Below, one piece after another: positions 1 to 64,000 of a DNA stretch of 64,000 bases. The first letter of the stretch is position 1. Every line of letters begins with the position of its first letter. The notes below the pieces were generated by a model. That model did no database searches. It was not told the origin of the DNA and saw nothing but the letters and a program-made list of their open reading frames with translations. The position numbers were made by a program, and so were the translations under genes. Source of the stretch: Mucilaginibacter sp. L196 (GTDB lineage Bacteria; Bacteroidota; Bacteroidia; Sphingobacteriales; Sphingobacteriaceae); contig NZ_LMUO01000009.1 of assembly GCF_009765905.1 (NCBI RefSeq), positions 34,800 through 98,799 on the forward strand, given 5' to 3'.

Positions 1-83
1 GCCACCAAGCATTAATAAAAGTTTAGTTTAACAAACATAATAAAAACCCTTTACCTTTACCTCGTTGCTAATTGCAGATATAT

Positions 84-968
84 ATGAATAAGAAAGTACT
101 ATGCTTCGGCGAGGTTTTATGGGATACTTTTGGAAGCGAGAAAATAGCCGGTGGCGCACCAATGAATGTAGCGCGACATCTGGTTCAACAGCATGTTAAT
201 GTTGGCTTCGCAAGTCGTGTAGGAATAGACGAATCAGGCAATAAACTGGTAGACGCTTTGAAGCAAAACGGGCTTTATTCAGAAAATACGATTCAGCGGG
301 ATGAAACCTTACCAACCTGCGAGGTTACCGTACAGCTTGACGACAAAGGGCAGGCTACTTATATCATTCCGCAACCTGTTTCATGGGATAATATTCAAAC
401 TACAGAAACGCTTACTTATGCCGCTGTAAATTCAGATGCCATTGTGTTTGGTAGTTTGGCTTGCCGCACCGATGTTACCCGCAATACATTGCTGAATCTG
501 TTAGACGAAACCAAGGCATTAAGAATATTCGATGTTAACCTTCGTGCCCCACATTATACGCTTAGTACTATAGAAAACCTTGCGGCCCGTGCCACGGTTG
601 TAAAAATGAATGAGGAAGAAGCCCGCCTGTTAATCGGTGGTAGCAGCAGTGCTTCGTTGAAAGACATTATTGCTGAATTCCGCGCTAAGTTTCATCCAAA
701 AACTATTTGCATAACACGTGGCGAAAACGGTGCCATCATCTGGCATGATCACGATTACTATGAACATCCCGGCTTTAAGGTTGATGTGGTAGATACTGTA
801 GGTGCAGGTGATGCATTCCTGGCTACTTTTGTAGCAGGCATTTTAGCTAGCGAACCAATGGAAAAACTACTTGTAAAAGCATGCGCCGTAGGTGCTTTTG
901 TTACCAGTAAACGCGGTGCAAACCCGATTTATGATGAGCAGGAGATCAACCGCATAATGCAAAGCTAA
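84..968 (+). CDS. PfkB-family carbohydrate kinase (fructokinase-like)
   Basis: Cytoplasmic ATP-dependent sugar kinase of the ribokinase/PfkB family, 294 residues. The substrate motif GGAPMN lies at residues 23-28 and the catalytic signature DTVGAGDAF near the C-terminus, with the probable catalytic base Asp243 in GAGD. Length is normal for the family. The frame also opens at a TTG at 72, but ATG 84 puts the first strand (KVLCFGEVLWD) at the usual place, so I chose 84. Fructose is the likely substrate because the family members starting with FGEVLWD are mostly annotated as fructokinases; the specificity is inference. It has no clear operon partner; the next gene starts 77 bp downstream behind its own promoter core. 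Confidence 0.9.
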   Translation: MNKKVLCFGEVLWDTFGSEKIAGGAPMNVARHLVQQHVNVGFASRVGIDESGNKLVDALKQNGLYSENTIQRDETLPTCEVTVQLDDKGQATYIIPQPVSWDNIQTTETLTYAAVNSDAIVFGSLACRTDVTRNTLLNLLDETKALRIFDVNLRAPHYTLSTIENLAARATVVKMNEEEARLLIGGSSSASLKDIIAEFRAKFHPKTICITRGENGAIIWHDHDYYEHPGFKVDVVDTVGAGDAFLATFVAGILASEPMEKLLVKACAVGAFVTSKRGANPIYDEQEINRIMQS

Positions 969-1017
969 GAGCCCTTCTTTTTTACTTTTCACTTACTATA
1001 AAGCTGTATGCTTAACC

Positions 1018-1025
1018 TATTTTTG
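1018..1025 (+). promoter_or_regulatory. Bacteroidota -7 promoter core TATTTTTG
   Basis: Matches TAnnTTTG, the -7 element used by the primary sigma factor of Bacteroidota. It lies 20 bp upstream of the DsbA-family start codon. The -33 element is not obvious. Confidence 0.5.
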
Positions 1026-1045
1026 TGTAGATAAACAGCAAAAAT

Positions 1046-1744
1046 ATGAAGGTTGAAATATGGTCGGATGTGATGTGCCCGTTTTGTTATATCGGCAAAA
1101 GAAGGTTTGAGGATGCATTGGCACAATCACCCCACAGAGATGAAATAGAAGTTGAATGGAAAAGCTTTCAGCTTAATCCGGATATGGTTACCAGTCCCGG
1201 CACCAACATCAATCAATACCTCGCGAAAGCAAAAGGCTGGACTTTAGAGCAAGCCGAAGAAATGAATGCCCATGTTACCGGTATGGCGGCAGAGGCAGGT
1301 TTAACTTATAACTTCGACAAAGCGATAGTAGCTAATAGTTTTAACGCACATAGGTTTAGTCACCTGGCTAAGAAACACGGTTTGGGTGATGCCGCTGAAG
1401 AACAATTATTCAAAGCCTACTTTACCGATGGTAAAAATACCGATGATATAAACACACTAATTGAATTAGGTACAGCGATTGGTCTTGATGCTGCCGAAGT
1501 AAAACAAACTTTGGAAAGCGATGCTTATGCCGGCGAGGTAAAAGAAGATATTATTGAAGCGCAGCGCCTCGGCGTTCGTGGGGTGCCATTTTTTGTGTTG
1601 GATAGGAAGTATGGTATTTCGGGTGCACAAGCTGTTCCCGTTTTTGAGGAAACCATTGAAAAAGCATTTACCGAATGGCAACAGGAAAACCCGAAGCTCG
1701 ATATTATTGAGGGCGATAGCTGTGGCCCTGATGGAAATTGTTAA
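1046..1744 (+). CDS. DsbA-family oxidoreductase, FrnE-like
   Basis: Thioredoxin-fold protein of the DsbA/2-hydroxychromene-2-carboxylate isomerase superfamily, 232 residues. The redox motif CPFC is at residues 11-14 directly after the first beta strand (VEIWSDVM), as in the FrnE subgroup, and the cis-proline segment GVRGVPFFV is near residue 180. No signal peptide is visible, so it should act in the cytoplasm, unlike true DsbA. A further CGPDGNC motif at the very C-terminus could also bind metal or be redox active. Thiol-disulfide exchange is the family role; the partner is unknown. Confidence 0.88.
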   Translation: MKVEIWSDVMCPFCYIGKRRFEDALAQSPHRDEIEVEWKSFQLNPDMVTSPGTNINQYLAKAKGWTLEQAEEMNAHVTGMAAEAGLTYNFDKAIVANSFNAHRFSHLAKKHGLGDAAEEQLFKAYFTDGKNTDDINTLIELGTAIGLDAAEVKQTLESDAYAGEVKEDIIEAQRLGVRGVPFFVLDRKYGISGAQAVPVFEETIEKAFTEWQQENPKLDIIEGDSCGPDGNC

Positions 1745-1811
1745 CATAACCGAAATCGTTCCCAATTCAAACATTTTTTATTAAACTTGCTCATTCGCTT
1801 AACAACCAATT

Positions 1812-3803
1812 ATGAGCATTTTAAAATCCGGAGTAGCAGGCGTTATGGTATTTATGGCGCTTACATCCATTACATTAGCACAAACCACTATCAAGCCAGA
1901 AAAATATCCTGTTTATAATGGGGAGTTGGGTGTTAAATACTCAGCTAAAAAGACTGTATTTAAAGTTTGGGCGCCGAAAGCTTCGGTTGTAAAACTGCGT
2001 TTGTATGATGCCGGCGAAGGTGGATCGCCCGTAAAAGAAATCGATCTGGTTAAAAAAAGCGGAGGCAGCTGGCAAACGGTTATCAACCATAATGTCAAAA
2101 ATAAATACTATACCTTCCAGGTGATGCAGGATGATAAATGGTTGTTAGAGGCGCCTGATATTTACGCGAAAGCAGTAGGCGTAAACGGTCATCGTGGTAT
2201 GGTGGTTGATTTAAAAGCAACTGACCCTACAGGTTGGAATAAGGACAAAAGCCCTAAGCTTAAAAAACTAACAGATGCGGTTATCTACGAGCTACATATC
2301 CGCGATATTTCCATCGATCCAAATTCAGGAATAAAAAATAAAGGCAAATTTTTAGGGTTAACCGAAACCAATACCAAAAGTCCGGATGGCCAATCAACAG
2401 GATTGGCTCATTTAAAAGAATTGGGTATTACGCATGTACACATATTACCCGCTTTTGATTTTAACTCGATAGACGAAACCAAGCCTAATGAAAAGCAATA
2501 CAATTGGGGCTATGATCCGCTAAACTATAATGTACCCGAAGGTAGTTATTCGACCAATCCGTACGATGGTAATGTAAGGATAAAAGAATTTAAGGAGATG
2601 GTGCAAGCCCTGCACGCTAACGGATTACGGGTGATATTGGATGTGGTTTATAACCATACAGCTGATATTGATCATTCTAACTTTACACAATTCGCACCGG
2701 GGTATTTCTACCGTCACAATCCCGATGGTAGTTACTCTAATGGGACAGGATGTGGAAACGAAACCGCATCAGAGCAGCCGATGATGCGCAAGTTTATGAT
2801 GGAGTCGGTATTATACTGGGCCCGTGAATATCATATAGATGGCTTCCGGTTTGATTTAATGGGGATACATGATATTAAAACCATGAATGCGATTAGCGAT
2901 ACATTGCACGCCATTAACTCAAGTATTGTAATTTATGGTGAAGGATGGACAGCAGGGGAAAGCCCTTATCCTGAAGATAAACGGGCTGTTAAAAAGAACG
3001 TATTGAAATTGCATGAGGTAGCTGCTTTCAGCGATGATATTCGCGATGGGTTAAAAGGTGGTTTTAGCAATGTAAAAGCTAAAGGCTTTGTAAGCGGCGA
3101 TCAAAACTCAAAGATGAGCGTGATGTTTGGAGTTGTGGCATCGGTGCAGCACCCGCAGATAGATTACAGTAAAGTTGATGATTCCAAAGCTCCATGGGCA
3201 AAGCAACCTTATGGTACGATAACCTATGCTTCCTGTCATGATGATAATACGTTATTTGATCGCTTGAAGATTGAAAACCCGGATGCATCAGAAGCTGACC
3301 TGATCAAGATGGATAAGCTGGCCAACGCGATTGTACTTACCTCGCAAGGGATCTCATTTTTGCATTCAGGGGCGGAGTTGTTGCGTACTAAACAAGGGGT
3401 AGCAAATTCATTCAACTCGCCCGATAATATCAATGAAATAGACTGGAGCCGCAAAACAAAGTATGCCGACGTATTTAACTACTATAAGCAAATGATCGCT
3501 TTGCGTAAAGATCATCCTGCATTCAGGATGCCAACTGCCGGAATGATCCGCAGGCATTTGAATTTTATCGAAACTGGTGACCCATCAACCATAGCCTATC
3601 AATTAACCGACAACGCCAATGGCGATAAATGGAAAACGATATTAGTAGTATTGAATGGCAGCAAGGATGCAAAAACTGTTAACATCCCGGCTGGTAACTG
3701 GACTTTGGTAAGTGATGGCAATAAGGTAGACGATGCTGGCAAACTGGTGAGCGGTTCATCAGTTATTATTCCAGGTATTACCGCTTATATTTTGCATGAT
3801 TAA
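1812..3803 (+). CDS. pulA: Secreted type I pullulanase (GH13)
   Basis: Debranching enzyme that hydrolyses alpha-1,6 bonds in pullulan and branched maltooligosaccharides, 663 residues. A signal peptide ending near Ala23 (SITLAQ) is followed by a CBM48-like domain (about residues 35-120, FKVWAPKA), then a GH13 barrel. Visible motifs are YNWGYDPLNY near residue 230, which is the type I pullulanase signature; GFRFDLMG with nucleophile Asp348; GEGW with acid/base Glu377; and SCHDDN around residue 476. A small all-beta C-terminal domain follows. It sits alone, not in a Sus-type locus. Export is to the periplasm or, if lipidated elsewhere, the surface; I see no lipobox or type IX signal. Confidence 0.92.
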   Translation: MSILKSGVAGVMVFMALTSITLAQTTIKPEKYPVYNGELGVKYSAKKTVFKVWAPKASVVKLRLYDAGEGGSPVKEIDLVKKSGGSWQTVINHNVKNKYYTFQVMQDDKWLLEAPDIYAKAVGVNGHRGMVVDLKATDPTGWNKDKSPKLKKLTDAVIYELHIRDISIDPNSGIKNKGKFLGLTETNTKSPDGQSTGLAHLKELGITHVHILPAFDFNSIDETKPNEKQYNWGYDPLNYNVPEGSYSTNPYDGNVRIKEFKEMVQALHANGLRVILDVVYNHTADIDHSNFTQFAPGYFYRHNPDGSYSNGTGCGNETASEQPMMRKFMMESVLYWAREYHIDGFRFDLMGIHDIKTMNAISDTLHAINSSIVIYGEGWTAGESPYPEDKRAVKKNVLKLHEVAAFSDDIRDGLKGGFSNVKAKGFVSGDQNSKMSVMFGVVASVQHPQIDYSKVDDSKAPWAKQPYGTITYASCHDDNTLFDRLKIENPDASEADLIKMDKLANAIVLTSQGISFLHSGAELLRTKQGVANSFNSPDNINEIDWSRKTKYADVFNYYKQMIALRKDHPAFRMPTAGMIRRHLNFIETGDPSTIAYQLTDNANGDKWKTILVVLNGSKDAKTVNIPAGNWTLVSDGNKVDDAGKLVSGSSVIIPGITAYILHD

Positions 3804-3862
3804 TTGAAAACGATGATATAAAACATTACCGTTTCTTTACTTTCTATATAAATATTATTAAA

Positions 3863-3870
3863 TACCTTTG
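3863..3870 (+). promoter_or_regulatory. Bacteroidota -7 promoter core TACCTTTG
   Basis: Exact TAnnTTTG match 26 bp upstream of the MFS start codon at 3897, inside the AT-rich gap after the pullulanase gene. Confidence 0.5.
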
Positions 3871-3896
3871 CAAAGTGTACTTGTTACACTTAGTAG

Positions 3897-5063
3897 ATGG
3901 AAGATATAATAACACATAACATAATAGAAGTTCAATATAAAAGATCGAAACTTACCCTAAGGTTGGTTGTTGGTGTAATGTTTTTCCTTGCAGGATTATG
4001 TTTCGCCAGCTGGGCATCGCGTATTGTTACGGTACAACAAACAATGGGCATGTCTGATGCAGGCCTGGGCGCCGTGTTGTTCTCGCTTCCGGTTGGGTTA
4101 ATGTGTTCCTTGCCGTTTTCCGGTTGGATCATTACCATTATCGGCAGTAAAAGATTGCTCATCATAGCACTTGTTGTATATAGCCTTGCATTAATCAGCT
4201 TAAGCCTGGCGCAAAATGTAGTGCAGCTAATAGGTTGTTTAATATGTTTTGGTTTTGCAAGTAATACGGTAAATATCGCTGTTAATACCCAGGCAGTTGC
4301 TTCCGAAGTTATGTATAAAAAGCCTATCATGGCATCCTTTCATGGTTTGTGGAGTTTAGCCGGTTTTACAGGTGCGGGCATTGGTACATTTATGATAGCT
4401 AACGGAATTGTGCCGCTGCATCACTTTATATTGATAACCGGGATTGTGATAGTGACGATCATTTTAACTGCCAAATACCTTAAAGATGATAAAGTAACCA
4501 ATAGTGGCCCGGTATTCGTAATGCCTGATAAATCGTTAATCACGCTGGGTATAATCGCTATGTGTTCCATGATTTGTGAGGGGGCTATGTTTGATTGGAG
4601 TGTTATCTATTTTAAAAAGGTGGTATTAGCCCCAACAGCTTTGGTAGGTATAGGTTTCACCGCATTTATGTGTACCATGGCCGGTGGTCGCTTTATTGCT
4701 GATTGGTTTGCCCACCGTTACGGTTTGAGGCGTATTTTACAAACCAGTGGTACATTAACCGTTACGGGTTTATTAATTGCTGTTATATTCCCCTATTTTT
4801 ATACAGCCATGGCTGGTTTTTTATTGGTGGGAGCGGGTGTTTCGTCAGTAGTACCCATGGTGTATAGCGCTGCAGGAAGGTCAAAAACTATGACTCCTGG
4901 TGTGGCTTTAGCAGCGGTATCAACTATAGGGTTCATCGGGTTTCTGTTTGGCCCGCCAATAATTGGGTTTATTGCGGGTTTAGCTACGCTAAGGGCATCA
5001 TTTGTATTTATTGCTTTTATGGGCACTTGCGTAGTTGTTTTATCAACCAAAGCCAAATTGTAA
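3897..5063 (+). CDS. MFS transporter, YbjJ-like
   Basis: Inner membrane carrier of the major facilitator superfamily, 388 residues with about 12 hydrophobic helices. The N-terminal helix (FFLAGLCFASWASRI) and the first cytoplasmic loop after helix 2 are typical of the YbjJ/FucP-like subgroup, and a second-half signature AGGRFIADWFAHRYGLRR is present. The substrate is unknown; sugar or drug efflux would both be compatible with the subgroup. Its stop codon directly abuts the stop codon of the opposite-strand gene that follows, leaving no room for a separate terminator. Confidence 0.85.
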   Translation: MEDIITHNIIEVQYKRSKLTLRLVVGVMFFLAGLCFASWASRIVTVQQTMGMSDAGLGAVLFSLPVGLMCSLPFSGWIITIIGSKRLLIIALVVYSLALISLSLAQNVVQLIGCLICFGFASNTVNIAVNTQAVASEVMYKKPIMASFHGLWSLAGFTGAGIGTFMIANGIVPLHHFILITGIVIVTIILTAKYLKDDKVTNSGPVFVMPDKSLITLGIIAMCSMICEGAMFDWSVIYFKKVVLAPTALVGIGFTAFMCTMAGGRFIADWFAHRYGLRRILQTSGTLTVTGLLIAVIFPYFYTAMAGFLLVGAGVSSVVPMVYSAAGRSKTMTPGVALAAVSTIGFIGFLFGPPIIGFIAGLATLRASFVFIAFMGTCVVVLSTKAKL

Positions 5064-5333
5064 CTATTCCTTGTCTAAATCGTCCTCGTCGGGGTTTAGC
5101 AAATACTCAAATTGCTCGTGCCCGTTGTGGAATATAAACTTTATACGCTGTTTACCTTCTTCTATATCTAAAGACATGGCCCCAAGCGCGGTTGGTATAT
5201 TATCCCTGATCAATTTAATGTCGGTTATGTTGGGCATCTCAATAAATATATCATCACCCTGTGGGCTGATTTTCCAACCCTGTAAATGAGCATGATTCAG
5301 GGTGTCGATCCATTTTTGCTGATAAAAATTCAT
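5064..5333 (-). CDS. Conserved-looking small acidic protein of unknown function
   Basis: 89 residues, cytoplasmic, no membrane segment or signal. The C-terminus is strongly acidic (PDEDDLDKE). I recognise no domain. It is convergent with the MFS gene and the two reading frames touch at 5063/5064 without overlap. The codon use looks like its neighbours and there is no competing sense frame, so I take it as real. Confidence 0.65.
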   Translation of the reverse strand: MNFYQQKWIDTLNHAHLQGWKISPQGDDIFIEMPNITDIKLIRDNIPTALGAMSLDIEEGKQRIKFIFHNGHEQFEYLLNPDEDDLDKE

Positions 5334-5392
5334 AGCAGATAATTTATTCTTATTAAGGAATCTGCGCGCGAATGGTTTTATACTGCAGGTGA

Positions 5393-6625
5393 TTAATTGC
5401 TTTTTTTTGCTAGTTTTCCAATGGTGAGGCCCTGCACAACTACTGAAAAAATTACGATGAGGTAGGTAATCAATACAAATTCATTCCTGTGCATAGCTTC
5501 GGGTAATGATAATGCCATGGCTACCGAAAGGCCGCCCCTTAATCCGCCCCAAGTTAACATCGCGATAGCATTTTTTTCAAATTTTATCCAAAACCGCAAA
5601 ACAACTATTGGCAATAACACACAAATATATCGAGCAAATAAAACTACAAATATCATTATAAAGCCAATGAGCATAATAGTTGGATCAATTTTTATCACCA
5701 GCATTTCCAGGCCCATCAACAAAAATAAAATCGCGTTAAATATTTCATCCAGCATATCCCAAAACTTTAGCAGGTGGTCGCGGGTAATTTCAGAAAAACC
5801 TTCGCGCTTACCCTTTGTGCCAATAATAATACCGGCAATAATAATAGCCAATGGCCCCGAAAGGTGAAAATGATCCGCCAGCGCATACCCGCACATTACC
5901 ACGGTTAGGGTAATAAGCACTTCAACACTATAATTGTCTATCGCTTTAATCAAAAAATAAGCTAAATAACCTATTGCGCCACCAAAAACTATTCCGCCAC
6001 CGGCTTCTTTTACAAAAAGCAAGGCTGTACTACTTATGGAGAATTTGTCCATGCCATTTGTGGCAATCTCCAGTATTGTTAAAAAGATTACTACGCCCAC
6101 GCCATCATTAAATAATGATTCACCAGCAATTTTAAGTTCGAGCGATTTTGGTATGCCGACTCTTTTGAGTATCCCCATAACCGCAATAGGGTCGGTGGGC
6201 GATATTAATGCTCCAAATAATAAGCAATAGATGTAAGGTATGGCGAATTGAAACACCTGAAAGAGATAATAAGCCATGATACTTACCAAAAAGGTTGAAA
6301 TAAATGTGCCAATTGTAGATAGGATAATTACAGGCCATATTTCATTTTTAAGTTTATTAGCATCAATATGCAACGCCCCGGCAAATAGTAAAAAGCCAAG
6401 CATTATTTTCATCAGCACCTGTTCAAAATTAATATTGGCTACAAGCTTATGTGCTTCTGTTGAAAATGTTGGTATTAAGTTGCCGACTAAAACAATAAGC
6501 AACGATGAAAACATAGCCAATATCATTATCCCAATAGTTCCCGGCAATTTAATCCACCGCTCATTAACATAGGCAAAAACGGCAGTAAGGAAAATGATTA
6601 CGGATATTATTTGATATATTTCCAA
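5393..6625 (-). CDS. Na+/H+ antiporter, CPA1 (NhaP) family
   Basis: Integral membrane cation/proton exchanger of 410 residues with 11-13 predicted helices. The family signature is visible as ISPTDPIAVMGILKR followed by GESLFNDGVGVVIF, which carries the ND pair of the transport site. A late GGLRGGLSVAMALSLP motif is also typical of CPA1. It lacks a long cytoplasmic C-terminal tail, so it is a short bacterial type. Role is pH and sodium homeostasis by family knowledge. It is transcribed alone, divergently from the mla operon across a 200 bp AT-rich gap. Confidence 0.92.
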   Translation of the reverse strand: MEIYQIISVIIFLTAVFAYVNERWIKLPGTIGIMILAMFSSLLIVLVGNLIPTFSTEAHKLVANINFEQVLMKIMLGFLLFAGALHIDANKLKNEIWPVIILSTIGTFISTFLVSIMAYYLFQVFQFAIPYIYCLLFGALISPTDPIAVMGILKRVGIPKSLELKIAGESLFNDGVGVVIFLTILEIATNGMDKFSISSTALLFVKEAGGGIVFGGAIGYLAYFLIKAIDNYSVEVLITLTVVMCGYALADHFHLSGPLAIIIAGIIIGTKGKREGFSEITRDHLLKFWDMLDEIFNAILFLLMGLEMLVIKIDPTIMLIGFIMIFVVLFARYICVLLPIVVLRFWIKFEKNAIAMLTWGGLRGGLSVAMALSLPEAMHRNEFVLITYLIVIFSVVVQGLTIGKLAKKSN

Positions 6626-6808
6626 TGCGTAAATGTTAGACTCCCCAATTTACTATAAATACTTTAATATGGAGTATAGTGGGTAAATCTTAATATTATG
6701 TCAATATTCAATTATCATATTTTTATAATAATTGTTAAAATATACACTCGTGTCAAACAATATGGGTTAATTTTTTGTAAGATTACTTAATCATTACTCG
6801 CATATTAA

Positions 6809-6816
6809 TACCTTTG
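6809..6816 (+). promoter_or_regulatory. Bacteroidota -7 promoter core TACCTTTG
   Basis: TAnnTTTG match only 10 bp upstream of the mlaE ATG at 6827. If used, the 5' untranslated leader would be only a few bases. Confidence 0.5.
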
Positions 6817-6826
6817 TCCCCAATTG

Positions 6827-7648
6827 ATGGATACAACTGATACCACACCCATAATACCAGAACCCGTGAAGCAAAAACGATTTGCAGGCATTAGAAAAAG
6901 CCTGACTGATTTTTTTGCCAGTCTTTATAATATCAATAGCTTCATAATCCGCTTTTTTAAAGAAGCCTTTTTGCCCCCTTATGAGTTTAAAGAAATTATA
7001 AGGCAATGTTATGAAACAGGTGTTCGGTCATTCACGCTAATATCACTAACGGGTTTTATTGTCGGGTTGATATTTACCAAACAATCACGCCCTTCACTGG
7101 CTGAGTTTGGTGCAACATCGTGGTTGCCATCGTTAGTATCTATAGCCATTATGCGTGCCCTTGCACCGCTGGTAACCGCGCTTATTGCCGCGGGTAAGGT
7201 AGGCTCAAGTATTGGTGCCGAATTAGGCTCCATGCGGGTAACCGAGCAAATTGATGCCATGGAAGTATCGGGTACAAACCCTTTTAAGTTTTTGGTTTGT
7301 ACAAGGGTATTAGCTACCACGTTAACCATTCCTATTTTGGCTACCTATACTGGTTTAATATCCATCCTTGGGGGCTTTTTAAACGTGTATGTAAATGAGG
7401 GTACCAGTTACCGTACTTATATAGGCCAGGTTTTCGATCCATTAAGTTTTATTGACTTTACAGCCGCTTTAATTAAATCCATTGTATTTGGGTTTACTAT
7501 TGGTATTGTAGGTTGCTATCAAGGTTATAATTCAAGCAGTGGCACTGAGGGAGTGGGGAAAGCAGCCAACGGCGCTGTAGTTACAGCTATGTTTTTAATA
7601 TTTATTGAAGAAATTACCATTGTGCAAATAACCAGCTGGTTCAGATAA
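6827..7648 (+). CDS. mlaE: MlaE-family lipid ABC transporter permease
   Basis: Inner membrane permease of the Mla/Yrb phospholipid transport system, 273 residues, five or six hydrophobic segments. The MlaE hallmark is present in the middle: ALAPLVTALIAAGKVGSSIGAELGSMRVTEQIDAMEVSG, which I quote only in part as the GSSIGAELGSM core and the EQIDAMEV motif. ATG 6827 was chosen over the in-frame TTG 6824. It is the first gene of an mlaE-mlaF-mlaD operon; the ATPase starts 2 bp downstream. No mlaB or mlaC homologue is adjacent, as is common in Bacteroidota. Confidence 0.93.
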   Translation: MDTTDTTPIIPEPVKQKRFAGIRKSLTDFFASLYNINSFIIRFFKEAFLPPYEFKEIIRQCYETGVRSFTLISLTGFIVGLIFTKQSRPSLAEFGATSWLPSLVSIAIMRALAPLVTALIAAGKVGSSIGAELGSMRVTEQIDAMEVSGTNPFKFLVCTRVLATTLTIPILATYTGLISILGGFLNVYVNEGTSYRTYIGQVFDPLSFIDFTAALIKSIVFGFTIGIVGCYQGYNSSSGTEGVGKAANGAVVTAMFLIFIEEITIVQITSWFR

Positions 7649-7649
7649 T

Positions 7650-8423
7650 ATGGAAAAGCAAAAAGCACCTATAGATCATAAAAACGCGGTAATACGTGTG
7701 CATGGGCTTAAAAAAGCTTTTGGCGATTATGAAGTATTACGTGGTGTCAACCTGGAATTATATCAGGGCGAAAATCTGGTGGTGCTGGGTCGGTCGGGTA
7801 CAGGTAAATCGGTATTGATTAAAGTAATATCAGGCTTATTACAGGCTGATGCTGGTACTGTTGAGGTATTAGGGCAGAAGATTGACCAGCTAACTACTAA
7901 GGAATTACAGGCATTGCGTATACGAATCGGGTTTTCTTTTCAGAACAGTGCTTTGTATGATAGTATGACGGTTAGGAAGAACTTGGAGTTTCCGCTAGTG
8001 CGTAACCGCAGAGGGATTGGTCGCAAGGAGATTGATACATCAGTTGAACGGGTTTTGGAAGCGGTAAGCTTATCGCAAACCATCAACCAAATGCCATCGG
8101 AGCTATCAGGCGGGCAGCGCAAGCGTATTGGTATTGCCCGTACGTTGATATTGAACCCTGAAATAATGCTGTATGATGAACCAACAGCAGGTCTTGACCC
8201 GATTACTTGCATCGAGATAAACGAGCTGATAAATGAGGTACAGGAGCGTTATAAAACATCATCCATCATTATTACGCACGATTTAACCTGTGCTAAACAA
8301 ACAGGCGATAGGATTGCTATGTTACTTGATGGGAAATTTCAACGGGAAGGTTCGTTTGAACATGTTTTTGATACGGATAATGCCCGGATAAAACCATTTT
8401 TTGATTATAATTTTATAAAATAG
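7650..8423 (+). CDS. mlaF: MlaF-family ABC transporter ATP-binding protein
   Basis: ATPase of the lipid transporter, 257 residues. Walker A is GRSGTGKSVLIK (about residues 48-59), the Q-loop is FSFQNSALYDSMTV, the ABC signature is LSGGQRKRIGIAR, and Walker B is IMLYDEPTAGLDP, followed by the switch histidine in ITHD. The FQNSALYDSMTV segment is characteristic of MlaF. It is translationally close to mlaE (2 bp gap) and followed 17 bp later by the MCE protein, so the three should be made together. Confidence 0.94.
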   Translation: MEKQKAPIDHKNAVIRVHGLKKAFGDYEVLRGVNLELYQGENLVVLGRSGTGKSVLIKVISGLLQADAGTVEVLGQKIDQLTTKELQALRIRIGFSFQNSALYDSMTVRKNLEFPLVRNRRGIGRKEIDTSVERVLEAVSLSQTINQMPSELSGGQRKRIGIARTLILNPEIMLYDEPTAGLDPITCIEINELINEVQERYKTSSIIITHDLTCAKQTGDRIAMLLDGKFQREGSFEHVFDTDNARIKPFFDYNFIK

Positions 8424-8440
8424 ATATTTACCATAATATT

Positions 8441-9436
8441 ATGGATTTAAGAGAAAACAGGCGCGCGGTAATAGTCGGATTATTTTTAGCCGTTGGGTTA
8501 ATTGTATTCATTCTAGGCGTATTTACATTAGGCGGTCAGTCAAAAAGCTTTTCAAAAAGCGTACATATAAGCGCCGTGTTTGATGATGTTGCCGGTTTGA
8601 AAAAAGGCAATAACGTTTGGTTCTCAGGCGTAAAAGTGGGTACTATAAGCGATATACATTTTACCGGCCCATCGCAGGTTGATGTTAAAATGAGTGTTGA
8701 CGAAAATTCACGCCAGTATATTCATGATAACGCGCAGGTACACATTGGTTCCGACGGATTAATCGGTAACAAGATCATTGTTATTGATGGCGGAAGCCCG
8801 CAAGCACCTATTATTCGTGAGGGTGACATATTGCAGTCTGCGAAGATTGTTTCTACCGATGATATTATCAAAACCGTACAGCAAAATAACGAGAACCTGT
8901 TAGCCATAACCAGCGATTTTAAATTACTGAGTCATAAAATATTACAAGGCAAAGGAACAGTAGGCACACTTTTAGCCGATAGTATGATGGGCGTACAGCT
9001 AAAGGAATCGATGCATAACCTGCAAATTGCTACACAAAGCGCGGCGGTAATGGCTAATAACCTGACCAAATTCAGCAGCAAACTAAGTACTAAAGGCGGC
9101 CTTGCTGATAAGATGTTTACCGATACTGTTACGTTTAACAGGATACAAGGCGCGGTTGCACAGCTAAAAGCCGCTGCCGACAACGCCAAAACCTTAACTG
9201 ATAACCTTAATACCGCCAGCAATAAGTTAAACAGCACCGATAATGTTTTGGGCGTTTTATTAAACGACAAAGCCAGTGCAGCTAAAGTGCAAACCAGCAT
9301 TGATAACCTGCAACAAAGCTCAGTTAAGCTGAATGATGACCTGGAGGCCGCACAGCATAACTTCTTCTTAAAAGGTTTCTTTAAAGACCGGGCTAAAGCA
9401 AAAGCAGATAGCCTAAAGAAAGTCGGCAAACAATAA
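8441..9436 (+). CDS. mlaD: MlaD/MCE-domain periplasmic lipid-binding protein
   Basis: 331-residue membrane-anchored protein. One N-terminal transmembrane helix (residues about 10-30, AVIVGLFLAVGLIVFILGVF) is followed by a single MCE domain (about 40-120; FDDVAGLKKGNNVWFSGVKVG is the motif core) and a long helical, Ala/Asn/Leu-rich C-terminal region of about 200 residues. MCE proteins form hexameric rings that carry lipids between membranes. The helical tail is much longer than that of E. coli MlaD and resembles the extended helices of tunnel-forming MCE proteins. Confidence 0.92.
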   Translation: MDLRENRRAVIVGLFLAVGLIVFILGVFTLGGQSKSFSKSVHISAVFDDVAGLKKGNNVWFSGVKVGTISDIHFTGPSQVDVKMSVDENSRQYIHDNAQVHIGSDGLIGNKIIVIDGGSPQAPIIREGDILQSAKIVSTDDIIKTVQQNNENLLAITSDFKLLSHKILQGKGTVGTLLADSMMGVQLKESMHNLQIATQSAAVMANNLTKFSSKLSTKGGLADKMFTDTVTFNRIQGAVAQLKAAADNAKTLTDNLNTASNKLNSTDNVLGVLLNDKASAAKVQTSIDNLQQSSVKLNDDLEAAQHNFFLKGFFKDRAKAKADSLKKVGKQ

Positions 9437-9902
9437 TTTGTTAACCGTACTGTACCACGAAACGAATGGTACGCCTGGTACAAATGGTACACTTTTGGGG
9501 CCAAAAACTGCTTTAAAAGCACTAAAAAGCCAATTTTAGGTGCCAAATTACCTCTTTTTTTGACCTGAAAACGTGTTTTTTCACCCAAAAACAGTCAAAA
9601 AAGCGTTGTTTTTCGCTCGTTTTTGATCAATTTTACACTGTTTTTTATCGAAATTTAAAAGCAATTCCCCCCGATATAAAGCGCAGGGCCTCGTGCGATA
9701 CCTTTCCCTAGAATAGGGAAAGGAGGAGGATAGGGTAGATCATACGACAGGACTCAAAACAATCTTTGTATGATAAAGCAGGGCCTCGTGCGATACCTTT
9801 CCCTATACTAGGGAAAGGAGGAGGATAGGGTCAATATGCGATAGGGTAAAACAGCGACAAACCATTTTTACCCTAAACTGTTGACTCATCAAACAGGCAG
9901 TT
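9437..9902. repeat. Non-coding interval with a MITE-like block and two 54 bp direct repeats
   Basis: 9450-9509 starts with GTACCACGAAAC and is matched by 54658-54709 after the tRNA-Arg; the T-rich 140 bp that follows is similar in style there too. Two near-identical 54 bp direct repeats lie at 9683-9736 and 9778-9831; each contains a hairpin of the type CCTTTCCCTA..TAGGGAAAGG with 9-10 bp arms. I see no protein gene on the plus strand; the long minus-strand frame overlapping mlaD and this block is not convincing. Confidence 0.75.
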
Positions 9903-10058
9903 ATGAAACAGAAGGAAACTCCACTTAAAGAGGGTGATGCAAAACAAACTGCAAAGCCTGATACCACTAAGCTACAAACCGAACCACCCATCAGCGAAAA
10001 AGATGAGGTAAAACAGGCCGAGGCTAAAACAATTAAAGCCACCCGTAAGCATTTATAA
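9903..10058 (+). CDS. Possible 51-residue hydrophilic small protein
   Basis: ATG-to-TAA frame of 51 residues, almost entirely Lys, Glu, Thr, Gln, Asp and Pro (starts MKQKETPLKEGD, ends KATRKHL). No hydrophobic core, so it would be disordered. It begins right after the 54 bp direct repeats and ends 42 bp before the next lipoprotein gene. No clear ribosome binding site. It could be a genuine small protein or chance; the composition is unlike out-of-frame DNA here. Confidence 0.35.
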   Translation: MKQKETPLKEGDAKQTAKPDTTKLQTEPPISEKDEVKQAEAKTIKATRKHL

Positions 10059-10100
10059 GGCTATCTTTATTAATTTAGGCAATTATTATTATCATCTAAC

Positions 10101-10493
10101 ATGAAATATATATTGCCCTTTGTTGCCTTTATACTGCTGATTCAATCTTGTAAACCAGCTATAAAATCTTCCGATCTTTACGGTACCTGGAAGTATTTAA
10201 AGGTTGAAAACCCTAATGAAAAACCACCAAGTAGTGTACCGCAAGATGAGCTGCAGGTGCAGGCGCCTTATATCAAATTTACTAAAAGCGATAGCCTGAT
10301 CATTATTTGGGGTGGTAAGATGCTAACACATGGTAAATTCCGCATGGATGGCAATAACATCAATTATACAGAAAACCTGCCTGATGGTTTATCAAGGACA
10401 TTCCCATTCTATATTTCAAAAATAGATGGTAAAAACTTAGTGTTTGAAACACTCGGGGAAGAGGGGACAAGGGTTACGGCTGTTAAAGAGTAA
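10101..10493 (+). CDS. Lipocalin-like lipoprotein, function unknown
   Basis: 130 residues. A short signal peptide with lipobox FILLIQSC makes Cys17 the likely lipidated residue. The mature part begins with LYGTWKYLKVE and continues with alternating strands (YIKFTKSDSLIIIWGGK, HGKFRMDGNNINY), the pattern of the small lipocalin-like domain found in many Bacteroidota lipoproteins. Ligand and role are not known. It is a single gene with its own upstream gap. Confidence 0.75.
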   Translation: MKYILPFVAFILLIQSCKPAIKSSDLYGTWKYLKVENPNEKPPSSVPQDELQVQAPYIKFTKSDSLIIIWGGKMLTHGKFRMDGNNINYTENLPDGLSRTFPFYISKIDGKNLVFETLGEEGTRVTAVKE

Positions 10494-10544
10494 CTTATTA
10501 TTTATCTTGTGATTACTTAAAAAGTTATTTTTCTACTTTTAACT

Positions 10545-11258
10545 ATGATTAAGACCTACCTATCACTTGTCTGGTTATTAGTTGCACTAGTAATCACAAC
10601 CTCTGCATCAGCTCAGTTAAGTATTAAGCTAGCTGGTAAAACACACAAAATACCAAAATTCAATAAAACTGTTAGTTCTTCAGATGATTCGTTTACGCTT
10701 AGGATAGATTCTATGTATATGAGTTATCACATACTTGAACCATTGTCATCGTCTCTCTGTCAGTTTGAAGTAAGGTGTTCCTATTCGGGGATGACTACTA
10801 ATGAGTATCAAATCAATGTTTTAAAAGCCGATAAAGACAGTCTCTGGTGGGAGCAGTATTTTATTCAGCGAACAACAGGACGTGCCCCAGTAGCTACAAG
10901 ATATATCGAAATAGGCAAAGGTCGCGGCTCTCTTCCTGAATATCTGTCAATAGTTATTAAGCGAAATTCAATAGCTGTTGGTTCCTATTCTGTTATTGAT
11001 AGCCTTATACACTTAGGTTTGTTTACCCAACCAAGTATGGATGTAATCTTATCGAACTTAAGGAAGAAGAATGTTAGCCTTCAAAAGGCCGCTATAATGG
11101 ACTGTTGTAGTCCGATGCTATTCAACATTAAGGTTAATGAACACTATCGTAGGTTTATATATGATGATTATTCATTTCAAAGGAATCCTAATGTAAAAGA
11201 GCTTGCTGATGCCAGCAAGCTTGTCAATACGTTCTTATATATCGCTTCGGATAGATAA
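10545..11258 (+). CDS. Secreted protein of unknown function
   Basis: 237 residues. The N-terminus has a clear signal peptide (hydrophobic core LVWLLVALVITT, cleavage after ASA). The mature protein has no motif I recognise; it contains two cysteines adjacent to each other (MDCCSP) late in the chain. Base composition is a little more AT-rich and the codon use less biased than in the neighbouring housekeeping genes, which may point to weak expression or recent acquisition. Located 51 bp after the lipoprotein gene, possibly cotranscribed. Confidence 0.65.
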   Translation: MIKTYLSLVWLLVALVITTSASAQLSIKLAGKTHKIPKFNKTVSSSDDSFTLRIDSMYMSYHILEPLSSSLCQFEVRCSYSGMTTNEYQINVLKADKDSLWWEQYFIQRTTGRAPVATRYIEIGKGRGSLPEYLSIVIKRNSIAVGSYSVIDSLIHLGLFTQPSMDVILSNLRKKNVSLQKAAIMDCCSPMLFNIKVNEHYRRFIYDDYSFQRNPNVKELADASKLVNTFLYIASDR

Positions 11259-11315
11259 TGAAATTGCAAGCAGACGAGCGCAGCTAGTTGCGCTTAATGA
11301 ATACGCAATTAAAAA

Positions 11316-12542
11316 TTAATGCCCCACAGGCATCGCTGATGCGTCCGGTTTAATCTCCTCAACAATAAACCTTCGGCCAATAAGTAGCACGCCTAAAGCT
11401 ACAACTGATGATGCTGTAACAATTACCGCCATTGATAGCGGAGAAATGTTCTTAAATAAACTAACAAAATAAGTTGCCAGCGCCCCTATACCCAACTGCA
11501 TAGCGCCCATTAATGATGATGCCGTGCCTCCATTTTTAGAGAATGGCGCTAATGATAGCGCTGAAGCATTTGGGTTGATGATACCTACACCACATAATAT
11601 CAGGAATATCATTGCCAGTGTTCCGGTCAATCCAAACCAACCGTTTAGTGATTCAATTAAATAAAGTATAGCCACTATAACCTGGCCAATCAGGGCGACG
11701 ATCACTATCCTTTCGCTCCTGAAGTATTTCAGCAATACATTGTTTAGCTGGCTTGAGCCGACAAACGCTATTGACAGGAAGGCGAATATCCAACCGTAAA
11801 CCTTGCCGCTTACATGAAAGTAATCCATAAATACAGCAGGCGACCCTGCTACGTAAGCAAACAGCCCCGCAAAGGCCAGTGAGGTAGTTATAGCATAAGT
11901 ATAAAACTGCGGCACTTTAATTACGGATATAAAATTATTGATGATAGGTAGTGGCTTTAAGGAGAAAGAGGGGTCGGGTTTATAGCTCTCAGGCAAGGCG
12001 AAAATTACTGCTATCAATATTAATATAGCAATACTCATCAGCATAATAAATACCGATTGCCAGCCAAAAGCCGCTGTAAGGTAACTACCGACAGTAGGGG
12101 CAATTATTGGCGATGCGCCAAGCACCAGTATCAGCAAAGCAAAAACCTTGGCATTATCTTTAACCGGGAAAATATCGCGTACCATAGCCATGGAGGCTAC
12201 ACCAGCGGCGCAACTGCCCAATGCCTGTACAAAACGAAGTATGATAAGCGTGTTGATTGATGTTGCAGAAAAACATCCAACCGAAACAATAATATAAAGC
12301 GCCAAGCCAAAATATAATGGCCTCTTGCGGCCAAAACGGTCCATCATCGGCCCATAAAATAACTGCCCTAATGCCAGGCCTATAAAAAAGCTGGATAAGG
12401 AGCGGTCAACCTGGCCAATGTCGGTATGTAAGGCTTTGGCAATAGCCGGGAAACCCGGCAGGTACATATCAATACTAAAAGGGCTCAACGCGGTCAACAG
12501 ACCCAATATCAGGATAAGAAAGAAGTAACGTTTACGGGTCAT
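11316..12542 (-). CDS. Bcr/CflA-family multidrug efflux MFS transporter
   Basis: 408 residues, 12 transmembrane helices. The N-terminal sequence LSPFSIDMYLPGFPAIAKAL and the loop motif GPMMDRFGRKRPL are the hallmarks of the Bcr/CflA drug:proton antiporter group. Helix 5 contains the antiporter motif C-like segment LGASPIIAPTVGSYL. Family members export bicyclomycin, chloramphenicol or sulfonamides; the actual substrate is not determinable. An upstream promoter core faces it on the minus strand. Confidence 0.9.
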   Translation of the reverse strand: MTRKRYFFLILILGLLTALSPFSIDMYLPGFPAIAKALHTDIGQVDRSLSSFFIGLALGQLFYGPMMDRFGRKRPLYFGLALYIIVSVGCFSATSINTLIILRFVQALGSCAAGVASMAMVRDIFPVKDNAKVFALLILVLGASPIIAPTVGSYLTAAFGWQSVFIMLMSIAILILIAVIFALPESYKPDPSFSLKPLPIINNFISVIKVPQFYTYAITTSLAFAGLFAYVAGSPAVFMDYFHVSGKVYGWIFAFLSIAFVGSSQLNNVLLKYFRSERIVIVALIGQVIVAILYLIESLNGWFGLTGTLAMIFLILCGVGIINPNASALSLAPFSKNGGTASSLMGAMQLGIGALATYFVSLFKNISPLSMAVIVTASSVVALGVLLIGRRFIVEEIKPDASAMPVGH

Positions 12543-12563
12543 GTATTAATAAATAGCTGCGCA

Positions 12564-12571
12564 CAAAGGTA
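12564..12571 (-). promoter_or_regulatory. Bacteroidota -7 promoter core (TACCTTTG on minus strand)
   Basis: CAAAGGTA on the plus strand, a perfect TAnnTTTG on the minus strand, 21 bp before the Bcr/CflA start codon. Confidence 0.5.
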
Positions 12572-12597
12572 ACAATTGCAGTTTGATAGAATGGGTG

Positions 12598-13128
12598 CTA
12601 TTTAGCAGGCTCCCATAATTCAATTTTATTGCCTTCCAGGTCAAGTATATGTACAAATTTGCCGTAGGGGGAGTCTTCAATTTTATCTACTATGGTTACC
12701 CCATTGCTTTTTAAATCCGCCACTAATCCTTCAAGGTCTTCTACCCGGTAGTTGATCATAAAGTCTTTTTTTGAAGGCTCAAAATATTTAGTATCCTCTT
12801 TAAACGGACTCCAGCTGGTTGATCCTTCTTTTTTAGGGTCATCCTTTTCCAGCCAATCAAAAGTGGCGCCGTAGTCGGTAGTCGCTATTCCAAGGTTTTT
12901 GGCGTACCATTCCCTCATTAATTTCGGGTCGTCGCTTTTAAAAAATATACCGCCAATGCCGGTTACTTTTTTTGATTGAGATTTCTGTTGATCGCTCATA
13001 ATTGTTTTTTTTTGATGGTTAGGTAATGCAAAAACGTCAGACATGTTTAATCCGACACCGACCGCAACTGCCCCGGTAACCGACTTCTTTATAAAGTCGC
13101 GTCGGGAATTGTTTTCAGTTTTTTTCAT
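12598..13128 (-). CDS. VOC (glyoxalase-fold) protein with Tat-type leader
   Basis: 176 residues. The N-terminus SRRDFIKKSVTGAVAVG has a twin-arginine export motif followed by a hydrophobic stretch, and a vicinal-oxygen-chelate domain follows (about residues 55-175: GIGGIFFKSDDPKLMREWY, ending ILDLEGNKIELWEP with the metal-ligand Glu typical of this superfamily). An internal ATG (MSDQQKSQSKK, residue 44) would give the bare cytoplasmic VOC protein, so two forms are possible. The Tat leader on such a small domain suggests a leader acquired by fusion. Substrate unknown. Confidence 0.8.
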   Translation of the reverse strand: MKKTENNSRRDFIKKSVTGAVAVGVGLNMSDVFALPNHQKKTIMSDQQKSQSKKVTGIGGIFFKSDDPKLMREWYAKNLGIATTDYGATFDWLEKDDPKKEGSTSWSPFKEDTKYFEPSKKDFMINYRVEDLEGLVADLKSNGVTIVDKIEDSPYGKFVHILDLEGNKIELWEPAK

Positions 13129-13221
13129 GTATGCAATTTAAGCATTGCAACAATATAAAATAGTAGGCCGCAAAAAGTTCAAAATCAACAATTGTTATTA
13201 CTTTAGGCGGGGGATGTGTAA

Positions 13222-13330
13222 GCTTCGGCAAAAGCCCCCTCTAAATCTCCCCCGGTTGGGGAGACTTTTGCTTCAGTCTTTATTAAAGCCCTCCCTTCCG
13301 GGGAGGGTTGGGTGGGGCTTTTGCCGAAGT
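13222..13330. repeat. Intergenic inverted-repeat element with G/C-rich hairpin ends
   Basis: The ends are a perfect 16 bp inverted repeat: CTTCGGCAAAAGCCCC at 13223-13238 and its complement at 13314-13329. Inside are two further hairpins (CTCCCCCGG..GGGGAG type and CCTCCC..GGGAGG type). A related element lies at 35322-35458. It explains the spurious open frame here. Confidence 0.75.
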
Positions 13331-13370
13331 TATTTTGACAACTTTGCTTATTAAATATTTATAAATATCA

Positions 13371-14687
13371 ATGGCTATACTATCTATCTTAATTTGTCTT
13401 GTTCTGTTAGTAATACTGGTTACCTGGGCAAAACTTAATCCCTTTGTTGCCTTTTTAATCGTATCCATTTTGGCTGGCTTATTATTGGGCATTCCTATGG
13501 GTAAGGTTATTGCTTCTGTTCAACAAGGCTTGGGCGATACATTGGGCCAGTTAGCCATCATCATTTGCCTTGGAGCTATGTTAGGCAAGCTGATAGCTGT
13601 TAGCGGCGCGGCTCAACAAATTACCGAAACCATGGTAAGTGCCGTTGGCGAAAAGCGTATCCAATGGGCTATGGTAGTTACAGGCTTTATTGTGGGGATA
13701 CCTTTGTTTTACGGGATAGGTTTTGTGTTGTTGGTACCGTTCATCTTTTCGGTGGTTTATAAATATAAACTGCCTGCGGTTTATATTGGTTTACCTATGC
13801 TGGCGGCATTGTCAGTTACGCATGGTTTTTTACCACCGCACCCATCGCCAACGGCCTTGGTGGTGATGTTTCATGCCAATATGGGGCTTACGCTTATTTA
13901 CGGCTTAATGATAGCCATACCCGCTATTATACTGGCCGGGCCGGTATTTGCTCAAACACTTAAAAATATTCCTTCACAGCCGCTAAAAACGTTCGTGGCT
14001 GATGAACTGCCACCTGATAAACTTCCCGGGAGTTTCAAAAGCTTTTTTACGGCCTTGCTTCCGGTTATATTGCTAATGCTTACGGCATTGTTGCCTTTTG
14101 TTATTCATGGTAAAGGCCCACTATTACAAATAGTGTCTTTTATAGGCGATCCTGCCATAGTGATGATCATATCGCTATTAGTAGCAACTTTTACATTAGG
14201 TATCACCCAACAAAAAAACATGAAACAGTTGGGCGATATTTATGGCGATGCCCTAAAAGATATTGCTCTTATATTACTTATTATCGGTGGCTCGGGTGCA
14301 TTTAAACAAGTGCTTACCGATAGCGGGGTAACAACCCAAATTGCAAATGCGCTGCAAACCTACCCGCTGTCGCCACTTATTTTGGGTTGGCTCATAGCTG
14401 CCATCATCCGGATCTGTATAGGTTCGGCAACCATTGCCGGTTTAACCGCTGCCGGTATTGTATCGGCATTGGTGCTGCAAGGCCATGTAAACCCTAATTT
14501 AATGGTATTGTCGATAGGGGCGGGTAGCTTAGCTTTTTCGCATGTTAACGATTCGGGCTTTTGGCTGTTTAAGGAGTATTTTAACCTAACGGTTAAGGAT
14601 ACCTTTCGTTCCTGGTCGGTAATGGAATCATTAGTCTCATTTATTGGCCTGGCCGGTGTTTTACTGCTTAATCTGGTTGTTAAATAA
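13371..14687 (+). CDS. GntP-family gluconate:H+ symporter
   Basis: 438 residues with 12 or more membrane helices. Strong family features: the N-terminal KLNPFVAFLIVSILAGLLLG, GAMLGKLIAVSGAAQQI, HGFLPPHPSPTALVVMF in the middle (the PPHPGP-like motif of the family) and the C-terminal HVNDSGFWLFKEYF. It should import gluconate or a related sugar acid with protons. No gluconate kinase or dehydratase gene is next to it; the nearest sugar kinase is 12 kb away. Confidence 0.92.
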   Translation: MAILSILICLVLLVILVTWAKLNPFVAFLIVSILAGLLLGIPMGKVIASVQQGLGDTLGQLAIIICLGAMLGKLIAVSGAAQQITETMVSAVGEKRIQWAMVVTGFIVGIPLFYGIGFVLLVPFIFSVVYKYKLPAVYIGLPMLAALSVTHGFLPPHPSPTALVVMFHANMGLTLIYGLMIAIPAIILAGPVFAQTLKNIPSQPLKTFVADELPPDKLPGSFKSFFTALLPVILLMLTALLPFVIHGKGPLLQIVSFIGDPAIVMIISLLVATFTLGITQQKNMKQLGDIYGDALKDIALILLIIGGSGAFKQVLTDSGVTTQIANALQTYPLSPLILGWLIAAIIRICIGSATIAGLTAAGIVSALVLQGHVNPNLMVLSIGAGSLAFSHVNDSGFWLFKEYFNLTVKDTFRSWSVMESLVSFIGLAGVLLLNLVVK

Positions 14688-14788
14688 TTCTTTAATAATT
14701 AATTGCGGGTAACAATTTAATAATATAAAAAACATAGTATTTGGCATGTTTCATGTACGAATATTAGTAATTATTAAATTAAAATGCC

Positions 14789-15268
14789 ATGAAAAATCGA
14801 ATCGTAAAAACAGTTGTTTTTGTATTAGTAATGGGGTTTATGTCTTACAGCTCAATGGCTCAAAGTAAGGAGCCAATGACTGTATCTAACGCGTTTTCGG
14901 CCAGATACCCATCTGCGCAATTAAAGAACTGGAAAATGAAAAATGATACCTGTATTGCTATGTTCAATATGGACAAGAGGCACTATAAAGCATATTACAC
15001 GACAGCTGGAAACTGGATTAAAACCGAAAGAAATGTTAAACACATATCAACCCTGCCAATGCCGGCCCAGGTATATTTAAAACATAGTAAATATGCAAGT
15101 TGGCACATTGATAACCTTGCGAAGGTTCAAACACCAATGCACAACATTTATATGGTTCAGATTGATAACCATAGCGGGAATACTTCTTACGAAAATGTAG
15201 GTTCTGATGAAACCGAAAATCTATATTTTAATAGTAAAGGCGATTTAGTAGCTGCAAACAGGCAGTAA
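14789..15268 (+). CDS. Secreted PepSY-like protein
   Basis: 159 residues with a signal peptide (hydrophobic core VKTVVFVLVMGFMSY, cleavage near SMAQ). The mature part has the pattern of the small PepSY-like/DUF2874 domain of Bacteroidota: an opening helix VSNAFSARYPSAQLKNWK, then short strands including YKAYYTTAGNWIKTE and a C-terminal LYFNSKGDLV. These domains are thought to be periplasmic inhibitors or binding modules. It is followed by a strong terminator hairpin. Confidence 0.7.
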   Translation: MKNRIVKTVVFVLVMGFMSYSSMAQSKEPMTVSNAFSARYPSAQLKNWKMKNDTCIAMFNMDKRHYKAYYTTAGNWIKTERNVKHISTLPMPAQVYLKHSKYASWHIDNLAKVQTPMHNIYMVQIDNHSGNTSYENVGSDETENLYFNSKGDLVAANRQ

Positions 15269-15292
15269 ACGAATAAAAATATTTAAGTTTAC

Positions 15293-15326
15293 AAAAAACA
15301 CTCCCCAGCAAAGGAGTGTTTTTTTG
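15293..15326 (+). terminator. Intrinsic terminator after the PepSY-like gene
   Basis: AAAAACACTCC, loop CCAGCAAA, GGAGTGTTTTTTT. An 8-11 bp stem followed by a T-run, 25 bp after the stop codon. Confidence 0.85.
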
Positions 15327-15405
15327 TTTAATTATACTTAATTAAAACTTCAACTGTTATTATGTATACCCTAAACAGTAATTGTAAAACCCCGTTTAAT
15401 AAGTA

Positions 15406-16641
15406 ATGATAAAAAAGGTACTCGTATTTTTTTTCTGTATGATGCCTGGCCTTTTGTTCGCACAAAACATCTATCGGAGTATAGATACCTCCCGGTTTAC
15501 TGATGATACCATCCCCCAACGTGATGTGATTGATATTTTTCGTTCCGTTTTCACAATCAAAAGCCGCCCCCCTTTGGGCGAAGAAAAAAAACGTTTCTAT
15601 TTTTCGTTTTTACCTGTTGGTAGTTCTGTTGTACAGGGGCCTGGCAAGGCGTTTATTACATCAACCACCGGTGCATTTTATTTGGGTAATAAAGATAATA
15701 CCAGCATATCAACCATAAGTTTTACACCCTATTTTAATTTTAAAGGCCGATATGGTATACCTATTCATTCCAATATTTGGTTAAAGAATGACAATTGGAA
15801 TATACAGGGCGATACTCGATTTTTGGTATATCCGGTTACTACATGGGGGCTAACGGGTAATAAACCTGAAAGCGATGGTTTTTTACTTAATTATAAGTAC
15901 GTGCGCTTTTATCAAAGTGTGCTTAAGCGTATTGATGATGATTTTTATGTTGGTATAGGTTACGATCTGGATTATTATCTCGATTTGGATATTAAACCTA
16001 CAGATGTAAATGCTTTCAGAAATTATACGGGTTATCAGTATGGGACAACTGCCGATAAAAACTCTTTTTCTTCGGGCCCAACCCTTAACTTATTATATGA
16101 TACCCGTAAGGATAATAACCTGTTTAACCCCCTGCCTGGCTTTTATGCCAACTTAATATATCGTTATAGCTCGGTGCCGTTGGGTAGCGATAATAGCTGG
16201 CAATCCCTGTATATCGATTTGCGTAAGTATATAGCAATTACTAATAACGGCCCTAAAAATATACTGGCATTTTGGTCCTATTACTGGACTTCGCTTACAC
16301 CCGGCACGCCTTATCTTGATCTGCCCAGTATCGGCATGGACCCTTATCAACGATCAGGCCGGGGCATTGAGCAGAGCCGTTACCGCGGGCAGCGCTTATT
16401 TTACTTTGAGGCCGAATACCGCCGCGACATTACCGCCAATGGGCTATTAGGCTTTGTTGCTTTTACCAATATAAACTCAACCAGCGAGATAAATACAAAC
16501 CGTTTTGTGTACTGGCACCCGGCTGGTGGTGCAGGCCTCAGAATTAAGTTCAACAAAAAATCAAATACAAATATTGCGTTGGATTATGGCTTCAGTAAAA
16601 ACTATGGGGCGATACTTATAAACCTTGGCGAGGCTTTTTAA
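15406..16641 (+). CDS. Outer membrane beta-barrel protein (BamA/D15-like surface antigen)
   Basis: 411 residues with a signal peptide (FFFCMMPGLLFAQ). The rest is mostly amphipathic beta strands ending in a terminal strand NYGAILINLGEAF with an aromatic C-terminal residue, as required for Bam-dependent insertion. The segment LLYDTRKDNNLFNPLPGFYANL and a late FVAFTNINS region resemble the barrel domain of Omp85/D15 surface antigens, but there are no POTRA repeats, so it is a barrel-only member. Such proteins are often annotated as BamA/TamA family; function unknown. Confidence 0.8.
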   Translation: MIKKVLVFFFCMMPGLLFAQNIYRSIDTSRFTDDTIPQRDVIDIFRSVFTIKSRPPLGEEKKRFYFSFLPVGSSVVQGPGKAFITSTTGAFYLGNKDNTSISTISFTPYFNFKGRYGIPIHSNIWLKNDNWNIQGDTRFLVYPVTTWGLTGNKPESDGFLLNYKYVRFYQSVLKRIDDDFYVGIGYDLDYYLDLDIKPTDVNAFRNYTGYQYGTTADKNSFSSGPTLNLLYDTRKDNNLFNPLPGFYANLIYRYSSVPLGSDNSWQSLYIDLRKYIAITNNGPKNILAFWSYYWTSLTPGTPYLDLPSIGMDPYQRSGRGIEQSRYRGQRLFYFEAEYRRDITANGLLGFVAFTNINSTSEINTNRFVYWHPAGGAGLRIKFNKKSNTNIALDYGFSKNYGAILINLGEAF

Positions 16642-16836
16642 ATATTTACTTCTATATAATAAATGTAGATAACTATTTGATTGTTATATAGTTGCAATTG
16701 TTTTGCATATATTTAATAATGTGCTTTAAAATACTATATTTGTTTAGCACAAATAGATTAGCCTGATACTCTTTATTTATAGGATAATATCATTCTTTAT
16801 AAGAAATTCACCCCTGTTTGTCGTCACTTAAAATCT

Positions 16837-17199
16837 ATGTTAAAACGTATTTTAGTATTGGATGATAATCAGGATATCCTTGATATTGTGCAGGAAACCT
16901 TGGCTTATGAGCAATTTGATGTTAAATGCGTTACACGCGGCATAGATGTTTTGCCAATGGTTCAGGAATTTTTGCCTGATCTGGTAATTTTGGATTATCG
17001 TGTAGCCGGAGCCAACGGTGGCGAGATATGCAGACAAATAAAAGCGCATCCTAAATTTAATACAATCCCGGTAATTATTTTTTCAGCCTATATCAACAGG
17101 GATAGTGAGCTTTTAGCCTATGGTTGCGATGCCATAATCAACAAACCATTTGATTTAACCGAATTGATTGAAAAGGTAAATAATTTAGTATCGAAATAA
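16837..17199 (+). CDS. Single-domain response regulator (receiver only)
   Basis: 120 residues, just a CheY-like receiver domain. The acidic pair DD is in LVLDDNQDIL, the phosphoacceptor is Asp53 in LVILDYR, the conserved Ser/Thr is in IIFSAY and the Lys is in INKPFDL. No output domain, so it should pass phosphate to, or act by binding, another protein. No histidine kinase is nearby. It is a close paralogue of the receiver gene 500 bp downstream. Confidence 0.88.
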   Translation: MLKRILVLDDNQDILDIVQETLAYEQFDVKCVTRGIDVLPMVQEFLPDLVILDYRVAGANGGEICRQIKAHPKFNTIPVIIFSAYINRDSELLAYGCDAIINKPFDLTELIEKVNNLVSK

Positions 17200-17305
17200 A
17201 TTATTGCCTGGTTTGTAGTTAGTATAAATTAATTACGTTATTCATAATCTAGGCTTGTATTTAATTAGTTACATTGTTGATTTTTTTTAATAAGTCGAAT
17301 AAAAA

Positions 17306-17527
17306 TTGCGTAATTCGTATTTTTTATACGATATAAGCTTGAATAAATATCTAACCTCCTACAAAGATTACGTTTGTCCAAAATGTGGATCTCATTTTCA
17401 TTATCAATTGCACCGCAGCTCTCTTGCAAAAGTAATATCCATAGTTAAACCGAGGCGACGTTTCTTCTGCGCCAAATGCAAGAAAGCCTATAATATTAAA
17501 TTGGATAAAACTTCGTCCGACTTATAA
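17306..17527 (+). CDS. Small zinc-ribbon protein
   Basis: 73 residues from a TTG start (no ATG or GTG in frame; a second TTG at 17339 is possible). It carries two CxxC knuckles, CPKC at residues about 24-27 and CAKC about 55-58, separated by a basic stretch (KPRRRFF), which is a zinc-ribbon layout. It may bind nucleic acid. It is placed between two receiver-domain genes but separated from each by more than 100 bp. The start codon is uncertain; the cysteine spacing makes the frame credible. Confidence 0.6.
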   Translation: MRNSYFLYDISLNKYLTSYKDYVCPKCGSHFHYQLHRSSLAKVISIVKPRRRFFCAKCKKAYNIKLDKTSSDL

Positions 17528-17701
17528 AAAATCAGAATAACTGCCCTGGTTATGCCTCACCCACTGATAATTTATACTTTAAATTATATATTAAAAGTTA
17601 AATTTAGTATATAATACGCACAATAAAGCGGTAAAGTCCCCTGTCTGTTTAAAAATAAGGTATTTATATGATTTTGGTACAGGAATTGTACATATAATAA
17701 T

Positions 17702-18109
17702 ATGGAAGCAGCAGGAAATGATTTCGGCGATAACGTAATAGAAATGAAAAGGATTTTAGCGGTGGATGACAACCAGGATATTTTAGATGTTTTACGTTAT
17801 ATTTTAGAAGATTCAGGTTATGAAGTAGATACACTCAGCGACGGTCATGATCTATTCAAACAAATAGAAAAAAGCCATCCCGACTTAATATTACTTGATA
17901 TTATGCTTGGCGATATGGATGGCCGCGTATTATGTAAAAACGTTAAACAAGCTGCTGAAACCCATAATATTCCTGTTATTTTAGTTTCTGCAAGCCATAA
18001 TATTGCTGATAGCATGAAACAAAATGGCGCGCCCGACGACTTTATTGCAAAACCATTTGATATGCATGTATTGCTTAATTCTATTGAGCGTCAGTTAGCT
18101 GCAGCATAA
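17702..18109 (+). CDS. Single-domain response regulator (receiver only)
   Basis: 135 residues from ATG 17702, or 121 from ATG 17744 (MKRILAVDDNQDIL), which matches the start of its paralogue at 16837 better. Receiver features: DD pair, phosphoacceptor Asp in LILLDIMLGDMDG, Ser in LVSASH, Lys in IAKPFDM. No output domain. Together with the first receiver it may belong to a phosphorelay whose kinase is encoded elsewhere. Confidence 0.88.
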   Translation: MEAAGNDFGDNVIEMKRILAVDDNQDILDVLRYILEDSGYEVDTLSDGHDLFKQIEKSHPDLILLDIMLGDMDGRVLCKNVKQAAETHNIPVILVSASHNIADSMKQNGAPDDFIAKPFDMHVLLNSIERQLAAA

Positions 18110-18339
18110 AATAATTTAGTCATTGTACGTTAATCATATTTTTCGTATATTTAAATGTTGCCCCGCTTTTATGATTCCCGTAAACTCATATATGGAATCT
18201 TTTAAAAAAATACTTTTCCACATCAATACCAACCTGTAATTTAGCATCGTTAAAACGTTGTTTATCCACATTTGTGAATTACTAATGTGGATTACATTTT
18301 TACGATAACGCTATTTTAGCAACTTGTAAGTCGCATCTT

Positions 18340-21300
18340 ATGTTGAAACTCAAATACCTCACTTTTGTATTATCCATATTCTTTGTTTTGTCGTCAAATG
18401 CCCAGCAATCGCCAGCTTATTGGGTAAACAAAACTTACCGCACAGCTACCGATCTGCTAAATGCCGGTAAATATGCATCGGCTGCCGAGCAATTCCGGCA
18501 GGTAGAGAACGCCACATATAAAACAACCACCCAAAAGCAGTTTGAATCCGAAATATCGTTATTAAAAGAAAACGCTCAATATTACGAGGCCTTCTGCGCC
18601 TTGCAATTAGGCAATGATGATGCCGAAAGCATGTTCCTGCGTTTTATAAAGGAATATCCCGAAAACCCTTTAGCTAAGCTGGCTTATTTCCAGATAGGTA
18701 AATCATATTTCAAACAACAAAAATATGAGGATGCTTTACGCTGGTTTGATAAGGTACAAGCAGGAGAGTTAAGCGGTAGCGAAAATACCGAATACAAGTT
18801 TTTAAAAGGCTATGCGTATTTCTCCATAAACGATTACAAAAATGCGCAGGAGCTTTTTGCTGAGGTGAAAAACCACCATTCAAAATACACAGAAGACGCT
18901 ACTTATTATTTCGCTTATATTTCTTATTTAAATAAAGACTACCATCTAGCATTGGTGAACTTTGAAAAATTAAAGAATTCTAAAAAATACGAGGATAGCT
19001 ACCCATATTACATCACGGCCGTTTACTTTTTAGATAAGCGCTATGATGATGTACTTGCCTACGCTATCCCAATCTTGAATACCACGCACCAGCAGCACGA
19101 AACCGAAATGCTGCGTATAGTTGGCTCATCCTATTTTGCTAAGGCTGATTATGATAAAGCGGTTAATTATTTCAGCCGTTTCCAGGATGAAGATCAGGGT
19201 AAAACCCAAAGCACACAGGATAGCTACGAAATTGGTTATACTTATTATAAGGTCGGCAACAATGCCAAAGCGGCTGTTGAACTGGAAAAACTGGTTGATC
19301 ACGATGACATCTACAGCCAAAGTGGTGATTATACCCTTGGTAATGTTTTCCTTCAAATGGGTAACAAGCAAAGCGCCCGCAACGCCTTCCTTGGTGCATC
19401 TAAGCTAAATTTCGATTATAAGTTACAGGAAGACGCGCTTTATCAATACGCCAAACTATCGTACGAGCTTGATTTTAACTTAGAGGCGCTTAACGCTACA
19501 CGCAAATACTTAAAGAACTACCCACGGTCAACCCGTACCGAAGAAGTTAAAATATTATTAGGCGAAGAGTTACTAAACTCCCACAATTATGCCGAAGCGG
19601 TTGATATTTTGGAGCCGATACAAAACAAGTCTCAAAGCGCGCGTATCGCCTATCAAAAGGTTGCTTACTACCGAGGTTTGCAGTTTTACAACGAAAGGGC
19701 ATTTGAAAACGCGATAGGTATATTCCTTCGTTCATTAAAATTCCCGGAAGATTCAAAAATTACGGCTTTAACCACTTATTGGATGGCCGAGGCGATGTAT
19801 GAGGTGCGCAAATATGATGAGTCGGTTGAGACTTTCCAGCAGTTTTTAGATATGCCAGAGTCAAGGGAAACAGACGTTCATAACTACGCCAATTATGCTT
19901 TGGCTTACGCGGCATTTGGCGGCGAAAAATACAGAACGGCGGCTACCTACTTCCAGAAGTTTTTAGCAGGCGACGAAAAAGATACCGCCACCACTAATGA
20001 TGCCATAGCACGCCTGGCCGATAGTTATTTTGTGCTAAAAAGCTATAACGATGCCTTAACATATTATGATAGGATCATAGCTAAGCATAACTCAAGCGAA
20101 GACTATGCTTTATTTCAACGCGGCATAATACAAGGCTTGCAGGGGTCGCAGGATAATAAGATAGCCACCCTTACCGAAGTGCTTAACCGTTTCCCTAACT
20201 CCGATTATGCTGATGATGCATCGTTTGAAATAGCTTATGCTTATTTCCTTAAAAATGATGGTCCGACAGCTAAAACTGATCTGGAGGCCATGATCGCTAA
20301 ATATCCGCATAGCAGCTATGTGCCACGGGCGTTGGCGACAATAGGTTTGATAGATTACAATGCCGGTAATGATGATCTGGCTGTTGAATCATTCAAAAAA
20401 GTAATCGCGGATTACTCTTCGACAGACGAGGCTAAGCAATCCCTGAAACAGATCCAGAAAATATATACCGATAAAGGCGATGCGCAAACCTTTATAACCT
20501 ATGCGGCAACCACACCTATAGGTAACTACACCAGTGCTGAGCAGGAAGATATTATGTTCACCGCAGCGAACAACCTGTACCTGCGTGGCGATTGGAATGG
20601 CACCGTAAATGCGGTAAATGCTTATTTTGATAAGTTCCCAACCAAACCTATCTACAATAAACAAGCAAGGTTCATCAGGGCCGAAAGTTTGGTTGCTCTT
20701 GGTAAACCTGCCGATGCCGTAATTGATTACAACGTAATATTAAACGACTGGACAAGCACTTATACCGAGAAATCACTCATCAGCATGGCTAAGCTTTATA
20801 TCGCGCAGCAAAAATATAATGACGCGGTGGTGTTTTTGAAAAAGCTGGAAATAAACTCCGAGTATAAAGAGGATTATACCTTCGCTATAAATAACCTGTT
20901 ATTGTGCTATGCGCAAATGGGTATGGCTGATGATGCACTTAACTATGTGAAGCAAGTACGTGCAAACGACAAGTCATCACAGGAAGATAAGTTTAAAACA
21001 GGCTTATACGCTGGTCAGGCTTATTTGGCTAAAGGTGATACCACCCGTGCTATTAACGAATTTGATTACACTATAAGCAATACCAAAACGGTTGCCGCTG
21101 CCGAGGCAAAATATAACGTAGCCTATATTGATTACCTGAAACATCGATACAAAACATCACAAAAAACATGTTTCGATTTGGCTAAGGATTTTCCTAACTA
21201 CGATTATTGGATCGCCAAAACCTATATCTTACTGGCTGATGATTATACCGGGTTAAAGGATAACTTCCAGGCAAAAGCTACACTGCAAAGTATAATTGAC

Positions 21301-21456
21301 AACTACAAAGGCAACGACGATATATTACTAACCGCTAAACAAAAGTTGGCTGCGTTGAGTGGTAAAACTTATGAGCCGCCTGTAGCAGCGCCAGATACTA
21401 CACAAAACGTTAAACCGGACACTACAACTACTAAACCTGCAGGCAATGGTAATTAA
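18340..21456 (+). CDS. Large periplasmic TPR protein
   Basis: 1038 residues, signal peptide (LTFVLSIFFVLSSNAQ), then tetratricopeptide repeats through nearly the whole chain (for example LAYFQIGKSYFKQQKYEDAL, YYKVGNNAKAAVELEKL, RLADSYFVLKSYNDALTYYD). The C-terminal 30 residues are Pro/Thr-rich. BamD/YbgF-like repeat units suggest a scaffold in the envelope. It overlaps or nearly overlaps the following barrel gene and heads a cluster with HU-SPOR, ExbB, ExbD and TonB, which supports a role in outer membrane energisation or cell-envelope coordination. Confidence 0.88.
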   Translation: MLKLKYLTFVLSIFFVLSSNAQQSPAYWVNKTYRTATDLLNAGKYASAAEQFRQVENATYKTTTQKQFESEISLLKENAQYYEAFCALQLGNDDAESMFLRFIKEYPENPLAKLAYFQIGKSYFKQQKYEDALRWFDKVQAGELSGSENTEYKFLKGYAYFSINDYKNAQELFAEVKNHHSKYTEDATYYFAYISYLNKDYHLALVNFEKLKNSKKYEDSYPYYITAVYFLDKRYDDVLAYAIPILNTTHQQHETEMLRIVGSSYFAKADYDKAVNYFSRFQDEDQGKTQSTQDSYEIGYTYYKVGNNAKAAVELEKLVDHDDIYSQSGDYTLGNVFLQMGNKQSARNAFLGASKLNFDYKLQEDALYQYAKLSYELDFNLEALNATRKYLKNYPRSTRTEEVKILLGEELLNSHNYAEAVDILEPIQNKSQSARIAYQKVAYYRGLQFYNERAFENAIGIFLRSLKFPEDSKITALTTYWMAEAMYEVRKYDESVETFQQFLDMPESRETDVHNYANYALAYAAFGGEKYRTAATYFQKFLAGDEKDTATTNDAIARLADSYFVLKSYNDALTYYDRIIAKHNSSEDYALFQRGIIQGLQGSQDNKIATLTEVLNRFPNSDYADDASFEIAYAYFLKNDGPTAKTDLEAMIAKYPHSSYVPRALATIGLIDYNAGNDDLAVESFKKVIADYSSTDEAKQSLKQIQKIYTDKGDAQTFITYAATTPIGNYTSAEQEDIMFTAANNLYLRGDWNGTVNAVNAYFDKFPTKPIYNKQARFIRAESLVALGKPADAVIDYNVILNDWTSTYTEKSLISMAKLYIAQQKYNDAVVFLKKLEINSEYKEDYTFAINNLLLCYAQMGMADDALNYVKQVRANDKSSQEDKFKTGLYAGQAYLAKGDTTRAINEFDYTISNTKTVAAAEAKYNVAYIDYLKHRYKTSQKTCFDLAKDFPNYDYWIAKTYILLADDYTGLKDNFQAKATLQSIIDNYKGNDDILLTAKQKLAALSGKTYEPPVAAPDTTQNVKPDTTTTKPAGNGN

Positions 21457-21487
21457 CAGGATGATGACCACAAACACGAGACAAGTA

Positions 21488-23323
21488 ATGAAATTACGCT
21501 ATATATATACGCTGCTTACCTTAATATCGTTGCTGTATTTTGCCCCGGCAAATGCGCAAACCAAACACAAGACTAAAAAAGCTGCTGCTAAAACTGTTGC
21601 TAAAAAGCCTGCAAAAAAAGCAGTTAAAACTGCATCTACCCAAAAATCGGATGCGAAAAGAATTGGCGATGCCGTAGCAAAAACAAATTCAGCTGCGGAT
21701 ACAGCAAAATCAGGAGGTAATAATCCTAATAAAAACAGCAATAGCCTGTCGGAGGAGATTGTAGTTACAACCGATTACAAACCGGTTTTGGCCGATGCGG
21801 TAAAAATAAGGCGTAACCCTGATCTGGAAGATGCTACACCTTATAAAGCGCCTTTAACTTATACGCCGCTGGATATTAGATTGGAGCAAAATAGCGACAT
21901 CCGCCAGTTAGATGCCATGAAAATGCCTGCCCAGCAGGATTCTATTCCAACAAATAACTTTATACAGGTTGGTTTGGGGAACTTGAAAACCACTTACGGC
22001 GAAGGGTATTTCAGTACCGGCCCTGATCAGGGTCTACAAGCAGGTGGTTATTTTAAGCACCTTGCCGAGCAGGGTAGCCTTAATAAACAAAATGAAAGCA
22101 CTAACGAGGTTGGCATATTTGGTAAAAGCGTAGGAGCAACCAACTCGCTTAACGGCCGTATCGACTATAAATATAATAGCAATTATTTTTATGGTTACGA
22201 TCAGGCGGATCCAACAACTGAAATTACCCCGGGTAAACAACATTTCAGCATACTAAGCGCCGAAGGTGACCTGGCAAAAAACTTTGCTGATGTACCTAAT
22301 GATTTTACTTACGCCCTAAAGCTTAAAGGTTATACCTATAGCGATGCTTACGATGCCCGCGAAAGTAATGTGGTATTATCAGGCTTTGTAAATGAAACCG
22401 TTAAACAATTTTATGCAGGTGTAGCCGGTTCGTTAGATCTCACTACCCAAAAAGATAGCCTGTATAATTATAACAATAGCTTGTTGCGTATAAACCCATA
22501 TATCAAATTTCAGGGTGATATGTATAAGATAGATGCAGGTGTTAACATTGTTGATCAGTTTGGCTTTAGCAGCAACTTCTACATATTCCCGGCAGCAAAA
22601 TTGGAGTTACAGGTTATACCAAAATATGTACGCTTATTTGTTGAAGCCAAGGGCGATGTAAATAAATCTACCTTATTGGATTTTTCAACCGTTAACCCTT
22701 TTATCGGTCAAAATATCGACATCAAAAATTCGGTCGACAAATTGGATCTGAGCGCTGGTTTAAAAGGAACATTAGCGCCGGGACTTAGCTTTAAGGCCTT
22801 TATTTTCCGCAACAGCGTTAAGTATATGCCGCTAATGGTAAGCAATTTTGGCCCGGGTGGTAATAAGTTTGCTGTTGTTTATGATAACGGCGATTCGCGC
22901 GTTAACGGGTTTACCGGCGAGCTGGACTACAAAGCATCTGACGATGTGGACGTATTTGGCCGTGTAGAGTTTAAAGATTACCAGATGGCACAACAGGTAC
23001 AAGCCTGGAACTTACCGAAGTTTAAATTAACCGCCGGTACCGCCATCCATATTAACCGTAAAGTTGATATTACAGGTTCGTTATTATTACGTGGTACAAC
23101 TTATGATATCCCTTATGCTGATGCTTTAACACCCAAAAGCACGGTTACACCAACCACAATTGGCTCTTTTGTTGATTTAAGCGGTGGTGTTAATTATAAG
23201 GCTACCAATAAGATCAGCATTTTTGTAAAAGTAAATAACATCCTTGATCGCTCAAATGCAACCTGGCTATATTACCCCGATTATGGATTTAATGTATTCG
23301 GTGGAGTTGGTTTTGCTTTTTAA
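21488..23323 (+). CDS. TonB-dependent-receptor-like outer membrane barrel
   Basis: 611 residues from ATG 21488, which begins a clean signal peptide (LRYIYTLLTLISLLYFAPANAQ region); the frame is open further upstream into the TPR gene but an earlier start would bury the leader. After the leader comes a Lys/Ala-rich linker (about residues 25-85), then EEIVVTTDYKPVLADAVKIRRNP, which looks like a TonB-box/plug entry, then beta strands to a terminal strand GFNVFGGVGFAF with Phe at the end. There is no full plug domain, so it may be a barrel partner of the TPR protein. Confidence 0.82.
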   Translation: MKLRYIYTLLTLISLLYFAPANAQTKHKTKKAAAKTVAKKPAKKAVKTASTQKSDAKRIGDAVAKTNSAADTAKSGGNNPNKNSNSLSEEIVVTTDYKPVLADAVKIRRNPDLEDATPYKAPLTYTPLDIRLEQNSDIRQLDAMKMPAQQDSIPTNNFIQVGLGNLKTTYGEGYFSTGPDQGLQAGGYFKHLAEQGSLNKQNESTNEVGIFGKSVGATNSLNGRIDYKYNSNYFYGYDQADPTTEITPGKQHFSILSAEGDLAKNFADVPNDFTYALKLKGYTYSDAYDARESNVVLSGFVNETVKQFYAGVAGSLDLTTQKDSLYNYNNSLLRINPYIKFQGDMYKIDAGVNIVDQFGFSSNFYIFPAAKLELQVIPKYVRLFVEAKGDVNKSTLLDFSTVNPFIGQNIDIKNSVDKLDLSAGLKGTLAPGLSFKAFIFRNSVKYMPLMVSNFGPGGNKFAVVYDNGDSRVNGFTGELDYKASDDVDVFGRVEFKDYQMAQQVQAWNLPKFKLTAGTAIHINRKVDITGSLLLRGTTYDIPYADALTPKSTVTPTTIGSFVDLSGGVNYKATNKISIFVKVNNILDRSNATWLYYPDYGFNVFGGVGFAF

Positions 23324-23327
23324 AAAG

Positions 23328-23535
23328 TGTTTTAAAATGAGCCCATGTTGTTTTATCTAAGCACAAAAACAAAGCGTCATTGCGAGGAGTGTAACGACGT
23401 GGCAATCCCCGGCTCTGCAGATGTAAACCATGTCATTGCGAGGTACGAGGCAATCGCACGAAAGCAAGGCGAACTATGCAAGGTTCGCGATTGCTTCGTA
23501 CCTCGCAATGACATGGTTTTTATCATTTTAAACAA
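23328..23535. mobile_element. MITE-like repeat, copy 1
   Basis: About 208 bp. The ends form an imperfect inverted repeat (GTTTTAAAATGAGCCCATG left; TGGTTTTTATCATTTTAAAC right). Inside are the GTCATTGCGAGG..CCTCGCAATGAC arms that form a long palindrome. A second copy with the same outer ends lies at 29667-29882. It encodes no protein. Confidence 0.7.
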
Positions 23536-23573
23536 ACTTTGTAAATTTTATAATTAAGTTTACTTTTAGCAAA

Positions 23574-24692
23574 ATGGATGTAGCCTATTATTTAAGCGAA
23601 CTGTTAATGCAAAATGGCGAGGTAAATGTACCCGGCCTTGGTTATTTTGTGCAGTTAAAAGTTGATGGCTATTATGATAACACGCAAAATAAATTCTATC
23701 CGCCCACTAGTAAAATACAATTCGACCAGCAATACGATGATGATAGGGTGCTGTTGCAATATATAGCCGATAAAAAGAGAATTTCGCTGGCATCATCAAA
23801 ATACTTCACCGCTAAATTTATTGATAATTTAAGGCAGGAGGCCATGGTTAAGGAAGTACCTCTGGCTGATTTAGGTACGCTCCATTTTGAGGATACCAGG
23901 TTGCATTTTAAACCTGCCGAAGTTTTACCCATTGATCCCGCATATTATGGCTATCAACCGGTTGAAATCAGCAAATTGGACGGTACCTCATTCCATGAAC
24001 AACTGGAAAAAGAAATGCCACGCCCTGAACCGATTGTTTCAATAGGCACACCTCCTGTACAGGAGCAAACCATAGAGCCATCGGTTTCGCAGGAAGAAGA
24101 GTTTATATTTAGTGGCAGAGGATATTCAGACGAAGAAGTAGAAGAAAAAAACAATAACTGGATATGGATAACCATAACGGCAGTTGTTCTATTAGGAATA
24201 ATCGGTGTATTTTCATTGTATAAATTTAACCCGGCTGTATATAACAGGCTAATTGGAATCCAACAACCTGCACCAATCATATTAAAAACACCGGTAAAAC
24301 ACGACACCACAAAAACAATAACCCCGGTTATTAAAGCGGATTCGACTGCTAGCAGTACAAAAAAAGTAATAGCTGATACTACGGCAAAACCGATGAACGT
24401 TAATACAGCAGCTCCGGTTATTACAGCAGCGCCAATTGATACTTTTTCCAGAGTTAGGTATGAATTATTAGGCGGTGCGTTCCAAACCATTGCAGAAGCC
24501 AACAGAACGATTAGAAATTATAAAAGACTTGGTTTTGAAGCCAGGATAGTTAAAAATGCCCCCGGTAGATTATTCAAAGTAACATTAGGTACGTATTTTA
24601 CAACTGATGATGCAATAAATGCTATGCATGCCATACAAAAGACCGGAAAAATTAGTGAGATAAGCATACAACCCTATAATCCCAAAAAATGA
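23574..24692 (+). CDS. HU-CCDC81/SPOR-domain membrane protein
   Basis: 372 residues. N-terminal about 1-115: HU-like CCDC81 pair (LSELLMQNGEVNVPGLGYF and PLADLGTLHFE), as in Bacteroidota proteins of this layout. A Pro/Glu linker, one transmembrane helix (WIWITITAVVLLGIIGVFSLY, about residues 198-218), a Thr/Lys/Ala linker and a C-terminal SPOR domain (about 295-370, LLGGAFQTIAEANRTIRNYK) that binds denuded peptidoglycan at division sites. The HU-like part faces the cytoplasm, the SPOR part the periplasm. Its stop codon overlaps the exbB start (ATGA). Confidence 0.9.
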   Translation: MDVAYYLSELLMQNGEVNVPGLGYFVQLKVDGYYDNTQNKFYPPTSKIQFDQQYDDDRVLLQYIADKKRISLASSKYFTAKFIDNLRQEAMVKEVPLADLGTLHFEDTRLHFKPAEVLPIDPAYYGYQPVEISKLDGTSFHEQLEKEMPRPEPIVSIGTPPVQEQTIEPSVSQEEEFIFSGRGYSDEEVEEKNNNWIWITITAVVLLGIIGVFSLYKFNPAVYNRLIGIQQPAPIILKTPVKHDTTKTITPVIKADSTASSTKKVIADTTAKPMNVNTAAPVITAAPIDTFSRVRYELLGGAFQTIAEANRTIRNYKRLGFEARIVKNAPGRLFKVTLGTYFTTDDAINAMHAIQKTGKISEISIQPYNPKK

Positions 24693-25399
24693 GTTTATTA
24701 CTACAGGTAACAGATACCGCGCACAAGATAGCAGACACAGTAAAGAATCTTTCACAAACCGGCGGGGCCACAACGGGTGATACCCTTCGTTTCGGCGATT
24801 TATTGGTTAAGGGTGGCGTCATCATGATACCGATTGGTCTTTTGGCCATTTTAGGTTTGGTTATATTTTTTGAACGATATTTCACCATCCGCAAAGCTTC
24901 AAAAAGTGATGCTAACCTGTTAATGCAGGTACGTTCGAGCATACTTACCGGTAATTTACAATCAGCTGTTGCTATCTGCAAAAACAGTAACTCGCCGCTT
25001 GGCCGTATGTTGCAAAAGGGTTTGTTAAGGATAGGCCGGCCGATAAAAGATATTGAAGGCGCTATTGAAAATATAGGCAAACTGGAAGTTGCCAAGCTTG
25101 ATAAGAATATCGGTATCCTGGGTATTATTGCAGGTATTGCCCCAATGTTCGGCTTTTTGGGTACTATTTATGGTGTAATTAAAATATTTTATGACATCGC
25201 GCAATCAGGTAATCTGAGTATTGGTGTTATATCCGGTGGTTTGTATGTGAAGATGGTAACAGCTGCCGCAGGTTTGTTTGTGGGGATGGTTGCCTATATA
25301 TTCTACCACATTTTAAATATGATGGTTGATAAGGTAATATTAAAATTAGAGACTGACGCCATTGAATTTATTGACCTGTTAGAGGAGCCAAGCAAATGA
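24689..25399 (+). CDS. exbB: ExbB/TolQ-family proton channel protein
   Basis: 236 residues with three or four hydrophobic helices. The MotA/TolQ/ExbB channel core is visible around LGIIAGIAPMFGFLGTIYGVIKIF and the following ISGGLYVKMVTAAAGLFVGMVAYIFYH helix pair. It forms the proton channel that powers a TonB- or Tol-like system. Start overlaps the SPOR gene by 4 bp and its end overlaps exbD by 4 bp, so translation is coupled. The gene order SPOR-ExbB-ExbD-TonB is widespread in Bacteroidota. Confidence 0.92.
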   Translation: MSLLLQVTDTAHKIADTVKNLSQTGGATTGDTLRFGDLLVKGGVIMIPIGLLAILGLVIFFERYFTIRKASKSDANLLMQVRSSILTGNLQSAVAICKNSNSPLGRMLQKGLLRIGRPIKDIEGAIENIGKLEVAKLDKNIGILGIIAGIAPMFGFLGTIYGVIKIFYDIAQSGNLSIGVISGGLYVKMVTAAAGLFVGMVAYIFYHILNMMVDKVILKLETDAIEFIDLLEEPSK

Positions 25400-25794
25400 A
25401 TTTAAGTAACAGGAAAAAAAGGATTGCTGCCGAAGTACAAACCTCAGCGATGAACGATATTATGTTCTTCCTGCTGTTGTTTTTCCTTATCGCGTCAACA
25501 ATAACCAATCCTAACGTTATTAAATTAACGCTGCCAAAATCGTCAACAAGCCAGTCGGAATCTAAAAAGACCATTAATGTGTCTATTACCGGCGATCTGA
25601 AATACTATGTTGACAAAAAGCAAGTAAGCGTTGATGACCTGCAATCCGCAATATCAGCATTTAAAACACCTGATGCTGATTTAACCATTGTGTTATACGT
25701 TGATAAAACAGTAGCCATACAAAACGCGGTGCAGGTAATGGACGTGGCACAAAAAATGAATATAAAACTGGTACTGGCAACAGAACCGAAATAG
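25396..25794 (+). CDS. exbD: ExbD/TolR-family protein
   Basis: 132 residues: short cytoplasmic N-terminus (NRKKRIAAEVQTSAMNDIMF), one transmembrane helix (FFLLLFFLIASTI) with the functionally required acidic residue just before it (Asp in MNDIMFFLL), then a periplasmic TolR-like domain. Partner of ExbB in the proton-driven complex. Its start overlaps the exbB stop. A cruciform-forming repeat separates it from tonB. Confidence 0.92.
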   Translation: MNLSNRKKRIAAEVQTSAMNDIMFFLLLFFLIASTITNPNVIKLTLPKSSTSQSESKKTINVSITGDLKYYVDKKQVSVDDLQSAISAFKTPDADLTIVLYVDKTVAIQNAVQVMDVAQKMNIKLVLATEPK

Positions 25795-25798
25795 AGTT

Positions 25799-25875
25799 TA
25801 GTATCAAGTAATTAGTATCAAGTAGCAAGACAAAAGGCTACTGTACTAGCTACTTGATACTAGCTACTTGATACC
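25799..25875. repeat. Palindromic repeat between exbD and tonB
   Basis: TAGTATCAAGTA occurs twice at the left and TAGCTACTTGATAC twice at the right, so the halves pair into a long imperfect cruciform of about 77 bp directly upstream of the tonB start codon. Confidence 0.75.
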
Positions 25876-25878
25876 AAC

Positions 25879-26688
25879 ATGGAGTACAGAGAAGAAAATA
25901 ACTATCCCAAAGCATTTTTAGCAACAGGCATTATCCTGGCGGCACTAATGGCTATGTGTTATTTTATGGTATTCACCCCGCCGCCAAAGCCCGATGAAGG
26001 CACAGGCGGCATCCTGGTTAACTATGGTACAACAGATGCCGGTATGGGAGACGATTACATGAGTGTAGATCAACCCTCGGTAGCCGAAAAGGCCAATCAT
26101 ACCCTGCCAACCAAAGCAACCCCTGCGCCACCTACCGAGCAAAAAACACAGGTTGATAACAGCGACAAAAAGATAGTCACCCAAAATAACGAGGATGCCC
26201 CCGCGGTAACTACAAATAGTAAAAAGCCTAGCAATACCGTAGCAACGCAGGCAACTAAAACAGTAGCCAAACCTGTGGTTAACCAAAACGCGCTTTACAA
26301 AGGTAAAACCAACAACGGTACCGGCTCTGGCGATGGTACTACCAATACTCCCGGTAACCAGGGTAAGCCTACAGGCAGCACGCTAACCAACAACTACAAT
26401 GGCACAGGATCAGGCAATGGTGGTAACCTTAGCCTTGGACAACGTAGCTTTGTTACCCGCCCGGTAGTTACTGATGAAAAGCGGAGAACCGGAAAGATTG
26501 TTATTGATATACATGTAGATAAAAACGGTAACGTTATTTATGCTGAATCTGGCCGCGGTACTACCATGACAGATTATGACCTGATACAAAAGTGCGAGAA
26601 CGCTGTTAGAAGCGCCAAAATTAACGCAGTTGAAACCGCGCCTGATACCCAGCAAGGCACTGTAGTATTTGTGTTCAAAGTGAACTAG
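25879..26688 (+). CDS. tonB: TonB-family energy transducer
   Basis: 269 residues. One N-terminal transmembrane helix (FLATGIILAALMAMCYFMVF, about residues 13-32), a long Thr/Asn/Lys/Pro-rich linker (about 60-190) with Gly-rich low-complexity repeats (GTGSG), and a C-terminal TonB-like domain (about 195-268, RTGKIVIDIHVDKNGNVI, ending VVFVFKVN). Transmits energy from ExbBD to outer membrane proteins. The linker is Gly/Thr/Asn-rich rather than the classic Pro-Lys type. Confidence 0.88.
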   Translation: MEYREENNYPKAFLATGIILAALMAMCYFMVFTPPPKPDEGTGGILVNYGTTDAGMGDDYMSVDQPSVAEKANHTLPTKATPAPPTEQKTQVDNSDKKIVTQNNEDAPAVTTNSKKPSNTVATQATKTVAKPVVNQNALYKGKTNNGTGSGDGTTNTPGNQGKPTGSTLTNNYNGTGSGNGGNLSLGQRSFVTRPVVTDEKRRTGKIVIDIHVDKNGNVIYAESGRGTTMTDYDLIQKCENAVRSAKINAVETAPDTQQGTVVFVFKVN

Positions 26689-26945
26689 ATTAATCCTCCA
26701 GTCATTGTTTCGTTCCTCACAGCAATGAGAAAAGTGTTTTTCACCTCTTTCCGCCGCAGGCGAAGAGAGGTCGGCCAGCGAAGCGTAGTCGGGTGAGTCA
26801 ATCGCCGCCAAACCTCTTGATTCTCCTTCCAAATTGTCATTTCAAACGTAGAGAGAAATCTTCTACGACTTTCATCTCCACCATGTCCTCACAATGACAA
26901 TCTTTTTGATCGTCTATTTTTTCTCAAAAAACGCTAACTTTAATT
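26689..26945. repeat. Non-coding interval with degenerate REP-like palindromes
   Basis: Contains GTCATTG..CAATGAG, a CCTCTTTCCGCCG..CGAAGAGAGG hairpin region and a CCTCACAATGAC end. No gene supported. Confidence 0.55.
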
Positions 26946-27554
26946 ATGGAACAATATAATGTGGATGTACACGACTATATCCAAAAAGCCGCGCCATTTG
27001 CAAAACCCATACTTAATCACATTCGCGAGGTGGTGCACTCGTCTTCGCCATTAATTACAGAAACTATAAAATGGGGCATGCCCTTTTTTGAATATAAAGG
27101 ATCAATTTGCCAGATGGCCGCTTTTAAACAGCATTGCGCATTTGGTTTTTGGAAAGCATCATTACTGGACGACCCACAAGGCTTGTTAAAAATAGGGGAG
27201 GCCGCTGCAGGTAGCTTCGGACGGATAAATACAATTGACGATCTTCCCTCTGATGAAACCATCATCCATTTTGTATTGCAGGCAATACAAAACAACGAAT
27301 CAGGAAAGAAAGCTCCGGTTGTTAAAAAAGCAACTGTCGAAAAGAAAGAACTTGTTGTTCCTGATTATTTTGAAGCATTACTGAATGAGCATCCTAAAGC
27401 CAAAGAAACGTTTGAAAAATTCAGCTATTCGCATAAAAAAGAATATCTGGAATGGATAATTGAAGCCAAAACTGATGCTACCCGACAAAAACGATTAGAT
27501 ACTACCATTGATTGGTTAATCGAAGGTAAATCACGAATGTGGAAGTATAAATAG
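26946..27554 (+). CDS. YdeI/OmpD-associated protein with DUF1801 domain
   Basis: 202 residues, cytoplasmic. The N-terminal half is a DUF1801-like domain (LNHIREVVHSSSPLITETIKWGMPFFEYKGSICQM region), and the C-terminal half a YdeI/OmpD-associated domain (FEALLNEHPKAKETFEKFSYSHKKEYLEWI). This fusion is common in Bacteroidota. Homologues have been linked to peptide or bacteriocin resistance, but the biochemical function is unknown. Single gene, flanked by repeats on both sides. Confidence 0.85.
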   Translation: MEQYNVDVHDYIQKAAPFAKPILNHIREVVHSSSPLITETIKWGMPFFEYKGSICQMAAFKQHCAFGFWKASLLDDPQGLLKIGEAAAGSFGRINTIDDLPSDETIIHFVLQAIQNNESGKKAPVVKKATVEKKELVVPDYFEALLNEHPKAKETFEKFSYSHKKEYLEWIIEAKTDATRQKRLDTTIDWLIEGKSRMWKYK

Positions 27555-27579
27555 CTCGGAAACTAAGAATGATAAACCT

Positions 27580-27696
27580 ATCGTCATTGCGAGGTACGAA
27601 GCAATCTCTATACTTTACAGAGTCGCTTTGCAGGTTCATACCTTTCTAATCGCCTTGCCTACGTAGAGATTGCTTCGTTCCTCGCAATGACGCTCT
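27580..27696. repeat. REP-like palindromic repeat
   Basis: CGTCATTGCGAGGTACGAAGCAATC at the left (quoted in part) pairs with GATTGCTTCGTTCCTCGCAATGACG at the right. Same family as the arms inside the MITE-like copies, without the MITE ends on the right. Confidence 0.75.
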
Positions 27697-27757
27697 ATTT
27701 CTATATCGCCACAAAAAAATAATTCTAAAATCAAACATACCGCATACCAAATACTCT

Positions 27758-27765
27758 TATTTTTG
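27758..27765 (+). promoter_or_regulatory. Bacteroidota -7 promoter core TATTTTTG
   Basis: TAnnTTTG match ending 8 bp before the mtgA ATG at 27774, so the leader would be only a few bases. Confidence 0.5.
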
Positions 27766-27773
27766 CACGCGAT

Positions 27774-28454
27774 ATGCTAAAACTTATCCTCCGTTTTCTT
27801 AAGCTTTTCGTTATTTTTTACTTCGGTATCACTATTTTTTGGGTGCTATTATACCGCTTTGTTAACCCTCCGGTTACTTTATTGATGATTGAGCGTGGTT
27901 TTGAGCGCAAATCAGACGGTAAAGATTGGAAAATAGACAAAAAATGGGTGAATTTCGATGATATTTCCGACCCAATGAAACGTGCCGCCGTTGCTGCCGA
28001 AGACCAGCGTTTCCTGGATCACTTTGGGTTCGATTTTAAGGCGATGGAGAAAGCTATCGATAAAAATAGCCACAGCCACAAATTGATTGGTGGGAGTACC
28101 ATATCGCAACAAACAGCAAAAAATGTTTTCCTGTGGCCGGGCAGATCGTATATCCGTAAAGGCTTCGAGGCCTATTTTACTATTTTGGAGGAACTGTTCT
28201 GGAGCAAAAAACGCATTATGGAGGTTTACCTGAACGAGATAGAAATGGGTGATGGCGTATACGGTGTAGAGGCGGCCGCGCAAACCTACTACCATAAAGA
28301 TGCTAAGGATTTAGATAAGCACGAGGCCGCGGCAATTGCCTCCATATTCCCCGACCCGTTAAAATGGTCGCCGACAAACCCGAGCAGTTATGTACATCAC
28401 AGGCAATATTTAATCTTGAAAAATATGCGCAGGCTAGGCCCGCTGGATTTTTAA
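27774..28454 (+). CDS. mtgA: Monofunctional peptidoglycan glycosyltransferase
   Basis: 226 residues, one N-terminal transmembrane helix (LKLFVIFYFGITIFWVLLYRF) and a GT51 domain. The catalytic motif AAVAAEDQRFLDHFGFD places the general base Glu at residue 76, and GGSTISQQTAKNVFLWPGRS and EVYLNEIEMGDGVYG are the other conserved motifs. It polymerises lipid II into glycan strands without a transpeptidase domain. Its 3' end overlaps the convergent aminotransferase by 4 bp (TTAA shared by both stop codons). Confidence 0.95.
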   Translation: MLKLILRFLKLFVIFYFGITIFWVLLYRFVNPPVTLLMIERGFERKSDGKDWKIDKKWVNFDDISDPMKRAAVAAEDQRFLDHFGFDFKAMEKAIDKNSHSHKLIGGSTISQQTAKNVFLWPGRSYIRKGFEAYFTILEELFWSKKRIMEVYLNEIEMGDGVYGVEAAAQTYYHKDAKDLDKHEAAAIASIFPDPLKWSPTNPSSYVHHRQYLILKNMRRLGPLDF

Positions 28455-29638
28455 CTATAGAATTCTACAGCTTCCAATATCACTTCACAGGCTTTCCTGA
28501 TCTCGTCATGCGTAATGATCAAAGGTGGCGCAATGCGCATGGCATTGCTGCAATGTAAAAACCAGTCTACAATTACACCGTTCTCGATACAACGGTCAAT
28601 TATTTTTTTGTTTAGATCGAAGTTTTCCAATTCAGCGGCCAGCATCAACCCTTTGCCGCGAATTTGTTTGATAGATGGATGAACTAATAACGACCTGATA
28701 AGCGCTTCTTTTTCCGCCACCTGATCGCAAAGTTTTTCATCTAACAAAACCTCCAGCGCAGCTAAGCCTGCCGCGCAGCATACCGGGTGCCCGCCAAAGG
28801 TAGTTATATGCCCCAGGATCGGATTTTCCTTTAATGCCGACATAATTGTATGCGATGCCGCGAAAGCGCCCACAGGCATGCCGCCGCCAAGCGCCTTGGC
28901 AAGTAATAATATATCAGGCACTATGCCAAAATGCTCAAAGCCAAATAACTTGCCTGTACGGCCAAAAGCGGCTTGTATCTCATCTAATATTAATAAAGTA
29001 CCTGTTTCGGTACATTTAGCACGAAGGGCTTGGATATAGGCAATATCAGGCACACGTATACCTGCTTCGCCCTGTACCGTTTCTATAATAACGCAGGCAG
29101 TTTCTTCGGTGATCTGACTCAGATCGTCAGTATTGTTAAACCGGATGAAGTTAACGCCCGGTAATAAGGGGCGATAAGCTTGTTTATATTCCTCGTTACC
29201 CATAACGCTTAAAGCGCCATGCGTACTGCCATGATAGGAGTTATGACAAGCGATGATTTGCTGCCTGCCTGTATAGCGTTTAGCCAATTTTAAAGCCCCT
29301 TCAACAGCCTCAGTGCCCGAGTTGGTAAAGTATACAGATTGCAGATTTTTTGGGAAGATGGATATTAGCTTTTCAGCAAATTTAACCTGCGGGGTTTGCA
29401 CATACTCGCCATAAACCATCAGGTGCATGTATTTATCAACCTGTTGTTTTATCGCCGCTATAACTTTAGGATTGCTGTGCCCCAGGTTGCTTACGCCAAT
29501 ACCCGAAATAAGGTCGATATAGGCCTTTCCCTCGCTATTGTACAAGTAGATACCTTCCGCTCGTTCAAATTCAAGCAGGAGCGGAAAATCAGTAGTTTGG
29601 GCATTGTTGGCTAAAAAAAGTTGGCGTAATGTTGGCAT
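28451..29638 (-). CDS. Class III (acetylornithine/4-aminobutyrate-type) aminotransferase
   Basis: 395 residues from ATG 29638 (PTLRQLFLANNAQTTDFPL). PLP enzyme with LILDEIQAAFGRTGKLFGFEH (the Asp that contacts the pyridine ring) and AKALGGGMPVGAF with the PLP lysine. The open frame extends to 29755, but those codons run into a MITE-like repeat and a promoter core lies just before 29638, so the shorter form is right. Which amino donor is used is not determinable; no arginine biosynthesis genes are adjacent. Convergent with mtgA. Confidence 0.92.
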   Translation of the reverse strand: MPTLRQLFLANNAQTTDFPLLLEFERAEGIYLYNSEGKAYIDLISGIGVSNLGHSNPKVIAAIKQQVDKYMHLMVYGEYVQTPQVKFAEKLISIFPKNLQSVYFTNSGTEAVEGALKLAKRYTGRQQIIACHNSYHGSTHGALSVMGNEEYKQAYRPLLPGVNFIRFNNTDDLSQITEETACVIIETVQGEAGIRVPDIAYIQALRAKCTETGTLLILDEIQAAFGRTGKLFGFEHFGIVPDILLLAKALGGGMPVGAFAASHTIMSALKENPILGHITTFGGHPVCCAAGLAALEVLLDEKLCDQVAEKEALIRSLLVHPSIKQIRGKGLMLAAELENFDLNKKIIDRCIENGVIVDWFLHCSNAMRIAPPLIITHDEIRKACEVILEAVEFYS

Positions 29639-29642
29639 GGCA

Positions 29643-29650
29643 CAAAAGTA
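29643..29650 (-). promoter_or_regulatory. Bacteroidota -7 promoter core immediately before the start codon
   Basis: CAAAAGTA on the plus strand reads TACTTTTG on the minus strand. Its last base is only 4 bp before the ATG of the aminotransferase, so transcription would begin at or next to the start codon. Confidence 0.5.
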
Positions 29651-29666
29651 AGCCAAAATCCTAAGA

Positions 29667-29882
29667 AGCTGTCTAAAAACGATTCCATGTTGTTTATATA
29701 AACACAAAAATACCATGTCATTGCGAGGAGGAACGACGAAGCAAACTCGTATCATGCAGTTGAACGCGACGAGTTTGCTTCGCTACACAGGCTCTTCATG
29801 GGCCCGCTCGCAATGACATGGCGGAGATGCGATCGCTTCGTCCTTAGAACAATGACAATGGTTTTATCATTTTAAACAGCTG
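29667..29882. mobile_element. MITE-like repeat, copy 2
   Basis: About 216 bp. Ends AGCTGTCTAAAAACGAT (left) and ATCATTTTAAACAGCT (right) form an imperfect terminal inverted repeat; internal arms GTCATTGCGAGG..CGCAATGAC. Shares with 23328-23535 the CCATGTTGTTT..CACAAAAA left part and TTTTATCATTTTAAACA right part. Confidence 0.7.
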
Positions 29883-29914
29883 CTAATAGCGTATTAACGT
29901 TAAAATAAGAGGGC

Positions 29915-30406
29915 CTATTGAGGAGGGCCGGGACGATTATTACGCTCTGATAATTGCCTTACCAGCTCGTCATTAAACTCGCGCTCGCTTTTGTATAGCT
30001 CGCTAACTTTATCAGGTGTGAGCACTTTAAGAAAAGCGTTATTGAATTTTATTTTGATCTGAACGATCTCGTTCTCGTACATCAATTCTTTATTCACCTG
30101 CTCCTGGCCATCAGCAGCATTTAAATTATTTTGCCTTTTTAATTTTCTGACATTAAAAAGTTCCTGCTGATATTCCTGATATAAGGGAAAAAATTTAGAA
30201 GCTTGATCAGATGGTAAATTTAGCCTTGTACGTAAATAATTTACTTTAACATTCTCTACCCGTCGTTCCGGGTTTTGGTTATTGGGTGGCCTATTATAAT
30301 AGGAGGGTCTTGGAGGCCCCATCCTATACGGCCCCCTCTGTCCAAACGCATTACCAACGCATAGTACGAAGAAAAGAAAAAATATATGCTTTGCTAATTT
30401 AGTCAT
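29915..30406 (-). CDS. Spy/LTXXQ-like periplasmic protein of the sigma-factor operon
   Basis: 163 residues. Signal peptide (HIFFLFFVLCVGNAFGQ), a Pro/Arg/Tyr-rich linker (RMGPPRPSYYNRPPNNQ), then an all-helical part with KVNYLRTRLNLPSDQASKFFPLYQEY, the pattern of Spy/CpxP-like helical chaperone-sensors. Placed 2 bp after the anti-sigma-like gene in an ECF sigma operon. Such third genes are annotated as sensors of ECF sigma factors; a role as the signal-sensing part is inference. Confidence 0.78.
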   Translation of the reverse strand: MTKLAKHIFFLFFVLCVGNAFGQRGPYRMGPPRPSYYNRPPNNQNPERRVENVKVNYLRTRLNLPSDQASKFFPLYQEYQQELFNVRKLKRQNNLNAADGQEQVNKELMYENEIVQIKIKFNNAFLKVLTPDKVSELYKSEREFNDELVRQLSERNNRPGPPQ

Positions 30407-30408
30407 TA

Positions 30409-31311
30409 TTAGTTGTTGGTATCATCATCAGCGTTACCCTGTAATGCGTTGGTTAAACTGTTAGTGTTAACCGGTGTATTTTCATCAATAACGGTATGTT
30501 GTGTATCATTCGCGTCAACATCATCCTGCAAATAACTTTGAATATCGCTTGTTGAAACGGTAGACAATTGCTTATGTAAAAACGAATTGTTATGATCATT
30601 CGTAGGCGTTGAAAACCGGGTTAGTAACAAGCCGGTGCCTACAAACACTGCAAAACAAGCTGCAGCCGCGTATTTGAATGTATTGGTAGCATACATTCTT
30701 CTAACTATTCCTTTGCGCTTAACTATCTCCTGGTTAACCGTTTTGTTTAATATAGCATTGTTAAGCTTATCAAAATAATCGGCAGGTACGCTAAAGGTTT
30801 CCTCGCCAACGGTTTCTTCAATCAGGACGCGTGCGTTTATTTGTTGCTCAAAGGTGTTAAAATAATCTTCGGGCACTGCATGGCCGTGGGCATCATTATT
30901 TACGTAAGCCTCAATATTTATCCTGCTTTGTATGTTACTGCTTAATTCGTCGAAGTAATCTTGAGGCACTGTAAATTCATTCTCCGACCTAAGCTCCTCC
31001 AAATTAATACGGCTTTGTATATTGCTGCTTAATTCATCAAAATAATTTTGAGGTACGGTAAAGTCCTCTTTGGATTTTAATTCCTCTAAATTGATGCGGC
31101 TTTGTATATTATTGCTTAACTCGTCAAAGTAATTTTCAGGCACAGTTAACCCCTTACCGGATTTTAGCTCATCCAGCTTAATTGCCGAGATGATCTGTTG
31201 TTCCGATTCATCAAAATAGCCTGGTGGCACAGTAAACGGGTTCAGGGGATTAACCAGTTTAAGTGACATGAATTCATCCAGCCATTCTCTATTTCCACTT
31301 TCGCTTTTCAT
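30409..31311 (-). CDS. Anti-sigma-like membrane protein with six 29-residue repeats
   Basis: 300 residues. From about residue 26 a unit of 29 residues with core VPxxYFDEL repeats six times; units 2-4 are nearly identical (FTVPQNYFDELSSNIQSRIN), units 1, 5 and 6 are diverged. One transmembrane helix follows (FKYAAAACFAVFVGTGLLLTRF, about residues 211-232), then a Ser/Thr/Asn/Asp-rich periplasmic tail. Position between the ECF sigma gene and a Spy-like gene marks it as the regulator of that sigma factor, although it has no canonical zinc anti-sigma motif. The repeats are on the cytoplasmic side and could bind the sigma factor. Confidence 0.75.
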   Translation of the reverse strand: MKSESGNREWLDEFMSLKLVNPLNPFTVPPGYFDESEQQIISAIKLDELKSGKGLTVPENYFDELSNNIQSRINLEELKSKEDFTVPQNYFDELSSNIQSRINLEELRSENEFTVPQDYFDELSSNIQSRINIEAYVNNDAHGHAVPEDYFNTFEQQINARVLIEETVGEETFSVPADYFDKLNNAILNKTVNQEIVKRKGIVRRMYATNTFKYAAAACFAVFVGTGLLLTRFSTPTNDHNNSFLHKQLSTVSTSDIQSYLQDDVDANDTQHTVIDENTPVNTNSLTNALQGNADDDTNN

Positions 31312-31361
31312 ATCGAGTGTTTGATGAAATTTAGATGAAAAGGTTTAATCACTTTTTTAAA

Positions 31362-31919
31362 TTAATCTTTTGATAATAAAAACGCCTCTATTTTTTTCAC
31401 CGCGAGGTGAAAGGATGCCTTTAACGCACCTACACTTGTTCCCACAACATCAGATATTTCCTCATACTTCATATCCTCATAATACTTCATATTAAATACC
31501 AGGCGTTGTTTATCGGGTAGGGTAAGTAGTGCTTCCTGTAATCTGCGTTGTGCCTTATCGCCATCAAAATAACTTGATGCCGCTAAAGTATCGCCAAGCG
31601 TAGAGTCCACATCATCCAGAGAAACATTATTTTTCGCTTTTTTCTTGTTCAGGAAAGTAATGCATTCATTAGTGGCGATGCGGTACATCCAGGTATACAA
31701 TTGCGCATCAGCACGAAAAGTTGGCAGGTTTTTCCAAACCTTCACAAATACATCCTGTGCAATATCATCGGCATCATCATGATCTATCACCATACGGCGG
31801 ATGTGCCAGTAAATCTTTTGCTGGTATTTCTTCAGCAGCAGGTTAAAAGCCTCGTTCCGGGTTTTCTCATCCTGAAACTTGCTTAAAATCTCCGCATCCT
31901 CAACAACCTGTACCGACAT
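31362..31919 (-). CDS. ECF RNA polymerase sigma factor
   Basis: 185 residues. Region 2 contains DDADDIAQDVFVKVWKNLPTFR and YTWMYRIATNECITFLNKKK; region 4 contains LPDKQRLVFNMKYYEDMKYEEISDVVGTSVGALKASFH, a helix-turn-helix. Both domains are complete. It is the first gene of a three-gene operon with the repeat-containing regulator and the Spy-like protein, the usual arrangement of envelope-stress sigma factors in this phylum. Confidence 0.94.
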   Translation of the reverse strand: MSVQVVEDAEILSKFQDEKTRNEAFNLLLKKYQQKIYWHIRRMVIDHDDADDIAQDVFVKVWKNLPTFRADAQLYTWMYRIATNECITFLNKKKAKNNVSLDDVDSTLGDTLAASSYFDGDKAQRRLQEALLTLPDKQRLVFNMKYYEDMKYEEISDVVGTSVGALKASFHLAVKKIEAFLLSKD

Positions 31920-32121
31920 ATATTTAATTTATGTATTAAAAAAAGTATCAAGCCATTTTATTTATAGAGGTCAGCCTGATACTCAAACTATTCGCACGAA
32001 AATAAGTATTATTTTATATTACACGAATATAGTGCATATTACTTTTGTGATTATATATAGTGGTGCGGTGAAAACACCGACCACAAGCTGAATGACAAGG
32101 GGAAAGAATAGCCCTGTCAGG

Positions 32122-32148
32122 CTTACGAAGTTTTAAAAACTAAGTCTT
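32122..32148. repeat. 27 bp intergenic repeat, copy 1
   Basis: CTTACGAAGTTTTAAAAACT followed by AAGTCTT; one base different from the copy at 42115-42141. It is partly self-complementary (ACTTAGTTTT/AAAACTTCGTAAG). Confidence 0.7.
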
Positions 32149-32156
32149 TAACCATT

Positions 32157-32504
32157 TTAATTTTCTCCCTCGATAATGACCTTACCGTTAGGTTTTATAA
32201 GTTTAATAATCATTGAGTTTTTTTCCTTGATCATAGAATCTCCTTTTTGAATCCTGTTGTGATCGAAATCCCAATTGGGATCACCTAAGTAATAGCTTGT
32301 ATCAATGTAGACCGTAGCTTCACCTTTCACGTCATAAGAAACACTATCGACTTTGCCATTAAATTCATAGGATAAGCTCTCTTTCTTCTCTTTCTTAGTA
32401 AAATAAATCCCCATAATAGCCATAAAAGCCACCGCAATTATAAAAAAGCGGATAACAACTTTATAATACGTTTTACCCATATAGGGTCGTGTATAAAGCT
32501 TCAT
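32157..32504 (-). CDS. Small membrane-anchored protein of unknown function
   Basis: 115 residues from ATG 32504 (KLYTRPYMGKTYYK); a longer frame starts within bcp and is unlikely. One N-terminal transmembrane helix (VVIRFFIIAVAFMAIMGIYF, residues about 15-34) and an extracytoplasmic, strand-rich domain with many Asp/Lys. Starts 5 bp after the bcp stop codon, so it is probably cotranscribed with bcp. No recognised domain. Confidence 0.65.
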   Translation of the reverse strand: MKLYTRPYMGKTYYKVVIRFFIIAVAFMAIMGIYFTKKEKKESLSYEFNGKVDSVSYDVKGEATVYIDTSYYLGDPNWDFDHNRIQKGDSMIKEKNSMIIKLIKPNGKVIIEGEN

Positions 32505-32508
32505 ATAT

Positions 32509-32967
32509 CTATACCAAATCCAGCACCTGCTGCGATGCATTCTTAGTATCTACCTTCTCAATAACCTGCTTTATAATACCATCAGCATCAATAATAAAGG
32601 TAGTACGGACGGTACCCATATATTTTTTGCCGTAATTGTTTTTCTCTGCCCAAACGCCATAAGCTTCGTTAATGCTTTTGTCCTCATCTGCAATAAGCGG
32701 GAAAGGCAGACTGTATTTGGTTTCAAACTTTTTGTGCGATTTGGAGTCATCGGTACTAACGCCGATCACCTCATATCCTTTACCAATTAACGACTGATAA
32801 TTATCCCTGAAATCGCAAGCCTCGGCAGTACAACCCGGGGTGTCATCTTTTGGGTAGAAATATAATATCACGGTTTTGCCTTTAAAGTTTGCCAATGAAA
32901 CTTCTTCGCCGTTTTGATCTTTCGAGGTGAAATCCGGGGCTTTGTCGCCTGCTTTAAGTGTTGCCAT
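32509..32967 (-). CDS. bcp: Thioredoxin-dependent peroxiredoxin (Bcp/PrxQ)
   Basis: 152 residues. AhpC-TSA fold with the active site DDTPGCTAEACDFRD; the first Cys is peroxidatic and the second, five residues later, is the resolving Cys of the PrxQ alpha type. It reduces hydrogen peroxide and organic peroxides using thioredoxin. Length and motifs are normal. Located 2 bp downstream of the M23 peptidase gene and before a small membrane protein. Confidence 0.95.
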   Translation of the reverse strand: MATLKAGDKAPDFTSKDQNGEEVSLANFKGKTVILYFYPKDDTPGCTAEACDFRDNYQSLIGKGYEVIGVSTDDSKSHKKFETKYSLPFPLIADEDKSINEAYGVWAEKNNYGKKYMGTVRTTFIIDADGIIKQVIEKVDTKNASQQVLDLV

Positions 32968-32969
32968 GG

Positions 32970-34694
32970 TTATTTGTAAAAATCTGCTTTAAATGTAGCT
33001 GTATTATCTTTCTGATCAGTAACATCTAACTTAAAAGTATGTTTGCCGTGTGCTATGGTATCATCAAAAGTATAACTTAATACCTTGGTTTTAAAATCCC
33101 AATGCATTAACACCCATTGCCCGTCGATATAGCCATAATAGTTTTTAACGCCCGATAGATTATCACCTATCTTAACAAAAATAGCGTGTTTAGCGGCCAT
33201 ATTAGCGCCATCGGTAATATTTATTGGATGGATGTATGGCGCTTCGGTATCTAACTTCACATAATAACTGCCAAAGCCTTTTGCTTTAGCTTTTACATAA
33301 CCATCTTCATAATTACCTACGATACAGTCGCCATCCACATTTACAATAACGGCTTTATCGGCACGCCAGCCGGGTGCCGTGCTGTCGGGCTTTATCCAAA
33401 GGTCGTAAGTGTCATTTATCGGGTCGAAGCGGTCGCCTAACTGGTAGGTATCCGAATATGCGCCCGGCCTTTTAGGAAGATCGGTAAAGGTGAAATTCAT
33501 GCTATCATACAAATTGCCCACCGGTATATTAATTTTAACCTTATCGTTGCTAAACTGATTGTCTTTGTCGTAAGGGAAAAATGTCCCCAGCATTTTAAAT
33601 AACTCAACAGTATGTATGGTTTTGCTGTGCGATCTTACTTTTAGGTTGAGGGTTGATGTATTACCCGCTATATCCCTGACTACATATTGCACATCATGCA
33701 GTGAATCGTCGCTAAAAGTAACCACACCGCGGTTGATGGATTGCGGATAAAGTGTGATCTTGCTTCCCGGCAGCACAAAGCATTTTTGAATAAAACGGCC
33801 TGATTCTAAAAATTCAGGGTAATCAATCAACGCGTTTATGGCATGTGTTTGATCAAAAGCGAAACGTTCGACAGAGAAGGTAAATACCGTTTTGCCATCT
33901 ACCTTAAGTTCGATGGAATAAACACCATTATGGTTAGCCGAAGTATTGTTCATGTCATAAGCCGTAATACCAAAACCAGTATTGCCGCTTACATCAATAA
34001 CAGCCGGATTAGCCAAACGGTAATGCCCCGAAGCACCCACCACACCCAAAAGCTGGCGCTGAGTTTTTTCGTTAAATGGTCCATCGTTAAAACGATAAAC
34101 ACAGGCAGTGCCTAATACAGGCGGAATATCATCACGCACAGTTAAACCAAATAATTGCGGGTTAATAGTTTGCTCGGTTTGGGTATCACGTATTTCAAAA
34201 TGCACATGTGGCCCGGCTACGGCACCAGTATGGCCAGATAAGGCGATCACCTGTCCTTTAGTCACAGGTACCTGCATGGGCAGCAGGTTAAAATCTACCA
34301 AATCGTTTTTTTGTTGAATTTGATAATCGTGCACCAGTTTAGCCAGTTCAGGGCTGAAACTTTGCAGGTGGCCGTACACGGTGGTAAAACCGTTGGGATG
34401 CGTAATATATACCGCATTACCAAAGCCACCAAACTGCACTTTTAAGCGCGATACAAATCCGTCGGCTGCCGCGTGTACAGGGTAGCCATCGCGCTGGTTG
34501 GTCCTGAAATCGAGCCCTGCATGGAAGTGGTTTGGCCTTAGCTCGCCGAATGAGCCAGCCGTACTCGGCGGCAAATCAAGCGGGTAACGAAAATAATCTT
34601 TTGGGTATTGGCGGGTTTGCACAATGTCCTGTGCAAAAGCAGTGAATCCAAAACTAATAACTAGTAGGGTACACGCCAGTAACTTTTTAAACAT
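32970..34694 (-). CDS. Secreted M23 (LytM) metallopeptidase
   Basis: 574 residues, signal peptide (LACTLLVISFGFTAFAQ). The LytM domain is N-terminal (about residues 50-185): zinc ligands in HFHAGLDFRT and in GPHVHFEIRD are both present, so it is predicted active on peptidoglycan cross-bridges or stems. The following 390 residues are strand-rich Ig-like modules without catalytic motifs (DIAGNTSTLNLKV). The peptidase-first layout with a long C-terminal region is common in Bacteroidota. Two bp downstream of the FAH-family gene stop. Confidence 0.9.
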   Translation of the reverse strand: MFKKLLACTLLVISFGFTAFAQDIVQTRQYPKDYFRYPLDLPPSTAGSFGELRPNHFHAGLDFRTNQRDGYPVHAAADGFVSRLKVQFGGFGNAVYITHPNGFTTVYGHLQSFSPELAKLVHDYQIQQKNDLVDFNLLPMQVPVTKGQVIALSGHTGAVAGPHVHFEIRDTQTEQTINPQLFGLTVRDDIPPVLGTACVYRFNDGPFNEKTQRQLLGVVGASGHYRLANPAVIDVSGNTGFGITAYDMNNTSANHNGVYSIELKVDGKTVFTFSVERFAFDQTHAINALIDYPEFLESGRFIQKCFVLPGSKITLYPQSINRGVVTFSDDSLHDVQYVVRDIAGNTSTLNLKVRSHSKTIHTVELFKMLGTFFPYDKDNQFSNDKVKINIPVGNLYDSMNFTFTDLPKRPGAYSDTYQLGDRFDPINDTYDLWIKPDSTAPGWRADKAVIVNVDGDCIVGNYEDGYVKAKAKGFGSYYVKLDTEAPYIHPINITDGANMAAKHAIFVKIGDNLSGVKNYYGYIDGQWVLMHWDFKTKVLSYTFDDTIAHGKHTFKLDVTDQKDNTATFKADFYK

Positions 34695-34696
34695 GC

Positions 34697-35308
34697 TTAC
34701 TTAACATAAAAGTTAAGTAATTTATTGCCTGAAAGATAACCTTCCAGATGGTCGCCAACGCTAATCTTGCTTACACCTTCGGGCGTGCCGGTAAAAATCA
34801 GGTCGCCTTTTTTTAAGGTAATATATTGCGATACAAAGGCTATGATGCGCTCAAAAGAAAAGATCAGATCCTTAGTATTGCCAATTTGCCGGGTTTCGCC
34901 GTTTATATCCAGTTTGAAATCAATATTGTACAAATCTTCAAAATCTGCTTTGGGTATAAATGTGCTGACAGGAGCAGAGCCATCGAATGACTTGGCCAGT
35001 TCCCAGGGCAGCCCTTTTTCTTTATGCTTATTTTGGATGTCGCGTGCGGTAAAATCAATACCGAGGCCGATCTCATCAAAATAATTTCCGGCAAATTTCT
35101 CGCTGATATGTTTGCCTTCTTTACAAACTTTCAATACCAGTTCTATCTCGTGATGTACATCCTGCGAAAATTCAGGGTGGTAAAAAGGCTTGTTATCTTT
35201 TATAAGCGCGGTATCCGGTTTCATAAAAATAACTGGGATGGTAGGTACAGGGTTATTCAGTTCTTTTGCATGCTCCGCGTAATTGCGGCCAATAGCGATG
35301 ATTTTCAT
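34697..35308 (-). CDS. Fumarylacetoacetate hydrolase (FAH)-family protein
   Basis: 203 residues from ATG 35308 (KIIAIGRNYAEHAKELNNP). FAH fold: FMKPDTALI, metal-binding HHEIELVLKV (E-x-E), GIDFTARDIQ and the late KKGDLIFTGTPEGVSKI. The family includes acylpyruvate hydrolases and oxaloacetate decarboxylases; specificity unknown. First gene of a run with M23, bcp and the small membrane protein, with gaps of 2-5 bp. Confidence 0.9.
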   Translation of the reverse strand: MKIIAIGRNYAEHAKELNNPVPTIPVIFMKPDTALIKDNKPFYHPEFSQDVHHEIELVLKVCKEGKHISEKFAGNYFDEIGLGIDFTARDIQNKHKEKGLPWELAKSFDGSAPVSTFIPKADFEDLYNIDFKLDINGETRQIGNTKDLIFSFERIIAFVSQYITLKKGDLIFTGTPEGVSKISVGDHLEGYLSGNKLLNFYVK

Positions 35309-35321
35309 GCCGTAAAGGTAA

Positions 35322-35458
35322 TAAGCCACCTCTAAATCTCCCCCTGTAGGGGAGACTTTTTTAAAAATAGTTATGTTGGCAATTGACTAATCATTGACTA
35401 TTAATATTGATTGATTTTTTGAGGTCCTCCCTACCGGGGAGGATTAGGTGGGGCTTAT
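35322..35458. repeat. Intergenic inverted-repeat element, related to 13222-13330
   Basis: Left end TAAGCCACCTCTAAATCTCC, right end GGATTAGGTGGGGCTTA, with C/G-rich hairpins inside. Its right end carries the stop codon of the minus-strand type IX cargo gene, and its left end lies in the leader of the FAH gene. Confidence 0.7.
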
Positions 35459-35952
35459 AAAATAGATATACGCTTAATAACCGACTCGGTACCGGCTACT
35501 ATCTTAACAAAATAAAAGCCGCGGCTCAATTTGTTGCTGATGGAGTACGAAAACTTTTGTTCGCCAAGATCAACCCTTTGCTGAAACACATTAAGCAGAT
35601 CGTTACCCAAAACATCCATTATTTTAATGCTTACGTTGGTGTTTCTGGATACTACGTATTTTAAATTGATCTGGTCGGTAGCAGGGTTTGGGTATACTTC
35701 TACGTCGCTTAATAGCTTATCATCCTGATGATTAACTGTGAATTTAACATAGGAAGTAACGCCGGGCTTAACAGGAGGCAATGAGAATGGCAACCCATTT
35801 TTAAGGTATGATTGCTTAGCTTTGACTTTTTTACTGTGCAGATAAATGGTATCTTTAATAACTGGCCTACCATAAGCCAGGGCGAAATTCATGAACACCG
35901 CCATTGCGATGCATATTTTCCATGAATAGTATTTAGTATAAATTCGCCTCAT
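35455..35952 (-). CDS. Small type IX secretion cargo with type A sorting domain
   Basis: 165 residues: signal peptide (ICIAMAVFMNFALAYG), about 70 residues without a recognised domain, and a C-terminal type A sorting domain starting at VEVYPNPATDQINLKY and ending GFYFVKIVAGTESVIKRISIL. Type IX secretion moves such proteins through the outer membrane. Apart from leader and sorting signal there is very little cargo. The stop codon lies inside an inserted repeat, so the 3' end may have been modified. Confidence 0.82.
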   Translation of the reverse strand: MRRIYTKYYSWKICIAMAVFMNFALAYGRPVIKDTIYLHSKKVKAKQSYLKNGLPFSLPPVKPGVTSYVKFTVNHQDDKLLSDVEVYPNPATDQINLKYVVSRNTNVSIKIMDVLGNDLLNVFQQRVDLGEQKFSYSISNKLSRGFYFVKIVAGTESVIKRISIL

Positions 35953-36114
35953 CCTTTATTATTATTGCTGCAAAAGTATAAATAAAGCGCGCATGATTTT
36001 ATAAACAAATGCGCAAAATTTCTTTTTTAACAAAATTTAACACACATGTGTTTCGTAAATGTTATTAAGTTATACGCAAATGCAATCAAAAAGGGTGTTA
36101 GTGAAAAAAAATAA

Positions 36115-36122
36115 TATTTTTG
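36115..36122 (+). promoter_or_regulatory. Bacteroidota -7 promoter core TATTTTTG
   Basis: TAnnTTTG match 19 bp before the GTG start of the kup gene. Confidence 0.5.
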
Positions 36123-36141
36123 CATTTTTAAAAACATATCA

Positions 36142-38085
36142 GTGTCAAATCATAAAGATCTACAAAAATTAACTTTCGGGGGCTTATTAATTAGTTTAGG
36201 AATAATTTATGGCGATATAGGGACTTCACCTTTATATGTTTTTAAGGCTATTGTTGGTCACCAAACTATTACGGATACGCTGGCACTGGGTGGTGTTTCC
36301 CTTATCATTTGGACGTTAACCCTCCAAACCACCTTAAAATATGTTGTAATAACCTTACAGGCGGATAATAAAGGCGAAGGTGGCATATTCTCTTTGTTTT
36401 CCCTGGTTAGGCGGAGGGCGCGATGGCTGGTAATACCGGCAGTAGTTGGCGGCTGCGCGCTTTTGGCCGATGGGATCATTACACCGCCAATCTCCATCTC
36501 ATCAGCAATTGAAGGGTTAAAGCCCATTTACCCGCATATACCTACCATGTCAATTGTTATTGTAATAATTACCGCGTTGTTTTTTATACAGCAGTTTGGT
36601 ACATCGCTGGTAGGTAAGGCTTTCGGGCCAATTATGTTTATCTGGTTTAGTATGATGGGCGTTTTAGGCCTGGCATTTATTATACAGGATCCTACAGTGT
36701 TTAAAGCGTTGAATCCATATTATGGCATCAAGCTATTAGTTACTGACCCTCATGCATTCATCATTTTAGGGGCGGTTTTCCTGTGTACAACAGGTGCCGA
36801 GGCTTTATATTCTGATTTAGGCCATTGCGGGCGATCAAATATCCGAATCAGTTGGATTTACGTAAAAACCTGCCTTATATTAAATTATTTAGGCCAAACC
36901 GTATGGCTGATGCAGCACAACGGTAAAGTAATTGATATGGATAAGTTTAATCCATTTTACGCCATTATGCCGCAATGGTTCCTGATATTCGGTATTGGTA
37001 TTGCCACCGTTGCTACTATTATTGCCAGCCAGGCGTTAATATCCGGCTCATTTACGCTGATAGCCGAAGCTGTAAGGCTTAATTTATGGCCAAAGGTGAA
37101 GATAAATTATCCATCGGAACAAAAAGGCCAGTTATATGTGCCGAGCGTTAACTGGTTGCTTTGTGCCGGTTGTATTGGTGTGGTATTGCTATTCAAAACA
37201 TCTGATGCCATGACCGCCGCTTACGGTTTAAGTATTACCGTAGCCATGTTGATGACTACCATATTAGTATCTAAGTTTCTTAAAAAGAAAAAGTATCCGG
37301 ATTATATTATCACTATTTTCCTTGTTGTTTACCTGATTATCGAAACTACATTCTTATCAGGTAACCTGGTTAAATTTATCCATGGCGGCTGGTTTACGCT
37401 GAGTGTTGGTACAGTGCTTTTCTCGGTAATGTGGACATGGCATACCGCGCGCAAGATCCGTAACCGTTACGTTAAGTTTATTGAGATAGAAGATTATTTC
37501 AGTATTATAAAAGAATTAAGCGATGATGAAAGCGTACCTAAATACGCATCGCAGCTGGTTTATTTAACCAGCGCTAACTTTGATTCGGAAATTGAATCGA
37601 AGATCATCTACTCCATCCTCCAAAAACAACCCAAACGTGCCGATGTTTATTGGCTGGTACACGTTGATGTGGTTGATGAACCTTATAAACGCGAGTATGA
37701 GGTTGATTTTTTAGTGCCGAATAAGCTGATCCGGATCGACTTTAAACTTGGGTTTAGGGTTGAGCAGCAAATAAACCTGCTATTTAGGAAAGTGGTTGAA
37801 GAATTGGTGAAAAATGGCGAGGTTGATATTACCAGCAAATACACATCCCTTAACAAACATAAAATAGTTGGCGATTTTCGTTTTGTGGTGATCGAAAAAG
37901 TGATCTCCAGATCGCATAACCTGTCGCTTTACGAACGTTTCATTATGGCCTATTATGTATACCTCAAAAAGGTCAGTTTATCTGAAGAACGTGGCTTCGG
38001 TTTGGATTTAAGCTTTGTTACTGTTGAAAAAGTACCGCTGATGCTTGCCGCTCCGGAAACCGTTGAACTTGATAGAATTAAGTAA
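36142..38085 (+). CDS. kup: Kup-family low-affinity potassium uptake transporter
   Basis: 647 residues from a GTG start; no in-frame ATG lies near, and the family opening LGIIYGDIGTSPLYVFKAI is at residues about 18-36, which fixes the start. About 12 membrane helices, then a cytoplasmic C-terminal domain of about 190 residues. K+/H+ symporter of the KUP/HAK/KT family. The Asp in IYGDIGTSP and the acidic residues around GAEALYSDLGH are family hallmarks. Single gene. Confidence 0.95.
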   Translation: MSNHKDLQKLTFGGLLISLGIIYGDIGTSPLYVFKAIVGHQTITDTLALGGVSLIIWTLTLQTTLKYVVITLQADNKGEGGIFSLFSLVRRRARWLVIPAVVGGCALLADGIITPPISISSAIEGLKPIYPHIPTMSIVIVIITALFFIQQFGTSLVGKAFGPIMFIWFSMMGVLGLAFIIQDPTVFKALNPYYGIKLLVTDPHAFIILGAVFLCTTGAEALYSDLGHCGRSNIRISWIYVKTCLILNYLGQTVWLMQHNGKVIDMDKFNPFYAIMPQWFLIFGIGIATVATIIASQALISGSFTLIAEAVRLNLWPKVKINYPSEQKGQLYVPSVNWLLCAGCIGVVLLFKTSDAMTAAYGLSITVAMLMTTILVSKFLKKKKYPDYIITIFLVVYLIIETTFLSGNLVKFIHGGWFTLSVGTVLFSVMWTWHTARKIRNRYVKFIEIEDYFSIIKELSDDESVPKYASQLVYLTSANFDSEIESKIIYSILQKQPKRADVYWLVHVDVVDEPYKREYEVDFLVPNKLIRIDFKLGFRVEQQINLLFRKVVEELVKNGEVDITSKYTSLNKHKIVGDFRFVVIEKVISRSHNLSLYERFIMAYYVYLKKVSLSEERGFGLDLSFVTVEKVPLMLAAPETVELDRIK

Positions 38086-38176
38086 TTTAATATCGTCGGT
38101 GTTAAATTAATGTTAACAAATTCAGATTTGCTACAGATTGTAGTTGGATATTAGTAATTATAATCTATACGCTACC

Positions 38177-38977
38177 TTGAAAAAGATACTACTCGCCTTA
38201 TTTTGTTTTGTTTCGTTTGAGGCAAGTGCCCAGGTTTCAACACCCGACACCGCCAAAAAAAATATTGCTGATACCGTTAAGAAAGATCTTTTCACAGCTC
38301 CCGATACGGTTAAGAAATTGCATAGTAATCCGCTGTCACTTATTCCGCCGGGCATAGCTATTGTATATGGCGTATCATCATTCTTTATTCACCCTATACG
38401 CCGTGTAGATTATTATGTTGAGGGAGAGATCCAGAAAACAAATCCAACCTTCAGCTCAAAAGCAGAAAGCTATTTTTTAGTAACGCCAATTGTAATGGTT
38501 TACGGTCTTGATCTGATCGGGGTTGAAGGTAAGAATACGTTTATAGACCGTACAGCATTGCTTGGCTTATCCGGCGGTATATTAGGTTTAACCGGTTATA
38601 TTACCAAATATACAACCCACCGCCTTCGTCCAAATAAAAGTGATTACCTGTCTTTCCCATCCGGGCATACCTCCATAGCTTTTATGGGTGCTGAATTTTT
38701 AGCGCAGGAATACTCTGATAAATCACCGGTATATACTGTAATCGGTTATAGCGTAGCTGTTACCACTGGTATCTTCCGGCTCTATAACCGCGATCATTGG
38801 TTTAGCGATGTGGTTGCCGGTGCCGGGTTTGGTGTGTTATCAACCAAAGCTGCTTACCTGGTATACCCATACCTGCGTAATGCGCTAACACATAAAGGCA
38901 AAAATGGCAAAAGCACTATGGTTATGCCTACCTATCAAAACGGTACGCCAGGTCTTTCGTTCGCCGCGCAGTTTTAA
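38177..38977 (+). CDS. PAP2-family phosphatase with signal peptide
   Basis: 266 residues if TTG 38177 is used; it gives an ideal leader KKILLALFCFVSFEASAQ, while the upstream TTG at 38144 would add residues before the leader. The three phosphatase motifs are present: KYTTHRLRPN, PSGHTS and YNRDHWFSDV. There are few membrane helices compared with the usual family, and a signal peptide, so it is a periplasmic or outer-membrane-facing lipid phosphatase such as those acting on lipid A or PG phosphates. Substrate not known. Confidence 0.85.
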   Translation: MKKILLALFCFVSFEASAQVSTPDTAKKNIADTVKKDLFTAPDTVKKLHSNPLSLIPPGIAIVYGVSSFFIHPIRRVDYYVEGEIQKTNPTFSSKAESYFLVTPIVMVYGLDLIGVEGKNTFIDRTALLGLSGGILGLTGYITKYTTHRLRPNKSDYLSFPSGHTSIAFMGAEFLAQEYSDKSPVYTVIGYSVAVTTGIFRLYNRDHWFSDVVAGAGFGVLSTKAAYLVYPYLRNALTHKGKNGKSTMVMPTYQNGTPGLSFAAQF

Positions 38978-38994
38978 AAATAAATAGTTTTCAA

Positions 38995-39195
38995 ATAACG
39001 GTGTCATTTCGATAAGCAGTGCTTCTTTCCTAATGAATAAAAAATGATTTGTCATGCTGGGGTACGAAGCATCTGTACACGCGTAAACCCACTTACAGAT
39101 TCTTCGCTATGCTCAGAATGACATCCTTTTTAAATCTTACGAGCACACATGCTTAAAAGGCAGCTTCTTCTCGTTCCTCGTCGAAATGACATTAG
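38995..39195. repeat. REP-like palindromes between PAP2 and SemiSWEET genes
   Basis: Contains GTGTCATTTCGA..TCGAAATGAC and TTGTCATGCTGGGGTACGAA..CAGAATGACA arms; same family as the other GTCATTG repeats but diverged. No gene. Confidence 0.6.
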
Positions 39196-39213
39196 GATTT
39201 ATCAGAAATACAA

Positions 39214-39468
39214 TTACTTATATTTTATTTTGTAGATAAGGATCGCACTAGCAAAGATAAGTGTTATGGCATTAGCTACAGCCACCGGTAAGCTGGGCTC
39301 CATTATACCATAGATCAACCATAACAAAGTCCCGGCGGTAAAGAAGCAATACATGGGTAATGATATACCCGAAGTATCTTTAGTACGAATAGTTTTAACA
39401 GCCTGCGGTAAAAACGAAACCGTGGTGCCGAAGGCTGCTAAATAACCTATTATCGCTACTGTATTCAT
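39214..39468 (-). CDS. SemiSWEET sugar transporter
   Basis: 84 residues, three helices. The PQ-loop motif is in FLPQAVKTIRTKDTSGISLPM at the end of helix 1, and helix 2 contains FTAGTLLWLIYG with the Trp and Tyr seen in SemiSWEETs, which work as dimers transporting sugars. Its start overlaps the APC permease stop by 4 bp (ATGT/TGA region), so the two are translated together, an unusual pairing. Confidence 0.88.
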   Translation of the reverse strand: MNTVAIIGYLAAFGTTVSFLPQAVKTIRTKDTSGISLPMYCFFTAGTLLWLIYGIMEPSLPVAVANAITLIFASAILIYKIKYK

Positions 39469-41360
39469 GTGGTGGGCTTACCCTTTTTTGTTACCAGGAA
39501 GTAAGATGATACGATTAGATACACTGCCAAAAAGCCTAAGCATCCTGCTACAATTCCATCTAATATTAAAACTAACGCGCTATGATCGGGCATTAAAACA
39601 CTAACGGCTATAACAGATAATATACCCCCAACCAAACCAAACCATAATGACGATTTATGTGCAGGCGAAGCTGTTTTGCCTAATGAGCTGTGTGTGTAGC
39701 CATAGCTAACGTATATCACAAGGCCAATAACCAGCCATCCAAGGAAACGTATCCAGTTATCGTAACCAAGCTGTGTCATTAAATAAAAACAGCTTAAAAG
39801 TCCTAAAACAGGTATTAACGATAAGTTTTTAATAAATGCCATTACCGTAAGTGCAGCCGACAGGATAATAAACAGAAAGAACGGGAAATTCTCATGCGCG
39901 TTCTCTCCTGAAAATAAAGCGATCATCGGTTTCCAGAAAAATATAGCGCCAATAATAAATAGTACCGGGGCTATAAATTTGGCATTGATGTATGGCAGGT
40001 GGAATTTGCCTGCTACCGCGGCTTCGCGCGGGATAAGCAGTACACCGCCGCAAACCAATACGAATGCAAACAAGGTGCCTATACTGGTAAGGTCGGTTAC
40101 CTCGGTAAGGTTCATAAACAACGCCGGTATCGCAACCACAAAACCGGTAACAATAGTAGCAAATGATGGTGTGTGGAATTTAGGGTGGATGCGTGAAAAT
40201 ACCTTTGGCAACAAACCATCACGGCTCATGCTCATCCATATACGGGGTTGCCCAAGTTGGAATATCAATAATACACTCGCGGTTGCTATAACCGCGCTAA
40301 ATGAAATAACACCGCCAATACCGGGTAAATGAACTTTGTTAAATACAAATGCCAATGGGTCGCCAACGGCAAGGTCTTTGTAATTAACCATGCCGGTTAA
40401 TACAAGTGCAATAAGTATATATAATACCGTACAGATAATTAATGAGTAGATCATCCCGCGAGGTAAATCCCGCTGCGGGTTTTCGCATTCCTCTGCCGTG
40501 GTAGATATGGCATCGAACCCAATATAAGCGAAGAACACACCCGAAACCCCTTTCATAACACCACTAAAACCATTCGGCATAAAAGGGTGCCAGTTGGCAG
40601 GCGTTATATAGAAAAATCCAATAGCGATAACAGCTAATACAATGGCTATTTTTAATATTACCATACCGTTGGTTGCTCTTTTAGTTTCACGTATACCAAT
40701 ATAAACCAGGTAGGTAATAATGATAACAATAAGCAGCGCAGGGGTATTTGCTATTAACCTAAAGCCGCCAATCCCCGGCGCGGAATCCCAGGCTAATGCA
40801 CCTTCTTTAATAGCGTCGGTAATCCCTGCTAAATTATGGCTTGCCGTTAATTTTTGTATTTGCTCGTGCGCTGTAAATGCGGAAAAGTAATCCATTATCA
40901 GGTACCTTGGCATATGGATATGACAAAGCTCCAGTAAATTCACAAAATAGGTACTCCATGATATAGCTACCGCTATGTTACCAATGGCATATTCCATTAA
41001 CAGATCCCAACCGATGATCCAGGCGATCAATTCGCCAAAAGAAGCATAAGCGTAAGTATAAGCGCTGCCCGCAACCGGTATTCTCGATGCGAATTCGGCA
41101 TAGCAAAGTGCTGAAAACCCGCAGGTAACGGCTGTAATCACAAATAATATGGTAACACCTGGCCCACCCTGAAAGGAGGCTTCGCCAATGGTTGAGAAAA
41201 TACCCGCGCCTACTACGGCCGCTATACCCATCAGGGTAAGGTCTTTTACGTTAAGTGCTCTGGTAAGGTGATTGCCTGAATGTTCGCTGTCGCTAAGGCC
41301 GCTGGCCACATCGGCCATGATTTTATTGATAGATTTTTTACGGAATATACTATTCGACAT
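39465..41360 (-). CDS. APC-superfamily amino acid permease
   Basis: 631 residues, 12 core helices plus two or three extra hydrophobic segments at the C-terminus. Core motif LMGIAAVVGAGIFSTIGEAS is the substrate/Na+ loop of helix 1, and YTYAYASFGELIAWIIGWDLLMEY is the typical helix 3 pair. It resembles the cationic amino acid transporter (CAT/YfnA) group, which has the longer C-terminus. Upstream gene of a two-gene unit with the SemiSWEET. Confidence 0.9.
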   Translation of the reverse strand: MSNSIFRKKSINKIMADVASGLSDSEHSGNHLTRALNVKDLTLMGIAAVVGAGIFSTIGEASFQGGPGVTILFVITAVTCGFSALCYAEFASRIPVAGSAYTYAYASFGELIAWIIGWDLLMEYAIGNIAVAISWSTYFVNLLELCHIHMPRYLIMDYFSAFTAHEQIQKLTASHNLAGITDAIKEGALAWDSAPGIGGFRLIANTPALLIVIIITYLVYIGIRETKRATNGMVILKIAIVLAVIAIGFFYITPANWHPFMPNGFSGVMKGVSGVFFAYIGFDAISTTAEECENPQRDLPRGMIYSLIICTVLYILIALVLTGMVNYKDLAVGDPLAFVFNKVHLPGIGGVISFSAVIATASVLLIFQLGQPRIWMSMSRDGLLPKVFSRIHPKFHTPSFATIVTGFVVAIPALFMNLTEVTDLTSIGTLFAFVLVCGGVLLIPREAAVAGKFHLPYINAKFIAPVLFIIGAIFFWKPMIALFSGENAHENFPFFLFIILSAALTVMAFIKNLSLIPVLGLLSCFYLMTQLGYDNWIRFLGWLVIGLVIYVSYGYTHSSLGKTASPAHKSSLWFGLVGGILSVIAVSVLMPDHSALVLILDGIVAGCLGFLAVYLIVSSYFLVTKKGKPTT

Positions 41361-41440
41361 AAATTAAATATGGGGTCGGTCAATGGATTCAAACATAATC
41401 ATTTTTTTGCAGGCAATAAGTATATGCTTAATTTGCACCC

Positions 41441-42100
41441 ATGAATATAAGCATAAAAGATGTATTGTTTAAAATAAGGGTGTTTTTTGTTCCTTATTTG
41501 CTAGTGTTAATGCTGTGTTTGTTAATAAAGATCCTGTTTTCGCGCGAGCAAATATACTTTGCGGTGAATAGCCGTAATTTTCCTTTAGGCGATTTTATCG
41601 CGCCATATTTAACAGACCTGGGTAACTTTTGGACGGTAGTAGTTTTATCGCTGATATTAGTAATGTTTAGCTACGCGAGGGCTTTTATGTTGATATTAAT
41701 AAATGCGGTAACAGCAATTGTTGCTCAAATAGTAAAGCATATTTTTGATTCTCCACGGCCGACATTATATTTCCAGAACCAATTGGCACATATTCATTTT
41801 GTAAAAGGGGTTGAAATGTTGAGGTTGCATAGTTTCCCATCAGGCCATACGGTAAGCGCATTTACAACCGCGGTATTGTTCTCTTACTGGGCAAAAAATA
41901 AATTTTGGGGGTTACCGCTATTGATCTTGGCGATGTGCGTAGGTTACTCACGCATGTACTTAAGCGAACATTTTTTTGAAGATGTTACAGCAGGATCAGT
42001 AATTGGTACAATAACAACCGTGTGTTTAATAACGTGGCTGGCTAATGTGCAGTTTTTAAGATCAGCTAAATGGAATAGGGGATTGATAAATAAAGGTTAA
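41441..42100 (+). CDS. PAP2-family membrane phosphatase
   Basis: 219 residues with about six membrane helices and the phosphatase motifs KHIFDSPRP, FPSGHT and YSRMYLSEHFFEDV, all with the catalytic His and Arg. It should act on undecaprenyl pyrophosphate or a lipid phosphate in the inner membrane. No signal peptide. Start codon is 7 bp after a TAATTTG promoter-like sequence. Confidence 0.92.
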   Translation: MNISIKDVLFKIRVFFVPYLLVLMLCLLIKILFSREQIYFAVNSRNFPLGDFIAPYLTDLGNFWTVVVLSLILVMFSYARAFMLILINAVTAIVAQIVKHIFDSPRPTLYFQNQLAHIHFVKGVEMLRLHSFPSGHTVSAFTTAVLFSYWAKNKFWGLPLLILAMCVGYSRMYLSEHFFEDVTAGSVIGTITTVCLITWLANVQFLRSAKWNRGLINKG

Positions 42101-42114
42101 TCTATATAAGTAGA

Positions 42115-42141
42115 CTTACGAAGTTTTCAAAACTAAGTCTT
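42115..42141. repeat. 27 bp intergenic repeat, copy 2
   Basis: CTTACGAAGTTTTCAAAACT followed by AAGTCTT; differs by one base from 32122-32148. Confidence 0.7.
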
Positions 42142-42149
42142 AAAATTTT

Positions 42150-42240
42150 TTGTCATTCTGAGGAACGAAGAATCTTCTTCGATATGCATAGCGAACTATG
42201 TATGCTGCAGAAGATTCTTCGTTCCTCAGAATGACAAAAA
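42150..42240. repeat. REP-like palindrome after the PAP2 gene
   Basis: TGTCATTCTGAGGAACGAAG..CTTCGTTCCTCAGAATGACA, arms of more than 30 bp around a short loop. Same family as the other GTCATT repeats. Confidence 0.85.
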
Positions 42241-42253
42241 GGGGAGTAGATCG

Positions 42254-42376
42254 TTAATCAGTTATATCCTCATCATCATACTTCTTTTTGCGGCTAATGG
42301 CCATATATATGGTAACCACCATAATTATGGTGCCGCCAATATAGATTAGAACTTGTGATATTCCGAATGATCCCAT
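42254..42376 (-). CDS. 40-residue single-pass membrane protein
   Basis: Frame of 40 residues starting MGSFGISQVLIYIGG and ending RKKKYDDEDITD, too short for the usual length cut-off. It has one clean transmembrane helix (VLIYIGGTIIMVVTIYMAI, residues 9-27) and a charged tail with a KKK then DDED pattern, giving an N-out/C-in topology. Placed between a repeat and the convergent peptidase terminator, with no other gene in the interval, and its codon use fits the region. The sharp hydrophobic/charged boundary makes it a likely real small membrane protein. Confidence 0.6.
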   Translation of the reverse strand: MGSFGISQVLIYIGGTIIMVVTIYMAISRKKKYDDEDITD

Positions 42377-42428
42377 TATAATTATACTACCTAATAAAGT
42401 GAAATTATGTTTTAATCTATTTAGCCAA

Positions 42429-42468
42429 AGATTAATACACCTCCCCCGATGGGGAGGTGTATTAATCT
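42429..42468. terminator. Perfect 18 bp hairpin overlapping the M3 peptidase stop
   Basis: AGATTAATACACCTCCCC, 4 nt loop, and its exact complement. The right arm overlaps the TAG stop of the minus-strand peptidase gene. C/G core and no T-run in the minus direction other than ATTATCTAT; it could serve as a terminator for both directions. Confidence 0.6.
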
Positions 42469-44167
42469 ATAATTTATCCATTTCGCCTTTTACAAACTCA
42501 GCCAGTTCTTTAACATAGCTTGCGCTGAAATCAAATTTGATACCCGCGGTTTCGTAAATTTCTTTAATGGTTTTGGTATAACCTAATTTTAAGGCATCCA
42601 TATATTGTTGTAAACCTTTTTCAGGGTTTTCCTTGTAGTTTTTCCAAACCGCGATAGCGCCTAATTGAGCCATGCCGTACTCGATGTAATAAAACGGCAC
42701 CTCGAAAATATGCAGTTGTTTTTGCCAAAGATTAGCTTCAGCTTCTTCTAAACCGCTCCAATCTGCAAAGCCTGCGCCGAATGGCTCATAAATCTGTATC
42801 CAAGCTTCGGTACGTTCAGCATCAGTATGGCCCGGGTTGGTATATATCCAATGTTGAAACTGATCAACCACGGCTACCCATGGCAATGTTTTTAATACAT
42901 CAAAAAGTTGATCGCGTTTGGCGCGTTTTAAATCTTCTTCGTTATCGAAATAAACATTCCAGTTATCCATCGAGATCAGCTCCATGCTCATGGACGCTAA
43001 TTCCGCTACTTCGGATGGGCAATGTTTAAAATCGTTCAGTTCAAGATCAGCAGTTAAAAAGGTATGAACCGCGTGGCCACCTTCGTGAACCATCGTAGTC
43101 AGATCACGGAAAGTATTAGCTGAGTTCATGAAAATGAAAGGAGCGCCAGTTTCAGACAATGGGTAATTATAACCACCCGGAGCTTTGCCTTTGCGACTCT
43201 CCACATCAAACAAGCCGTTATCTTTCATGATTTCCAGGCGCTCGCCTAAATAGCTGTTGATATTCCGGAAACATTGGATTGATTTCTCGATCAGCTCTGC
43301 TCCACCATCAAAAGGTTTTAAAGCAGGTTTGCCCGATACGTCAACATCCATATCCCACGGCCTTAACGAATCTAAACTTAAAGCGGCTTTACGTTTGTTG
43401 GCTTGCTCTCTTAATATCGGTACAATTTCTTTTTCAATCGCTTCGTGAAAAGCATAGCAATCCTGCGGGGTATAATCAAACCTGCCCAAAGCCTGGAACA
43501 TGTAATCCCTGAAATTTTCAAAACCTGCATTCAAGGCCACTTTATGTCTTAACTCGCGCAGGTGATCAAATAACTCATTCAACTTATCTTTATCCTGCAA
43601 GCGACGAAAAGTTATCTTTTCCCAAACTTCCTGTCTTTTAGCACGATCGGTGCCTTTTAAAAATACGGCAGCCTGCTCTAAAGTATATTCCTTATCGTCA
43701 ATATGTACCGATAGCGCACCGCTGATGCCCTGGTATTTCTGTTGTTCAACCTGAATCTCCGTTTGAATAGGGATATTTTCTTCCCTGAATAGTTCTAACG
43801 ATTTTTTTACGCCACGCAGGTAGATGAAGAATTTTTCTTTGTCAAGCGCATCAAGATATTGACTGCTAACCAACTTTTTATTCAGATCATTACTATAAGG
43901 CGCAATCTTTGGCTCGATCTCGGTAGCGAAATATTGGAATTTTCCCAGCAGTTCTTCGTTAGTGGTATCGCAAGTCATGCGGATGTAGCGCCAGGCAAAA
44001 TCTTCTTCAATAGCAGCTTCTAACTCGCTGCGGTCTTTTAACCAATTTTCTAATTCTTCAGCAGAATCAATAAGGCGATCGCAAAGTTCTTTAAAAAGTG
44101 GTTCTAGTGCTTCCCAGTTCATTTCAAGGTCGGCAGGTATATATGTTCTTGTTTTTTTGTGGATCAT
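42467..44167 (-). CDS. M3-family oligoendopeptidase (PepF-like)
   Basis: 566 residues from ATG 44167 (IHKKTRTYIPADLEMNW). The zinc site MVHEGGHAVH (HExxH) is around residue 360, with the third ligand expected in SVAELASMSMELIS. It degrades short peptides in the cytoplasm. No signal peptide. Single gene ending at a strong hairpin. Confidence 0.93.
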   Translation of the reverse strand: MIHKKTRTYIPADLEMNWEALEPLFKELCDRLIDSAEELENWLKDRSELEAAIEEDFAWRYIRMTCDTTNEELLGKFQYFATEIEPKIAPYSNDLNKKLVSSQYLDALDKEKFFIYLRGVKKSLELFREENIPIQTEIQVEQQKYQGISGALSVHIDDKEYTLEQAAVFLKGTDRAKRQEVWEKITFRRLQDKDKLNELFDHLRELRHKVALNAGFENFRDYMFQALGRFDYTPQDCYAFHEAIEKEIVPILREQANKRKAALSLDSLRPWDMDVDVSGKPALKPFDGGAELIEKSIQCFRNINSYLGERLEIMKDNGLFDVESRKGKAPGGYNYPLSETGAPFIFMNSANTFRDLTTMVHEGGHAVHTFLTADLELNDFKHCPSEVAELASMSMELISMDNWNVYFDNEEDLKRAKRDQLFDVLKTLPWVAVVDQFQHWIYTNPGHTDAERTEAWIQIYEPFGAGFADWSGLEEAEANLWQKQLHIFEVPFYYIEYGMAQLGAIAVWKNYKENPEKGLQQYMDALKLGYTKTIKEIYETAGIKFDFSASYVKELAEFVKGEMDKL

Positions 44168-44279
44168 GGTTTTATAATGTGCAGATATGCTTATGTGCAA
44201 ATATGCGGATTAGTGCGGAGGTAGAAAAGCCGCTCACCACGAAAAAATAAGATTTTACATTGCTATTGAATGTGTTGAA

Positions 44280-45206
44280 CTATGCTTTATACAAAGTTTG
44301 CGACATGTGCTTGATGCCATCCTCATAGCTGGTCGGTTTAAAATTAAACGCCTTTTCAAACTTAGCCGAATTGAAATCATAATCATGATCATACTGATAA
44401 TACATCTCTACAACACCAGCAACAAGCTTATTAAACAACCCGAATATCCACAGCATAAACTTATTAATCCGCATAAATTTTGGTTTTACATGGTAGATGT
44501 TTGCAGCCAGCTCAATAAATTCTTTCCCGGTAAGTGTCTTAGCGGTAGGGGCGTGCCATATCTGGTTATCGCTTTGCGGATTCTGACCTAACAGGTACAT
44601 CGCTTTGCCAGCATCAGGAATGTAAGTAAAGTTGTGTTTAACTTTAGGGTCGCCTACCCATTGGGCGCTTTGCTTTTGGGCATATTTATCCAGTACCATC
44701 ATATCAAAAGAACTATTTTTAGAGTCGGTGCCGTAAAAATCCGCAGCGCGCAAAATGCTGGCTTGTATTTTCCCTGCTTTAACTTCAGCCATTAATTGGT
44801 CGGCGATTTTCACACGCACTTTACCTTTTTCACTGACAGGATTGTACGGTGTTTCCTCGGTCATTGGGCCATCAACCAGGCCGTACATATAAACGTTATC
44901 AAAAAATATCAGCCTTGCATTTGCTGCTTTTGTTGCATTGATAACATTTTGCATAATAATAGGCCATTGCTGCTGCCATATTTTGGCGTCGTAAACCAAT
45001 CCCGCGCATAAATAAATTACAGTTGATCCTTTGGTTGCTTCCAATACCTCGTTGTAATTTAACAGGTCAGCTTTTTGCCAGCTGATGTTTTTGCCTGTTG
45101 GATTAATTGGCTTGCGACTAACCAGTCTGATAGTTTCGTTATGGTTTAATAACTCTTGTGTAAGTGCGTTTGCTACCGGTCCGCCGGCTCCTAATATAGT
45201 GTGCAT
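44280..45206 (-). CDS. NAD(P)-dependent epimerase/dehydratase-like protein (extended SDR)
   Basis: 308 residues. Rossmann start GAGGPVANALTQEL (glycine-rich, atypical G-x-G-G-P) and DNVYMYGLV with the Tyr of an SDR YxxxK-like position (no clear Lys at +4). The C-terminal part is hydrophobic (FMLWIFGLFNKLVAGVVEMYYQYD). Related proteins are annotated as sugar epimerases or NmrA-like. Follows the Crp/Fnr gene on the same strand. Confidence 0.78.
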   Translation of the reverse strand: MHTILGAGGPVANALTQELLNHNETIRLVSRKPINPTGKNISWQKADLLNYNEVLEATKGSTVIYLCAGLVYDAKIWQQQWPIIMQNVINATKAANARLIFFDNVYMYGLVDGPMTEETPYNPVSEKGKVRVKIADQLMAEVKAGKIQASILRAADFYGTDSKNSSFDMMVLDKYAQKQSAQWVGDPKVKHNFTYIPDAGKAMYLLGQNPQSDNQIWHAPTAKTLTGKEFIELAANIYHVKPKFMRINKFMLWIFGLFNKLVAGVVEMYYQYDHDYDFNSAKFEKAFNFKPTSYEDGIKHMSQTLYKA

Positions 45207-45289
45207 GATTTCTTCGTTTTTGTTATAACAAAGTTATCGTGTGATTGATAGTCAAAACGTTAACAAAAGATAAGAAATTGAGTGTGATG

Positions 45290-45904
45290 CTATTTTACCA
45301 CCGGTTCCATAATGCGCTTACGGATACGCGATAAAGAAACCGGGGTAATACCCAAGAAATGCGCGATATAGTGTTGCGGCATCCGCTGTAAAATATCCCT
45401 GCCTGTTTGTAATAGCTGCAAATAACGTTCTTCGGGAGATTGGGTGATGAACGATGCTACCCTGTCCTCATAACAGCATAAATAATGCTCGGCTACTAAC
45501 CTGCCGAAACGTTCCATTTTATGTGCTAAAATAGGATTGGCCAACATTTTTTGGAATGCATCGTAACTAATGTTGATCAGCCGGGTTTCTTCCAATGCCT
45601 GTATGTAAGTTATGGTGGGTGTTCGGGTCAGGAAGCTTTTATAGGAGCTTGTAAACTCTTGTTCGAAACTAAAGTAGCTGGTGATATCCTCGCCATTAAT
45701 GATGTGATAATAGCGAACTGACCCCGAAACTAAAAAACCAAACTTATCGCAAACGGTATCGGCCGTAGCAAAATGTTGTTTCTTTTTGAGCTTGGTAAAG
45801 GTTACGTGCTGGGTGAATGTTTCCCATTCTTCTGTACTGAAGGTTACATATCTTTCAAGGTATGTCTTGTATATTATAAGTGCAGTGGCAGCATCCATAT
45901 ACAA
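45290..45904 (-). CDS. Crp/Fnr-family transcription regulator
   Basis: 204 residues from ATG 45904, or 202 from the ATG two codons later (MDAATALIIYK). N-terminal cyclic-nucleotide-binding-like domain (VSGSVRYYHIINGEDITSYF) and C-terminal winged helix with AHFLGITPVSLSRIRKRIMEP as recognition helix. No Cys cluster, so not an Fe-S Fnr. Between the mannanase and the epimerase on the same strand (11 bp after the mannanase stop). Confidence 0.88.
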   Translation of the reverse strand: MYMDAATALIIYKTYLERYVTFSTEEWETFTQHVTFTKLKKKQHFATADTVCDKFGFLVSGSVRYYHIINGEDITSYFSFEQEFTSSYKSFLTRTPTITYIQALEETRLINISYDAFQKMLANPILAHKMERFGRLVAEHYLCCYEDRVASFITQSPEERYLQLLQTGRDILQRMPQHYIAHFLGITPVSLSRIRKRIMEPVVK

Positions 45905-45915
45905 ATATGCTGATT

Positions 45916-47193
45916 TTATTGCATCTCTGCATATTTCCTGATTACCCGCCAGGTACTTGCATCCGTATCAAATACAGAGTTTAAACCCTGTTCTTCACCA
46001 CCTGGGTCACCCATAAATTCATCGCCATCTTTCCAGAATATTTGTCCGGGTTTAGGTCGTGCAATACCACCGAAAGCCCAAAAGTTAGCGCCAGCAATTA
46101 TTGGGTGCTGTATCATCTGCCCGAATATAAAATCGTAGAAATTATCCCGGTTATAAGTTGTTGAGCTGATGCTGAATGATTGGCTATCTCTCGGCAAGCC
46201 AAATTCTTCAATTACTAAAGGTTTATTTAATTCTTTAGCGATCTCCACATGTCGGTTTATATAATTGGTGGCATTGGTAATGGTGTTCGCATAACCGGCA
46301 ACAATAGAAGTATCCTTAAACCAACCCCAGTTCTTCGGCCAGATGTGAATGGTGAGATAATCAATATTTTTATCGGCGTGAATGGTTTTAAAAACGGATA
46401 TATCATTATCCGAAGCAATATCGCCTTCGCTGCCAGTGGTAAGCAGATGGTTTTTATCAATTGATTTAATCAATGTTGATACATGCTGCATCCAGGTTTC
46501 AAAAGCAGGAGTAGCCGATTGCTCCATGGCACGTGGCTCGTTGATGATTTCCCATGCCATGATTGCCGGATCATTTATATATTTTTTGCCGTTGATGCTG
46601 TTGGTGCGATGCAAAATGTATTTGATGTAAGCATCCAGCTCATCCATACATTTTTGGCAAGCGTAAAACTGACTGGTATAATGCTGGTTTTCGTTCCAGG
46701 TATAGCCGCCATATTTTGAGCGAGGCTGCGTGCCATAACCGTTCCATTCTAAATACTGACCTAAGCCACCGCTCCAATCCCATGTATTGGTAAAGTGTAA
46801 AACGGCTTTCATATTGCGTTTGCCTAATTCATTCAGCAAATAATCAAGGCCGTAAGCTATCTTCTCATTAAACTTTCCCGGTTCAGGTTGTAATGATTTT
46901 TCACTTGGCGTGCGGTAAGGGTAGGTGGTTAAACCTTCGGCACCAACCATAATACGTAAGTTGGTTACGCTGTTCTTTTTCAGAAAATCAAGTTCGGTTT
47001 TAAGGCGGGTTTTACCTTTTTCGCCGTTGGTAGCCAACAGGCCGCCATACCAATAATTTGCGCCGATGTAACGGTAGGCTTTGCTATCGATAGTAAATTG
47101 TGTTCCCTCAACCCTAACAAAACCACTTTGGGCAAAACAGGTTATGGATGCAGTTAGTAATAAAAATGTAAACAGGAGCTTTTGTGTATTCAC
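45916..47193 (-). CDS. Secreted GH5 mannan endo-1,4-beta-mannosidase
   Basis: 425 residues, signal peptide (LLFTFLLLTASITCFAQ). GH5_7-like mannanase: acid/base Glu in AWEIINEPRAME around residue 216 and nucleophile Glu in LVIEEFGLPRD around residue 322. The ends of the mannanase signature YIGANYWYGGLLA and TWDWSGGLGQYLEW are also present. It cuts beta-mannan backbones outside the cytoplasm. Regulator and epimerase genes follow, but there is no Sus-like outer membrane pair, so it is not a classic PUL. Confidence 0.88.
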   Translation of the reverse strand: MNTQKLLFTFLLLTASITCFAQSGFVRVEGTQFTIDSKAYRYIGANYWYGGLLATNGEKGKTRLKTELDFLKKNSVTNLRIMVGAEGLTTYPYRTPSEKSLQPEPGKFNEKIAYGLDYLLNELGKRNMKAVLHFTNTWDWSGGLGQYLEWNGYGTQPRSKYGGYTWNENQHYTSQFYACQKCMDELDAYIKYILHRTNSINGKKYINDPAIMAWEIINEPRAMEQSATPAFETWMQHVSTLIKSIDKNHLLTTGSEGDIASDNDISVFKTIHADKNIDYLTIHIWPKNWGWFKDTSIVAGYANTITNATNYINRHVEIAKELNKPLVIEEFGLPRDSQSFSISSTTYNRDNFYDFIFGQMIQHPIIAGANFWAFGGIARPKPGQIFWKDGDEFMGDPGGEEQGLNSVFDTDASTWRVIRKYAEMQ

Positions 47194-47372
47194 CGGGTTA
47201 TAAATTGGTGTATAAAATTACAGAAAGGCAGCCATGCCGATTAATACTGTTTTAACAATCTATGGCTATAAACAAGCATAAATGGGGGCCGATCTAAGTA
47301 AATCATAAATAAATAATCTTTGGAACAATAGGAGCATCGTTTGGTTTAAGTAATAGTCAAAACTATTTAATC

Positions 47373-48314
47373 ATGGATGCAAATAAAGATAAATATAAAG
47401 CTGTACGTTATGAGCACTTCGGCCATGTTGATGTGTTACATATTGTTGAATTACCGAAACCTGCTGCAAATAAAGGAGAGGTTTTAATACGGGTAAAGGC
47501 TGCTGGAATAAACCCCGGTGAAGCGTCAATCAGAGAAGGGTTTCTGGAGAAACAATTTCCTTCAACCTTCCCGTCCGGACAAGGCACTGATTTTGCTGGT
47601 GTAATAGAAAGCGTTGGGGCGGATATAACCGCTTTTAAACCGGGTGACAAAGTTATAGGCTTCAGCAACAATCGTAACAGCCAGGCAGAATATGTTGTGG
47701 TAAAGCCAGATCAATTAGTATCAAAACCGCCAAAGGTTTCATGGGAGCAGGCTGGCGGATTGTTTGTGGCAGGCACTACAGCTTATGCCGCGGTAAGGGC
47801 AGTTGGGCTGAAAGAAGGAGATATTGTAATCGTATCGGGTGCTGCAGGTGGAGTGGGATCTCTTGCAGTTCAAATAGCTAAAAAACGCGGTGCCAAAGTT
47901 ATTGGTATTGCCAGTGCACCTAATCATCATTGGTTAAAAAAACATGATGTTATTCCTGTTAGTTATGATGGAAATATCGAAGAAAGTTTAAAAATAGCCC
48001 TTAGCGGATCAAAAGCCGATGCATTTATCGATACCTCCGGGAAAGGTTACGTAGAATTAGCCATAAAGCTGGGTATCTCTGTTGACAGGATCAATACTAT
48101 TATTGATTTTGCAGCGGTTGAAAAATATAAGATAAAAGCCGAGGGTAGTGCAGCGGCATCAACGGCTCAGGTATTAGGTGAACTTGCACAAATGGTAAAT
48201 GATGGTGGCTTGGAAATACCTATTGCAAAAACATATCCGCTAAGCCTGGTTAAGGATGCTTATATAGAGTTGGAGAAGCATCATACACATGGTAAAATTG
48301 TGTTGATTCCGTAA
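47373..48314 (+). CDS. Zinc-type NADP-dependent quinone oxidoreductase-like protein
   Basis: 313 residues of the MDR superfamily. N-terminal GroES-like domain (EVLIRVKAAGINPGEASIREG) and Rossmann domain with VSGAAGGVGSLAVQIAKKRGAKVIG. No structural or catalytic zinc cysteines are visible, so it is of the quinone oxidoreductase (zeta-crystallin) type. Substrate unknown. Single gene ending before a strong terminator. Confidence 0.9.
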   Translation: MDANKDKYKAVRYEHFGHVDVLHIVELPKPAANKGEVLIRVKAAGINPGEASIREGFLEKQFPSTFPSGQGTDFAGVIESVGADITAFKPGDKVIGFSNNRNSQAEYVVVKPDQLVSKPPKVSWEQAGGLFVAGTTAYAAVRAVGLKEGDIVIVSGAAGGVGSLAVQIAKKRGAKVIGIASAPNHHWLKKHDVIPVSYDGNIEESLKIALSGSKADAFIDTSGKGYVELAIKLGISVDRINTIIDFAAVEKYKIKAEGSAAASTAQVLGELAQMVNDGGLEIPIAKTYPLSLVKDAYIELEKHHTHGKIVLIP

Positions 48315-48408
48315 GCTCAAGAAATAATATAGAATAATTTAATGGGTAATAGTTGTTTGTAAGGACACAAACAACGGAGTAAATAAGAGAAATCCCAGTT
48401 TGATAAAG

Positions 48409-48446
48409 CAAAAAGACCTTTCGGATATACAGAAAGGTCTTTTTAT
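48409..48446. terminator. Bidirectional terminator hairpin
   Basis: AAAAAGACCTTTC, loop GGATATACA, GAAAGGTCTTTTT. Perfect 13 bp arms with A/T tracts on both sides, between convergent genes (oxidoreductase and gapA). Confidence 0.85.
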
Positions 48447-48478
48447 TTCCATTGCTTGTGTCCTCACAAGCAATTTGA

Positions 48479-49480
<1,002 letters not shown>

Positions 49481-50329
49481 TTAATTTTTGTTAGAATAGT
49501 ACGTTAGTAAATTATTTATAGGTTCTTTAATTATGTTTCCGATGGTTAATTTTGATTCGGTGGCAACCTCTATAAGGTGATCCTGAAAGTTGGCTGCAAC
49601 TGAGCCTGCAAAGTGAACAGCAGCTTCGGGATATTGCTTATGTAAAGGTAACAAATATGTGTTTATTAGCTTGCTAAATCCTTTTTTTATTACATTTTGT
49701 AGATAAACATCTTCCCGGTTCTCCAGGTAAAAATCGTTGAACGAACTCAGGAATAAAGCCGGTTGCTTTTGGCGATAAACCTTCTCTAAAAGATTACTGC
49801 GATCAGCATCATACTTATGTACAAACTTTTTGCGGAGTGGCACAGGCAGCGTTTCGTTCATAAAACCTTTTATAAGTTCCCGGCCTAACCAGTTGCCCGA
49901 TCCTTCATCAGCCAGGATATAACCCAAACCATAGTTGTTTGGCTTAACCTTGCGGCCATCATACCACGCCGCGTTTGATCCGCTGCCGCAAATGCTTACA
50001 ATGCCTGGCGTATTTTTGCAGCAGGCAATAGCGGCAGCCATAATATCGTGATCAACAATAACTTTTCCGTTTCTAAAAAAGTTTGAAAGTGCATTTTGGA
50101 TCACCTGTTTCAAATCAGCAGTTGAAGCGCCCGCGCCAAAAAAATAAATGCGTTTTATTTCTTCAGCATGATGGATGAGGTTGATGTTTTTATTAAGCAG
50201 TTGTACGATGAATTTTTCATCATTAAAATAGGGATTGATGCCATTGGTTTTAAAGGAAGCAATAGTTCTGCCTTTATCAGCCAAACGCCAATGCGCGTAG
50301 TGCGATCCGCTATATACAACTGCAATCAT
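49481..50329 (-). CDS. BadF/BcrD-like kinase paralogue with degenerate phosphate-1 motif
   Basis: 282 residues, ASKHA sugar-kinase-like fold. It has GSGSNAAWYDG (adenosine/phosphate-2 region) and ADEGSGNWLGREL, but the expected N-terminal DGGSTKT phosphate-1 motif is YSGSHYAHW, and no Asp is there. So it is probably impaired in catalysis or has changed function. Its intact paralogue is at 52259-53119 (kept as NagK-like). Located directly between pfkA and gapA: start adjoins the pfkA stop, end is 6 bp from the gapA start. Confidence 0.8.
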   Translation of the reverse strand: MIAVVYSGSHYAHWRLADKGRTIASFKTNGINPYFNDEKFIVQLLNKNINLIHHAEEIKRIYFFGAGASTADLKQVIQNALSNFFRNGKVIVDHDIMAAAIACCKNTPGIVSICGSGSNAAWYDGRKVKPNNYGLGYILADEGSGNWLGRELIKGFMNETLPVPLRKKFVHKYDADRSNLLEKVYRQKQPALFLSSFNDFYLENREDVYLQNVIKKGFSKLINTYLLPLHKQYPEAAVHFAGSVAANFQDHLIEVATESKLTIGNIIKEPINNLLTYYSNKN

Positions 50330-51316
50330 TTATATCGATAATATATCGGCCATTAGTAGCAGGTCCGATTCCAGCCTGAATTCCTGCTGGTTCAATGCTT
50401 TTTCTAAACTGGTTAGTACTATGTGGTTGGCCTCTAAACCCACCATTTTTTGTGTTTCGCCCGCAATTAAGGCATTTACCGCCGCAAAACCAAGTCTGCT
50501 ACCCAAAATACGGTCGAAGCTTGATGGGCTGCCACCGCGTTGCAGGTGGCCTAATATGGTAACTTTAATATCGTAATGTTTTACTTCTTGTTCAACACGT
50601 TTGGCAATATCATAAACACCACCATTTTTATCGCCTTCAGCAACAATCACAATACTTGATGATTTTTTGTTAAGGTGCCCTGTTTTTAAACCGTCAATCA
50701 ACTCGCTGATTGCAGTTTCTTTCTCCGGCAGTAAAATAGCTTCCGCTCCGCAGGAAATGCCCGCACGTAGCGCTATCGCGCCTGAATCACGCCCCATCAC
50801 TTCGATAAAGAATAAACGATCATGCGCATCGGCAGTATCGCGTATTTTATCTATCGCCTCGATAACGGTATTGGTAGCGGTATCAAAACCAAGGGTGTAG
50901 GTTGTGCCACACAAATCGTTATCAATAGTACCGGGAACACCCATTACGGCTATGTCAGGATATTTCCTTGAGAAGCGCAAGGCTCCGGTAAAAGTTCCAT
51001 CGCCGCCAATAACAACTATAGCGTCAATTCCCTGGGCTTTTATATTTTGATAGGCAGTTTCCATACCTTCATCGGTACGGAACTCTAAACAGCGGGCTGT
51101 TTTTAATATGGTACCGCCCAGGCTAAGTATATTACTTACTGATCGTGGAGCCATATCGTACATATCGTTTTCAATAAGTCCTTTATAACCCTGCCTTACC
51201 CCAACAACCTCAAGATTGTTATATATGGCTGTTCTTACTACTGCTCGTATACAAGGGTTCATGCCGGGGGCGTCGCCGCCGGAAGTGAGAACCGCAAGTT
51301 TTGAAATTTTATGCAT
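50330..51316 (-). CDS. pfkA: ATP-dependent 6-phosphofructokinase
   Basis: 328 residues. Motifs: LTSGGDAPGMN at the N-terminus, VIGGDGTFTGA, GVPGTIDNDLCGT with the catalytic Asp, and VMGRDSGAIALRAG. It is of the bacterial allosteric ATP-PFK type. First gene of the operon with the BadF-like gene and gapA, all within 7 bp of each other. The NrtR-like gene is divergent from it and shares the 121 bp upstream gap. Confidence 0.97.
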   Translation of the reverse strand: MHKISKLAVLTSGGDAPGMNPCIRAVVRTAIYNNLEVVGVRQGYKGLIENDMYDMAPRSVSNILSLGGTILKTARCLEFRTDEGMETAYQNIKAQGIDAIVVIGGDGTFTGALRFSRKYPDIAVMGVPGTIDNDLCGTTYTLGFDTATNTVIEAIDKIRDTADAHDRLFFIEVMGRDSGAIALRAGISCGAEAILLPEKETAISELIDGLKTGHLNKKSSSIVIVAEGDKNGGVYDIAKRVEQEVKHYDIKVTILGHLQRGGSPSSFDRILGSRLGFAAVNALIAGETQKMVGLEANHIVLTSLEKALNQQEFRLESDLLLMADILSI

Positions 51317-51437
51317 CTTTACAAAACCAATTATAAAGACGAAGATAGTGTGTATAAATTACACAATTAAATTTTATTTTATTTTTGGATTAGAAAATAT
51401 CCCTATATATTTAATTTTATTTAAAAATTTACAGCTT

Positions 51438-52127
51438 TTGGACTTACAACTTCCTCATTTCGACTCCGTATTTTCTATTGATTGCGTGATTTTTGGTTTT
51501 GATGCCGGAGTGCTTAAGGTTTTATTGATTGAGCGTAACGAAGAACCTTTTAAAGATAGTTATGCATTGCCAGGCTATATTGTTGAGCACGATGAAAGCA
51601 TTGACGATGCCGCGGAGCGCATATTATATGAGCTTACCGGGCTTCGCGACATATCTATAAGGCAATTTCACACTTTTGGCGATGTTAACCGCCATCCGCA
51701 GGGTAGGGTGGTTTCTATCGGCTATTTCGCATTGATACGTATCATCGGCCAAAAAGAATTAAACCCGATAACCCAGGTTGCCAGCAAAGCATTCTGGCAT
51801 CCGGTAAACGAATTGCCTAAACTGGCATTCGATCATACCGTAATATTTAATAGGGCGTTTAAAAAAATACGCGCCAAATTAAATTACGAGCCAATAGCTT
51901 TTGAGCTATTGCCTGAGAAATTTACGCTTACCCAGCTGCAACTATTGTATGAGGCGGTGCTGGATAAAAAGCTCGACAAGCGAAACTTCCGTAAAAAGAT
52001 GTTGAGCTATGGCTTTTTAAAGGAGCTGGCCGAGAAACAAAAAGGCGTATCATACCGTGCAGCCAAGTTGTATAAATTCGACAGGCGCAAGTATGCTAAG
52101 ATATTTCAGAATGAAATAGCGAGTTAG
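51438..52127 (+). CDS. Nudix-fold transcription regulator (NrtR/AraR-like)
   Basis: 229 residues from TTG 51438 (DLQLPHFDSVFSID); the frame is open upstream but overlaps the pfkA leader. The Nudix box is degenerate: the REUxEExGU part reads RILYELTGL, so catalytic Glu residues are missing. The C-terminal 80 residues hold a winged-helix region (FTLTQLQLLYEAVLDKKLDKRNFRKKML), typical of NrtR-type regulators that bind sugar or nucleotide effectors. Divergent from pfkA, so it may control the glycolysis operon or the flanking BadF kinase. Confidence 0.85.
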   Translation: MDLQLPHFDSVFSIDCVIFGFDAGVLKVLLIERNEEPFKDSYALPGYIVEHDESIDDAAERILYELTGLRDISIRQFHTFGDVNRHPQGRVVSIGYFALIRIIGQKELNPITQVASKAFWHPVNELPKLAFDHTVIFNRAFKKIRAKLNYEPIAFELLPEKFTLTQLQLLYEAVLDKKLDKRNFRKKMLSYGFLKELAEKQKGVSYRAAKLYKFDRRKYAKIFQNEIAS

Positions 52128-52248
52128 AGATTAGAGACTGGAGGTTAGAGATTAGGCATTGGATGTTCAACTTTTATAAAAACAAAAAAGAGCGATGAAT
52201 TTATTCATCGCTCTTTTCATGAAAACTAATCTCCAGTCTCTAATCTCT
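52126..52248. repeat. Nested palindrome around the terminator
   Basis: AGAGATTAGAGACTGGAG at 52126-52143 and its exact complement at 52231-52248, with the hairpin at 52185-52217 inside. Confidence 0.8.
52185..52217 (+). terminator. Terminator after the NrtR-like gene
   Basis: AAAAGAGCGATGAAT, loop TT, ATTCATCGCTCTTTT. Perfect stem of 11 or more bp with T-run on both strands, between convergent genes. Confidence 0.85.
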
Positions 52249-52258
52249 GGTTAACTAA

Positions 52259-53119
52259 CTACGAATGCGACGGAGCAAGTTCTAAGTGATATTTAACCAG
52301 ATCATCTATAGGTGAGCGGATGATGCGGCCTACGACCATACCGTTTTCGGTAGCAACTTCTTCCAGCACATTGCGGAAATTGTAGCCCACAGAACCGATA
52401 CAGTTAAAAGTATATTTTTGATAATCAGGGTAATGTGTTACCAGGTTGCGGAAGAAATCTTCGAACGATGTACGAACGATGTTTCTTGAATATTCGATGT
52501 TTACAATGTTATCATAAACAAACTTGCTGAAGCTTGCGCAAAAACGATTTGCACGTGGCTGGGTATAAACACGCTCGTTTATATCATCAGGTGTAAGCTG
52601 AAAAGTATCCCAAAAGTTTTTACGAACAGCCTCAGGCATATAACCACGGATATAATCGGTTAATAATTTTTTACCGATATAGCAGCCGCTTCCTTCATCA
52701 CCTAAAATATAAGCACCCGAATCAATATTGCTGGCTACATCTTTTCCATCATAAATACAAGTGTTGGTACCTGTACCTAAAATAGCGGCAAAACCTTCGG
52801 TATTACCTAATAATGCTCTTGCGGCAGCAAGTAAATCATGCCCTACATTAATTTTCGAGTAGGTGAAAACAGCCTGCATTGCATTTTCAACAATCTGGCG
52901 CTTATCAGCAGTTGAACATCCGGCGCCGTAATAATTCACTTCTGTTATGGCGGTTAAATCCAGATCTGTAGGTAAGTTTTCCTTTAACGACTGGATAATA
53001 TATTCTTCGTCTGAGAAATATGGGTTATAACCCTCTGTATTAAAATAAACTTTTTTCCCCTCCTCGGTAACTAAACACCAATTTGTTTTAGTTGAGCCAC
53101 CGTCAGCAATTATGATCAT
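52259..53119 (-). CDS. BadF/BcrD-family kinase (N-acetylglucosamine kinase-like)
   Basis: 286 residues with complete ASKHA motifs: ADGGSTKTNWCLV at the N-terminus, ILGTGTNTCIYDG, and GDEGSGCYIGKKLL. Related to NagK-type sugar kinases. No cysteine clusters of a 2-hydroxyacyl-CoA dehydratase activator, so a sugar kinase is more likely. Paralogue of 49481-50329. Likely monocistronic; preceded by a 480 bp AT-rich gap. Confidence 0.85.
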   Translation of the reverse strand: MIIIADGGSTKTNWCLVTEEGKKVYFNTEGYNPYFSDEEYIIQSLKENLPTDLDLTAITEVNYYGAGCSTADKRQIVENAMQAVFTYSKINVGHDLLAAARALLGNTEGFAAILGTGTNTCIYDGKDVASNIDSGAYILGDEGSGCYIGKKLLTDYIRGYMPEAVRKNFWDTFQLTPDDINERVYTQPRANRFCASFSKFVYDNIVNIEYSRNIVRTSFEDFFRNLVTHYPDYQKYTFNCIGSVGYNFRNVLEEVATENGMVVGRIIRSPIDDLVKYHLELAPSHS

Positions 53120-53598
53120 AAATTATGTTTTTAAAAAAATCGGTTAAAAGTATGATTTACTTATTGTAAAAAGAACACTTTGTATTATTAAAATTAAAAA
53201 TTGGAGCTAAAAAAATATTCGTAATAGGTATCAGCAATAAAATTGTTACTTAAAACAACAATATCGCTATTAAAAACAAACATCAATTTGCAAAATCGAT
53301 TTTCAGATAGCTCACAATTGGTTTTACTAGTACAGGTCAGTTTTTATTAAAATACAATTATATGTATTTGGCTTGATATTTTTAGCCTAAGCAAACGGAA
53401 ATTGTTTAGTTATGACAAAATATAATATCAGTTGTTTGGGTTGAATGGAATAAATTATCAATTGGTTTATTATTCATCAGAATGCTTTGATATTTATTTT
53501 AGCACTGTGTTTGCAGTAGGGTATTTGTAGGGCCTGTTAAAAATGGTTTCGGTTATATAAGCCCCTATATTTACTTCCATAAACCATTACCTGTAATT
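53120..53598. other. AT-rich interval without a detectable gene
   Basis: 479 bp, strongly AT-rich, between divergent genes. I see no coding frame, RNA gene, repeat or clear promoter core; it should hold the promoters for both flanking genes. Confidence 0.5.
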
Positions 53599-54450
53599 AT
53601 GTTGTCACCTAAAAAAATAAGTAGATTATTAGTAAGCCTTTGCCTGTTATTAGTTGCGTTTACAAGCGCTAAAGCACAGGGCAAAAAGCCAAAGTTTAAT
53701 GTAATAGCCTTTTATACTGGCAAAAATGATCTGGCGCACATCAGTTTTGTGCACGAGGCTAACAAGTGGTTCCCAAAGATGGCGAAGAAGTACAATTTCG
53801 CCTACGATTCCACCTCAAACTGGAGTAATATGAATGCCGAATTCCTTTCACATTACCAGGCAGTAATATTTTTAGACACCCGCCCCGAAGACCCGGCAGC
53901 ACGCGCAGCATTCCAAAAATATATGGAAAACGGCGGCGGTTGGATAGGGTTTCACTTCTCGGCATTCGCGCTAACCCCGTCTGATGTACCAGCGAATTGG
54001 GATTGGTACCATAACGTATTTTTAGGTTCGGGGCAGTATGTAAGTAATACCTGGCACCCTACATCAGCATTTTTAAGGGTCGAAGATCCGCATCATCCGG
54101 TTACTAAGGGCCTGCCAACACTATGGAAATCACAGCCCAACGAATGGTATCGCTGGGAAAAAGACCTGCGTACTAATCCTGATATTACTATACTGCTATC
54201 TATTGATTCAACTAGTTTCCCGCTGGGCACAGGCCCCAAACAAAGCGAAATATGGCATAGTGGATATTATCCGGTTGTATGGTCCAATAAAAACTACAAG
54301 ATGGTATACATGAATATGGGCCATAACGATATGGACTACGACCACCATACCAATAAAGAATTATCGCATACTTTAGATAATACAATAGAAGATAAACTCA
54401 TTATAAATACTTTGTTTTGGGTAGCCGAAGGTGAAAAGATAGGTAAGTAG
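53599..54450 (+). CDS. Secreted ThuA-domain protein
   Basis: 283 residues, signal peptide (LVSLCLLLVAFTSAKAQ). ThuA/trehalose-utilisation-like, glutamine-amidotransferase-fold domain (about residues 30-275): FYTGKNDLAHISFVHEANKWFP, GGGWIGFHFSAFA and YMNMGHNDMDYD motifs. The cysteine of active amidotransferases is replaced by Phe/Ser (FHFSAF), as is typical. These proteins are often linked to carbohydrate metabolism; role unknown. Last chromosomal gene before the tRNA. Confidence 0.85.
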   Translation: MLSPKKISRLLVSLCLLLVAFTSAKAQGKKPKFNVIAFYTGKNDLAHISFVHEANKWFPKMAKKYNFAYDSTSNWSNMNAEFLSHYQAVIFLDTRPEDPAARAAFQKYMENGGGWIGFHFSAFALTPSDVPANWDWYHNVFLGSGQYVSNTWHPTSAFLRVEDPHHPVTKGLPTLWKSQPNEWYRWEKDLRTNPDITILLSIDSTSFPLGTGPKQSEIWHSGYYPVVWSNKNYKMVYMNMGHNDMDYDHHTNKELSHTLDNTIEDKLIINTLFWVAEGEKIGK

Positions 54451-54534
54451 TTTATAACCCGTTAATTAACAACTTGTATTTAAAATTTAGTTTTTTGCAA
54501 GAAATTTGCATCTTTGCAGCAGCAAGCATTGCGG

Positions 54535-54611
54535 GGTCCTATAGCTCAGCTGGATAGAGCAACAGATTTCTAATCTGTAGGTCTCTGGTTCGAATCCAGA
54601 TGGGATCACCA
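54535..54611 (+). tRNA. tRNA-Arg (anticodon TCT)
   Basis: Cloverleaf by eye: acceptor GGTCCTA with TGGGATC (two wobble pairs), D stem GCTC/GAGC, anticodon stem ACAGA/TCTGT with loop TTTCTAA and anticodon TCT, T arm TCTGG TTCGAAT CCAGA, discriminator A and encoded CCA (54609-54611). It is followed by a terminator and then the accessory region. Confidence 0.97.
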
Positions 54612-54620
54612 CTTAAATCA

Positions 54621-54653
54621 AAAGCCTCAAATTTAACACTTGAGGCTTTTTTA
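54621..54653 (+). terminator. Terminator after tRNA-Arg
   Basis: AAAGCCTCAA, loop ATTTAACAC, TTGAGGCTTTTTTA. Ten-bp stem and T-run 10 bp downstream of the encoded CCA end. Confidence 0.85.
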
Positions 54654-54657
54654 TTTA

Positions 54658-54860
54658 CTGTACCACGAAACAAGTGAAACACCTGGTACACTTTTAGCCC
54701 CAAAAACGCCCGAAATCCTCCTGAAAACGCCATTATTACATCACTTTTTCAGTGATTTTTGATGTGAAAACACCTGTTTTATGGTAAAAAACAATTAAAA
54801 ATCATTGATTTTTGATCATTTTTTGCCCGTTTTTGATGTAAAATGAAGTGTTTCTACAGC
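54658..54860. repeat. MITE-like block after the tRNA, related to 9450-9509
   Basis: 54658-54709 shares GTACCACGAAAC, CCTGGTACA and ACTTTT..CCCCAAAAAC with the block after mlaD; the remaining 150 bp is T-rich with GTTTTTGAT-like words in both. No gene. Confidence 0.5.
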
Positions 54861-54926
54861 TTTTTGTGCGGAAAATGAAACAGATATCCGCGATATTTTA
54901 ACAAATTTAACTACTTTACATAAATC

Positions 54927-55706
54927 ATGGTAGCACCTAAATCAGGAGATTTTACATTATTGCTCCAAGTATATCGGTTGGGGCTGGTGCGCTGGCTGGT
55001 TAGCCGGGATGAAGTTATTGCCTGGGCTGATGATATTATAAAAAGCACCGACGACCCCGATTATTTTTTTATCGAGCTATCGTTAAGCAGCACTATGAAC
55101 GAGCTGATAGAAATATTAGACCGCAACATCCCCCTTCAGGAAAGTTATATACCTGCCCGGGTAATACTGGGCCTTATATATCAGCTGTTGTTTTATGGTG
55201 AGATAAGGTTTCAGGATGCGTCAAAATTAGTTTACACCTTACAAAACCAACCCTTAACATCATTTGAACATGACAATTTTTATGTATACGAAGATGATTA
55301 CCCATATTACAACCGTAGCGAGGATGAACGGGAAAAAGATCTGCACGCTTTTTTAAATACTTACCGGGCTTTCAACCTGCACAACCATTGGCAATGGCCG
55401 CAAATAAACATACGGGTTGAAGAAATAATAAAACAAAAAGAAGCTGATGTAAAAATGATCAACAAAGCCTATAATAAGGCGTGGCAAAAAAAACGAAAGA
55501 AACAAAAGCTAAAGAAACAAATATTACGCGGCATAGGTATAGCAGGCGTATTCTTATATATATGTTCCGCTATCATCTTGTTATGGCAAAACGGTGGCAA
55601 AAACATAGGTAGCAGCTTTTCCATTTTAGGTATTTTAATCTTTACAATAATAATGCGATGGTACGGGGGCAGAAAGGCAAAGAAACAGCCCATGCGTGTA
55701 AAATAG
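54927..55706 (+). CDS. Unknown protein with two C-terminal membrane helices
   Basis: 259 residues. The first 165 residues are helical and charged (LVRWLVSRDEVIAWADDII, then acidic YEDDYPYYNRSEDERE). A Lys/Gln-rich segment (KKRKKQKLKKQ) leads into two hydrophobic helices (IGIAGVFLYICSAIILLW and SFSILGILIFTIIMRWY). Cytoplasmic head with a membrane anchor. I recognise no family. Located in the accessory region after the tRNA, upstream of the IS element. Confidence 0.65.
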   Translation: MVAPKSGDFTLLLQVYRLGLVRWLVSRDEVIAWADDIIKSTDDPDYFFIELSLSSTMNELIEILDRNIPLQESYIPARVILGLIYQLLFYGEIRFQDASKLVYTLQNQPLTSFEHDNFYVYEDDYPYYNRSEDEREKDLHAFLNTYRAFNLHNHWQWPQINIRVEEIIKQKEADVKMINKAYNKAWQKKRKKQKLKKQILRGIGIAGVFLYICSAIILLWQNGGKNIGSSFSILGILIFTIIMRWYGGRKAKKQPMRVK

Positions 55707-55876
55707 TTGCGCGGTAATGTTAGGCATTTGCCCTATTGCTGGCGTATGCATGCCGTATGTGCTTTATAAACTACTCATAGGATAACGGCCTTGAAATATA
55801 ATTTTTTGACCCACTCCAGTGGTGTATAGATGCGGCAATAAAGGGCTTATATGAATCTATTAACTATTAAGGGCTG

Positions 55877-55912
55877 AAAAATTTTCAGTCCCCGCAAAAT
55901 TTTCAGTCCCCG
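55877..55912. repeat. 18 bp tandem direct repeat at the IS left flank
   Basis: AAAATTTTCAGTCCCCGC occurs twice in tandem directly before the outer IS end. The copy is next to CTGAAAAATTTTCAG, a small palindrome. Confidence 0.75.
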
Positions 55913-57495
55913 CAGGGTCTTCTGAAAGTTTAAGTTAACCCATAAAATCACGGGCTGTTATTAGCGTATTTGTAGCCGATCATTAAGGACCGAAAAAAGG
56001 CATAGCCTTTCCAAAGTTTAAGTTAACCCATAAAATAAAAAAGTTATCTTAGTGTCCCTAATGGGGATATTTGAAGAATCAAGGTGTATAACTTTACAGA
56101 TTCAGGGAATTCAATTCGGCCATTTGGACAGAAAAGACCGATATAACAAGGTGATTTCGGTAATAAACACATCTAACGCATCGTTAAGTTTTCCCGATCT
56201 TTTCAAGAATCAACACCAATTAAAAGGTTTTTACCGGTTAATGAATAATAAATCAGTGCATCATTCCACCTTTATTTCAGGGTATCAAACAGGTTTGATC
56301 GCTTATTCGAAAGAGCAAAGCATTGATGATCCCTGGATATTGGTGCAAGATACGATGCTGACCGATTATAATAGCCGGAACCTCGACTTAGGCTATACAC
56401 AAACCGAGCGGTCAAACGGCTTTTTACTACACCACGGCCTATTATTGGATGAGAACTATCTGCCTTTAGGGCTGCTGCATCAACAGATCATTCATCGCGA
56501 ACGAAGTGATTTCGGGAAGGCTTCAAAGTGGAAAAGTAAACCAACTGCTGAGAAAGAGTCAAATAAATGGCTGGAAGGCATAGAAACGGGTATCCGTTTT
56601 AGTAAAGAAACGGGGCGTGGATTGATCCATGTAATGGATCGTGAAGCGGATATTATAGATGTGATCAATAAATGTGTCGAGACAGACCAATACTTTATCA
56701 TTAGAGCAAGGCATGACCGTAGTATCTTAACCACTTCGCAAAAAGATAAAGCTGAGAGCCCTGAATTGTTCAGGATGTTCAGCCTTATGCCATCGTTGGC
56801 CGATTCAATTACCATTAACAGGACGTTAAGAAATGAGAAAGGAAGGGAATACAGAGCTGAATGCGATATGAGCTATCACTCCTTTAAGTTCAGAGGTATT
56901 AATGAACCTATAAATTGTGTATGGATCAGGGAACGGGGTTGCCCGGAAGGTACTCGTCCGGCAGAGTGGTTTTTACTCACCAACAAAGAAATTAGTAATA
57001 AGGCGGATGCAGAAAAAGTACCCGAGATATATTCGAGGCGTTGGACGGTTGAAGACTTTCACAAATGCTATAAAACGGGGTGCAGCATTGAAAAACGGCA
57101 GTTCAACTCTCGTAAATCACTGCTTACCGGCATCGGTTTATTGGCAATAACGGCTGTTGTTCTACTAAGAAGCAGGTATATTTCAAAACTGGAACATCAT
57201 ACACCCTTCGAAATAATTGTAACAGATAAACACGAGCAAGCGTTAGCGAAAACACTTGCAGATAAATACCTGATGCCAATTGACAGACAATTATGCGAAC
57301 CCTATTCTGTACTTTGGTGGGTGTTATTATTAGGTCGGATGGGTGGGCATCAGGGCTACAAAAGCAAAGGGCTACCCGGCTGGCAAATACTTTGGAAAGG
57401 CTATTCCTTCTTTCAAACCATTGCTATCGGTTACAAACACGCGAATAACAGCCCTTGATTTTGTGGGTTAACTTAAATTCCAAAGAGACCCTGCG
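55911..57495 (+). mobile_element. IS4-family insertion sequence with ~63 bp inverted ends
   Basis: Left segment 55911-55973 (CGCAGGGTCTTCTGAAAG.., GGGCTGTTATTAGCGTATTT) matches the complement of 57432-57495 at about 80 percent, including the transposase 3' end. A further copy of TTTAAGTTAACCCATAAAAT lies at 56011-56030, immediately before the transposase gene. Either the IS spans 55911-57495, or the true left end is the inner copy and the outer part is a fragment of another IS copy in reverse orientation. No target duplication is certain. Confidence 0.75.
56061..57458 (+). CDS. IS4-family DDE transposase
   Basis: 465 residues from ATG 56061 (a GTG lies three codons earlier). DDE core: D97 in VQDTMLTDYN, D193 in VMDREADIID and Glu331 within the IS4 YREK signature (Y324, R327, E331, K338; YSRRWTVEDFHKCYK). 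The N-terminal part resembles the DNA-binding domain of Tn5-like transposases. The frame is intact, so the element may be active. The 3' end overlaps the right inverted repeat. Confidence 0.92.
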   Translation: MGIFEESRCITLQIQGIQFGHLDRKDRYNKVISVINTSNASLSFPDLFKNQHQLKGFYRLMNNKSVHHSTFISGYQTGLIAYSKEQSIDDPWILVQDTMLTDYNSRNLDLGYTQTERSNGFLLHHGLLLDENYLPLGLLHQQIIHRERSDFGKASKWKSKPTAEKESNKWLEGIETGIRFSKETGRGLIHVMDREADIIDVINKCVETDQYFIIRARHDRSILTTSQKDKAESPELFRMFSLMPSLADSITINRTLRNEKGREYRAECDMSYHSFKFRGINEPINCVWIRERGCPEGTRPAEWFLLTNKEISNKADAEKVPEIYSRRWTVEDFHKCYKTGCSIEKRQFNSRKSLLTGIGLLAITAVVLLRSRYISKLEHHTPFEIIVTDKHEQALAKTLADKYLMPIDRQLCEPYSVLWWVLLLGRMGGHQGYKSKGLPGWQILWKGYSFFQTIAIGYKHANNSP

Positions 57496-57504
57496 AAAAC
57501 AAAT

Positions 57505-58218
57505 CTAATACTCCAAAATATCCCAATGCTGTTTATTCTTCAACGGGTTAGTATATTTTAGCTTTTCCGAGCCATCTTTCCAGCCTTTGTAGCGGTTACC
57601 GTGTGTTAGTTTGCTCAGTCGGCTATATAAATGGTAGTTAGTCATATGGTTATCGATCCAGGCTAATTGTTGCTCCAAAACGGCATCACCAATTTTTATG
57701 GTATCAATAATATGTGGCAACACGGCAATTTTAAACAAGTTCGGTTCTGCAAATTGGTAACGGTAGTCCATAGCATAAAGCTGGTCGTTCCAAAATTCAA
57801 CACGCTCAAAACAGGTGCGCTGCTCTTCGCTTAGTTGGTGCCTGTTATTATCCCAATCATTACGGTAAATACTGTTTAAATAAGGCATAGCCTCATAATT
57901 AAACCGCTGCCATTGTCTGCGCTTAGGCTTTTTAAACGTTCTGTCGTAATGATACTGTACCGTGGTAATTCTATCCAGTATGTGCTGATAAAAATCGGCT
58001 TTACTGCTTTTTTGCACTTCCGGTTTCAGCACAAATAAGCGCTTCCAGCCTTTTTGGTAGGGTTCATCTAAAGGTATTACAGTAAGGAACTCCGGATCTT
58101 TTGATATACGTTCCCGCTCCCTGTGTAATTTTAATAATTGTTTATCACGGTCTTCTTTCTGAAGGCGTTTTTTTCTTCGTGCCGATTTTAAGCGATACGG
58201 TAAATTTTGTGTGTCCAT
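57505..58218 (-). CDS. Basic protein of unknown function next to the Y RNA locus
   Basis: 237 residues. The first 45 residues are very basic and helical (SARRKKRLQKEDRDKQLLKLHRER), compatible with nucleic-acid binding; the rest is rich in aromatic and charged residues (RRQWQRFNYEAMPYL, WNDQLYAMDYRYQF) and ends in KNKQHWDILEY. No signal peptide or membrane helix. Unrecognised family. Its stop codon is about 10 bp from the right IS end, so the insertion just missed its 3' end. Its position near the Y-RNA-like array raises the possibility of an RNA role; this is only inference from proximity. Confidence 0.7.
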   Translation of the reverse strand: MDTQNLPYRLKSARRKKRLQKEDRDKQLLKLHRERERISKDPEFLTVIPLDEPYQKGWKRLFVLKPEVQKSSKADFYQHILDRITTVQYHYDRTFKKPKRRQWQRFNYEAMPYLNSIYRNDWDNNRHQLSEEQRTCFERVEFWNDQLYAMDYRYQFAEPNLFKIAVLPHIIDTIKIGDAVLEQQLAWIDNHMTNYHLYSRLSKLTHGNRYKGWKDGSEKLKYTNPLKNKQHWDILEY

Positions 58219-58438
58219 CGGGACTTCTGCATAAATTTTTCATAAAAATTGTTGATTGAAAAATTCATCCGCCTTTGGCAGATATATCCCTTTTTGGAAC
58301 ACAAAAAAGCAGGGCCATAAATGGCTGGTGCAATAACAGAAAATTTTAGAATAGAAATCTGTTCCGCCTTTATAAGACAGTGTGCGAAGAGATTATATGC
58401 AGATAAACGTAGTTTTCATTTCCGTGGAATTAGGTCAA
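58219..58438. other. Non-coding stretch before the Ro-like remnant
   Basis: 220 bp between the basic protein gene and the palindrome. I see no gene or recognisable Ro60 coding sequence here. Confidence 0.4.
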
Positions 58439-58478
58439 AGATGGAATTATTTTTAAATAATTAAAAATAATTCCATCT
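58439..58478. repeat. Perfect 16 bp palindrome at the truncation point of the Ro-like gene
   Basis: AGATGGAATTATTTTT, 8 nt spacer, and its exact complement. The recognisable protein similarity of the following remnant starts directly after it. Confidence 0.85.
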
Positions 58479-58646
58479 GCGCAAATACACTGCGTAGCCC
58501 TGAAGGGCTACGGACAAGCACCAATGCAATTATTGCGCAACGACGTTTACCTGGTAGCAGGCTGGAGCGATAAAGTTTTCGAGGTGTTAGCAGCCTTAGA
58601 AAATGGAGCTTCGGCACTGGATGCCATAAACGAAATAGAACTATAA
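58461..58646 (+). pseudogene. C-terminal remnant of a probable Ro60 (TROVE/vWA) protein
   Basis: Open frame with recognisable sequence from Ala at 58479: IHCVALKGYGQAPMQ, then VYLVAGWSDKVFEVLAALE and SALDAINEIEL to the TAA at 58644-58646. The strand GYG..VYLVAGWSDKVF and terminal helix look like the end of the vWA half of bacterial Ro60 proteins; I recall this pattern but could not search it. Upstream nothing of the TROVE domain is left in the window, and a stop lies at 58458-58460. It is followed by a terminator hairpin and the Y-RNA-like array. ATG 58524 could give a 40-residue product. Confidence 0.55.
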
Positions 58647-58648
58647 CC

Positions 58649-58682
58649 AAGTATGGGTAAGCTAAACATCCCCATACTTTTA
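58649..58682 (+). terminator. Terminator after the Ro-like remnant
   Basis: AAGTATGGG, loop TAAGCTAAACATC, CCCATACTTTTA. Nine-bp stem and T-run right after the stop codon, separating the remnant from the RNA array. Confidence 0.75.
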
Positions 58683-58697
58683 AAAAGGAATTAAAAT

Positions 58698-58821
58698 ATA
58701 AGGATGCCGTAGAAACGGGTTACTTCGCACCGCTCAGGGGGGGGCAGTGTGGTGCAAGCCATGCTGAGGGTTCGAGTCCCTAAGGCGTTCCCCCGTCCCG
58801 CATTCGCCCGTTGCTCCTTAT
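58698..58821 (+). ncRNA. Y-RNA-like RNA, unit A (with T-arm-like loop)
   Basis: Begins ATAAGGATGCCGTAGAAACGG; 3' part CCCGTTGCTCCTTAT. Lower stem ATAAGGA/TCCTTAT, upper stem AACGGG/CCCGTT, with the conserved GATGCCGTAG segment unpaired or bulged opposite GTTGC, as in Ro-binding helices of Y RNAs. The shared TACTTCG follows. The large loop contains AGGGTTCGAGTCCCT, a T-arm with a canonical TTCGAGT loop, and a D/acceptor-like GGCAGTGTGGTGCAAGCC region. First of six tandem units; sits directly after the terminator of the Ro-like remnant. Confidence 0.7.
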
Positions 58822-58827
58822 AAAAAC

Positions 58828-58932
58828 ATGAAAGGAGGTGTCGTAAATAAGTCTTACTTCGCTTTGGATCCGTTGTCGGGGCTTGCTTACGGACGGACAT
58901 GAATGGCTTATTGCCTTTTACCCTTCTTTTTA
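58828..58932 (+). ncRNA. Y-RNA-like RNA, unit B
   Basis: Conserved core GGTGTCGTAAATAAGTC with TACTTCG; the upper stem AATAAGTC pairs with GGCTTATT (one G-T pair) at 58905-58912. The 3' end runs TTTTACCCTTCTTTTT. The loop has a TCCGT/ACGGA hairpin but no T-loop signature. It overlaps no protein gene. Confidence 0.65.
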
Positions 58933-58947
58933 AAGAAATTAAAACAT

Positions 58948-59082
58948 AAAAAGGTGTCGTAAATAAGTGTTACTTCGATATCCAACCCTGCGGTCGTCGG
59001 TTCGAGTCCGGCCCTTTTACAAAAGGTAGCTCAGATGGTTAGAGCACAGTAGACAGTCACTTATTGATTTTTACCCTTTTTT
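58948..59082 (+). ncRNA. Y-RNA-like RNA, unit C, with permuted tRNA-like domain
   Basis: Lower stem AAAAAGG (58948-58954) with CCTTTTT (59075-59081), upper stem AATAAGTG (58962-58969) with CACTTATT (59058-59065), conserved GTCGTAA between. The loop holds tRNA elements in permuted order: T arm GTCGG TTCGAGT CCGGC (58996-59012), acceptor-like CCTTTT..AAAAGG (59013-59026) closed by AC, then a canonical D arm GCTCAGATGGTTAGAGC (59029-59045). The Y stem replaces the anticodon arm, which is the layout known for YrlA RNAs. Best preserved unit. Confidence 0.8.
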
Positions 59083-59090
59083 AAGAAATT

Positions 59091-59157
59091 AAGAAGATGC
59101 CGTAAGTAAGCGTTACTTCAACCTGCCACGTTTAACACGCTTACCGGATTATCTAAA
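59091..59157 (+). ncRNA. Y-RNA-like RNA, unit D, minimal
   Basis: Core GATGCCGTAAGTAAGCGT and TACTTC; upper stem GTAAGCGT pairs with ACGCTTAC (8 bp), lower stem AGAT with ATCT. The loop is only about 20 nt (TACTTCAACCTGCCACGTTT), without tRNA-like parts. Possibly a bare Ro-binding Y RNA. Total about 65 nt. Confidence 0.65.
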
Positions 59158-59170
59158 AATACCTAAACCT

Positions 59171-59301
59171 AAAAGGTGCCGTAAACAGGTGATACTTCGG
59201 TATAACGTCCGCCCAATGGCGGAAGCTGCAGATTCGAGTTCTGCCTGCAATTTATTGCAGTGGTCAAAATTATAATCACCAGTTGCTTTTTGCCCTTTTT
59301 T
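59171..59301 (+). ncRNA. Y-RNA-like RNA, unit E, with tRNA-like loop
   Basis: Lower stem AAAAGG (59171-59176) with CCTTTT, upper stem GGTGAT (59188-59193) with ATCACC (59275-59280), conserved TGCCGTAAAC between, TACTTCGG next. The loop contains CCGCCAATGGCGG, a T arm GCAGA TTCGAGT TCTGC (59228-59244) and a stem CTGCAAT..ATTGCAG (59245-59260) in the acceptor position. The D-arm part is not clear. Confidence 0.72.
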
Positions 59302-59308
59302 AAAACAT

Positions 59309-59452
59309 AATGAAAGATGCCGTAAGTGTGTGATACTTCGCTGGTGAAACCGCATAAGCGGGCAGGTTCGAACAATTTCTTGAGCGGGTTCGTGTTTAGC
59401 CTGCGGGTGCGAAAAATCCTGAAAGACACACGCTGACTATTGCTCTTTCATT
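59309..59452 (+). ncRNA. Y-RNA-like RNA, unit F, with tRNA-like loop
   Basis: Lower stem AATGAAAG (59309-59316) with CTTTCATT (59445-59452), upper stem GTGTGT with ACACAC, conserved GATGCCGTAAGTG and TACTTCG. The loop has two TTCG loops, CAGGTTCGAAC and GCGGGTTCGTG..CCTGC, but the T arm is less regular than in C and E. Last unit before the large surface protein gene. Confidence 0.65.
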
Positions 59453-59576
59453 TATTTGTTTAATGTGTAGTGCTTTTAAAATAGTATCAGCTTATTATAA
59501 CCTGTTTTTATTAAGGATAACCAAATAGTTGTAAATTTGGATACTATTGATTAGAAATGTACCCAAACCTGACCGC

Positions 59577-62500
59577 ATGAGGAGACTTTTACTTGCTGTA
59601 ACTTTTATTGCATTTTCCTTCTCATTTGTATTGCCTGCATTTGCGCAATCTGATCAGGTAGTGGCTAATGGTCACTTTACTACAGCTGTAAATTTTTCAG
59701 GATTAGGTTGTACCTATAACTGGGTAAACGATAATCCTGCTATCGGCTTACCAGCAAGTGGAACAGGTTACATAGGCTCTTTTATAGGTATAAATAATGG
59801 CACTGTTCCAATAATGGGTACCATTACAGCCAAGCCTGCCGTTGGTGGGTTCGCATACATTACCAATGAATCCGACGGTACTATATCTGTTATCAATGTC
59901 AGTAATAACCAGGTTATATCAACTATCCCTATTGCGTCAAACGCCGGGCCTTGGGGTGCAGCTATAAGTCCGGATGGTAAGTACGCGTATATTGCCGATG
60001 CTAACATAGGTACCATCTCAGTTATTAATACGGCAACCAATACTGTAATTAAAACGTTCCCTTCCGCATTACCCTATTCTTTATGTGTTAGCCCTGATGG
60101 CAGCCGTTTATATGTAGCAAATTACTCCACAAATTCAGTTTCAGTAATTAACACGTCAACATATGCGGTAATAAAAACCATTGCAGTAGGAAAAAGCCCG
60201 AGTAGTATAGCTATAAGTCCCAACGGATCAACCGTGTATGTTACAAACAGTGCTTCTTCAACAATTTCGGTAATAAATATTGCTGCCAATACCGTATCGA
60301 CAACAATAACTTCACCGGTTTTAAATATCGAAGATGTTGCAGTTAGCCCCGACGGCAATAACATGTATTTTACTGCTCAACAATATGTATATGTCGTAAA
60401 TACGGCTACAAACAACATCACCAATAAAATAACTGTAAATGCTGCATACGGTATAGTGGTAAGCCCAGACAGCAAACATATATATGTAGCAAATGCGGGC
60501 ACGAATAATGTTTCGGTTATTGACGCTGTTAATCAGTCGGTTGTAGCCACTATCCCGGTAGGTAACCAGCCGGAAGGGGTATCGCTAAACGCAGATGGAA
60601 GTATTTTAATGGTGACAAATTACCGGTCAAATACTGTTTCGGTTATTAATACGGTAACCAATTCAGTCACCAATACTATACCTGTTGGGGCCTTCCCGCT
60701 TTCTTTAGGTAATTTTATCGCGCCAGATCCCTCAGGCTGTACCGGTTCAACCATCACTTTTACAATAACGGTAAATCCATCATCTACTACTGTACCTGCT
60801 CTTACCGCAAGTGCGGCAACCGGCTCCATCACGTCCTGCGTTGGTACAGCATCTACAAGCCCAAATATCCAGCAGTTCACCGTTTCAGGCAGTAATTTAA
60901 CTTCTGCAATTACGGCTACAGCGCCAACCGGGTTTGAAGTATCGCTTACCGCAGCAACAGGCTATGCCAGCAGCGTAACGCTTAACCAATCATCGGGTAG
61001 TTTAAGTAGTACTACCGTTTATGTACGGTCGGCAACAGGTGATGCAGTTGGCCCAATATCAGGCAATGTAGCTTTAAGTTCACCGGGTGCAGCAAATCAA
61101 AATGTAGCAGTATTGGGTACTGTAAATGCCTTGCCAACGGTAAATACTATAACTAATCAAACCTTATTAAATGGCGCAGCAACAACTGCAATTAATTTTA
61201 CCGGCACTGGTAACACTGCTTTTACCTGGGTTAATAATACCCCTGGTGTAGGCTTACCGGCAACAGGTTCGGGTAATATTGGCTCGTTTACAGCGGTTAA
61301 CAATGGGAACACCCCGATTACCGCGACAATTACGGCTACTCCTGTGTCAGAAGGGTTCGCATATATAGCAAATAGCGGCGATGGTACTATCTCTGTAATC
61401 AATGTCGCTACCAATACAATCGTATCCACGATCATGCCTCCGCATGATCCCTTTTGCGTTTGCATAAGCCCCGATGGTAGCAAGGCATATATTGGATGTA
61501 GCGACGGTTCATCTACCGTCACCATTATAAATACCACAACTAATGCAATCATATCTACCATACCTGTAAGTTCATCAGGTGAGTCTACAGGTATAGTAGT
61601 GAGCCCGGATGGCACCACGCTATATGTGGCAAACTACGTTACAGGTACCGTATCAGTAGTTAATATTGCAACCAGTACTGTTGTTGCTGTGATCCAGGTC
61701 GGGTCAAATCCCTATGGTATAGCTATAAGTCCCGACGGAAGCAAGGTTTACGTAGCATTTACATATACCAGCAATATCTCAGTGATTGATACTAAAACAA
61801 ATAATATATCAGCTAATCTAATCTTAGGTTCAGTACCGGATATAGCTGTAAGTCCGAATGGTAATATATATGTGCCGATTTCAAACTTAAATAACGTATC
61901 TGTTCTTAACCCCATAACTAATAGTGTTATAGCGGTTATCCCTGTAAGCGCCAGCCCGGGTGTAATAGCATTGAGTCCTGACGGAACCAGGGCTTATGTA
62001 GCTACAGGTCAAAGTAATGTTTCAGTGATTAACACATCTACAAATACGGTATTATCCCTGATTTCAGTAGGCTCAAATCCCGAAGCGATATGTGTAAGCC
62101 CTGATGGATATTTTGTATATGTCACTAATGCAACCTCAAATAATGTTTCGGTAATTAACACTTCAACAAACGTGGTTATAGCCACGGTTAAAGTGGGTAC
62201 AAGTCCAATTTCACTGGGTAATTTTGTTACAGCCGGCTCAGGTTGTCCAGGTATCCCAACCACCTTTACCATTACCGTAAATCCATTATCCATACCAACA
62301 ATTACCGCAAGCACAGTAACAGGCAATATTACCGGCTGCGAGGGAACAGCTTCTTCAGACGTTCGGCAATTTACAGTTTCAGGCAGCGGGTTAACTGGCG
62401 ACATCACAGCAACCGCCCCTTTAAACTTTGAAATATCGCTTAACGCCACAACCGGCTTTAGTAACAGCCTTACACTAACACAAATCAACGGCACGGTAAG

Positions 62501-63740
62501 CAATACCATTATTTATGTCAGGGCAGCAGCCACAGCCCCTGCCGGAAGCATTTCGGGCAACGTTGATCTAACATCAGCGGGCGCTACAAACCAGGCAGTT
62601 GTTGTAAGCTATACTATAAATGCTATACCAAGCGTAGATGCAGTAGTTGGCCAAACCCTGACAAACGGCGCGACGACTTCGCCGGTTAATTTTAGCGGGA
62701 CAGCAGCTACATATAATTGGATTAATGATTCGCCCGGCATAGGGCTGGCTGCAAACGGGACGGGTAATATCCCTTCATTTACCAGCGTAAATAATACCAA
62801 TAACCCAATCACAGCGACTATCACCGTAACGCCATTAAATGGTACAAGCTGTAGCGGCACACCCATTATATTTACCATCACGGTAAACCCACCTGCGCCG
62901 TCTACTTTAACAGCAACGGCTAACCTTAGTCCGCTGGCAACTATTTACGGTACACCGTCATCAGCAGAAAGCTTCACTCTTTCGGGTACAAATATTACCG
63001 GTGGCATAACAATAACTATATCCCCGGGTTTCGAAGTAAGTAATAATGGTTCAACCTACAACAGTACAACTACAATCAATGGTAATGGCACAATCACATC
63101 GGCGCCGGTTTATATCAGATTGGCTGCAACAACCCCGGTAGGGAGTTATACTGGCGGCATTTTGATAGGTACCAATAGTGCTAACAATGTCAATGTGCTG
63201 ATCCCTCTGAGCACGGTAAGCCCGGCACCGTTAATAATTACCGCGAATAACACAACCAAGCCCTTTGGCGCAATTAATCCGCCTTTAACGGTAACATATT
63301 CAGGCTTTGTTAATAACGATGGCCCTGCGCAGCTTACCTCAAAACCAGTGGTAACCACAACAGCCTTAACCCAATCGCCGCTCGGGCAGTATCCTATCAC
63401 GATTAGCGATGCCGTATCGCCTAATTATACTTTTACGTATATCTCCGGCATTTTAACCATAGAACCATCCTTATCCGCACTATCTATCCCAAATACCTTT
63501 ACCCCAAATGGGGATGGGATTAACGATACCTGGGAGATAAAGTATCTTGACTACTACCCTAAATCGACCGTTAATATATTTAACCGCTGGGGGCAAAAGG
63601 TATTCTCGTCCATAGGATATCCTACCCCGTGGGACGGTACCTATAAAGGGACTGTATTACCTTCGGGTACCTATTATTATATTATTGACCCTAAAAATGG
63701 GCAAGCAGTTTTTTCGGGATGGCTTGCTATTATTAGGTAG
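59577..63740 (+). CDS. Giant type IX-secreted protein with two beta-propellers and type B sorting domain
   Basis: 1387 residues from ATG 59577 (signal peptide MRRLLLAVTFIAFSF to PAFAQ); an earlier TTG at 59547 would precede the leader. Two YVTN-type seven-bladed propellers (repeated IxVINTxTNxVxxTIxVGxxPxGxxxSPDGxxxYVxN). Each lies inside a PKD-like module (TATITATP..FTITVNP), which appears a third time without insertion near 62700-62890. Between are Ig-like modules (QFTVSGSxLTxxITATAPxxFExSLxxxTG). Then an MBG-like module (ITANNTTKPFGAINPPLTVTYSGF) and the C-terminal type B sorting domain IPNTFTPNGDGINDTWEIKY. Secreted to the cell surface by family knowledge. Confidence 0.9.
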   Translation: MRRLLLAVTFIAFSFSFVLPAFAQSDQVVANGHFTTAVNFSGLGCTYNWVNDNPAIGLPASGTGYIGSFIGINNGTVPIMGTITAKPAVGGFAYITNESDGTISVINVSNNQVISTIPIASNAGPWGAAISPDGKYAYIADANIGTISVINTATNTVIKTFPSALPYSLCVSPDGSRLYVANYSTNSVSVINTSTYAVIKTIAVGKSPSSIAISPNGSTVYVTNSASSTISVINIAANTVSTTITSPVLNIEDVAVSPDGNNMYFTAQQYVYVVNTATNNITNKITVNAAYGIVVSPDSKHIYVANAGTNNVSVIDAVNQSVVATIPVGNQPEGVSLNADGSILMVTNYRSNTVSVINTVTNSVTNTIPVGAFPLSLGNFIAPDPSGCTGSTITFTITVNPSSTTVPALTASAATGSITSCVGTASTSPNIQQFTVSGSNLTSAITATAPTGFEVSLTAATGYASSVTLNQSSGSLSSTTVYVRSATGDAVGPISGNVALSSPGAANQNVAVLGTVNALPTVNTITNQTLLNGAATTAINFTGTGNTAFTWVNNTPGVGLPATGSGNIGSFTAVNNGNTPITATITATPVSEGFAYIANSGDGTISVINVATNTIVSTIMPPHDPFCVCISPDGSKAYIGCSDGSSTVTIINTTTNAIISTIPVSSSGESTGIVVSPDGTTLYVANYVTGTVSVVNIATSTVVAVIQVGSNPYGIAISPDGSKVYVAFTYTSNISVIDTKTNNISANLILGSVPDIAVSPNGNIYVPISNLNNVSVLNPITNSVIAVIPVSASPGVIALSPDGTRAYVATGQSNVSVINTSTNTVLSLISVGSNPEAICVSPDGYFVYVTNATSNNVSVINTSTNVVIATVKVGTSPISLGNFVTAGSGCPGIPTTFTITVNPLSIPTITASTVTGNITGCEGTASSDVRQFTVSGSGLTGDITATAPLNFEISLNATTGFSNSLTLTQINGTVSNTIIYVRAAATAPAGSISGNVDLTSAGATNQAVVVSYTINAIPSVDAVVGQTLTNGATTSPVNFSGTAATYNWINDSPGIGLAANGTGNIPSFTSVNNTNNPITATITVTPLNGTSCSGTPIIFTITVNPPAPSTLTATANLSPLATIYGTPSSAESFTLSGTNITGGITITISPGFEVSNNGSTYNSTTTINGNGTITSAPVYIRLAATTPVGSYTGGILIGTNSANNVNVLIPLSTVSPAPLIITANNTTKPFGAINPPLTVTYSGFVNNDGPAQLTSKPVVTTTALTQSPLGQYPITISDAVSPNYTFTYISGILTIEPSLSALSIPNTFTPNGDGINDTWEIKYLDYYPKSTVNIFNRWGQKVFSSIGYPTPWDGTYKGTVLPSGTYYYIIDPKNGQAVFSGWLAIIR

Positions 63741-63905
63741 CGGTTAGGGCACATAGCGAAATTTACAGGCATATTAGGTATGTCAGTTGTAAAATAATTT
63801 ATCTTTTTACCAAAAGCACTCTTCAATATTTATTTTTCGCAAACCCTCTCAAAACTCAAAAACATCATTTTTCATAGTTATATTTGGTTAGCAGAGCCTA
63901 TAAAT

Positions 63906-64000
63906 ATGAACCTTTTACCTTACTTCTCAAACCCTCGCAAACGGCTGGTTGTTCTGGCTGTTATCTTTGCTGTTTTTGTAATCGCCGTGGTGTTGCTGGT
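63906..64000 (+). CDS. Partial gene at window end, N-terminal membrane helix
   Basis: Starts NLLPYFSNPRKRLVVLAVIF and continues into a hydrophobic helix (LVVLAVIFAVFVIAVVLL) without a stop to the edge. A cytoplasmic basic N-terminus followed by one helix suggests a single-pass or signal-anchored protein. Only about 31 codons are in the window; identity unknown. Confidence 0.55.
   Translation, partial: MNLLPYFSNPRKRLVVLAVIFAVFVIAVVLL

Follow-up and report, generated by a model that had tools for sequence, protein, structure and literature searches.

A permuted tRNA mimic of the YrlA class in a Y RNA array orphaned from Ro in Mucilaginibacter sp. L196

Introduction

Within a window of 64,000 nucleotides from Mucilaginibacter sp. 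L196 (the whole stretch of DNA that was analysed), a segment of the forward strand at 58949–59078 reads like a tRNA whose arms occur in a rearranged order, and it is located in a genome that lacks the Ro gene by which such segments are accompanied in related bacteria. This raises the question whether the segment, here called unit C, belongs to the YrlA class of Y RNAs, for which the structure of the Salmonella representative is available (PDB 6CU1), and what its presence means in an organism without Ro.

YrlA carries a tRNA-like module with a permuted layout and is a substrate of DusA and TruB, and in Deinococcus the Y stem binds the Ro ring while the Y RNA tethers PNPase (PMC8394870). Salmonella YrlA has been proposed to act as a decoy for anticodon nucleases, and the RNA-repair operon of that organism uses the sigma-54 activator RtcR (PMC7790460). 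Both tRNA mimicry and recognition by modifying enzymes are already known for YrlA and are not new here; the new part is the genomic context, a Y array orphaned from Ro. No report of a Y RNA array outliving Ro in Mucilaginibacter was found, which is weak evidence in view of the limited literature search.

A permuted tRNA layout in unit C

A sequence-only reading had proposed that a Y stem encloses a T arm, followed by an acceptor-like hairpin and then a D arm, and all these elements were found. The 5' strand of the Y stem (58949–58970) is matched by a 3' strand at 59058–59078. Between them follow CTG (58988–58990), the equivalent of the 3' strand of an anticodon stem; CGGTC (58991–58995), the equivalent of a 5-nt variable loop; the T arm GTCGG-TTCGAGT-CCGGC (58996–59012); the acceptor-like hairpin CCTTTT-AC-AAAAGG (59013–59026); TA (59027–59028), which resembles U8/A9; the D arm GCTC-AGATGGTTA-GAGC (59029–59045); and, after a single A, CAG (59047–59049), which pairs with CTG as the 5' strand of the anticodon stem equivalent. 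Apart from the sequence itself, the T and D arms are indicated by the Rfam alignment and by covariation, and the CTG/CAG helix is the closing stem of the Rfam alignment. Since CTG/CAG, CGGTC and TA all have equivalents in tRNA, unit C is a tRNA of which the acceptor end is closed by a hairpin and the anticodon arm is opened into the Y stem. The permuted reading thus agrees with the layout of the Rfam YrlA model and with the published description of YrlA (PMC8394870). Only the proposed form of the acceptor-like element needs correction: the segments CCTTTT and AAAAGG are present, but six base pairs with a loop of two nucleotides cannot form because such a loop is impossible, and the hairpin folds with about 5 bp and a 4-nt loop.

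The Rfam YrlA model (RF02553) aligns to 58988–59051 with 41.6 bits (E 1.9e-7 in a search of 1.4 kb), which is below the gathering score of 69, a curated annotation cut-off rather than a defining structural feature. In an Rfam search of 20 related loci this score was reached in none, and sub-threshold YrlA matches were regular. Unit C is an unannotated new member of the known YrlA class, and every helix of its structure is maintained in homologues by compensatory changes. In an alignment of 23 homologous units with a consensus of 26 pairs, double-sided changes occur in 16 pairs, and 97.5% of the cells conform to the pairing of the named structure. The covariation score is 0.372 as compared to 0.165 in shuffles, none of 500 shuffles reaching it. 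When the structure was slid along the alignment the score was at most 0.098, a control that somewhat favours the structure since alignment and structure share source sequences; the Rfam match is independent of both. The T, acceptor and D helices have three double-change pairs each, which for the acceptor-like hairpin comprises all its consensus pairs. Loss of the D/T pairing in homologues, which would have spoken against the mimic, was looked for and is absent, these helices being kept by compensatory changes. The basal Y stem consists of two helices with 14 pairs that are more than 97% paired in the 23 units and show double changes, and the conserved motifs G-N-CGTA-A/G and ACTTC are kept in the Y stem of all units.

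The resemblance to tRNA is also recognized by ARAGORN, which calls a tRNA when the core of unit C is un-permuted and provided with an ordinary anticodon arm, taken from the window's own tRNA-Arg. None of 300 shuffles with the same arm was called a tRNA, nor was the core in its native order. Energy folding of unit C alone is unremarkable (z −0.39), and its centroid consists of exactly the T, acceptor-like and D hairpins; for single units such folding is uninformative for A to C (z 0.2 to −1.3) and better for D, E and F. The arm order of unit C is beyond chance.

The six-unit array

Unit C is part of an array of six different units on the forward strand, two of which are damaged. Unit A (58699–58818), with a Y stem and a T-arm-like hairpin, is orthologous to the first unit of most relatives. 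Unit B (58833–58925), which is without the tRNA-like module, matches the Y RNA model R1 with an E value of 1.7e-10 and resembles short units in two other loci (L015, L017). With the same model unit C scores 137 bits, including both strands of the Y stem. Unit D (59093–59153) is truncated and gives no R1 match: it has no 3' strand for the basal Y stem, whereas the D units of relatives end in TGCTCTT or similar. Unit E (59171–59297; R1 E 8.6e-11, folding z −2.8) possesses a T arm and an acceptor-like hairpin; its D arm is degenerate, as it also is in the E units of relatives. The T loop of unit F (59312–59447), which is 7 nt long in the F units of relatives that were compared, is broken by an insert of some 43 bp at about 59372–59415 (blastn gap 59371–59415). 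An automatic count, with the exceptions taken as scored, found the F unit of relatives intact in 21 of 22 cases and the D unit in 10 of 11. The other four units of this array (A, B, C and E) appear undamaged, and therefore either the loss happened recently or the array is still under some constraint.

A terminator-like hairpin (58649–58681, forward strand) separates the Ro remnant described below from the array, and is found at the same place, with paired changes, in many Mucilaginibacter loci; array expression may require read-through or a separate promoter. A near-match to the Bacteroidota −7 box (TACTTTTA, 58675) precedes unit A, and residual transcription of the array from this site is possible.

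Loss of the Ro gene

In relatives the Y arrays are close to the Ro60/Rsr gene, of which only the last 48 codons and the stop are left here (58500–58646, forward strand), with 94% amino acid identity to the C-terminus of M. rigui Ro. An intact Ro/TROVE protein, by which a functional Ro RNP would be recognized, was not found: a search with the TROVE profile gave no match in the genome, which is 100% complete, and the sole Ro match above noise (58464–58643) covers Ro residues 468–527 at this very place. A second Ro match in the genome is noise, with an E value of 0.2 over 43 residues. The 48 remaining codons contain no stop and show a slight excess of amino acid changes (5.2 versus 3.7 per pair), with synonymous change also raised.

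The break itself is demonstrated by DNA alignment to the Ro loci of relatives. Positions 58461–58497 align to about 3480–3516 of these loci, a region that lies some 84 to 48 bp ahead of the start codon of Ro (ATG at 3564), and the sequence from 58499–58501 onward aligns to positions from about 5000. At the junction (58498–58499) about 1.48 kb is thus missing, and this clean deletion has brought codon 480 of Ro directly behind the Ro operator; the promoter core, the ribosome binding site and codons 1–479 are gone, including a region behind the operator that resembles the Bacteroidota −7 box. The occurrence of CC on both ancestral sides of the junction suggests that the deletion arose through short homology. 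What is left of the promoter region is an operator-like inverted repeat, CTGCGCA-N7-TGCGTAG (58477–58497, forward strand), which matches the Ro promoter region of relatives and is found only once in the whole genome, at this fossil promoter (the reversed control gave 0). Directly before it there is a perfect A/T-rich inverted repeat (58439–58478). Rfam matches to K10 TLS and mir-302 near 58440 were dismissed as chance hits that stem from this simple repeat.

On the other side of the junction the ancestral order is preserved. A conserved gene of 237 amino acids (57505–58218, reverse strand), to which no function is assigned and for which no Pfam family was found, is the ancestral upstream neighbour of Ro, as indicated by synteny with loci L056 and L094. 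It shares 59% amino acid identity and 71% DNA identity (57520–58451) with the gene upstream of Ro in the former, and 45% amino acid identity with its counterpart in the latter. A transposase gene (56052–57458, Pfam DDE_Tnp_1) lies further away, and because this upstream neighbour is syntenic with L056 and stands between the element and the junction, an IS element is unlikely to be the cause of the deletion.

Partner genes and distribution in relatives

Two further components of the locus have been lost. Genes for the WYL-domain regulator and for RtcB are both absent from the complete genome, whereas both are present in all five relatives with a Ro locus that were tested, and in Pedobacter, Dyadobacter and a Sphingobacteriales MAG one or both, as identified by Pfam, adjoin Ro and the Y array. 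Genes for PNPase and TruB are present in the source genome. The inverted repeat CTGCGCA-N7-TGCGCAG is conserved before Ro in Mucilaginibacter (e.g. at about 3498 in L045), and in many Flavobacterium loci (L081–L116, at about 3543 and 5160) it stands before both Ro and the Y array. With the regulator gene located beside the repeat in L054, L069, L074 and L078, the WYL protein is likely to be its binder.

In Mucilaginibacter and other Bacteroidota, 1 to 10 Y units are usually found just downstream of the Ro60 (Rsr) gene, the motif count per locus being a rough guide only, and several units per locus are of the YrlA type. Nearly all of 80 named loci that were kept across the Bacteroidota consist of a full or near-full Ro gene followed by Y units; a few MAG loci, from the rumen or Prevotella group, lack motif hits behind Ro. 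One MAG, NGEE_A_bin6 (L080/L132, G166 second copy), has two loci with Ro and a Y array, one of the Ro sequences having ends that do not align to the query.

The association is also strong within the genus. In a first sample of 68 genomes, Ro (TROVE) was found in 29, which do not include the source genome; one of the 29 (G052) is spurious, and its weak match was dropped as it concerns an unrelated region with, by eye, a purL-like gene. Among 150 genomes of the genus, the Y model has matches in 54 and Ro in 58, and 50 combine a long Ro match with Y (Fisher p 8e-34, shared ancestry not corrected for). Ro without Y occurs once (G040), where Ro is cut by a contig end. The four Y-positive genomes without full Ro are the source genome, G128, G149 and G174, the last of which has a lone F-type unit in a 76% complete genome. 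The Y matches of G149, as well as one in G128, were rejected as tandem tRNA junctions. The tRNA-Pro/tRNA-Ile junctions in L138 (263–417) and L139 (271–421) have their arms in the T-acceptor-acceptor-D order that is also seen in the Y RNA module, which hints at a possible origin of such modules.

In G128, Y RNAs have independently been left without Ro: at this locus (L125, about 3250–5160) Ro codons 172–472 have been lost with a frame change, the promoter, WYL and RtcB are kept, and the Y array looks intact. Five other genomes (G007, G039, G143, G180 and G160; L126–L130) have nothing left of Ro but N-terminal scraps and lack a convincing Y array, which appears from their sequences to represent repeated loss of the locus; in G007 the scrap (L126) ends near a contig end, and the array may merely be missing from the assembly.

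Comparison with known systems

Unit C shares with YrlA a Y stem, the same succession of T arm, acceptor hairpin and D arm, and a helix equivalent to the anticodon stem that closes the module; it differs in that the Rfam model leaves its Y stem unmatched, that the cut-off is not reached, and that it is part of an array of six different units in a genome without a Ro gene. The Deinococcus radiodurans Y RNA (RF01053) gives a weak full-length match to unit A (21.7 bits, E 0.5), in which the 5' Y strand is followed by the TTACTTC segment and a T-arm-like hairpin is present, but this is far under the cut-off of 80 and should be taken as similarity only. The combination of RtcB, Ro and Y RNAs in relatives of the source genome is reminiscent of the Salmonella rsr-yrlBA-rtcBA operon, with the difference that the Bacteroidota loci have a WYL-domain regulator and the CTGCGCA-N7-TGCGCAG operator where Salmonella has RtcR. 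The tRNA-like domain of tmRNA is another bacterial RNA structure that mimics tRNA, but the Rfam match is only 8.3 bits and concerns the T arm alone, and neither a reading frame nor a context of the SmpB type was seen near unit C.

Origin and present state of the array

We consider it quite probable that unit C is a YrlA-class Y RNA in the relic array of a lost Ro/RtcB RNA-repair locus that is in early decay. By analogy with Deinococcus, we infer that in intact relatives the Y stem would bind the Ro ring, and that the tRNA-like module would reach an effector such as PNPase. In strain L196 a single deletion has joined the Ro operator to the end of the gene, the WYL regulator and RtcB are missing as well, and the array would have started to decay, with units D and F damaged and unit C still intact. 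It is because of this fusion and these losses that the array is regarded as a relic, which has presumably lost its transcription and function; an unexpressed or residual state is the likeliest. Expression of this copy of unit C and its modification by tRNA enzymes are doubtful, since this genome lacks Ro, WYL, RtcB and the Ro promoter core, and damage is seen in two of the sibling units.

That the arm order arose by accident from two decayed tRNA genes lying side by side, a 3' half followed by a 5' half, could be proposed in view of the R1 matches to tRNA-Pro/tRNA-Ile junctions in two genomes (31–40 bits). However, the much higher score of unit C, which includes both Y-stem strands, the absence of anticodon halves from its flanks, the recurrence of Y units behind Ro in many species and the covarying Y stem, which contradicts such an origin, leave this explanation practically no chance. 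It is also highly improbable that unit C has as its partner some divergent or distant substitute for Ro, encoded at another place in the genome, which would make the array an active Ro RNP gene set. Although the G-N-CGTA and ACTTC motifs of the Y stem are kept in all units, the genome is devoid of a TROVE match, the next Ro match is the one at noise level, and the Ro remnant is exactly at the ancestral place.

An orphan array that is still expressed and acts without Ro, for example as a decoy that anticodon nucleases attack or through binding of the tRNA-like module to PNPase or tRNA enzymes, is unlikely, even though four of the six units, including C, are intact, PNPase and TruB are present, and a decoy role has been put forward for Salmonella (PMC7790460). 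The intact array that G128 retains after Ro lost its middle points in the same direction, and it could mean that Y RNAs outlive Ro for a reason. Against this stand the deleted promoter core, the loss of the regulator and RtcB, the damage to units D and F, and the near-constant lack of a Y array in those members of the genus that have no Ro. The relic of a lost repair locus is therefore the preferred reading of the array.

Outlook

Behind Ro, the Bacteroidota harbour large arrays of diverse unannotated Y RNAs, with several tRNA-mimic units per locus, and the Rfam cut-off misses these arrays. The independent losses within the genus provide a graded natural experiment, ranging from intact loci, via G128, which lacks only Ro, and the source genome, which lacks Ro, the regulator and RtcB, to genomes with scraps of Ro and no array. 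A comparison of RNA across these strains could reveal any role that Y RNAs have independently of Ro, which is otherwise hard to reach beyond a few model species. We think it quite unlikely that transcription of the orphan Y RNAs continues and that their tRNA-like module suffices for an action without Ro, for example on PNPase or as a decoy of tRNA-cleaving enzymes, but if this were true, it would present a bacterial Y RNA that is selected independently of its protein.
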